A DNA stretch of 32,236 nucleotides from an uncultured Saprospiraceae bacterium. GTDB taxonomy: Bacteria; Bacteroidota; Bacteroidia; Chitinophagales; Saprospiraceae. Positions within the stretch are counted from its first letter, which is position 1. Each line of letters begins with the position of its first letter. The position numbers and the translations under genes are program-made. Below, piece by piece: positions 1 to 32,236 of this stretch. The stretch spans positions 1 through 32,236 of the forward strand of contig CALFBH010000140.1 of NCBI GenBank assembly GCA_937951615.1, given 5' to 3'. The notes under the pieces are model-generated. The model had not been told where the DNA came from. It saw only the letters and a list, made by a program, of their open reading frames with translations, and did no database searches.

Positions 1-136
1 ACCATCGACCATCGACCATCGACCATCGACCATCGACCATCGACCATCGACCATCGACCATCGACCATCGACCATCGACCATCGACCATCGACCATCGAC
101 CATCGACCATCGACCATCGACCATCGACCATCGACC
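1..136. repeat. Heptanucleotide tandem array (ACCATCG)n
   Basis: About 19 perfect head-to-tail copies of the 7-bp unit ACCATCG, continuing beyond the left edge of the window. The unit belongs to the same sequence family (GACCATC/GACTATC) as the arms of the elements at 3367-3550 and 15588-15746, and its orientation matches the right arm of the latter. It may therefore be the expanded right arm of another such element whose core lies outside the window. It ends about 110 bp before the SusC gene. The remaining stretch to 245 holds no gene and no promoter that I could identify with confidence. Confidence 0.95.
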
Positions 137-245
137 CAGAAAATAAAACAGTCCGCCTCCTGCCAGAAGCGAACTGCGATTTAATATAAAAGGTAATAGA
201 GACAATTCTCCGATTACCAATTACAAAACAAAAAGTAAATATAGA

Positions 246-3200
246 ATGAAGTTATTTCCCTACCAAATGAGTAGCGGGTTCAAACGAAAAAAACCTGCTA
301 TATTCTGTCTTGGCTTGTTGATGTTGGCATTGCCAATATTGCTTTCAGCAACAACACTCAACAGCCCGACCGCCACCGTTACGGGTACAGTAATCGACTC
401 AGACGGAATACCACTGATTGGTGTAAATGTTGTCATTGCAGGGACTGAAAAAGGTACAGTAACCGACATTGACGGCAATTACTCCATTGACGCGCCGGAA
501 GGCAGCGTATTAGAATTCTCTTATATTGGTTTTCAAAACAAAAAAGTAGCCGTAAACGGCAGATCACAGGTCGATGTCACTATGCAAGGTGATTCCGAAT
601 TGCTGGATGAAGTGGTTGTAATCGGTTATGGTGTTCAGCGTAAAAGCGATCTCACTGGCTCAGTCGCTAAACTAGATGGCAAGGAACTCTCCAATGTCAC
701 GGTAGGTAATGCAACATCTGCACTACAGGGCAGAATGGCGGGTGTTCAAGTGGAGAATTTCGGCGGACAGCCAGGCGGTGCAGCTAATGTATTTGTTCGT
801 GGAGTCAGCTCACTCACCAATTCTTATCCCTTGTATGTCATTGATGGAACATTCACCGACAATATGAGCGGAATCAATCCGAAGGACATCGAGTCTATTG
901 AAGTACTTAAAGATGCTTCCGCAGCAGCTATTTATGGTTCGCGTGCAGCGAATGGCGTTGTACTCGTCACGACCAAGCGTGGAAAAGCAGGTAAAGCAAG
1001 AATCAATCTGGACATGCGGGCAGGTATAGAATCGCCTAGCAAAATGCTGGATTATCTCAGCGGATCCGAGTTTGTAGCTTATCGTAATCAACTGGAAGAA
1101 AATGATGGTACAGGTTTCGTACTGGAGGACAATGGTGTGAGTACAGACTGGCAAGATTTGTCATTGAATAATGGCGGATTGCAAGATTATGGTATTTCTG
1201 CTTCTGGCGGTAGCGAAAATTCTACCTACTTTATTTCTGGTAATTATTTCAATCAGGATGGCATCCTCGTCGGTTCTGGTTTTCAACGTTATAATGCCCG
1301 CGCCAACAGCTATTTCAAGTTGGGCAAATTGACTATTAATGAATCCCTCTCCCTGACTTCTTCCGAATTGCAGGAAAATGAATGGTTTGGTTTTGAAGGT
1401 TCTACTGCACCCATACTAAGAGAAAATGCTCCCGAAAACGAAGGCGGTTATGAAGCGCCAGATGCATCTGTTCACAATTTTGGTGGCATCAATAAATATG
1501 CGATGGCAAACCTGGAAGAGAATAAACGCCTGTCTCGCAATTTATTGGGCAATGTCAATGTAGGGTATGAAATCATAGAAGGATTGACAGCAAAAGTGAA
1601 TCTAGGTGTTGATTATCTCAATAGCGTTAAAACGACTTTCCGCCCGACCTATTTTATGAGTAACACGGATCCGGTTTTTAATAGTAACACAGAAAATGAC
1701 CTGACAGACGTGCGTTCAGAAGGAACACTGATTCAGGTAGAACCTACATTGGGGTATAATAATGAATTTGGCAAAAGCCGTGTCAATGCGGTAGTCGGTT
1801 TTGGTCAGTTGCGCTCTGATTTGAGAGAAGTGGCTATTTATGGACAAAATTTGCCGAATAACGATATTGCTACAGTAGGCGCAGCAGGTACGGTTCAGAA
1901 TATTGGTGGAGGTAATTTCACCAGCGCATTGCGTTCTGTTTTCGGACGGGTTAATTATGCTTTTAATGATAAATATTTGGTAACAGCTACACTACGTCGC
2001 GATGCTTCTTCCAAATTTGCGGAAGAATATCGTGTAGGTTATTTCCCATCCTTCTCAGTAGGTTGGAAAGTAAGCGGAGAAGACTTCTGGCCGGAAAGTG
2101 GCTTAGTCAATTCATTGAAAATAAGAGCAGGTTATGGAGAATTGGGTTCACAGGACATTCCTGATTATGCTTTTCAATCTGTCTATAACCTGACCTCTAA
2201 TGCCTCTTTTGGTGGGCAAACTGTTCCTGGTTTTGCACAAACTTCTTTCAATCTGGAGAATATCAAATGGGAAACAGCACGGACAACCAATATCGGAGCA
2301 GATATGGGGTTCTGGGATGACCAATTGACGCTGTCTGCGGAATATTTCAATAAAGATGTTAGTGATGTATTGGTTGGTGTCGTCCTACCAGCAAGTAGCG
2401 GTTCTAGTGTACCCGTCATTCAAAATGTCGGCCAAGTCAATAATAAAGGCTTTGAACTGGAAGCCACTTATCGCAAGTCGGGCAACTTCCATTATGCCAT
2501 CAGTGCCAACCTTGGAACTGTACGAAACAAAGTCGTCAGCCTACCAAATCCGGTCATCGGGCCATCCACCACAGAAGATTTAGTACGTGTCAATCGTTTT
2601 ATTGAAGGACAACCACTTGGTGTGTATTGGGGCTTTGAAGTAGAAGGGGTATATGCAGATCAGGCAGCTATTGATAATGATCCAAATATTGCCAATGATC
2701 CAGCTCGTCGTTCTAGTGTACAACCTGGTGATTTTATTCGAAGAGACTTGACAGGTGATGGCATTGTAGATAATGAGGACCAAACTGTACTCGGTAATCC
2801 AACACCCGATTTTTCTTATGGACTGAACTTTACTGGCGGTATTGCAGGTATTGATTTTGGTTTGTTCTTCCAAGGTGTACAAGGCAATGAAATTTACAAT
2901 TTGAATAAATTATTCAATATTTTCTGGGCAGATGACAATAAACTCAGTGTAGTACAGGATGCCTGGACGCCAAGCAATACGAATACAGACATTCCGCGTG
3001 CAACTACACTAGATCAGGCTGTAAACAGTGCGCCTTCCTCTTTCTTTGTCGAAGATGGTTCTTATCTCAGACTCAAAGCCCTTGAAGTGGGTTACACCTT
3101 AGATGACAAAATTAATGTAGACTGGCTAAGTAATGTACGCGTGTTCGTGAATACGCAAAATGTGTTTGTACTTTCAGGTTATTCGGGCTACGACCCAGAT

Positions 3201-3350
3201 GTATCTTCTACCAATGGTGGACGTGCTAATGTGGATTTAGGTTTTTATGGCTATCGCCCAAGCGTGAATCCATTGCTGGGTAGAGGACTTGACAGTCGCG
3301 CTTATCCCAATGCTAGAAGTATCGTATTTGGCGTACAAGCTACATTTTAA
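246..3350 (+). CDS. SusC/RagA-family TonB-dependent outer membrane transporter
   Basis: A 1034-residue outer-membrane porin that would import glycan fragments with energy from TonB/ExbBD. Seen in order: a charged N-terminus with a hydrophobic signal segment (about residues 14-36); a carboxypeptidase-D-like regulatory domain (about 44-117, GTVIDSDGIPLIGVNV); a TonB-box-like stretch DEVVVIGYG at about 121-129; a plug domain with the SusC-typical VRGVSSL, YVIDG and AAIYGSRAANGVVLVTTKRG motifs (about 180-245); then a long beta-barrel ending in an aromatic residue (GVQATF). Length is normal for the family. The start at 246 is preceded by an A-rich tract (AAATATAGA) and no Shine-Dalgarno; M9 at 270 is an alternative. 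The SusD partner follows after a 230-bp gap that contains a repeat element. The alpha-galactosidase in the same run suggests a galactoside ligand, which is inference. Confidence 0.97.
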   Translation: MKLFPYQMSSGFKRKKPAIFCLGLLMLALPILLSATTLNSPTATVTGTVIDSDGIPLIGVNVVIAGTEKGTVTDIDGNYSIDAPEGSVLEFSYIGFQNKKVAVNGRSQVDVTMQGDSELLDEVVVIGYGVQRKSDLTGSVAKLDGKELSNVTVGNATSALQGRMAGVQVENFGGQPGGAANVFVRGVSSLTNSYPLYVIDGTFTDNMSGINPKDIESIEVLKDASAAAIYGSRAANGVVLVTTKRGKAGKARINLDMRAGIESPSKMLDYLSGSEFVAYRNQLEENDGTGFVLEDNGVSTDWQDLSLNNGGLQDYGISASGGSENSTYFISGNYFNQDGILVGSGFQRYNARANSYFKLGKLTINESLSLTSSELQENEWFGFEGSTAPILRENAPENEGGYEAPDASVHNFGGINKYAMANLEENKRLSRNLLGNVNVGYEIIEGLTAKVNLGVDYLNSVKTTFRPTYFMSNTDPVFNSNTENDLTDVRSEGTLIQVEPTLGYNNEFGKSRVNAVVGFGQLRSDLREVAIYGQNLPNNDIATVGAAGTVQNIGGGNFTSALRSVFGRVNYAFNDKYLVTATLRRDASSKFAEEYRVGYFPSFSVGWKVSGEDFWPESGLVNSLKIRAGYGELGSQDIPDYAFQSVYNLTSNASFGGQTVPGFAQTSFNLENIKWETARTTNIGADMGFWDDQLTLSAEYFNKDVSDVLVGVVLPASSGSSVPVIQNVGQVNNKGFELEATYRKSGNFHYAISANLGTVRNKVVSLPNPVIGPSTTEDLVRVNRFIEGQPLGVYWGFEVEGVYADQAAIDNDPNIANDPARRSSVQPGDFIRRDLTGDGIVDNEDQTVLGNPTPDFSYGLNFTGGIAGIDFGLFFQGVQGNEIYNLNKLFNIFWADDNKLSVVQDAWTPSNTNTDIPRATTLDQAVNSAPSSFFVEDGSYLRLKALEVGYTLDDKINVDWLSNVRVFVNTQNVFVLSGYSGYDPDVSSTNGGRANVDLGFYGYRPSVNPLLGRGLDSRAYPNARSIVFGVQATF

Positions 3351-3366
3351 AGGAAATTAAAGTTTC

Positions 3367-3550
3367 GTCGTCGGTCATCGGTCGTCAGACGATAGTTGTT
3401 TGATAGTTTAGGTCGATAGTCGATAGTCCATCGTCGATGGAAAAAACAATGATGTATATACATTTTGCATTTGCAAAATGCTTAAAAAAGCTGAGTGAAA
3501 TTGTTATTGCTTAAAAAACAGCCATCGACTATGGACTGCGGACTATGGAC
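3367..3550 (-). repeat. Palindromic element with inverted heptamer arms, copy 1
   Basis: Left arm of heptamers (CGATAGT, CGATAGT, CCATCGT, CGATGG; about 3391-3440). The core, 3441-3520, has the hairpin CATTTTGC-ATTT-GCAAAATG at 3461-3480. The right arm of complementary heptamers (CCATCGACTATGGACTGCGG..) is at 3521-3550. Read on the minus strand, the element aligns with 15588-15746: the arm is followed by GATGGCTGTTTTTTAA, then a T-rich core with the same TTTTGC/GCAAAA palindrome, then the inverted arm. It sits between susC and susD, so it could form a stem-loop in the operon transcript and affect the SusC/SusD ratio, which is inference. Confidence 0.8.
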
Positions 3551-3580
3551 AAAAAAATTACAAATTTTTAATAATAAGAA

Positions 3581-5143
3581 ATGAAAAAATACACAAAATA
3601 TGCAGCCGGACTAGCCTTTATGTTCTGCTTGCTCCTTCCATTCAGTTGTTCAGATGATTTACTCAATCAGGACAATACGAATACTGTCTCTTCAGCGACT
3701 TTCTGGAAAACACCGGAAGATGCTGCACTTGCCGTTAATGGAATGTACCATCCGCTGACAGGTACATTTTTCTGGGGACGAATCATCCATACAGGGGCAA
3801 TGTTGCGCTCGGATGTATTTAATGTTCGTCCTTTTGGAGTCAATACTGCGATGTCCACGTTTCAAGGAGAAGCTGGTGTAGCGCGTTGGGCAGTTGAGCC
3901 TTGGCAGGAATGCTATAAAGCTATTTATCGAGCGAATAGCGTGCTGGAAAATGTGAATGCAGAAAATGTACCTGATGGCGACCAGCGCAATGGATTTCTC
4001 GGACAAGCTTATTTCGTCCGCGCTTTTTCCAATTGGTATCTACTCAATCTGTATGGCAATGTGCCACTCGTGATAGAAACTGCAAAAGATGGAGATGACT
4101 TTTTCCCATCTCAGGCAACTAGAGATGCCGTCTGGAATCAGATTGTCGAAGACCTTGGACAGGCAGAAACTTTACTGCCTGCAAGCTGGGGCAGCGATGA
4201 TGCCGGTCGGCCGACTTCTGGAGCTGCTACTGCGCTGAAAGGCAAAAGTTACCTATATCAACAAAACTGGTCAGCAGCTTCTACAGCACTGATGAACGTA
4301 GTGACAAATGGAAATTACGATCTGCTACCCGCAGCACGTTACCACGAAAATTTTGATCAGACCAATGAAAATAATGAAGAGTCTGTATTTGAATTGCAAT
4401 ACCTCGGTGTAGCTTCCTTTGTATGGGGTGCAGATATTCCAGGCGCAGGTACAATGGGGAATTTTCACATTGATTACGCGCCACCTGAAAAGTCGCCAGA
4501 TCAGAGCCATTTTATCAACTCATGGGTGAAAGACTTGTTTGAAACAAATGGAGAAACGATTCGCCGTGACCAGACTTTGGCTTATGATTATCCGGGTTCT
4601 ACAGGTTATGGAGGCACTGCCTTTCTGACTGATTTTGCAGGCGATATCGCCGTAGCACAGGCAGATGGTATGGAGCCTATTTTTACTAGAAAATATTCAG
4701 GAATGGATGTTGGAGAACGGGAAGACGTAGATTTTCTAGGTACAAATGTAGGTACCAACTGGCGAATCATTCGTTATGCAGATGTCTTACTGATGTTGGC
4801 AGAAGCCCTCAATGAACAGGGACAAACTGCTAACGCAGAAACTTATGTCAATCTGGTCAGAGACCGCGCAGGCGTAAGCCAGATTAGCGGCTTGTCTCAG
4901 GCAGATATGCGTCAGGCGATCATAGATGAACGGGTACTGGAACTAACGGGTGAAGGACATCGCTTCTTCGATTTGGTACGCTGGGAACTGGCAGATGATT
5001 ATATGGGCGCTAGTTCTCTACACGGGCCGCATCCAAAATCACTAAGTGGCGGGACATTTCAGACCAGCAAACACGAGTATATCTGGATACCACAAAGCGA
5101 AGTAGATGCTAACTCAAACCTGGAACAAAATCCAGGCTACTAG
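3581..5143 (+). CDS. SusD/RagB-family nutrient-binding outer membrane lipoprotein
   Basis: A 520-residue lipoprotein that caps the SusC barrel and binds the glycan at the cell surface. The signal peptide ends in a lipobox (LLPFSC, Cys23), followed by SDDLL. The N-terminal SusD-like region (FWKTPEDAALAVNGMY, about 42-57) and TPR-like helices (YKAIYRANSVLENV; GFLGQAYFVRAFSNWYLLNLYGNVPLV) are typical. The C-terminal RagB/SusD domain ends with the family hallmark around NLVRDRAGV and IIDERVLELTGEGHRFFDLVRW (about 430-470). Length is usual for the family. It pairs with the SusC-like gene upstream and is probably co-transcribed with it through the repeat-bearing 230-bp gap. The start at 3581 follows an A-rich leader (AATAATAAGAAATG). 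Confidence 0.97.
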   Translation: MKKYTKYAAGLAFMFCLLLPFSCSDDLLNQDNTNTVSSATFWKTPEDAALAVNGMYHPLTGTFFWGRIIHTGAMLRSDVFNVRPFGVNTAMSTFQGEAGVARWAVEPWQECYKAIYRANSVLENVNAENVPDGDQRNGFLGQAYFVRAFSNWYLLNLYGNVPLVIETAKDGDDFFPSQATRDAVWNQIVEDLGQAETLLPASWGSDDAGRPTSGAATALKGKSYLYQQNWSAASTALMNVVTNGNYDLLPAARYHENFDQTNENNEESVFELQYLGVASFVWGADIPGAGTMGNFHIDYAPPEKSPDQSHFINSWVKDLFETNGETIRRDQTLAYDYPGSTGYGGTAFLTDFAGDIAVAQADGMEPIFTRKYSGMDVGEREDVDFLGTNVGTNWRIIRYADVLLMLAEALNEQGQTANAETYVNLVRDRAGVSQISGLSQADMRQAIIDERVLELTGEGHRFFDLVRWELADDYMGASSLHGPHPKSLSGGTFQTSKHEYIWIPQSEVDANSNLEQNPGY

Positions 5144-5180
5144 TTAGTGATTGGTAATTGGTTGATTGGTGATTAGTGTG
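5144..5180. repeat. Degenerate heptamer array (GATTGGT/AATTGGT)
   Basis: Immediately after the SusD stop there are near-heptameric repeats of TGATTGG, TAATTGG, TTGATTGG and TGATTAG. The same unit family recurs at 8648-8687, after the next gene, and its inverse (CGATTACCAATTAC) lies at about 210-224 before susC. The 5181-5225 remainder is AT-rich with no visible gene. Confidence 0.7.
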
Positions 5181-5225
5181 AAACAATCATAACAATTCAG
5201 CAATTCCTATACTTTAAGATATAGA

Positions 5226-8200
5226 ATGCTTTCATACACAATTGGTTTATATAAATCGGAGTTTGTCGGACTTAAAAAGCCCGGCAAACCTGATTTATTA
5301 AATGCCAAAATGTATGCACTTATTCTACTAATAAGTAGTCTTTCATCCTGCAAAAAAACAGGGACACCTCGTTTTGAATATCTGGATGCCGACCAGTCCG
5401 GGATTCATTTTTCCAATGACATCACAGAAAATGATTCTATCAATATTCTGGATTTTCATTATCTGTACAATGGCGGTGGAGTAGGGATTGGTGATTTTAA
5501 TAAAGACGGCTTGCCAGACATCTGCTTTACAGGTAATCAAGTAAGTTCTAAGCTTTATCTCAATACTGGAAATTTGCAATTCAAAGACATCAGCAAAACT
5601 GCAAATTTTCAGACGACGAGCTGGACAACTGGCGTTGCCATAGCCGATGTCAATGCCGATGGCTGGCAGGATATTTATCTCAGCGTAGGCGGAAAAATGT
5701 GTGGCGGACAATGCAAAAACAAACTATTTATCCACCAGGGCTTAGATGAGAATGGCTTGCCGAAATTCGAAGAACAAGCAGCTGAATATGGACTGGAAGA
5801 TGGTTTGTACACACAACAAGCTGCCTTTTTTGACTACGATTTGGATGGCGATTTGGACGTTTATTTATTACATAATATTGTTGATCCAAAAGACAAAAAT
5901 TCGCCTGCTCCAAAACATTATATCCACAAAGAAACTAGTGACCAATTACTACGAAACGACGCCGGGGAAAATGGAGTACATCCGACTTTTACCGATGTAT
6001 CTAAGCAGACAGGGATTGACAAAAGAGGTTATGGACTTGGCATTGCGATAGAAGATTTTAATCAGGACGGCTATGCTGATATTTACATTGCCAATGATTT
6101 TATATCAGAAGATTTACTTTATTTAAATCAGGGATTAGTCAATAAGGAGCATCAGGGTTTCAAGGAAGTTAGCCAAGACTTACTGGCACATGAAACCTAT
6201 AATAGCATGGGCGTCGATATTGCAGATGTCAATAATGATGCTTTGCCCGACATCATGGTGGTGGATATGCTGCCTGCTTATCATGAGCGACAAAAAACGA
6301 TGGTCGGGTTTATGAATTATGACAAATTTATGCTGTCGCAAAAACAAGGCTACACAGCACAGTTTATGAGAAATACGCTACAAATCAATAATGGTTTTTT
6401 GGAGGAGCAGCCACTTCGGTTTAGTGACTTAGGCTACATGGCTGGGGTGTATAAAACAGACTGGAGTTGGACACCTTTACTGGCTGACTTTGATAATGAT
6501 GGCGACCGCGATATGTACATTACCAATGGTTATGTAAAGGATATTACGGATTTGGATTTTGTGAATTATAGCAAACAGGGCAGTACTTTTGGAACAGCAA
6601 CAGCCCGCAGGACAGCCCTCGAAAAAGTGCTGGAAGACATGAAAGGCGTCCAGATAAATAATTACCTCTACGAAAATACCACTAGCACAACAACAGGCAG
6701 TAGCCCACAATTTACCAACCGGTCTACGGAATGGATGAAGTCCCAAAAATCCTATTCCAATGGCGCAGTGTATTCCGATTTGGACAATGATGGCGACCTG
6801 GATATTATCGTCAATAATATCAATGACAAAGCCTTTGTTTTACAGAATACAACAAACACGGCTACTCAACACTATTTAAAAATAAAACTTACAGGACTCT
6901 CGGAAAACTCAGACGGCATAGGAACGAAAATTTTCATTTACCATGATGAACGGCAACAATATCATTTTCAGTCGCCGCAGCGTGGTTATCTTTCTAGTGT
7001 AGATACTAGAATTCATTTTGGTTTAGGCGAAAGCCAGCAAATCGACTCGATAAAAGTCCTGTGGCAAAATGGACAAGTGGAGTATTTGTACAATGTTTCT
7101 GCCAATCAGCAATTAGAAATCAATATTGAAAATGGGATGGAAGTGGAACAGCGGGAAGCAGAGCGTGAGGAAAATTCAGGTTTTTTGAAAACATTAAAAC
7201 CAGAAAATCTGATTGATTTCAAACAAGAAGAAAATGCTTTTCACGATTATCACATACAGCATTTATTATTGCATCAATATTCGCGTAGCGGACCTTGTTT
7301 TGCTGTCGCAAATATAGACAATCAGCCAGGAGAAGAATTATTTGTCGGTGGAGCAAAAGGCTTTGCCGGACAAATTTTTCATCAAAATAAGAATGGACAA
7401 TATCAGTCTGTTTCATCACTTAATTCAGAATATGAAGACACCGATGCCTTGTTTTTTGATGCGGATAACGATGGAGATGTTGATCTTTATGTCGTCAGTG
7501 GAGGCACAGAGTTTAAACCAGAAAGCGCAGCCTATCAAGACCGCCTGTACCTGAATGACGGACAAGGCAATTTTGCGATAAGCAAAGAAAAGCTGCCAAC
7601 TATAACTGCTTCTGGCTCCTGCGTCATCAGTGCAGATTTTGACAAAGATGGCGATGAAGATTTATTCGTAGGCGGACGTGTAAAAGCACATCGTTTTCCG
7701 GAAATGCCGCGTAGCTATTTATTGGAAAATAAAAAAGGAAAATTCACAGACATCACGCCCGAAGACTTGAAATATACAGGCATGATAACTGATGCAGCCT
7801 GGGCAGATATAGACAAAGATGGCTGGCAAGACCTAACATTGGTAGGGGAGTGGATGCCCATTATATTTTTTAAAAATAAAAAAGGAAAACTGGAAAGAAG
7901 CGAAGCGGATATTCAAGATGAAAATGGCAAAAAAGCAGCCATACAAGGCTTGTGGAATTGCCTTGCGGCGAAAGACATGGACGGTGATGGAGATATAGAT
8001 TTTATTGCCGGAAATCAGGGACTCAATACTCGCCTGGAAGCCTCCGACAAAGAGCCACTAGTCCTCTTTACAGGTGATTATGATAAGAACGGAAGCCCTG
8101 ATCCGCTTGTTGGTAAATACGATTTCAATAAGGCCGGAGAACGTCGTCTTTATCCCATACACGCCCGCGATGATGTGATGAAACAAGTGGTCAAACTAAA

Positions 8201-8666
8201 GACCAGATACCAAAATTATAGCGATTTCAGCAAAGTCGATTTTAACACCCTGCTCACCCCAAATCAAAAAAATACTTTACAAGTCAACCAGCTACAAAGC
8301 TGCTATTTTGAAAACAAAGGAAATGGCAGTTTTGCAGCACATTTTTTACCCACAGCATGTCAGTGGGCACCCATACAGACAATTCTTGCAGATGATTTTG
8401 ACCAAGACGGACAAGTTGATGTACTCCTTGCGGGAAATGATTATTCAGCAGAAAGCAGTGGCGGCTGGCAGGATGGCACAACAGGCATTTTATTGAAAAA
8501 AAAGGACAAAATTTTTACCGCCATAAAGAGTACAGAAAGCGGATTTTATGTGCCGGGCGATGTGAGAGATTTAATAAAAATAAAAACCAATTCAGGTCAG
8601 CAAATTATTTTAGCCGGACAAAATTCGGATAGGATAAAGGCATTTGAGGTGATTGGTAATTGGTAA
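5226..8666 (+). CDS. VCBS/FG-GAP repeat lipoprotein with ASPIC/UnbV domain
   Basis: A 1146-residue surface protein often found beside SusC/SusD pairs in Bacteroidota; its role is probably carbohydrate or protein binding. Many FG-GAP/VCBS beta-propeller blades carry calcium-binding motifs of the D-x-D-x-D-G type (GDFNKDGLPD, ADVNADGWQD, DYDLDGDLD, ADFDNDGDRD, SDLDNDGDLD, FDADNDGDVD, KDMDGDGDID, DDFDQDGQVD). An ASPIC/UnbV-like segment (about 560-640: GTKIFIYHDERQQYHF.., IDSIKVLWQNGQ) lies between two propellers. A lipobox-like LSSC sits at residues 39-42. The start is uncertain: M1 at 5226 has the same ATAGAATG context as susC, while M29 at 5310 would give a very short lipoprotein signal and leave the 5261-5289 hairpin untranslated. 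The last codons (VIGNW) are encoded by the downstream heptamer array. Confidence 0.93.
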   Translation: MLSYTIGLYKSEFVGLKKPGKPDLLNAKMYALILLISSLSSCKKTGTPRFEYLDADQSGIHFSNDITENDSINILDFHYLYNGGGVGIGDFNKDGLPDICFTGNQVSSKLYLNTGNLQFKDISKTANFQTTSWTTGVAIADVNADGWQDIYLSVGGKMCGGQCKNKLFIHQGLDENGLPKFEEQAAEYGLEDGLYTQQAAFFDYDLDGDLDVYLLHNIVDPKDKNSPAPKHYIHKETSDQLLRNDAGENGVHPTFTDVSKQTGIDKRGYGLGIAIEDFNQDGYADIYIANDFISEDLLYLNQGLVNKEHQGFKEVSQDLLAHETYNSMGVDIADVNNDALPDIMVVDMLPAYHERQKTMVGFMNYDKFMLSQKQGYTAQFMRNTLQINNGFLEEQPLRFSDLGYMAGVYKTDWSWTPLLADFDNDGDRDMYITNGYVKDITDLDFVNYSKQGSTFGTATARRTALEKVLEDMKGVQINNYLYENTTSTTTGSSPQFTNRSTEWMKSQKSYSNGAVYSDLDNDGDLDIIVNNINDKAFVLQNTTNTATQHYLKIKLTGLSENSDGIGTKIFIYHDERQQYHFQSPQRGYLSSVDTRIHFGLGESQQIDSIKVLWQNGQVEYLYNVSANQQLEINIENGMEVEQREAEREENSGFLKTLKPENLIDFKQEENAFHDYHIQHLLLHQYSRSGPCFAVANIDNQPGEELFVGGAKGFAGQIFHQNKNGQYQSVSSLNSEYEDTDALFFDADNDGDVDLYVVSGGTEFKPESAAYQDRLYLNDGQGNFAISKEKLPTITASGSCVISADFDKDGDEDLFVGGRVKAHRFPEMPRSYLLENKKGKFTDITPEDLKYTGMITDAAWADIDKDGWQDLTLVGEWMPIIFFKNKKGKLERSEADIQDENGKKAAIQGLWNCLAAKDMDGDGDIDFIAGNQGLNTRLEASDKEPLVLFTGDYDKNGSPDPLVGKYDFNKAGERRLYPIHARDDVMKQVVKLKTRYQNYSDFSKVDFNTLLTPNQKNTLQVNQLQSCYFENKGNGSFAAHFLPTACQWAPIQTILADDFDQDGQVDVLLAGNDYSAESSGGWQDGTTGILLKKKDKIFTAIKSTESGFYVPGDVRDLIKIKTNSGQQIILAGQNSDRIKAFEVIGNW
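5261..5289 (+). promoter_or_regulatory. Stem-loop at the 5' end of the VCBS lipoprotein gene
   Basis: An imperfect inverted repeat: GTTTGTCGGACTT, loop AAA, AAGCCCGGCAAAC. As RNA it gives 13 paired positions with one G-U and one A-C mismatch. It lies between the two possible starts (5226 and 5310). If translation starts at 5310 it would be a leader hairpin; if at 5226 it is inside the coding sequence. There is no T-run after it, so it is not a standard terminator. It may be a REP-type palindrome. Confidence 0.55.
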
Positions 8667-8687
8667 TTGCTTGCTGGTGATTGGTGA
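8648..8687. repeat. Degenerate heptamer array overlapping a stop codon
   Basis: Repeats of TGATTGG, TAATTGG, TAATTGC and TGATTGG. The array begins inside the VCBS gene and supplies its last codons and stop, then continues to the leader of the alpha-galactosidase gene. It is the same unit family as 5144-5180. Confidence 0.75.
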
Positions 8688-8720
8688 CGTTACGGATCTT
8701 ATGCCTACAAAAAAAGAAAA

Positions 8721-10502
8721 ATGGATAGAACGATTCCTATAAATAATTTCCCTGAAATGACCATCCTCGGCAAGCCCGATGGATTTGACAGAGCCGTGAA
8801 ACTCATCGGTAATACGGAAGGTGTATATCATTACGAATTTAGCATACAAGCAGATCAGCCTGCTGCGCCGTCCAGGGTGACGCTGCGCTGGCGGATGCCT
8901 TCCTTGAATGTAAAAGGCGTGTGGACGAGCGCGAGCCTACATGACAAACGCCAGCAATACGACTGGGAACTCGAACACCTACAATCTCGTGTTTCGGTGG
9001 ACGCGCCAGTTGTCAGTGTTTTTGGGCATAGCGATGAAAATGTACTCACCTTTGCCTGTTCGGATGCCATTAATAAAATGGAAATGAACGCCTTGTTGCG
9101 GGAAGAAGACAATCACCTCTATTGCCACCTGTCTTTTTTTACAGAACGGCATCCTGAAATTACAAATTATAAGGCAAATATTCGGGTGGATATGCGGGAC
9201 ATTTTGTACGCAGAAGCCTTGCAGGAAGTGTCGGACTGGTGGGCTAAGCATGATGCACTCAAGCCATCGCCTGTGCCTGAGCTGGCGCGTGTGCCGCTCT
9301 ATTCGACCTGGTATCAATTTCACCAAAATCTGGAGGTAGAAAAGTTATATGAAGAATGTAAAATTGCCCGTGAAATAGGCTGCGAACTCATTATACTCGA
9401 CGATGGTTGGCAGACAATGGATGAAAATCGAGGCTACGATTATTGCGGCGACTGGCAGCCAGAACGCATACCAGATATGGCAGATTTTGTGAGCAATTTG
9501 CACAAGATTGGAATGAAAGTCGGCTTATGGTTTTCTGTGCCATTTTGTGGCATTCATGCTAAGGCTTATCAACAATTCAAAGGGAAGTTTCTAACTGAAA
9601 ACCATCGTTGGGCGCCTGTATTTGATCCGCGTTACCCTGACGTGCGGGCGTACTTGATTGAGACCTATGTTCATGCTTTGAAAACGTATAATCTGGATGC
9701 TTTTAAGCTGGATTTTATCGACGATTTTCAGGTGTATCCAGAAACAGTTTTGACCAAAGAAAACGGGCGCGACTATGCCAATGTCAATGAAGCTGTAGAT
9801 CGACTGATGACAGATGTGATGAAGTCATTGCGTGCCATCAAGCCAGATATTGCCATTGAATTTCGGCAGAAATATGTTGGGCCAGCCATGCGGAAATTTG
9901 GAAACATGTTTCGCGCTTTTGATTGTCCTAATGATGCGGTGAGTAATCGCATCCGCATAACTGATGTGAAATTATTATGTGGCAACACGGCAGTGCATTC
10001 CGATATGTTTACCTGGCATTATGAAGAGTCGGTAGAAATTGCTGCCTTACAAATTCTCAATGCTTTATTTTCTGTCTTGCAATTATCGGTCATGCTCAAA
10101 GACGCGCCGGAGGATCACAGGAAAATGATAGAATTTTATACACAATACTGGATAAAAAATAAAGAAGTTTTATTGGATGGTAAATTTGTACCTGTCAGTC
10201 CACTTGGGAATTATCCGATATTAAAAGCGCATAAAGACGGACACATCGTATATGGCGTGTATGAAGATGTTGTCGTGGAAGTCGATACAAATTTTGAAAA
10301 AATAGACCTGATTAATGGAAAGCGAAGTGCTTTTATAGCATGCGATTTTAGTACCTATGTTGATGGATATGAAGCGCAAGTATCTGATTGTATGGGCAAT
10401 GAAATTACAAAAAAAGAAATCAGCCTGAATACTAGGCTGGTCAAGTTAAGAGTCCCGCCATCAGGCATGGCAAGATTAGTCAGGATAGTGCCTAATCAGT
10501 AA
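8721..10502 (+). CDS. Alpha-galactosidase-like glycoside hydrolase (GH36/melibiase clan)
   Basis: A 593-residue enzyme predicted to release terminal alpha-linked galactose or a related sugar by a retaining mechanism. After an N-terminal beta-rich region, the TIM barrel shows STWYQFHQNL (about 193), IILDDGWQ, GLWFSVPFCG and DAFKLDFIDDF. Asp331 in KLDF is the likely nucleophile. FRAFDCPNDAVSNR holds candidate acid/base residues Asp401 and Asp405. A small beta domain closes the protein. No signal peptide is visible, so it would act in the cytoplasm on imported oligosaccharide, unless export is non-classical. It follows the VCBS gene by 54 bp and precedes the sodium symporter by 57 bp, which fits one operon. 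Exact substrate is not determined by sequence; KLDF differs from the KWD form of many bacterial GH36 enzymes, so alpha-GalNAc or other substrates are possible. Confidence 0.87.
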   Translation: MDRTIPINNFPEMTILGKPDGFDRAVKLIGNTEGVYHYEFSIQADQPAAPSRVTLRWRMPSLNVKGVWTSASLHDKRQQYDWELEHLQSRVSVDAPVVSVFGHSDENVLTFACSDAINKMEMNALLREEDNHLYCHLSFFTERHPEITNYKANIRVDMRDILYAEALQEVSDWWAKHDALKPSPVPELARVPLYSTWYQFHQNLEVEKLYEECKIAREIGCELIILDDGWQTMDENRGYDYCGDWQPERIPDMADFVSNLHKIGMKVGLWFSVPFCGIHAKAYQQFKGKFLTENHRWAPVFDPRYPDVRAYLIETYVHALKTYNLDAFKLDFIDDFQVYPETVLTKENGRDYANVNEAVDRLMTDVMKSLRAIKPDIAIEFRQKYVGPAMRKFGNMFRAFDCPNDAVSNRIRITDVKLLCGNTAVHSDMFTWHYEESVEIAALQILNALFSVLQLSVMLKDAPEDHRKMIEFYTQYWIKNKEVLLDGKFVPVSPLGNYPILKAHKDGHIVYGVYEDVVVEVDTNFEKIDLINGKRSAFIACDFSTYVDGYEAQVSDCMGNEITKKEISLNTRLVKLRVPPSGMARLVRIVPNQ

Positions 10503-10559
10503 TGTATATATTAGTCATCAACACGACAACACAAAAAGAAACCAACACAACAAAAAATT

Positions 10560-12131
10560 ATGAATACCGGAATCTCCTCTATCGACCTCACTATTATCAT
10601 ATTGTACTTTGTTATAGTGCTAGGTATTGGGCTCTTCATTGCGCGAAAAACCAAGACAGGGGACGACCTGTTTTTGGGAGGGCGTACTTTCGGCTGGGGG
10701 CTGATTGGCCTGTCTTTATTTGCTTCCAATATTTCCAGTTCGACAATTATCGGATTATCGGGTGCTGCTTATACGACGGGTATTGTGAACTCGGTCTATG
10801 AATGGTTATCGGGTTTGCCGCTGATTATTGCGGCTTTGATTTTTGTGCCTTTATACCTGCGTTCGCGCATTACGACGATACCCGAATTTCTGGAAAAACG
10901 CTTTGACCGGCGTTCTCAGGTTTTCTTTTCTATTGTTACGATTGTGATGAGTATAGTGGTGGATACGGCTGGTGGACTCTACGCCGGTGCAGTTGTGATG
11001 CAGGCTTTCTTTCCCAATCTTGTCTTGTGGCACGTCACGCTAGTACTGGCTTTGGTGGCTGGTGTTTATACGGCATTTGGTGGCTTACGAGCAGTGGTTT
11101 ATACCGATGCTATACAGGCGGTTATACTGATCGTGGGTTGTACAGTGCTGACTTATATGTTGTATGAACGACTAGATTTTTCCTGGGATAAAGTGCTGGC
11201 TTCTGTGCCAGAAGGTCATTTTTCGGTGGTGCGTCCTTTGAGCGACGAGACCTTGCCTTGGCCAGGTTTATTGCTAGGCGTGCCTTTTCTGGGCTTCTGG
11301 TATTGGTCAACAAATCAGTACATTGTACAGCGGATATTGGGTGGACGTAATGTCCGTCATGCGCGTTGGGGTGTTTTGTTGGCTGGTTTTTTGAAAATTA
11401 TTCCTTTGTTTATCATGGTCATTCCTGGTGCAATGGCGATCAGCATACTACCTGGACTAGTAAATGGCGATGCAGTTTTTCCAAAAATAGTGATGGAAGT
11501 GTTGCCGGTAGGTATGATTGGGCTGGTTTTGGCAGGTTTGATCTCTGCGATTATGTCGAGTGTGGATTCTACGCTCAACTCGGCTTCTACCTTGCTGGTC
11601 ATTGATTTTATCAAACCCAATAATCCAAATATTTCAAATGAAAAAATTGTCAATTACGGACGTATATCTACTTTGGTTTTAATGGTCGTTGCAGCCGTCT
11701 GGGCACCACTTATTGTCAATTTTGGTGGTTTGTGGTCTTATTTGCAGCAAATGTTTTCTATTGTCGTTCCTCCAATAGTGGTGATTTTTCTGGTGGGTGT
11801 TTTTTACAAAAGAGGCAATGCCGACGGCGCGTTCTGGACGCTTGTCATCGGCACGCTGATGGGCATCGCTTTATTTGTAGCGGGCGTGTATGAGTACTCC
11901 TCACTGCACTACACCTATAATGTTGGTTTGATGGTAGGAGTCAGCACACTGATCTTCGTTATAGTGAGCAACATGACCGCTCCACCTTCTGCTGAGAAAA
12001 TTAAAGAATATACTTTCCGTAAAGAATTGCTCAGTGATGGAATGGAAGGACTACCCTGGTACAAAGACTACCGCTTCCATTCTGTGTTGCTGATTTTGCT
12101 GATGGGCTATATCTTATTTAGATTTTGGTAG
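10560..12131 (+). CDS. Sodium:solute symporter (SSS family), probably sugar
   Basis: A 523-residue inner-membrane transporter of the SGLT/PutP type that would couple sodium flow to sugar uptake. There are about 13-14 hydrophobic helices. Family motifs include GGRTFGWGLIGLSLFASNIS near the first helices (about 40-60), FGGLRAVVYTDAIQAVILIVG and SSVDSTLNSASTLLVIDF (about 335-352), which contains the serine-rich sodium-site region. The final helix ends at LLILLMGYILFRFW. As the last gene of the + strand run it would import the monosaccharide made by the upstream alpha-galactosidase; galactose is the simplest guess. The leader contains CAACACGACAACAC, resembling the octamer array before gmhA. Confidence 0.93.
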   Translation: MNTGISSIDLTIIILYFVIVLGIGLFIARKTKTGDDLFLGGRTFGWGLIGLSLFASNISSSTIIGLSGAAYTTGIVNSVYEWLSGLPLIIAALIFVPLYLRSRITTIPEFLEKRFDRRSQVFFSIVTIVMSIVVDTAGGLYAGAVVMQAFFPNLVLWHVTLVLALVAGVYTAFGGLRAVVYTDAIQAVILIVGCTVLTYMLYERLDFSWDKVLASVPEGHFSVVRPLSDETLPWPGLLLGVPFLGFWYWSTNQYIVQRILGGRNVRHARWGVLLAGFLKIIPLFIMVIPGAMAISILPGLVNGDAVFPKIVMEVLPVGMIGLVLAGLISAIMSSVDSTLNSASTLLVIDFIKPNNPNISNEKIVNYGRISTLVLMVVAAVWAPLIVNFGGLWSYLQQMFSIVVPPIVVIFLVGVFYKRGNADGAFWTLVIGTLMGIALFVAGVYEYSSLHYTYNVGLMVGVSTLIFVIVSNMTAPPSAEKIKEYTFRKELLSDGMEGLPWYKDYRFHSVLLILLMGYILFRFW

Positions 12132-12143
12132 GAATAAATTGTT

Positions 12144-12203
12144 CAAAAAGAAAATGACGTTTACTAAACCTCCGAAGGTTTAGTAAACGTCATTTCCTTT
12201 TTG
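12144..12203. terminator. Two-way intrinsic terminator between convergent transporters
   Basis: A 20-bp perfect inverted repeat (12152-12171 and 12176-12195; AGGTTTAGTAAACGTCATTT in the right arm) with a CCGA loop, extended by seven more pairs after one mismatch to 12144/12203. A-run before and T-run after allow termination in both directions. It lies between the stop codons of the two convergent transporter genes. Confidence 0.9.
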
Positions 12204-12237
12204 AGTTTGTATTTGACGTTTGAGTTTGAATCTCAAA

Positions 12238-13560
12238 TCAAGCCACCCTTCTGTGCCCTTTCAAACCATAATACATAATGTATAAATAGCACAAAATAGG
12301 AAGAATAAAAGCCAGTTTAAAACCAATAGAATCAGCCATTATACCCAATAAAGGCGGAATGAATGCACCACCCACAATAGCTGTACACAGCAAGCCCGAA
12401 CCCTTAGGTTTCAAATCGCCCAGCCCATCAATCGCCAAGGTGAAAATAGTGGGGAACATAATAGAATTAAACAAACCAATGCCCAACACAGTCCACATAG
12501 AAAATAAACCGCCAGTATTCATCGTCAAGAGTAGCAAGGTAATCGCGCCAATCGTAAACATCGCCAGCACTTTGCCCGGATCAATAATGCGGGTCAGGTA
12601 AGAACCTATCAGCCTGCCAATCATCGCGCCTCCCCAATAAAAAATTACAAAAGTCCCGACAATACCTTTAGCATCAATTTCCGCTAAGGGTTTACCATTA
12701 AAAACCTCCGATACAAAAGACGCAATACCATTCATGAAAGAATTTTTCGGGACAACTTTATCCAAATCCATGCTCAAAAAATAGCTGACCAGATTGGTGC
12801 CGATGGCTACCTCTGCACCAACATAAACGAAGATGCCCAGCATACCGAGTTTCAGGTTCTTGAATTTAAGCGCGTCGCCATAAGAACCACCTCCCTGGTC
12901 ATCTTGTCCCAGTATTTTAGGCAAATTCACAAAGGCAAAAAGGGCTGCCATAGCGAGGAAAAACAAAGCGATATATAAAAAAGGTCCCTGCACTGCAGAA
13001 GCTTCACTGGCATAATAAGCCTCTTTCGCAGCTACATCAAGTCCAGAAATTTGGTCAGAAGATTTGATGGCATCACTGAGTAAAAAGGTCACAGCAAATA
13101 TCGGTGCGATAGTCGTACCAAAAGAATTGAAAGCCTGTGCCAGATTCAGCCGGCTACTCGCCGATTTTTCAGGACCCAATACTGCGACAAATGGATTAGC
13201 TGCCACCTGCAAGATGGTAATTCCACCTGCCAGCGTAAATAAAGCCATTAGAAAAAACGCAAATATCCGAGTAGAAGCTGCCGGAATAAAAAGCAGACAA
13301 CCTATCCCACAAATTGCCAGTCCGATAATGATTCCTTTTTTATAATCTAATTTGGAAATCAGCAAACCTGCAGGAATAGAAATCAAGCCATAAGCCGTAA
13401 ACCAGGCAAACTGCACCAGATTTGCTTGTCCGAGTGACAATTCAAAAACTTCTTTCAATCGAGGAACAAAGGCATCGACGATAACCGTCATAAAGCCCCA
13501 CATAAAAAAGAGACTTGTGAGGGCGATAAAAGGGATTAAATACTTATTAGACTGGCTCAT
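12238..13560 (-). CDS. Sugar MFS transporter, FucP/GluP type
   Basis: A 440-residue, 12-helix inner-membrane sugar:proton symporter, the same length as E. coli FucP. The N-terminus SLFFMWGFMTVIVDAFVPRLK and the segment ANPFVAVLGPEKSASSRLNLAQAFNSFGTTIAP (about 120-155) are hallmarks of the fucose/glucose/galactose group. A central cytoplasmic loop (about 215-232) separates the two six-helix halves. It converges on the symporter gene and shares the 12144-12203 terminator with it. By context it would bring in galactose, glucose or fucose released by the neighbouring hydrolase; the exact sugar cannot be read from the sequence. The upstream region (13561-13680) is AT-rich; I saw no clear promoter. 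Confidence 0.92.
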   Translation of the reverse strand: MSQSNKYLIPFIALTSLFFMWGFMTVIVDAFVPRLKEVFELSLGQANLVQFAWFTAYGLISIPAGLLISKLDYKKGIIIGLAICGIGCLLFIPAASTRIFAFFLMALFTLAGGITILQVAANPFVAVLGPEKSASSRLNLAQAFNSFGTTIAPIFAVTFLLSDAIKSSDQISGLDVAAKEAYYASEASAVQGPFLYIALFFLAMAALFAFVNLPKILGQDDQGGGSYGDALKFKNLKLGMLGIFVYVGAEVAIGTNLVSYFLSMDLDKVVPKNSFMNGIASFVSEVFNGKPLAEIDAKGIVGTFVIFYWGGAMIGRLIGSYLTRIIDPGKVLAMFTIGAITLLLLTMNTGGLFSMWTVLGIGLFNSIMFPTIFTLAIDGLGDLKPKGSGLLCTAIVGGAFIPPLLGIMADSIGFKLAFILPILCYLYIMYYGLKGHRRVA

Positions 13561-13732
13561 GGTGTGGTGTTGTTTTACAAATAAATAAATGATAGTAATT
13601 TCACAGTAGCCTTTCTAGTTAATAGTGTCGACCAAATTTCGCCAAATTACCCGACAGAATTAACTGGAAGGACTACTCAGCCTTAAAAGTACGGATTGCG
13701 TCAGTCTAAATATAATTTTTTCAGTAAAAACA

Positions 13733-13762
13733 AAAAAGGCTGCCCTAATGGACAGCCTTTTT
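13733..13762 (-). terminator. Intrinsic terminator of the small basic protein genes
   Basis: Perfect 10-bp stem AAAAAGGCTG / CAGCCTTTTT with a 10-nt loop. Read on the minus strand it is followed by a T-rich run, as expected for a rho-independent terminator downstream of the two 23-residue genes. Nothing else transcribed toward it is visible. Confidence 0.85.
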
Positions 13763-13794
13763 ATCTGTTTAAAAGAATTGGGTGCTTATCGCAC

Positions 13795-13866
13795 TTACTT
13801 CTTCTTGGTTGTTGGTGCGCTTACAGCGGCTACCAAGAACTTTCTTTTGAATCTACGTCTTAACAT
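13795..13866 (-). CDS. Very basic 23-residue protein, copy 1
   Basis: A 24-codon gene whose product starts MLRRRFKRKF, has a small apolar middle (LVAAVSAP) and ends TTKKK. The family is not recognised. The reading frame is supported by comparison with the copy at 13930-14001: eight of the 24 codons differ, seven differences are synonymous and one is Lys to Arg. Both copies keep the same leader (TTATTATTCAACCTT..) and the same small hairpin GTGC-GATAA-GCAC right after the stop. The 13733-13762 terminator follows. Composition resembles small ribosome- or RNA-binding proteins, but that is only inference. Confidence 0.75.
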   Translation of the reverse strand: MLRRRFKRKFLVAAVSAPTTKKK

Positions 13867-13929
13867 GATATAAATTTTGAAGGTTGAATAATAATTTTTA
13901 TTTAGTAAAAAACTAGGTGCTTATCGCAC

Positions 13930-14001
13930 TTATTTTTTCTTGGTCGTCGGTGCGCTTACAGCAGCTACCAAGAACTTTCTTCTGAATCTCCGTCTCAACA
14001 T
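13930..14001 (-). CDS. Very basic 23-residue protein, copy 2
   Basis: The promoter-proximal copy of the tandem pair, offset by exactly 135 bp from copy 1. The product starts MLRRRFRRKF and ends APTTKKK and differs from copy 1 only at residue 7 (Arg for Lys). The leader and the post-stop hairpin are conserved. A TTTGACA-like element about 45 bp upstream of the start on the minus strand could be part of a promoter, but no clear Bacteroidota -7 box was found. Function is unknown. Confidence 0.75.
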   Translation of the reverse strand: MLRRRFRRKFLVAAVSAPTTKKK

Positions 14002-14307
14002 GATATAAGATTTTAAGGTTGAATAATAATAAAACAAAAAGTTGTCAAATTAATGTCATTAAAGAATTATATTTCGTTTAATGATTTTTTTTAAAATAAA
14101 AAACTTAATTGTTTCGTTTCAAATTACATATACAAGACGATATTTCGACCAAAAAGGTTCACTTACTTTCATCTTTTTTGTAAAAAAGTGAAAACTTTAA
14201 CGTTTTTCTATGCTTTTCTGAGTTTTCGCGCAAAGCATTTAATTTTTCGAACAGCATAAATTACGATTTATTTCATACACGTTCCTTAATTCCTTAAATT
14301 TGCACAC
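14002..14307. other. AT-rich intergenic region between divergent genes
   Basis: About 300 bp without a coding region, between the leader of the small basic genes (-) and the OYE-type gene (+). It must hold both promoters. The only recognisable element is TAAATTTG at 14295-14302, which fits the Bacteroidota -7 consensus TAnnTTTG but has no clear -33 TTTG partner. If used, transcription would begin at or next to the ATG at 14308. Confidence 0.4.
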
Positions 14308-15534
14308 ATGCAGCAAAAACTAAAACATCTATCCTCACCCTTCACCCTCAAAAACGGAACAGTCATCTCCAATCGCATCGTCAAATCTGCGACGAGTGAA
14401 ATATTGGGAAACATGAAGGGCGCACCTACGCCTACACTGATTAACTTGTACAGACGTTGGGCAGAAGGTGGCGCAGGCTTGTTGATTACAGGAAATATCA
14501 TGGTAGATTCCAAAGCACTGGGCGAGCCCAATAATGTTGTGGTGGAAGATAAAACGCATGTTGAATTATTGAAAACATGGGCGCAGGCAGCAGCAGGCAC
14601 CGACGCACAAATCTGGACACAAATTAACCATCCCGGGCGACAGGCAATTGGCTTAATCAATCGAAAAGTCGTTGCGCCCTCATCTGTTCCTTTGAAGTTA
14701 GGACCAATGTCTTCTATGTTTGCTAAACCGAAGGCATTGGAAGAAGATGAAATTTTAGACCTCATTGAACGTTATGCGACTACTGCTGGAATACTCAAAG
14801 AAGCTGGATTTCTCGGCGTACAGATACATGGCGCACATGGCTACCTCGTCAGTCAGTTCCTGTCGCCTCGCACCAATATTCGGACAGATAAATGGGGTGG
14901 AAGCCTTAATAATCGAGCGCGTTTTGTGCTGGAAATTTATCGAAAAATGAGGACAAAACTTGGTGCAGATTATCCCATCAGCATCAAAATAAACTCGGCT
15001 GATTTTCAGCGTGGCGGTTTTACAGAGGAGGAATCAGTACAGGTGATAAAAATGTTGTCAGAAGAAGGTATTGATATGATTGAAATTTCGGGCGGCACCT
15101 ATGAAGCTCCTGCTATGATGTTCTCCAAACAAAGCACTCGTGAACGGGAAGCCTATTTTATCGACTACACAGAAAAAGCCCGAAAAGTCACCGAGACCCC
15201 GCTTATGGTAACGGGTGGTTTTCGTACCGCAGCAGCGATGGAGTACACCCTCGCCGAAGGCGCCATCGACTTAGTCGGCGCGGCGCGACCTTTTATTTTG
15301 TATCCCAATTTTCCGAAAGAAATGCTCAACGGCACATTGGAAAAAGTGACATTAGAAGTACCTAAAACGGGCATAAAATTCATAGACGAACGCGGCTTAT
15401 TAGAATTGGGTTGGTACGAACAACAACTCCGCAGGATAGGAGAAGGTAAAGATCCAAAATTAAGCCTTAGCCCATTTAACGTACTAACGGCGACCACACG
15501 CAGCATCATTCAAAAGTCATTCAGAAAAAATTAA
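14308..15534 (+). CDS. NADH:flavin oxidoreductase, Old Yellow Enzyme family
   Basis: A 408-residue FMN-dependent TIM-barrel ene-reductase that would reduce alpha,beta-unsaturated carbonyls or similar electrophiles with NAD(P)H in the cytoplasm. Motifs: LKNGTVISNRIVKSATSE at the first strand, WTQINHPGRQ (about 105-114), and the family signature around QIHGAHGYLVSQFLSPRTN with RTDKWGGSLNNRARF following. His174 and His177 are the likely substrate-binding pair. MVTGGFRTAAAME and VGAARPFI form the phosphate-binding end for FMN. No extra iron-sulfur or second flavin domain is present, so it is the short OYE form. The start lies 6 nt after a TAAATTTG -7-like box, which may mean a leaderless mRNA. 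The physiological substrate is unknown. Confidence 0.93.
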   Translation: MQQKLKHLSSPFTLKNGTVISNRIVKSATSEILGNMKGAPTPTLINLYRRWAEGGAGLLITGNIMVDSKALGEPNNVVVEDKTHVELLKTWAQAAAGTDAQIWTQINHPGRQAIGLINRKVVAPSSVPLKLGPMSSMFAKPKALEEDEILDLIERYATTAGILKEAGFLGVQIHGAHGYLVSQFLSPRTNIRTDKWGGSLNNRARFVLEIYRKMRTKLGADYPISIKINSADFQRGGFTEEESVQVIKMLSEEGIDMIEISGGTYEAPAMMFSKQSTREREAYFIDYTEKARKVTETPLMVTGGFRTAAAMEYTLAEGAIDLVGAARPFILYPNFPKEMLNGTLEKVTLEVPKTGIKFIDERGLLELGWYEQQLRRIGEGKDPKLSLSPFNVLTATTRSIIQKSFRKN

Positions 15535-15587
15535 ATCCTTTTTATCGTTACTAAATGGTTAAATATAAACAATTCGTAACAGTTATA

Positions 15588-15746
15588 GGTCGATGGTCCA
15601 TAGTCCATAGTCGATGGCTGTTTTTTTTAATATTCAGGTCATTTTCAGCATTTCATTTTGCTTTGCAAAATGCGTGCAAAGCTGCTTACAAAGTAGGAAT
15701 TTTGTTAAATTGCAGCTATGGACTATCGACCATCGACTATCGACCA
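15588..15746 (+). repeat. Palindromic element with inverted heptamer arms, copy 2
   Basis: Left arm 15588-15617 (heptamers of the GGTCGAT / GGTCCAT / AGTCCAT type), core 15618-15714 beginning GGCTGTTTTTTTTAA, with hairpin CATTTTGC-TTT-GCAAAATG at 15654-15672, and right arm 15715-15746 (GGACTATCGACCATCGACTA). It is homologous to the minus strand of 3367-3550 in arms, the GGCTG-T-run junction and the central palindrome. It lies between the OYE gene and the ModC-like ATPase and ends 48 bp before the latter's start. An open frame runs through it in phase with the ATPase gene, but it is not expected to be translated. Confidence 0.8.
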
Positions 15747-15794
15747 AACTGTTGCAACAATTCTTTAAATGTACAGAGTATCTTTATCCCAATA

Positions 15795-16670
15795 ATGCTA
15801 AAATTTTCCCTACATAAAAACCTAAACGCACCAAGTGGGAAGATGAACTTGGAAGTCAATCTCAATATAGAGAAAGGACAATTCATCGCCCTATACGGCG
15901 AATCCGGCGCAGGCAAAACCTCCATCCTACGCATGATTGCCGGACTCCTGCCAGCCGATAGCGGAAACATAGAAATCAATGGACAACACTGGCTCAACAG
16001 CGAACAAAAAATAAACCTTAAAACCCAGCAACGAAAAATCGGCTACGTCTTTCAGGATTACGCTCTATTTCCAAATATGACGGTGCGAGGCAATCTCGAA
16101 TACGCCTTAGAAAAAGGACAAGACAAGAGCATCATCAACGAACTCATCGACATGATAGAACTTGGTGATTTACAACATCGCAAACCCGCCACGCTCTCTG
16201 GCGGGCAGCAGCAGCGGGTGGCTTTGGCGCGGGCATTGGTGCGCCGTCCGGAAGTGCTATTGCTCGACGAGCCACTGTCTGCCCTCGACCGCGATATGCG
16301 GAACAAATTGCAGGACTACATCCTCAAAATGCATCGTCAATACCAACTGACCACGATACTCGTCAGCCATGAAGTCCGAGAGATTTTCAAAATGGCAGAC
16401 TATGTATATGAAATCCGACAAGGCAAAATTACCCAAGAAGGAACGCCGCTAGAAGTATTCACCAGCAAGCAAGTCAGCGGAAAATTTCAATTTATTGGCG
16501 AAGTAGTGGACATTGCAAAGGAAGATGTCGTTTATATCGTGACTGCCCTCACAGGTAGCCACATTGTGAAAGTTGTTACTGATAAATACACCGCACAAAG
16601 CCTGTCTGTAGGCGATCAAGTACTATTGGCATCAAAAGCCTTTAACCCATTGATACGGAAGATTGGTTAA
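15795..16670 (+). CDS. ModC-like ABC transporter ATP-binding protein (orphan)
   Basis: A 291-residue ATPase of the molybdate/sulfate importer type. Walker A GESGAGKT at 35-42, Q-loop in YVFQDYALFPNMTV, signature LSGGQQQR from about 134, Walker B EVLLLDEP and switch His in TILVSHEV. The C-terminal about 60 residues (FIGEVVDIAKED.., LSVGDQVLLASKAFNP) look like one TOBE/Mop-type oxyanion-binding domain, shorter than the double domain of E. coli ModC (about 352 residues). I chose 15795 because the 80 codons upstream in frame run through the repeat element and show no protein features. No permease or binding protein is nearby, so substrate and partners are unknown; molybdate or tungstate is the best guess. 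Confidence 0.85.
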   Translation: MLKFSLHKNLNAPSGKMNLEVNLNIEKGQFIALYGESGAGKTSILRMIAGLLPADSGNIEINGQHWLNSEQKINLKTQQRKIGYVFQDYALFPNMTVRGNLEYALEKGQDKSIINELIDMIELGDLQHRKPATLSGGQQQRVALARALVRRPEVLLLDEPLSALDRDMRNKLQDYILKMHRQYQLTTILVSHEVREIFKMADYVYEIRQGKITQEGTPLEVFTSKQVSGKFQFIGEVVDIAKEDVVYIVTALTGSHIVKVVTDKYTAQSLSVGDQVLLASKAFNPLIRKIG

Positions 16671-16717
16671 TTGTTTATTAGTAACTGGTAACTGGATATT
16701 AGGAAACTATTATTGAA

Positions 16718-16757
16718 ACTGCCACTGATACTGATACTGATACTGATACTGCCACTG
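16718..16757. repeat. Hexanucleotide array (ACTGAT)4 bounded by ACTGCC
   Basis: Four perfect ACTGAT units flanked on each side by ACTGCC. The stretch before it (16683-16697) holds two near-heptamers GTAACTG. The remaining 16758-16830 is AT-rich with no gene seen. Confidence 0.85.
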
Positions 16758-16820
16758 TTTGTTTTTACATATTAAACTTTGGTCAAATTTTTGTTGCGAC
16801 AATATAATTATTGTTATTTT

Positions 16821-16868
16821 GAGTTTCTGAACTCAATATACTCAATTACTCAATACACTCAATTACTA
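16821..16868. repeat. Degenerate ACTCAAT array upstream of the TIGR03032-type gene
   Basis: Four units of ACTCAAT spaced by 1-2 bases (16831-16868). They are preceded by GAGTT-TCTG-AACTC, so the first unit can fold back on the inverted GAGTT at 16821. The array ends 23 bp before the start at 16892. Confidence 0.65.
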
Positions 16869-16891
16869 AATTCCCCACCCAAATTCCGCTT

Positions 16892-17980
16892 ATGCAAAAC
16901 AATATACCTAAAAATCTTGCCCCTTTTTCCTGTTCTTACTCCCCAAATGTTCCCGAATTGCTGCTCAATTTGAAATGCAGTATTGCGATAAGCACCTACC
17001 AAGCTGGCAAGGTGGTCATGCTGTCGCCAAAGAATGCAGAATCGCTGATACAATTGCCGCGTACCTTTGCCAAACCAATGGGCATCGCCCTGAGTGAAGA
17101 AGGTGATAAAATGGCGATTGCCTGCAAAGATGAAATCGTTGTGCTAAAAAATTCGCCGGAACTTGCCCGTTTTTATCCAGCTCGACCCGACACTTACGAC
17201 GCCCTGTATATGCCACGCGCCACCTACCATACCAGTGCATTGGATATTCATGATTTGACCTGGGGAGGCGATGGAAAACTGTATGGTGTGAATACACTTT
17301 TCTCGACTATCGTATCCATTGATACGGATTATAATTTTACGCCTTACTGGCAGCCGCCATTTATCACCGACATGGTATCAGAAGATCGTTGTCACCTCAA
17401 TGGCATGGCAGAACTGAACGGTAAACCCAAATATGCAACAGCCTTCAATAAAGGCAACACAGCCCAAAGTTGGCGCGAGGTCGTGACGACCAATGGCATT
17501 ATGATGGACATTGAAAAAAACGAAATCATTGCCGAAAATCTGCCGATGCCACACTCTCCCCGCATCTTCAATGGCGATTTATACGTCTTGTTTTCTGCGA
17601 CTGGTGAATTGGCAAAAATAAACACAGAACGAGGGACCTACGAGGTAATTACTCAAATAGACGGCTTTGTACGCGGCATGGCCTACCACAAAGAATTTCT
17701 GTTTATTGGTTTGTCTCGCTTACGCAAAAACTCTTCTACATTTGCCAAACTCAGCATCGCCGATAAATCCCTGAATGCCGGTGTAGCCATTATCCATTTG
17801 CCAACAGGCAGTTATTATGGTGAAATCAAATACCAGGCTTCCGTAGATGAAATTTACGACATACAAATTCTACCAAATAAAATCCGACCGAATATCCTCA
17901 ATACACTCAAACCCGAACACAAGCTCGGCGTATCTATTCCAGACAAAACCTTCTGGGCTAGACCACAGCCAGGAGAGTGA
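16892..17980 (+). CDS. TIGR03032-family protein (beta-propeller-like, function unknown)
   Basis: A 362-residue protein without signal peptide or membrane segment. It resembles the TIGR03032/DUF4915 family: an early SCSYSPNVPELLLNLKCSI / STYQAGKVVML segment, the conserved RCHLNGMA motif (about 168), MPHSPR (about 223) and repeated beta-strand patterns suggesting a propeller. In other bacteria such proteins are found beside glycosylation or tetratricopeptide genes, but no enzymatic role is established. Here it stands alone between the ModC-like ATPase and the VCBS tandem. The start at 16892 has no alternative nearby with better support. Confidence 0.82.
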   Translation: MQNNIPKNLAPFSCSYSPNVPELLLNLKCSIAISTYQAGKVVMLSPKNAESLIQLPRTFAKPMGIALSEEGDKMAIACKDEIVVLKNSPELARFYPARPDTYDALYMPRATYHTSALDIHDLTWGGDGKLYGVNTLFSTIVSIDTDYNFTPYWQPPFITDMVSEDRCHLNGMAELNGKPKYATAFNKGNTAQSWREVVTTNGIMMDIEKNEIIAENLPMPHSPRIFNGDLYVLFSATGELAKINTERGTYEVITQIDGFVRGMAYHKEFLFIGLSRLRKNSSTFAKLSIADKSLNAGVAIIHLPTGSYYGEIKYQASVDEIYDIQILPNKIRPNILNTLKPEHKLGVSIPDKTFWARPQPGE

Positions 17981-18013
17981 GTTGCGGATTGATGAGTTGC
18001 GAGTTTAAGCACC

Positions 18014-18179
18014 CACAACAAAGCCGAATAAGAGGGCGATTTCACAAATTATTTGGACAAATCCGCTCATTATTAAGCAACAACGAGCACTGGATACCCA
18101 AGACTTATCCAGTGGTTTCTACATGGTAGAATTGAAAACTGAAAACGAAAAAATGGTTAAAAAATTAATAATCAAATAA
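18014..18179 (+). pseudogene. Collapsed fourth copy of the VCBS/T9SS gene family
   Basis: The first half matches codons for QQ.SR..GRFHKLFGQIRSL of the leader in the three intact genes downstream. After about 18075 it jumps into the last 25 or so codons (DL.SGFYMVELKTENEKMVKKLIIK, stop at 18177-18179), but in another frame. About 1.2 kb of the gene is therefore missing and the join is frameshifted. The 3' flank (AGCGAGCTGATGAGTTACGA..) is the same as after the copies ending at 19658 and 21136. No start codon or signal segment remains. It looks like a deletion relic of the same tandem array. Confidence 0.85.
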
Positions 18180-18275
18180 AGCGAGCTGATGAGTTACGAG
18201 TTGTCGTGTTGCGAGTTAACGATTGAACTCGCAACCCGCAACCCGTAACTCGCAACCCGTAACTCGCAACCAAAA
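18180..18275. repeat. ACCCGCA/ACTCGCA heptamer array with inverted left arm
   Basis: Left arm of TTACGAG, TTGTCGTG and TTGCGAG-type units, then a perfect hairpin GTTGCGAGTT (18208-18217) - AACGATTG - AACTCGCAAC (18226-18235), then right-arm heptamers (CCCGCAA, CCCGTAA, CTCGCAA). It sits between the relic and the first intact VCBS/T9SS gene. Confidence 0.85.
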
Positions 18276-18284
18276 TTTTAAACT

Positions 18285-19658
18285 ATGATTCAACAAAACT
18301 ATTCGCTGCGCAAGCGGCAATTTCGCAATCTGTCTAAGCAAATCAATGGCTTGGTAAAAAGTCAAAAATGGCAGGAATTGAGCCAGGAACAACAAAGTCG
18401 ACTAGCTGGTCGGTTTCACAAATTATTCGGACAAATTCGCTCATTCTTTACCAGAAGGGAACTCAAAAAAGTACTGGCAGGAGCAGCTATGCTCATTGGT
18501 TTGTCAGGTGCAGTGCAAGCACAGGATTTTGCTGCGCCAGTACAAAATGCTTTCTCTTTGATGCCAGTGGTGGATCTAGCTATTCCAAATCTGGTGGATA
18601 TTGATGGAGATGGTGACCTGGACATGTTCATCAGTGAATATGGAGATTATACGCCACCTGCGCTGGTATTTTTCTCCAATGATGGAACGCCTACAGATCC
18701 TATATTCGGAAAACCGGTAAAAAATCCCTTCAATTTTAGCACGACAGCTTATCAATATATCTTTCCCACTTTTGCAGATATGGATGATGATGGCGATTTT
18801 GATATGTTGGGCTTAGGGATTACTGGTTATTACCAGCTCGACTTTTTCTATTATGAAAATGTAGGGTCTGCAACTGCACCAGATTTTGCGGCTGTGCAAC
18901 TTAATCCTTTTAGTTTACAAACGAGCGTTACACTTGCAGTCAATCCACAGCTTGTCGATATGGACAATGATGGCGATTATGATCTGCTGGTAGGCGGACA
19001 ATATTATGATGCAGTTAATGAGGCATACTTGGGTGTGCTTTCTTATTATGAAAATACGGGTACTGCCGCAGCTCCTGACTTTGGGAGTATTCAGTCTAAT
19101 CCTTTTGGACTTGGCATGACGAATACATGGGCTTTCCCTACTGTTGCTGATTTGGACAATGATGGCGATTTTGATATTCTTGTAGGAGAATATTATGGCG
19201 CACTTCAATATTTTGAAAACACAGGAACAGATACTGCACCCGCTTTTGCTGCTGCACAAGCCAATCCTTTTGGACTGACTTCCCCTGTTGAACTGGGTTT
19301 CCCCACATTTGGAGATATTGATAATGATGGCGACCTGGATTTATTTGTTGGCGAATATTATGGCAATACCCAGTTTTTTGAAAACTTGGCAATAGAAGTC
19401 GCTGTACAGAATCCTGAAAAGGAATCAGCCTTACAAATCTTCCCCAATCCTGCCAGCAAGCAAATCACTATTGACTTAGAAGGTCAGTATGATAATATTC
19501 ACTTGTCCATCATCAATGAACTGGGTATGGAGGTCAAGCAACAAGTACTCAGCAATGGACAAAGAACATTGAACATTGAGGACTTGCCCACTGGTTTTTA
19601 TATGGTAGAATTGAAAACTGAGAAGGAACAAATGGTTAAAAAATTAATAATCAAATAA
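18285..19658 (+). CDS. Secreted VCBS-repeat protein with T9SS sorting domain, copy A
   Basis: 457 residues. An unusually long basic leader (about 1-60, two amphipathic stretches) precedes the hydrophobic signal core (about 63-77) and the likely cleavage after AVQAQ (80). Five repeats of about 60 residues follow, each with a calcium-type motif: DIDGDGDLD, DMDDDGDFD, DMDNDGDYD, DLDNDGDFD, DIDNDGDLD. Between them are NPFGL, YYENTGT and APDF-type joints typical of VCBS/FG-GAP proteins. The last about 75 residues (IFPNPASKQITI.. GFYMVELKTEKEQMVKKLIIK) form a type-A T9SS C-terminal sorting domain, so the protein should be exported by Sec and then by T9SS to the surface or medium. No enzyme domain is present; adhesion or matrix binding is inference. 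The start at 18285 is conserved in all three paralogues. Confidence 0.92.
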   Translation: MIQQNYSLRKRQFRNLSKQINGLVKSQKWQELSQEQQSRLAGRFHKLFGQIRSFFTRRELKKVLAGAAMLIGLSGAVQAQDFAAPVQNAFSLMPVVDLAIPNLVDIDGDGDLDMFISEYGDYTPPALVFFSNDGTPTDPIFGKPVKNPFNFSTTAYQYIFPTFADMDDDGDFDMLGLGITGYYQLDFFYYENVGSATAPDFAAVQLNPFSLQTSVTLAVNPQLVDMDNDGDYDLLVGGQYYDAVNEAYLGVLSYYENTGTAAAPDFGSIQSNPFGLGMTNTWAFPTVADLDNDGDFDILVGEYYGALQYFENTGTDTAPAFAAAQANPFGLTSPVELGFPTFGDIDNDGDLDLFVGEYYGNTQFFENLAIEVAVQNPEKESALQIFPNPASKQITIDLEGQYDNIHLSIINELGMEVKQQVLSNGQRTLNIEDLPTGFYMVELKTEKEQMVKKLIIK

Positions 19659-19760
19659 AGCGAGCTGATGAGTTACGAGTTGTCGTGTTGCGAGTTAACG
19701 ATTGAACCCGCAACCCGCAACCCGCAACCCGCAACTCGCAACCCACAAACCCGCAACCAA
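19659..19760. repeat. Heptamer array between VCBS copies A and B
   Basis: Begins with the same roughly 50-bp flank (AGCGAGCTGATGAGTTACGA..) as 18180, with inverted arm GTTGCGAGTT - AACGATTG - AACCCGCAAC, then four or more ACCCGCA units and ACTCGCA/ACCCACAAA variants. Its length and unit order differ from the other arrays in this tandem, as expected for slippage or unequal exchange. Confidence 0.88.
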
Positions 19761-19771
19761 AAATTTAAACT

Positions 19772-21136
19772 ATGATTCAACAAAACTATTCGCTGCGCAA
19801 GCGGCAATTTCGCAATCTGTCAAATCGGATTAATGACTTGATGAAAAGCCAACAGTGGCAGAAGCTGAGCCAAGCGCAACAAACTCGATTGGCTGGCCGC
19901 CTTCACAAACTGTTTGGACAGATTCGCTCATTCTTTACCAAAAGAGAACTCAAAAAAGTACTGGCAGGAGCAGCTATGCTCATTGGTTTGTCAGGTGCAG
20001 TGCAAGCACAGGATTTTGCTGCGCCAGTACAAAATGCTTTCTCTTTGATGCCAGTGGTGGATTTAGCTATTCCAAATCTGGTGGATATTGATGGAGATGG
20101 CGATTTAGACATGTTCATTTCAGAGTATGGCACAGGCAATTCACCTAGTCTGGTATATTTTGAAAATGAAGGCACAGCCTCTGATCCGATTTTTGGGATG
20201 CCCGACAAAAATCCCTTCAATTTTATCTCCAATTCTGAATACTACATCTTTCCTTCGTTTGAGGATATAGATGATGATGGCGATTTTGATATGATGTCTA
20301 TCGGCTATACCAATGCAACTGGTGTGGCTTTGCTTTATCATGAAAATGTCGGAACACCAACTGCACCAGATTTTGGTACACAGCAAATTAATCCATTTGG
20401 GTTTACTAATAATCCCAATGCATTTAATCTAATTAGACCAGTATTGGCCGACTTTGATAATGACGGCGACTTTGACCTGATTGTAGGAGGGGGGGCTTAT
20501 TCATCTTATACTGGTATAATACAGTATTACGAAAATACAGGAACATCCTCCAGCCCTGTGTTTACACTACAAACGAGTCTATTTGCTCCAGTTCCTGGGG
20601 GGGATTACCTATTTCCTACGGTGGGAGATATAGACCAGGATGGCGATTTGGATGTATTGGCTGGTGGTCAATATGGCGTCATGTATTTTTATGAAAATGT
20701 AGGCTCTGCATCTTCTGCTACTTTTGGAGGAGCACAAACCAACCCTTTCGGAATCAGTTCAACTTATTATTATGCATTGCCTACATTAGGTGATATTGAT
20801 GCCGATGGCGACCTGGATTTATTCGTTGGTGAATATTATGGCAATACCCAGTTTTTTGAAAACTTGGCAATGGAAGTCGCAGTACAAAATCCAGAAAAGG
20901 AATCAGCCTTACAAATTTTTCCCAATCCTGCCAGCAAACAAATTACCATTGAGCTAGAAGGGCAACATGACAATATTCATCTGTCCATCATCAATGAACT
21001 GGGGATGAAAGTCAAGCAACAAGTACTCAGCAATGGACAAAGAACATTGAACATTGAGGACTTGCCCACTGGTTTTTATATGGTAGAATTGAAAACCGAA
21101 AACGAGCAAATGATTAAAAAATTAATTGTCAAATAA
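19772..21136 (+). CDS. Secreted VCBS-repeat protein with T9SS sorting domain, copy B
   Basis: 454 residues, a paralogue of copy A with the same plan: basic leader, hydrophobic signal core, cleavage near AVQAQ at 80, five calcium-type repeats (DIDGDGDLD, DIDDDGDFD, DFDNDGDFD, DIDQDGDLD, DIDADGDLD), and a T9SS type-A sorting domain from IFPNPASKQITI to KKLIVK. The stretch from the signal core through the first repeat is almost identical in DNA to copy A (about 19960-20100 against 18473-18613), and so is the 3' end from GAATATTATGGCAATACC onward, while repeats 2-4 differ strongly. This pattern suggests gene conversion at the ends or diversification of the middle. Confidence 0.92.
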   Translation: MIQQNYSLRKRQFRNLSNRINDLMKSQQWQKLSQAQQTRLAGRLHKLFGQIRSFFTKRELKKVLAGAAMLIGLSGAVQAQDFAAPVQNAFSLMPVVDLAIPNLVDIDGDGDLDMFISEYGTGNSPSLVYFENEGTASDPIFGMPDKNPFNFISNSEYYIFPSFEDIDDDGDFDMMSIGYTNATGVALLYHENVGTPTAPDFGTQQINPFGFTNNPNAFNLIRPVLADFDNDGDFDLIVGGGAYSSYTGIIQYYENTGTSSSPVFTLQTSLFAPVPGGDYLFPTVGDIDQDGDLDVLAGGQYGVMYFYENVGSASSATFGGAQTNPFGISSTYYYALPTLGDIDADGDLDLFVGEYYGNTQFFENLAMEVAVQNPEKESALQIFPNPASKQITIELEGQHDNIHLSIINELGMKVKQQVLSNGQRTLNIEDLPTGFYMVELKTENEQMIKKLIVK

Positions 21137-21279
21137 AGCGAGCTGATGAGTTACGAGTTGTCGTGTTGCGAGTTAACGATTGAACCCGCAACCCGCAACC
21201 CGCAACCCGTAACCCGCAACCCGTAACCCGCAACCCGTAACCCGCAACCCGCAACCCGCAACCCGTAAACCCGCAACCA
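21137..21279. repeat. Expanded heptamer array between VCBS copies B and C
   Basis: Same conserved flank and inverted arm as the arrays at 18180 and 19659, then about fourteen units of ACCCGCA/ACCCGTA in mixed order. It is the longest of the three arrays inside the VCBS tandem. Confidence 0.88.
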
Positions 21280-21291
21280 AAATTTTAAATT

Positions 21292-22653
21292 ATGATTCAA
21301 CAAAACTATTCGCTGCGCAAGCGGCAATTTCGCAACCTATCAAAGCAAATCAATGGCTTGGTAAAAAGCCGAAAATGGCAGGAACTAAGTCAGGAACAAC
21401 AAAGTCGCCTGTCTGGTCGGTTTCACAAATTATTTGGACAAATCCGTTCATTATTTACCAAAAGAGAACTCAAAAAAGTACTGGCAGGAGCAGCTATGCT
21501 CATTGGGCTGAATGGTGCAGTGCAGGCACAGAATTTTGCCGCGCCTGTACAAAATCCTTTCTTTATGATGCCGGTTGTCGACTTAGCAATTCCTAAGCTT
21601 GTGGACATGGACGGAGACGGTGACCTTGATCTCTTTGTTGCCGAATATGGAGAATACGAAGCGACCTTGATTTATTATAATAATGAAGGAACGGCTACAA
21701 ACCCTATATTTGGAAAACCACGAAAAAATCCATTCAATTTCACCACTAGTGCCTATCGTTATATTTTTCCTTCGTTTGCAGATGTAGACAATGATGGCGA
21801 CATAGATATGCTTGGAATGGGCATCACGGGCTATGGGCAGTTGGACTTTTTATACCATGAAAATGTAGGCACAGCCACTGCGCCCAATTTTGCAACAGAG
21901 CAAATCAATCCTTTTGGCTTATTGCCTAATGCACCTATAACGGTTTCGACGGACTTAGCTGATATGGACAATGACGGTGATTTTGATATGCTGACAGGCG
22001 GAATTAACCCTGTGGGCTACCTGGGTACGATTTCTTATTTTGAAAATACTGGCACAAATACACAACCGGCTTTTGCGGGTATTCAGGAAAATCCGTTTGG
22101 ATTGGGCAATACTTACGCCTATGCTTTTCCTGCTACTGCTGATCTTGATGGTGATGGAGATTTAGACATTCTTTCCGGAGAATACTATGGAGGCTTGCAA
22201 TATTTTGAAAACACAGGTACAAACGCTTTAGCCACTTTTGCACCAGTACAGGCCAACCCGTTTGGTTTGGTGTCTGTAAATTACTTAAGCTTCCCTACAT
22301 TTGGCGATATTGACGGAGATGGCGACCTGGATTTATTTGTCGGTGAAGCTGACGGCAATGTTCAATTTTTTGAAAACCTGGAAATAGAAGTTGCCATACA
22401 AGACCCAGAAAAGGAGTCCGTCATGCAAATCTTCCCAAATCCAGCCAGCGAGCAAATTACGATCCAACAGACGAATCAGTTATTGGGCGAAAGCCACATT
22501 TCTATTGTCAATGAATTGGGTGTGACTGTTCGTCAAATGAAACTGACCAAGCAGGAACAAACAATTAACATTAAGGACCTACCTGTTGGTTTTTATATGG
22601 TAGAATTGAAAACTGAAAGCGAGCAGATGGCTCGAAAATTAGTCATTAAATAG
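21292..22653 (+). CDS. Secreted VCBS-repeat protein with T9SS sorting domain, copy C
   Basis: 453 residues, the most diverged of the three paralogues. Leader and signal region end at AVQAQ (80). The repeats carry DMDGDGDLD, DVDNDGDID, DMDNDGDFD, DLDGDGDLD and DIDGDGDLD. The sorting domain runs from IFPNPASEQITI and ends QMARKLVIK. The sorting domain has an altered middle (QQTNQLLGESHISIVNELGVTVRQMKL) compared with A and B. The 3' flank also differs: the conserved GCGAGCTGATGAGTTACG sequence is replaced by a related but degenerate one. It is probably the oldest member or the edge of the duplicated block. Confidence 0.92.
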   Translation: MIQQNYSLRKRQFRNLSKQINGLVKSRKWQELSQEQQSRLSGRFHKLFGQIRSLFTKRELKKVLAGAAMLIGLNGAVQAQNFAAPVQNPFFMMPVVDLAIPKLVDMDGDGDLDLFVAEYGEYEATLIYYNNEGTATNPIFGKPRKNPFNFTTSAYRYIFPSFADVDNDGDIDMLGMGITGYGQLDFLYHENVGTATAPNFATEQINPFGLLPNAPITVSTDLADMDNDGDFDMLTGGINPVGYLGTISYFENTGTNTQPAFAGIQENPFGLGNTYAYAFPATADLDGDGDLDILSGEYYGGLQYFENTGTNALATFAPVQANPFGLVSVNYLSFPTFGDIDGDGDLDLFVGEADGNVQFFENLEIEVAIQDPEKESVMQIFPNPASEQITIQQTNQLLGESHISIVNELGVTVRQMKLTKQEQTINIKDLPVGFYMVELKTESEQMARKLVIK

Positions 22654-23077
22654 CTTGAGCTGCGAGGTGATACGGGTTGCGGGTTATCGGGTTGCGAGTT
22701 TAAAGCAATCCATAATTTGCAACCCACGACTAAATTTTTGCACCAAAAAAACCGTGCATTCCTGGCAAAAATTGACCATTGATGTATCAGTAATTAGATT
22801 GATTTGTAATTAACTCATTCGTAATTCGTAATTAATTCGTGCATTCGTGGCAAAAAAAAATACACGTTATAATTGTTTTGAGTATAAAAAGGTGATGAAG
22901 TTGCAATATTTTGAAAATCAATGATTTAATATAAGAATAATACCCTAAAAACGCCCCCGTCTCAAAAGGATGCGGCAGCACCGAAGAAATTTTTTTACTG
23001 AGATTTATGGAATTTTTGATGTTTTACCCTCTTTATTAATGTACACACATTTTTTTATATCATTAAAAACATTAAAA
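22654..23077. repeat. Non-coding stretch with degenerate arrays and direct repeats
   Basis: 22660-22730 carries inverted TTGCGGG / CAACCCA heptamer remnants. Then two direct repeats of the form CGTGCATTC(C/G)TGGCAAAAA lie at about 22753 and 22837, with an ATTCGTA-type array between them (about 22810-22836). From 22860 to 23077 the DNA is AT-rich and open in frame with the following gene, but it shows no protein features. No RNA gene was recognised. Confidence 0.6.
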
Positions 23078-23461
23078 ATGAATTACTCAGAATTGACATT
23101 TTGGCAAAAAAGTAGAACTTTGGCCACAGAAGTTTTCAAAATCGCTCAAACTTTCCCCGAAATTGAGCAAAATGGCTTAGGAAATCAAATGCGCAGAACT
23201 GCCATAGAAATCCCAACAGCCATTGCAACAGGAATCAGCAGAAATTACAAAGAAAAGACGATCCCAAAACTTAGCGAGGCTATAGATTATTCACATCAGT
23301 TGGAATCACAAATACTACTAGCATCGGATCTGGAGTATATCAATGAAGAAAAACTGGATGAATTATTAGAAGAAATGACAGCCATCCGGAAAATGACTGG
23401 TGGATTCATTCGTTATATGAATAAACCAAAAGCGGAGAAAACGGAAAAAGCGGAAAGCTGA
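23078..23461 (+). CDS. Four-helix bundle protein (23S rRNA intervening-sequence protein family)
   Basis: 127 residues from the start at 23078. The sequence has the family's opening (LTFWQKSRTLATEVFKIAQTFPE), the conserved LGNQMRRTAIEIPTAIATGISRN.. turn, a YSHQLESQILLASDL helix and a final helix (LLEEMTAIRKMTGGFIRYMN). Related proteins are encoded by intervening sequences in 23S rRNA genes of some bacteria and as stand-alone genes in Bacteroidota; the structure is a four-helix bundle forming oligomers and the role is unclear. I prefer 23078 over an in-frame start at 22970, because the 36 extra residues are not part of the family. The charged tail (KAEKTEKAES) abuts the repeat array. Confidence 0.9.
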   Translation: MNYSELTFWQKSRTLATEVFKIAQTFPEIEQNGLGNQMRRTAIEIPTAIATGISRNYKEKTIPKLSEAIDYSHQLESQILLASDLEYINEEKLDELLEEMTAIRKMTGGFIRYMNKPKAEKTEKAES

Positions 23462-23664
23462 GTTGAAACGAGTTGCCGTGTTGAGAGTTGCGAGTTGCCG
23501 TGTTGCGAGTTAATGATTGAACCCGCAACCCGCAACTCGTAAACCCGCAACCCGCAACTCGTAAACCCGCAACCCGCAACTCGTAAACCCGCAACCCGCA
23601 ACTCGTAAACCCGCAACCCGCAACTCGTAAACCCGCAACCCGCAACTCGTAAACCCGCAACTCA
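23462..23664. repeat. Higher-order 22-bp tandem array upstream of hddA
   Basis: An inverted left arm (23462-23511, AGTTGCGAGTTGCCGTG-type units) is followed by AATGATTG and then six perfect 22-bp units (23520-23651; each is AACCCGC + AACCCGC + AACTCGTA) and a partial seventh. The 22-bp period is a 7+7+8 composite, so a heptamer array has been re-amplified as a larger unit. It ends about 15 bp before the hddA start. Confidence 0.95.
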
Positions 23665-23679
23665 ATAAACTCAATACAG

Positions 23680-24705
23680 ATGATAATAAGAGCAAAAGCC
23701 CCATTAAGAATAGGACTCGCAGGTGGCGGCACAGATGTCAGCCCATACTCCGACCGCTATGGCGGGGCAGTACTGAATGCAACCGTCAGCCTATACGCTA
23801 GTGCGACAATAGAACCTACAGACGATGGAAAAATCACCCTCTATGCAGCCGATAAAGAAGAGCTGATAGAGCTAGATGCCACCGAGCAACTAGAAATCGA
23901 TGGGCAGTTAGACCTACTCAAAGGCGTTTATAATCGGGTCGTTCGTGATTATACCAAACGCCCGCTTTCTTTCAGGATGACTACTTTTGTTGATTCACCT
24001 TTTGGTTCTGGACTGGGAACTTCCTCTACAATTACTGTGACGATACTAGGAGCTTTTGTAGAATGGCTAGGACTACCATTGAGCGATTATGACATTGCAC
24101 ATCTGGCTTATGAGATAGAGCGGGTCGATCTTGAGATGGCAGGTGGTAAGCAGGATCAATATGCGGCTACTTTCGGCGGATTCAATTTTATGGAATTTTA
24201 TGCCGATGATAAAGTGATTGTCAATCCCCTCCGCATCAAGTCGGAATATGTGAGTGAACTGGCATTCAGCATACTGATTTATCATACAGGAACCAGTCGA
24301 TTATCGTCCGATATTATCAAGGGACAGGCAGCCAATTTTAAAGAAAAAAAGCAAAAATCCGTCGAAGCCGGACACAGGCTAAAAGAGCAGGCGGTCATGA
24401 TGAAAGAAGCCCTACTCACTGGCAAACTGGATAAATTAGGCGAAATTTTAGATTTTGGCTGGAAGTATAAAAAACAAACCGCACCAGGAGTCACCAATCC
24501 TTTTATAGACGAAATCTATGATGCCGCCAAAGCAGCAGGCGCAACAGGCGGAAAAATATCAGGTGCAGGTGGTGGTGGTTATATGATGCTTTATGCACCA
24601 GGAAATGCGAGATATAAAGTCGCTAAAACCCTAGAACAATTTGGCGGTTCTCTAAAACGTTTTACCTTTACAGAAAGAGGACTACGCACCTGGAAAGCTA
24701 ACTGA
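23680..24705 (+). CDS. hddA: D-glycero-D-manno-heptose 7-phosphate kinase (GHMP family)
   Basis: A 341-residue cytoplasmic kinase that would convert D-glycero-alpha-D-manno-heptose 7-phosphate to the 1,7-bisphosphate. GHMP motifs: substrate-side APLRIGLAGGGTDVSPYSDRYGG (about 6-28), ATP-binding PFGSGLGTSS (about 107-116) and the C-terminal GGKISGAGGGGYMMLY (about 287-302). The first motif and overall length match HddA rather than galactokinase or mevalonate kinase, and GmhA, HddC and GmhB genes follow, which supports the assignment strongly. The start at 23680 directly follows the 22-bp array; no better start exists. Confidence 0.92.
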   Translation: MIIRAKAPLRIGLAGGGTDVSPYSDRYGGAVLNATVSLYASATIEPTDDGKITLYAADKEELIELDATEQLEIDGQLDLLKGVYNRVVRDYTKRPLSFRMTTFVDSPFGSGLGTSSTITVTILGAFVEWLGLPLSDYDIAHLAYEIERVDLEMAGGKQDQYAATFGGFNFMEFYADDKVIVNPLRIKSEYVSELAFSILIYHTGTSRLSSDIIKGQAANFKEKKQKSVEAGHRLKEQAVMMKEALLTGKLDKLGEILDFGWKYKKQTAPGVTNPFIDEIYDAAKAAGATGGKISGAGGGGYMMLYAPGNARYKVAKTLEQFGGSLKRFTFTERGLRTWKAN

Positions 24706-24739
24706 AAATGTGTTGAAGTGGGAAATGTGTTGAAGTGTT

Positions 24740-24762
24740 GATGTGCGCGTGTGTTGATGTGA
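24740..24762. repeat. 23-bp direct repeat, left copy
   Basis: Matches 25458-25480 at 21 of 23 positions (starts GATGTGCGC, ends GTGA). The two copies bracket the unknown gene at 24838. It lies in a wider GTGTTGAAGTG-type array (24715-24765). Confidence 0.8.
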
Positions 24763-24767
24763 TTTGG

Positions 24768-24812
24768 TTTCGGCTTCGCTCAACCAACTGCTTGCATTGA
24801 GCGTAGTCGAAA
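24768..24812. repeat. REP-like imperfect palindrome
   Basis: Left arm TTTCGGCTTCGCTCAA (24768-24783) and right arm TTGAGCGTAGTCGAAA (24797-24812), complementary at 14 of 16 positions, with a 13-nt loop. Palindromes of this CTTCGCTCAA/TTGAGCGxAGxCGAA type are widely scattered in Bacteroidota genomes. Here it lies 25 bp before the unknown gene. Confidence 0.75.
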
Positions 24813-24837
24813 TGATAGTGTTGTTATGTGCAAGCAG

Positions 24838-25302
24838 ATGAAAAATAAAATGGATAAACTAAAGTCACTTCAAAAGGTGTTAGAAAAACTAATGTCCGGA
24901 TTAAATTTTGCCACGACATTCAATTGTATTGATTTTGGGTATGCATCCACCCAGACCGATTTATGGATTTCGATTCAAAAAGCATTTAAAGAAGAATTGG
25001 AAGAGCAGTCTCAGTTAGAAAAGATTGAAGAAGAACAACTTTGGGAGCAAATATCCGAAGCTTTCGCATATAGAGGGGATATAAATTCTGGATTTCAATT
25101 AAATGATATCGCTGAAGAAAATTATATCCAAACACAACGAGAATATAAGCTGGAATTGCGGAAATTTATAGAACAAAGCAAGAGTTTATTTTACTTATCT
25201 GACTTAAGAGGAAATATGTACTATCCAGTATTTTGGGATTTTAATGTCGTTTTTGAAATTGAAAACCATTGGTACATTATTTACGGATTAGCAAGCGACT
25301 AA
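24838..25302 (+). CDS. Hypothetical protein between hddA and gmhA
   Basis: About 154 residues, acidic and helix-rich, with no signal peptide or membrane segment. The first half has a Lys/Glu-rich helix (KEELEEQSQLEKIEEEQLWEQISEAF). The C-terminal half is mixed, with aromatic strands (MYYPVFWDFNVVFEI, NHWYIIYGLASD) somewhat like small immunity-type proteins, but no family is recognised. Starts at 24826, 24838 and 24850 are all in frame; I chose 24838 because 24826 overlaps the GTTATGTGC repeat. It interrupts the heptose cluster and is bracketed by 23-bp direct repeats (24740, 25458), so it may be an inserted gene. Confidence 0.65.
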   Translation: MKNKMDKLKSLQKVLEKLMSGLNFATTFNCIDFGYASTQTDLWISIQKAFKEELEEQSQLEKIEEEQLWEQISEAFAYRGDINSGFQLNDIAEENYIQTQREYKLELRKFIEQSKSLFYLSDLRGNMYYPVFWDFNVVFEIENHWYIIYGLASD

Positions 25303-25457
25303 TAATTATTTTCATGAGAACTAAATACAACAAAATTGAATAAAGAAGGACAAACTCAAGGAATGATATTTGCCGTCAAAATAAAGGCCAGCACATAACA
25401 AGCTGTGACCACAATCATAGCCGCCTATCGGCAGGCTACGACGGGTACAGCAGATAC
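25303..25457. other. Intergenic remnant, no gene seen
   Basis: No coding region or RNA gene was recognised. It contains GCACATAAC (25389-25397), the inverse of GTTATGTGC at 24822-24830 in front of the unknown gene, so that gene is also bracketed by a 9-bp inverted pair. CCGCCTATCGGCAGGC gives a weak local fold. Confidence 0.4.
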
Positions 25458-25556
25458 GATGTGCGCATGTGTTGAGGTGAGTGTTTTGCCCCGCAAAACA
25501 CGACAACACGACAACACGACAACACGACAACACGACAACACGACAACACGACAACA
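25458..25556. repeat. Palindromic element with octamer arm, upstream of gmhA
   Basis: It starts with the right 23-bp direct repeat (25458-25480), which is a GTGTTGA-type left arm. A perfect 9-bp hairpin GTGTTTTGC-CCC-GCAAAACAC follows at 25481-25501, then seven perfect CGACAACA octamers (25501-25556). The centre has the same TTTTGC-N3-GCAAAA core as 3461, 15654 and 29155. The array ends 5 bp before the gmhA start. Confidence 0.88.
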
Positions 25557-25561
25557 CAAAT

Positions 25562-26146
25562 ATGGACATCCGAAAGATTATCACGAAAAGTATTGAAACC
25601 AAGCAGAAATTACTCCATAATGAACTGCTCATACAATCCATTCAGCAAGTTGCTGATGCGATTGTTTTGTCTTTAAAAAACGATGGAAAGATTTTGTTCT
25701 GCGGCAATGGAGGCAGCGCAGCAGATGCCCAGCACCTCGCAGCCGAACTGTCAGGCAGGTTTTATATGGATAGAGAACCTTTGTTTGCGGAAGCCCTTCA
25801 TGTCAATACCTCCTACCTCACCGCAGTTGCCAATGATTACAGTTACGAAGATATTTATGCCCGACTCATCAAAGCCAAAGGACGTCCCGGCGATGTATTG
25901 ATTGGTATTTCTACCTCCGGAAATTCCGGCAATATAGTCAAAGCCATCCAACAAGCCCGCGAACAAGGTATGGTGACAGTTGGATGGACTGGAGAAACCG
26001 GAGGGAAAATGAAAGCCCTTTGTCAGCACCTCATTAACATTCCTTCTACGGATACACCAAGAATTCAGGAAAGCCACATTCTTATTGGACATATTATCTG
26101 CGAACTGGTCGAAAATGAAATTTTTGGTAAAAATACCCCTCAATGA
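25562..26146 (+). CDS. gmhA: Sedoheptulose 7-phosphate isomerase
   Basis: 194 residues. A cytoplasmic SIS-domain isomerase that converts sedoheptulose 7-phosphate to D-glycero-D-manno-heptose 7-phosphate, the first step of ADP- and GDP-heptose synthesis. Signature FCGNGGSAADAQHLAAELSGRF (about 46-67), then LTAVANDYSYEDIYARL and IGISTSGNSGNI (about 119-130) with the phosphate-binding serines, and a closing helix with ESHILIGHIICELVE containing the conserved glutamate and histidine. The 25562 start is chosen because codons upstream in frame translate the octamer array (DNTTTRQH repeats). It overlaps the next gene by 4 bp (ATGA), so the two are translationally coupled. Confidence 0.94.
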   Translation: MDIRKIITKSIETKQKLLHNELLIQSIQQVADAIVLSLKNDGKILFCGNGGSAADAQHLAAELSGRFYMDREPLFAEALHVNTSYLTAVANDYSYEDIYARLIKAKGRPGDVLIGISTSGNSGNIVKAIQQAREQGMVTVGWTGETGGKMKALCQHLINIPSTDTPRIQESHILIGHIICELVENEIFGKNTPQ

Positions 26147-26868
26147 AACCATCGAGCAGTGAATCAATGAAACCAAATCCAAACGAAGCTATCATCCTCG
26201 CAGGCGGCTTCGGCACACGCCTAAAATCCGTTGTACAAGACATGCCCAAACCTATGGCGCCTGTCAATGGACGCCCTTTTCTGGAATATGTATTAGACGC
26301 TTTATTGCCCTATAAGATAGAACGAATTATCTTGTCAATCGGCTATAGAGGTGAGGTGATTCAGGAACACTTTGGGGAAGCGTATAAAAATATGCGCATA
26401 CTTTATTCTGTAGAAGATGAGCCACTCGGAACTGGTGGAGGCATCAAAAAAGCAACGGAATTATGCGAGCGTGAATCTGTATTTGTACTCAATGGAGATA
26501 CCTTTTTTGATGTTGATTTAAACCAATTGCACCATTTTTTTATTGAGAATAAGGCAGACTTAGCGTTGAGCCTTAAATTTATGGAAGAATTTGACCGATA
26601 TGGCACGGTAGAGTTGGATGGTAAAAATAGAGTCATTGCTTTTAATGAGAAGCAATACTGCTCAAAAGGACTCATCAATGGTGGCGTTTATTTAATGAAA
26701 ACAAGTATTTTTGAGCCTTACGAACTGCCAGAACGTTTTTCTTTTGAAAAAGACCTGATGGAACGTTATTTTAGTGAGCTAAAGGTCTTCGGAAAAGATA
26801 CGGACAATTATTTTATAGACATTGGTATTCCTGAAGATTACCAAAAAGCACAGGAAGAACTAGGCTAG
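26143..26868 (+). CDS. hddC: D-glycero-alpha-D-manno-heptose 1-phosphate guanylyltransferase
   Basis: A 241-residue nucleotidyltransferase. Seen: LAGGFGTRLK (19-28) with the catalytic arginine, PKPMAPVNGRPFLEYVLD, EPLGTGGGIKKA (about 93-104), LNGDTFFDVD (about 116-125) with the metal-binding aspartate, and the second metal aspartate in YFIDIGIPEDY near the C-terminus. By sequence alone it could be any sugar-1-phosphate guanylyl- or thymidylyltransferase; the adjacent HddA, GmhA and GmhB make GDP-heptose the best assignment. The start at 26143 overlaps the gmhA stop; M9 at 26167 is an alternative and the first eight residues look dispensable. Confidence 0.9.
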   Translation: MKPSSSESMKPNPNEAIILAGGFGTRLKSVVQDMPKPMAPVNGRPFLEYVLDALLPYKIERIILSIGYRGEVIQEHFGEAYKNMRILYSVEDEPLGTGGGIKKATELCERESVFVLNGDTFFDVDLNQLHHFFIENKADLALSLKFMEEFDRYGTVELDGKNRVIAFNEKQYCSKGLINGGVYLMKTSIFEPYELPERFSFEKDLMERYFSELKVFGKDTDNYFIDIGIPEDYQKAQEELG

Positions 26869-26882
26869 TGCTTTCAGCACTA
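26866..26882 (+). terminator. Possible weak terminator hairpin after hddC
   Basis: Perfect 7-bp stem TAGTGCT-TTC-AGCACTA starting at the hddC stop, followed by AGTTTTA. The stem is short and the T-run is poor, so termination may be partial; gmhB lies further downstream on the same strand. Confidence 0.4.
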
Positions 26883-26911
26883 AGTTTTAGTGTATATTAG
26901 GGAAATAGGAA

Positions 26912-27178
26912 AATATCGAATATCGAACAGATGAATATCGAATAACGAAGTAGTAAGTGGAAATACAAATTCAAACGTCAAATTCAAATTCAAAAAAGTA
27001 TTGACAATAAGCCAATTATGTAAATTGAAAGTGGCGTTTAGTTGAGTCCAAGCACTTAGTTAAGATGGATAATGAACATTTAGTAAGGAAGAAATGTCAA
27101 GTAAAACTGGAATACTGAGGTGAATTGTATGGCAAAACACTTCGAAATTCGGTGTTCGAGATTCGTTATTCGAAATTC
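26912..27178. repeat. Composite inverted-arm element with ATATCGA/TTCGAAAT arms
   Basis: The left arm, 26912-26950, is made of AATATCGA, ATATCGAACAG, GAATATCGAATAACGAA-type units. The right arm, 27139-27178, is its inverse (TTCGAAATTCGGTGTTCGAG, ATTCGTTATTCGAAATTC). Between them 26955-27064 is a sequence repeated in reverse at 30744-30833. The gap 26869-27257 has no coding region that I can support. Confidence 0.75.
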
Positions 27179-27257
27179 AAAAAAATATACCATTTTATTT
27201 AGTACGGATGGCACTAGGCACTAATTACGAATCAACCAGTTATTAATCACTATAAGT

Positions 27258-27845
27258 ATGAAATTTAAATTTTCAGCAGATTTAATTAAGACCCGTACCA
27301 TCAATAAACGGGCGATTATAATGGGTATATCGGCCATCGGCTTGCTCACGATGGGGATATTTGATTATATGGGCGACAGAAAAATAGACCTTGTCGATAT
27401 GGTGATGAAATGGGCAGATATGGAACCTTATGCAGAAATTATTTATACCCTGCTTTTTCTAAGTCTGGCTTTATTGGCTATCCCTATGTTTTATAATATC
27501 TTTCGCAAAAAAAGAGTATCGGGCGGCAAGGTGTTTTTCAATGAAGAAACCTTATATCTGATGGAAGGGAATGAACGCTACGAAATCCCGCAGCAACAAC
27601 TGGATGAATTGCGATTTGAGCTCAAAAAAGTACCAGAAGGGAAAGAGTTTAAGTCCAATGAACCTGGGAATTATATGATTATCCCGATGTCTAATAAGGA
27701 GTATAAATATGAACTTCAGTTGGAATCCAAAGACCAAAAACAGGATTTGCTCAATATGGTCGAGTTTCTCAAAATCAACCATGATGTCAAGGTTAAAGTT
27801 GCTGAAGTGGACAAAAAAGGAAAAGCAACAGACCATGCTGGATAA
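27258..27845 (+). CDS. Two-helix membrane protein of unknown function
   Basis: 195 residues. There are two hydrophobic helices, at about 19-39 (RAIIMGISAIGLLTMGIFDYMG) and 62-81 (EIIYTLLFLSLALLAIPMFYNIF), then a soluble C-terminal domain of about 105 residues rich in beta strands (GGKVFFNEETLYLMEG.., YEIPQQQLDELRFELKKV) and a final amphipathic helix, possibly a PH-like fold. No named family is recognised. It overlaps the start of gmhB by 11 bp, so the two are probably coupled, but nothing links its function to heptose. The start at 27258 has an AT-rich leader (CACTATAAGTATG). Confidence 0.75.
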   Translation: MKFKFSADLIKTRTINKRAIIMGISAIGLLTMGIFDYMGDRKIDLVDMVMKWADMEPYAEIIYTLLFLSLALLAIPMFYNIFRKKRVSGGKVFFNEETLYLMEGNERYEIPQQQLDELRFELKKVPEGKEFKSNEPGNYMIIPMSNKEYKYELQLESKDQKQDLLNMVEFLKINHDVKVKVAEVDKKGKATDHAG

Positions 27846-28401
27846 ATGGAAAATCAATGCTGGCTGGACACTATTTCTGGATCGGGATGGAGTGATTAAT
27901 AAACGGCTTCCGGGGACTTATGTAACCAGTATAGAAGAATTTGATTTTTTGCCAGGAGTCTTAGCTGCTATTGCTCATTTTTCTAAATTATTTGATACCA
28001 TTATTGTCGTCACCAATCAACAGGGAATAGGCAAAGGCGTCATGACAGAAGCTCAACTTCTGGAAATACACAGCTATATGCAAAAAAGTATCGAAGCTGC
28101 AGGAGGGCGTTTAGATGCGATTTATTATTGTCCTGAATTAGCAAAAGACAAACTGACCTGCCGCAAACCCAATCCCAGCATGGCACATCAGGCAAAAGCC
28201 GATTTTCCAAAAATCAATTTTAAACAATCTATTATGGTTGGTGATTCAGTATCCGATATGGAATTTGGCTTGAATCTTGGTATGAAAACTGTTTTTATCG
28301 AAACGAAACCCGAAGATGCAGAAGCTGCAAAAGAACTAAAACTGGATATGAGATGTAAAAGCCTCAAAGAATTTGCCCAACAAGCGTTTCATTACCACTG
28401 A
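27835..28401 (+). CDS. gmhB: D-glycero-D-manno-heptose 1,7-bisphosphate 7-phosphatase
   Basis: A 188-residue HAD-type phosphatase. Catalytic FLDRDGVIN with Asp16 and Asp18, VVTNQQG (58-64) as motif II, CRKPNP (109-114) with the motif III lysine, and GDSVSDMEFG for the magnesium-binding aspartates. It would form heptose 1-phosphate for HddC. The GmhB zinc site (C-x-H ... C-x-C in E. coli) is only half present: Cys99 is followed by Pro-Glu and Cys109 is preceded by Thr, not Cys. A HisB-like or general sugar phosphatase is the alternative. I use the start at 27835 because the 42 codons before it in frame only overlap the preceding gene. Confidence 0.88.
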   Translation: MLDKWKINAGWTLFLDRDGVINKRLPGTYVTSIEEFDFLPGVLAAIAHFSKLFDTIIVVTNQQGIGKGVMTEAQLLEIHSYMQKSIEAAGGRLDAIYYCPELAKDKLTCRKPNPSMAHQAKADFPKINFKQSIMVGDSVSDMEFGLNLGMKTVFIETKPEDAEAAKELKLDMRCKSLKEFAQQAFHYH

Positions 28402-28412
28402 AACTGATATTG

Positions 28413-29030
28413 CTACCGTTCCAGCCTATTCTTCATATTCAACAAAGTATTATAAGGGGTATCCACCACCGCAGAATTAGCCAACCAGTCGGGAATATTA
28501 CCACCCGGATCAGCATGAACCTGTTGTACAACCTCTGTAATGCCACCTTCTTTCGGCGTTAATGTCCAAAAACCAGTCATAGCAGGCACACGAACCATAC
28601 CCTTCGATGCTGGCATCATATCGGGTGTTGCAGTCATTTTTAAAAGAACGACCTCGCCATTTTTTGAAACCTCAGTCCGCACAATAGTTTCTCGATCAGA
28701 AACTGGCCAGGGTGCATCGGTTACATTATAACCATATATGTCGTTCTCATTATTTTTCTTCAAGACATTTGAAACGCTGCAATTGTGTTGCCACTCTGTA
28801 TAAGAATCCAGGTCGAGAATAAGTGCCTGTGCACTGGCAACATCGGTACGTATATTGACAATAGCTTTGTATTCTTTTAATTGCGAACCTTCTACTGCTC
28901 GCGTATAGATTTTTACCCCGTTTTTATCTTTTTTGAGTGACCAGGGACTAGTCGATTGCGCTAAAGCTATCGTGGCTATGCCAACAATAAGAAGCGTAGG
29001 AAAATAAGAAAACTTAGAGCTTTTAGACAT
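28413..29030 (-). CDS. Exported START/SRPBCC-domain protein
   Basis: 205 residues with an N-terminal signal segment (about 8-24, FPTLLIVGIATIALAQ). A START-like lipid-binding fold follows: WSLKKDKNGVKIYTRAVEGSQLKEYKA, LDLDSYTEWQHNC, YGYNVTDAPWPVSDRETIVR and the closing GFWTLTPKEGGITEVVQQVHADPGGNIPDWLAN. The WPVSDRE segment is typical of START proteins. It probably binds a hydrophobic ligand in the periplasm. It converges on gmhB with an 11-bp gap, and no terminator hairpin is visible between them. Confidence 0.88.
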   Translation of the reverse strand: MSKSSKFSYFPTLLIVGIATIALAQSTSPWSLKKDKNGVKIYTRAVEGSQLKEYKAIVNIRTDVASAQALILDLDSYTEWQHNCSVSNVLKKNNENDIYGYNVTDAPWPVSDRETIVRTEVSKNGEVVLLKMTATPDMMPASKGMVRVPAMTGFWTLTPKEGGITEVVQQVHADPGGNIPDWLANSAVVDTPYNTLLNMKNRLER

Positions 29031-29090
29031 GATCTGAATATTTGTGTTGAGTAAACATCTGTACTAAGGCAAAGGGTGTACCAGTTTTTT

Positions 29091-29275
29091 GAAGTTGATT
29101 GAGTTCCTAAGTTGATTGAGTTATTAGGTGTATTAAGTTAATTGCGTAGTAATTATTTTGCTACGCAAAATACGCTAGATCAACCCACAACCCGACAACC
29201 CACAACTCGCAATTCGCAACCCGACAACCCACAACCCGACAACTCGCAACCCGACAACTCGCCAACTCAATCACT
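29091..29275. repeat. Palindromic element with inverted arms and TTTTGC/GCAAAA centre
   Basis: The left arm, 29091-29140, has GTTGATTGAGTT-type units. The central hairpin ATTTTGC-TAC-GCAAAAT is at 29155-29171, inside an outer GCGTA/TACGC pair. The right arm, 29180-29275, has units AACCCGAC, AACCCAC, AACTCGC and ends CCAACTCAATCACTTC, which is the inverse of the left end. The right arm covers the stop codon of the phosphatase gene (29271-29273). Together with 29031-29090 this fills the gap between the START and phosphatase genes. Confidence 0.8.
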
Positions 29276-29984
29276 TCCCAACATGCGCCCGCCAGGCCTG
29301 CATATCATCAATGTTTTTCTGAAAATATAGTTGTTGGTTGCTCAGGTCAAAAGCACATAAACTTCCATATTCAGGACTATAACTGCCATAGCAGCCGGCG
29401 TCGATATTTAGTAATTGGTTTTCACTTAAATTGGAAAGTGCTGTTTCTATTTGGACACGTTTGACTGGGGTATGTCCATAAATGACAGAACGTCCATTAA
29501 GCCAGGTTTTGTTGACCGTAGCTTCCCAGTCGCGACTCCAAAGCATGCCAACTCTATCTAAAAGAGGGTTTGCTGCTCTAAAATTAAGTCCTGCATGCAC
29601 CAAAATATAATCATCCACTTCAAAATAGAACTTTAAATCCTGAAGAAAATCAAGATAGTCTTTCGCAATATCATCTGGCTGGCTGACACCGAAACTATCC
29701 AGTGTTATTTGTCCACCATAGCGTTTCCAACTAGGCAAATGCCCATCGCCTCTGGCACAGGCAAGCATAGCTTCCTCATGGTTACCCATCAGGCAATGCA
29801 CTTGATACCCTTCATGTTGTAAGTTGAAAATAAAATCGAAAACCTGTTTGGAGTCTGGTCCTCGGTCGATATAGTCCCCCAATAGATACAACTCGTCTTC
29901 TTTGCTGAATCGAAGGACTTCGAGTAGCAATTTTTTGAACGTTAGAACGCAACCATGTATATCCGAAATCGCAATTTTCCGCAT
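29271..29984 (-). CDS. PPP-type metallophosphoesterase (serine/threonine phosphatase-like)
   Basis: 237 residues. A two-metal phosphatase with all the usual blocks: AISDIHG (about 5-11), LLGDYIDRGPDS (about 34-45), MGNHEEA (about 67-73), LVHAGLNF and SVIYGHTPV. The length and motifs match bacterial bis(5'-nucleosyl)-tetraphosphatase or serine/threonine phosphatase relatives of the PrpE/ApaH type; the substrate is not decided by sequence. No signal peptide is expected from the chosen start. An in-frame start 24 codons earlier (30056) is possible but the extra residues fit no family, and DIHG follows directly from 29984. Confidence 0.9.
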   Translation of the reverse strand: MRKIAISDIHGCVLTFKKLLLEVLRFSKEDELYLLGDYIDRGPDSKQVFDFIFNLQHEGYQVHCLMGNHEEAMLACARGDGHLPSWKRYGGQITLDSFGVSQPDDIAKDYLDFLQDLKFYFEVDDYILVHAGLNFRAANPLLDRVGMLWSRDWEATVNKTWLNGRSVIYGHTPVKRVQIETALSNLSENQLLNIDAGCYGSYSPEYGSLCAFDLSNQQLYFQKNIDDMQAWRAHVGK

Positions 29985-30213
29985 AATTTTTTTCTGTGGT
30001 GCAAATCTAAGGAATAGTAGGGAGATAGCGCATATTTGGAGGGGCTTTTGGAGCAAACGCAGTCAAATTTTATTCTGACATGAGTGAAGAGTAAGGGAAG
30101 TCAGGATAAGATTTGGTGAGAACAGCCCAAATTATAAGCTCCAAACATGTGCTAAAGTGTTAAGAAATGAGGCAGATTATATGATTTATAAAAAATTCTG
30201 TATTTTTATCGCA

Positions 30214-30654
30214 ATGAAAAAAATAATATTGATGCTTTTGTTCGCCTGTTTTGCCCTTACAGGAAGCCATGCGCAGAATATTTCTGGTACTTGGGAAGGT
30301 CTTATTACACAGGATCAAGGAGGAGTAGCCGCTCAATACACGTTTAAAATATACCTAAAAGCATCTGATAATGAAGAGGTAAGTGGAACTGCTTTTGTTG
30401 CTTTAGAGGACATGGACATTTATGCTTCTATGCACTTTTCAGGTACTTTTGATGGAACATACCTCAACCTTAAAGAAGAAGAAATACTCAGAGAAAAAAT
30501 GGTCGAAGACTTTTTTTGGTGCCTGAAAAAATATCGTTTGAAGCTTTTGCCAGGTGAAAAACTACGTTTGGAAGGGCCTTGGTCAGGTTATACCCGTGAT
30601 GGTGGATGTGTGCCAGGAGAAATATATCTTACAAAGTCTTTTCCAAGGGTTTGA
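30214..30654 (+). CDS. Small secreted beta-rich protein, function unknown
   Basis: 146 residues. The signal peptide MKKIILMLLFACFALTGSHAQ (1-21) is followed by NISGTWEGLITQDQGG, a strand pattern like lipocalin or other small barrel proteins (GTW.G opening, alternating strands ending in IYLTKSF). No family is assigned. The 30214 start is chosen over 30157 because MKKIIL begins a standard signal sequence. It is divergent from the phosphatase; the 157 bp or so between them must hold promoters for the gene here and possibly the phosphatase, but none is clear. Confidence 0.7.
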   Translation: MKKIILMLLFACFALTGSHAQNISGTWEGLITQDQGGVAAQYTFKIYLKASDNEEVSGTAFVALEDMDIYASMHFSGTFDGTYLNLKEEEILREKMVEDFFWCLKKYRLKLLPGEKLRLEGPWSGYTRDGGCVPGEIYLTKSFPRV

Positions 30655-30743
30655 ACGAAGTGCAGTTTTTTTTACAAAAAAACCAGAAGCCGAGTGGACT
30701 TGTGACGAAGCGAAGTGCGATAGCGGCTGGGGAGGACTTTAAG

Positions 30744-30833
30744 CCTAATAAGTGTTTGGACTTAACTAAACGCCACTTTCTGACTTATTGTCAATAGTTT
30801 TTTGAATTTGACGTTTATATTTGTATTTTTACT
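30744..30833 (-). repeat. Second copy of the repeat at 26955-27064, inverted
   Basis: Read on the minus strand it aligns with 26955-27064 over about 90 bp: AATACAAAT.TAAACGTCAAATTCAA, then CTATTGACAATAAG, then GAAAGTGGCGTTTAGTT and AAGTCCAAACACTTA, with two short deletions. It ends just before the stop of the NmrA-type gene. The preceding 30655-30743 contains GACGAAGCGAAGTGCGATAG-like palindromic sequence but no gene. Confidence 0.75.
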
Positions 30834-30836
30834 TAT

Positions 30837-31712
30837 CTAACAGTCGATAAATGTAGATTTGTTTTTAAGAGCAAACTCCACAAAAGTAGTCGGTCCTTTA
30901 CCGATTAGGTTTTTTAAATCCAGAGAATAAGCTTCCATCAATCCATCTTTACAAGCCTGATGCAATTCCATCATAGCTTCTATCCTCCAGTCCGAATTAT
31001 TGCAGGAACAGTGCTTCATCTGTAAGCGAGCCTGTTCATTTGATATGTCCTCGTATGTGATATGCTTACCGGTAATGTTAGAAAGTAAATCGACAATTTC
31101 CTTATTTGTATAGGAGTAACCAGTCAGGTTGTAGGTTTTGTCCTTATGACCAAAATTAGTCAGGACGGCAGCAGAAGCTTTTGCAATATCTTTTACATCC
31201 ACCTGATTGATTTTAGCCTGTCCTTGAGGCAGCATGAGTTTTCCTTCGCTGCACATGGTATGACTATAACAACCTTGCACATAGTTTTGCATATAATTTC
31301 CAGGGCGCAGTATCGTGTAAGAAATGCCTGATTTGCGAACGATTTCTTCTGTTTTTGCATGCCAACGAAGAATTTGAGATCCACTATCCATATTAGCACC
31401 TAAACCAGAGAGCTTGATTATCTTTTTAACACCATTTTCTTTAGCAACGGTTACAATTGCTTTGGTGATCTCTACGTGATTAGGTATTAATGGTACAATG
31501 AGGAAAAGCTTATCTATATCCTTGAGTGCTGGAGCATAAGTGGACGGGTCATTGAAGTCCAGTTTCACCAATTCTACATTACGCGCCTTTAATTGAGTAG
31601 ATTTCGCAAGATTCCTTACGGCAGCTTTTACAATAGTATGGGTATTCTTTAAATTATCAATTAACTGGCTGCCAAGAAGACCCGCAGCAGAGGTGACAAG
31701 TATAGTGTTCAT
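30837..31712 (-). CDS. NmrA-like NAD(P)-binding oxidoreductase (atypical SDR)
   Basis: 291 residues. A Rossmann fold with the nucleotide motif TSAAGLLGSQLIDNL (about 7-21) in the N-terminal strand, VRNLAKSTQLKARNVELVKLDFND (dinucleotide specificity region), FLIVPLIPNHVEITKAIVTVAKENGVKKIIKLSG and TILRPGNYMQNY. This matches NmrA/HSCARG and NAD(P)H:quinone-reductase-like atypical SDRs, which often lack the Tyr-Lys catalytic pair. It may reduce quinones or act as a redox sensor; which is not decidable. The C-terminus (STFIDC) ends at the edge of the repeat copy at 30744-30833. Confidence 0.9.
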   Translation of the reverse strand: MNTILVTSAAGLLGSQLIDNLKNTHTIVKAAVRNLAKSTQLKARNVELVKLDFNDPSTYAPALKDIDKLFLIVPLIPNHVEITKAIVTVAKENGVKKIIKLSGLGANMDSGSQILRWHAKTEEIVRKSGISYTILRPGNYMQNYVQGCYSHTMCSEGKLMLPQGQAKINQVDVKDIAKASAAVLTNFGHKDKTYNLTGYSYTNKEIVDLLSNITGKHITYEDISNEQARLQMKHCSCNNSDWRIEAMMELHQACKDGLMEAYSLDLKNLIGKGPTTFVEFALKNKSTFIDC

Positions 31713-32104
31713 CTTTCAGTATTAGTAGTTTATTTTTTAGGCAAGTCTAAAATAATTTTTCATTTATACTGAATACATAGCAATAGCAGTGCCAAAATAT
31801 ATCTTTAGTGATGCTAAAATAATAAGTTTCTATTTTTTGAACGTTGCTTAGACGAATTATTTTGTTATCAAACGAGACGCAAAAGAAGGGAGAGGAGAGA
31901 TTATGCCAAGTCATTGGCATGTAATGTAAGGGACAGAGGTCGCTAAATGTTTTTTTGTTTTGTCACAAAAAAAACATTTAGCTTGGTGATTGAAATAGTA
32001 GTATATATATGTGTTTAATTTATTTCGTAAATAAAAATGATTATTTCACGGATTATCAATTATTAATGAGATATTTTGTGCGCTTTTTTTATTGGAACTT
32101 GGAT
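31713..32104. other. Intergenic region with two hairpins next to the IS30 end
   Basis: About 390 bp, AT-rich, with no coding region supported. There is a perfect 7-bp stem ATGCCAA-GTCA-TTGGCAT at 31903-31920. A perfect 15-bp stem GCTAAATGTTTTTTT / AAAAAAACATTTAGC is at 31942-31982 with an 11-nt loop. The second could end transcription on either strand. The promoter of the NmrA-type gene must lie in 31713-31900, but no consensus was clear. Confidence 0.65.
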
Positions 32105-32236
32105 TCAAGTAATAAATGCAACATCGAACTGCTGTTCGATTTTTTGCGCGAATATTTCATTGGGTGTTTTGTACCCAAACCTCTTTCTCGGTCTGTTATT
32201 TAATTGTTTTTGAACTTCAATTATTTGTTTTTCTGT
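32098..32236 (-). mobile_element. Right end of an IS30-like insertion sequence (partial)
   Basis: The terminal sequence around 32101-32124 (GGATTCAAGTAATAAATGCAACA, here shortened to its key blocks ATTCAA and GCAACA) resembles the ATTCAA..GCAACA ends of IS30-family elements and overlaps the 3' end of the transposase gene. The exact outer boundary and target duplication cannot be fixed because the other end is not in the window. Confidence 0.6.
32105..32236 (-). CDS. IS30-family transposase, C-terminal fragment (cut by window edge)
   Basis: The last 43 codons of a transposase. LNNRPRKRFGYKTPNEIF (residues 12-29 of the fragment) is the signature C-terminal end of the IS30 DDE transposase, downstream of the catalytic glutamate. 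The gene start, and so the catalytic triad, lies outside the window. The frame is intact in what is seen, so the element may be complete. Confidence 0.88.
   Translation of the reverse strand, partial: TEKQIIEVQKQLNNRPRKRFGYKTPNEIFAQKIEQQFDVAFIT

Follow-up and report, generated by a model that had tools for sequence, protein, structure and literature searches.

Two palindromic elements, each with heptamer arms on both sides of a TTTTGC/GCAAAA hairpin, lie in opposite orientation within a 32,236-nucleotide stretch of DNA (hereafter the window), and raise the question of what kind of repeat they belong to, how it spreads and what its parts do. The window corresponds to contig C140 in a draft assembly of 142 contigs and 6.96 Mb. 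Judging from the nearest matches of one window protein, which are Saprospiraceae and Aureispira genomes obtained from metagenomes, the host most likely belongs to the Saprospiraceae.

The two elements and their copies

The first-pass annotation had taken the two elements for homologous copies, and this reading holds. Indeed, both are present, and reverse-complemented element 1 aligns with element 2 at a score of 58 (maximum of 200 shuffles: 25); the alignment spans the hairpin and one arm together with the GATGGCTGTTTTTT junction. Element 2 could be refined to a complete copy of 180 bp, in which two end repeats enclose a left arm of four GTCSATR heptamers, 100 bases of interior containing the hairpin, and a right arm of four inverted heptamers; a perfect 8-bp direct repeat lies on each side. 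Element 1 is more diverged, and its best limits carry end remnants that agree with GTAACAGTTTAG at 9 and 8 of 12 positions, scores of at least 8 and at least 9 being reached by 0.3% and 0.05% of 19348 intergenic 12-mers, respectively. As its flanks agree at 5 of 8 positions only, a duplication cannot be claimed there. The features of the window are the following:

1-136, minus strand: array of about 19 ACCATCG heptamers at the contig start
3367-3399, no strand: degenerate heptamer-like sequence beyond the end of element 1 (by eye)
3400-3561, minus strand: element 1, diverged copy, with susC-like and susD-like genes on its two sides (names by eye)
3400-3411, plus strand: element 1, remnant end repeat (9/12)
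3412-3440, plus strand: element 1, arm
3461-3480, no strand: element 1, hairpin core CATTTTGC-ATTT-GCAAAATG
3523-3550, minus strand: element 1, inverted arm
3550-3561, minus strand: element 1, remnant end repeat (8/12)
15568-15575, no strand: target-site duplication, left copy, 8 bp, AACAATTC (flank comparison)
15576-15755, plus strand: element 2, complete MITE copy, 180 bp
15576-15587, plus strand: element 2, left end repeat (9/12 to GTAACAGTTTAG)
15589-15616, plus strand: element 2, left arm, four GTCSATR-type heptamers
15655-15671, no strand: element 2, hairpin core ATTTTGC-TTT-GCAAAAT
15717-15744, minus strand: element 2, right arm, four inverted heptamers
15744-15755, minus strand: element 2, right end repeat (10/12)
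15756-15763, no strand: target-site duplication, right copy, 8 bp, AACAATTC (flank comparison)

The array at the contig start probably represents one arm of an additional copy that the assembly has truncated. Other repeats were observed in the window as well: two more TTTTGC...GCAAAA hairpins with other arm types (29155-29171 and 25484-25498; GTTGATTGAGTT/CAACCCACAACCCG and AACACGAC), three successive similar genes that each stand behind a GAGTT...AACCCGC inverted array of differing length (18285-22653), and an intergenic 135-bp unit in about two tandem copies (13781-14030).

The element had also been expected to recur in the genome, and it does so many times over. Of 316 candidates, 40 were scored and all 40 matched, 39 of them being places other than the window copy and 79-90% identical. 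The ATTTTGC-N0-12-GCAAAAT hairpin gave 231 matches in the 6.96 Mb versus 2 for the reversed control, and the three-unit arm pattern GTCSATRGTCSATRGTCSAT gave 285 and 302 matches on the two strands versus 0, a count of 587 in which overlapping matches within one array are treated separately. Ten of the 40 scored places fall inside the 800 kb of the genome that were examined, and extrapolation gives a rough, likely low, total of about 90 copies. Over 832 kb, 27 paired-arm elements were placed: 22 are intergenic, two stand at contig starts and three lie within open reading frames (ORFs) called by a greedy caller. One of these three is the window copy, and the start of the ORF overlapping it was probably called too early. 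The copies measure about 70-200 bp and hold no transposase gene, for which they are too short. The view of a mobile, non-autonomous, MITE-like element settled in unrelated neighbourhoods is therefore upheld by the scattered and mostly intergenic copies.

The family is concentrated in one genus. When 60 genomes were searched, the hairpin was found 228, 42, 32, 62, 44 and 13 times in the six genus members (the source genome and five others, G001 to G005) and 0-5 times in each of the remaining 54. In G001 to G005, the GTCSATRGTCSATRGTCSAT arm pattern has 148, 4, 73, 28 and 7 matches, respectively; it has 16 in a genome of the same family (G018), four in one of the same order (G056) and none in the other 52. 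The reversed control of this pattern itself matches in two non-genus genomes (7 and 11 times).

Outer ends and flanking duplications

The aligned copies have in common a pair of outer inverted ends, GTAACAGTTTAG/CTAAACTGTTAC, located external to the heptamer arms (type A). Exact ends occur 27 times in the source genome versus once for the control. The first-pass annotation had described termini built from tandem heptamers, with no fixed terminal repeats. This part has to be revised, as a 12-bp end repeat outside the heptamers bounds an 8-bp duplication, and the idea of heptamer arrays as element ends is corrected accordingly.

The duplication was assessed by comparing flanks within and between copies. 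Of 30 copies, 22 have two ends that score at least 8/12, and the 8 poor-end copies were set aside. For the 22, flank identity at k=8 was 0.688 within copies versus 0.339 between copies, a value reached in 0 of 5000 permutations. Four of these 22 copies display a perfect 8-bp duplication (L001, which is the window copy, L018, L019 and L027), whereas the 8 poor-end copies agree at 14 of 64 flank bases. Other lengths also stood above the permutations (k=7, 0.468, 0/5000; k=9, 0.434, 35/5000; k=2, 0.432, 134/5000), and k=16 (264/5000) and k=11 (274/5000) beat most of them, k=8 being the highest by far. In a separate set of 38 loci, from which 18 end pairs (several with poor ends) were retained, identity at k=8 was 0.465 versus 0.324 (1 of 3000 permutations; runner-up k=4, 139/3000). 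This set includes one 8/8 duplication (L219) and two of 7/8 (L202 and L203), the agreement of the latter two having been noticed before the test was made.

An 8-bp duplication beside inverted ends is characteristic of DDE transposases. Thus, the end repeats and the duplication together argue for a DDE-type MITE rather than a REP/RAYT element, and we hold with high confidence that the type A element is a MITE moved in this way. A tendency to insert into the centres of palindromes was also considered and not retained, since 0 of 22 type A loci and 2 of 16 loci with other outer repeats (type B, see below) exceeded the 95th percentile of the control. In G001, G002 and G003, the gap between the susC-like and susD-like genes contains no heptamer-type element; G001 and G003 have other palindromes there (by eye), the one in G003 (L154) being a different palindrome with a similar core, TATTTTTTGC-GCA-GCAAAAAATA.

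In the mechanism that we propose, the outer ends would, from their position, be the sites of a DDE transposase acting in trans. This enzyme, which most likely comes from the single-ORF ISBst12 group of IS66, would join the element to DNA cut with a stagger of 8 bases. The heptamer arms would serve as subterminal sites, their unit number rising and falling through slippage, and the ends and the middle would have recombined or nested in the course of evolution, as a related module in other outer repeats suggests (G001, see below). This account covers type A only, for which we regard it as probable, and with it a repeat class of one bacterial genus would be explained as transposon copies.

A probable partner transposase and the separable middle

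A search with the PF03050 (TnpC) profile returned no match in the source genome; the profile is present in 15 of the 60 relatives searched. No autonomous partner with the same ends was found in the source genome, a draft assembly searched for ends within one mismatch, and sites at that level are as frequent as background (69 versus 70 for the control). The sole inverted end pair at the spacing of an insertion sequence (C85:39275/40443, 1180 bp) was rejected: each of its ends belongs to a heptamer element of its own, and the 279-aa ORF within it looks methyltransferase-like by eye, not like a transposase. At the same place (G000 C85:39275-40454, L214), the outer ends are inverted as in a would-be composite, with no flanking 8-bp repeat by eye.

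Two IS66-type elements from relatives of the same family offer a closer comparison. The first (L227) has ends GTAACTACTCASGT and AATATTTC, one 452-aa ORF and a perfect 8-bp duplication; the second (L230) has ends GTAACTGGTTAGCC and AAAAAAAT, a perfect, A-rich 8-bp duplication and a 509-aa ORF that extends 44 bases beyond the element end. The ends of our element agree with IS66-type ends at 8 to 10 of 12 bases, and it shares with the single-ORF IS66 elements of the same family the GTAAC start, AG at positions 11-12 and the 8-bp duplication. Among published elements, the passages concerned give IS66 members 8-bp repeats and ends beginning GTAAGCG (PMC11946415), tabulate two IS66 elements with 8-bp repeats (PMC3281130), and describe ISDge4, of the ISBst12 group, as having GTGACTACTCAGCA and GTAACTGCTCAGCA for its ends and a repeat of 8 bp (PMC12898284). 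The classical GTAAGCG start is thus not seen at the ends of our element, which do begin with GTAA. Like ISDge4, L227 and L230, as far as the published excerpt on the former goes, the element combines GTAAC-type ends with an 8-bp duplication; it differs in having no transposase, and neither L227 nor L230 shows heptamer arms at its ends. An IS66-type partner, which may have been lost or left unassembled, appears somewhat more probable than any other origin. A long open frame in G001 (L228, C298) joins an IS66-type portion to one that resembles a RecB-like nuclease by eye.

IS256, ISL3, IS6 and IS1595 are DDE families that also make 8-bp duplications, and the MITE could have been moved by one of these. 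The lack of an IS66 transposase in the source genome and the agreement of only 8-10 of 12 end bases are in keeping with such an origin, whereas the GTAAC start, the AG at positions 11-12 and the 8-bp length match single-ORF IS66 elements of the same family, so that we consider it a lesser, though real, possibility.

The IS66-type reading concerns the ends; the middle appears to have a history of its own. In the sister species G001, an inner module homologous to that of our element (70-81% identical over the longer matches) is enclosed, at the majority of the 20 loci inspected, by ACATGAGTCATCCCGAATTTT.../...AAAATTCGGGATGACTCATGT or a variant (type B), and in one locus (L268) by a third pair of outer repeats (by eye). 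Exact type A ends were not found in G001 to G004, and G005 has 2 versus 3 for the control. Around the type B ends of G001, no significant duplication was detected, the best z being 2.6 across about 1200 combinations of shift and length; 16 of the 20 loci passed the end score in this test, among them L268 with its other outer repeats. In the source genome itself, type B ends enclose the module at C41:265249, and B-like ends occur without it at about C41:89572-89706. The occurrence of the module within differing ends, and of B-like ends without the module, indicates that ends and middle are separable.

Two interpretations follow this separation further. The module could be an older palindromic element nested within different carriers, type A in the source genome and type B or others in G001. 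The G001 loci and the two type B or B-like places of the source genome are what such nesting would produce; however, every type A end whose inside was read has heptamers, older copies of the module in the source species often retain traces of type A ends (by eye), and no duplication was shown around a bare module, and we therefore regard nesting as rather unlikely. Alternatively, the arms and hairpin could form a lasting selfish unit that changes vehicles, with IS66-like ends here and unrelated repeats in G001, a proposal that we put forward as speculative and doubtful. A kept middle with exchangeable ends would be the reverse of an ordinary MITE and, if the middle does change ends between species, the definition of MITEs by their ends would be called into question.

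Hairpin, heptamer arms and known repeat families

Most copies retain the hairpin, and ATTTTGC and GCAAAAT are invariant in 30 of 30 aligned copies. Nevertheless, L202 and L203 carry no hairpin core yet have good ends and 7/8 duplications, from which it follows that the core is not needed for movement. The conservation could instead reflect a structured RNA or an intercistronic attenuator kept for its function, a reading favoured by the strong predicted folding (z-scores of -7.9 and -4.8 for elements 2 and 1, respectively), by the invariant hairpin halves and by the position of element 1 within a likely operon. However, any inverted repeat folds well, the covariation term is -0.03 and 1 of 31 pairs has changed on both sides, so that there is no sign of selection on an RNA; moreover, an Rfam search of the window returned no match and the 8-bp duplication would be left unexplained, which makes a functional RNA very unlikely. 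As for the notion that the arms avoid pairing, pairing found no support, in a comparison whose shuffled control mixes orientations and whose copies share ancestry. Copies in likely operons, such as element 1 between its susC-like and susD-like genes, could still tune expression, as far as their position suggests.

A REP/REPIN-type element mobilised by a RAYT (Y1) transposase, the partner suggested by the first-pass annotation, would likewise be palindromic, intergenic and in high copy number, and one Y1 protein of the genome (L200) is RAYT-like by eye. The association itself was not borne out: none of the four Y1 matches, in loci of 3.2-3.3 kb each, is adjoined by the core or by a heptamer run, single heptamer words alone being present in two of the four. 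The 8-bp duplication also speaks against it, as to our knowledge REP/RAYT elements are not expected to make a target-site duplication, and we regard this origin as highly improbable. The protein in question (G000:C123:19339-19605, in a 184-aa frame) is adjoined by a short repetitive frame, possibly its own repeats (by eye).

The preferred reading, a MITE family with inverted heptamer arms moved by a DDE transposase, is thus of a known kind and of unusual build. The STRR of cyanobacteria are tandem heptamers, as are the arms of the element. BrickBuilt, a MITE of Porphyromonas gingivalis, is likewise from the Bacteroidota, intergenic and provided with internal tandem repeats of varying number; as outlined in the source (PMC4596501), it is composed of a single run of 23-bp repeats with a leader and a tail, whereas our element has inverted 7-bp arms around a hairpin. 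The TAACTGA repeats of Beggiatoaceae, Cyanobacteria and five Bacteroidetes are also intergenic tandem heptamers, but of another unit, mostly direct and placed before start codons, and the passages on them describe no core, ends or duplication (PMC4679880). Among the titles and abstract openings listed in searches of open-licence PMC papers, none describes the element.

The arms are dominated by the heptamers GTCGATG, GTCGATA, GTCCATA and GTCCATG, and their counted length ranges from 2 to 16 units. Four units are the most usual form (left arms, 51 of 77; right arms, 47 of 77), 16 units are found in two copies at contig starts, and the start of the window has about 19. In L202, nine left units (by eye) go together with exact ends and a 7/8 duplication, and the interior of this copy was found again where contigs C41 and C10 begin, which indicates that arms can expand, presumably via slippage. 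A variable number of tandem units beside transposon ends makes this a testable system. Slippage-made arrays with chance palindromes and no transposition, for which the many other intergenic arrays of 6- to 8-bp units might speak, are refuted for the type A copies with good ends by the non-repetitive interior common to copies at unrelated sites and by the 8-bp duplication, and deserve next to no credence for the family.

These other arrays have a distribution of their own. In 832 kb including the window, 433 intergenic gaps of at least 60 bp hold 33, 46 and 38 arrays of period 6, 7 and 8, versus 0, 0 and 2 in shuffled sequence. Arrays of period 7 or 8 are more often G-rich in the left half of the gap (26 versus 9) and C-rich in the right half (33 versus 11). 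Neighbouring arrays follow the order G-rich then C-rich 11 times and the reverse order never; the array counts include the GTCSATR arms, and this order indicates that the G-rich strand is directed at the middle of the gap. At four places (G000 C41:245003, C10:91737, C41:64921 and L034), cores are accompanied by unlike arm unit types, as if these had been exchanged. Finally, at L027, G000 C10:126884 and C10:103418, the heptamer arms contain the palindrome CCCGATAGCTATCGGG or a variant of it.
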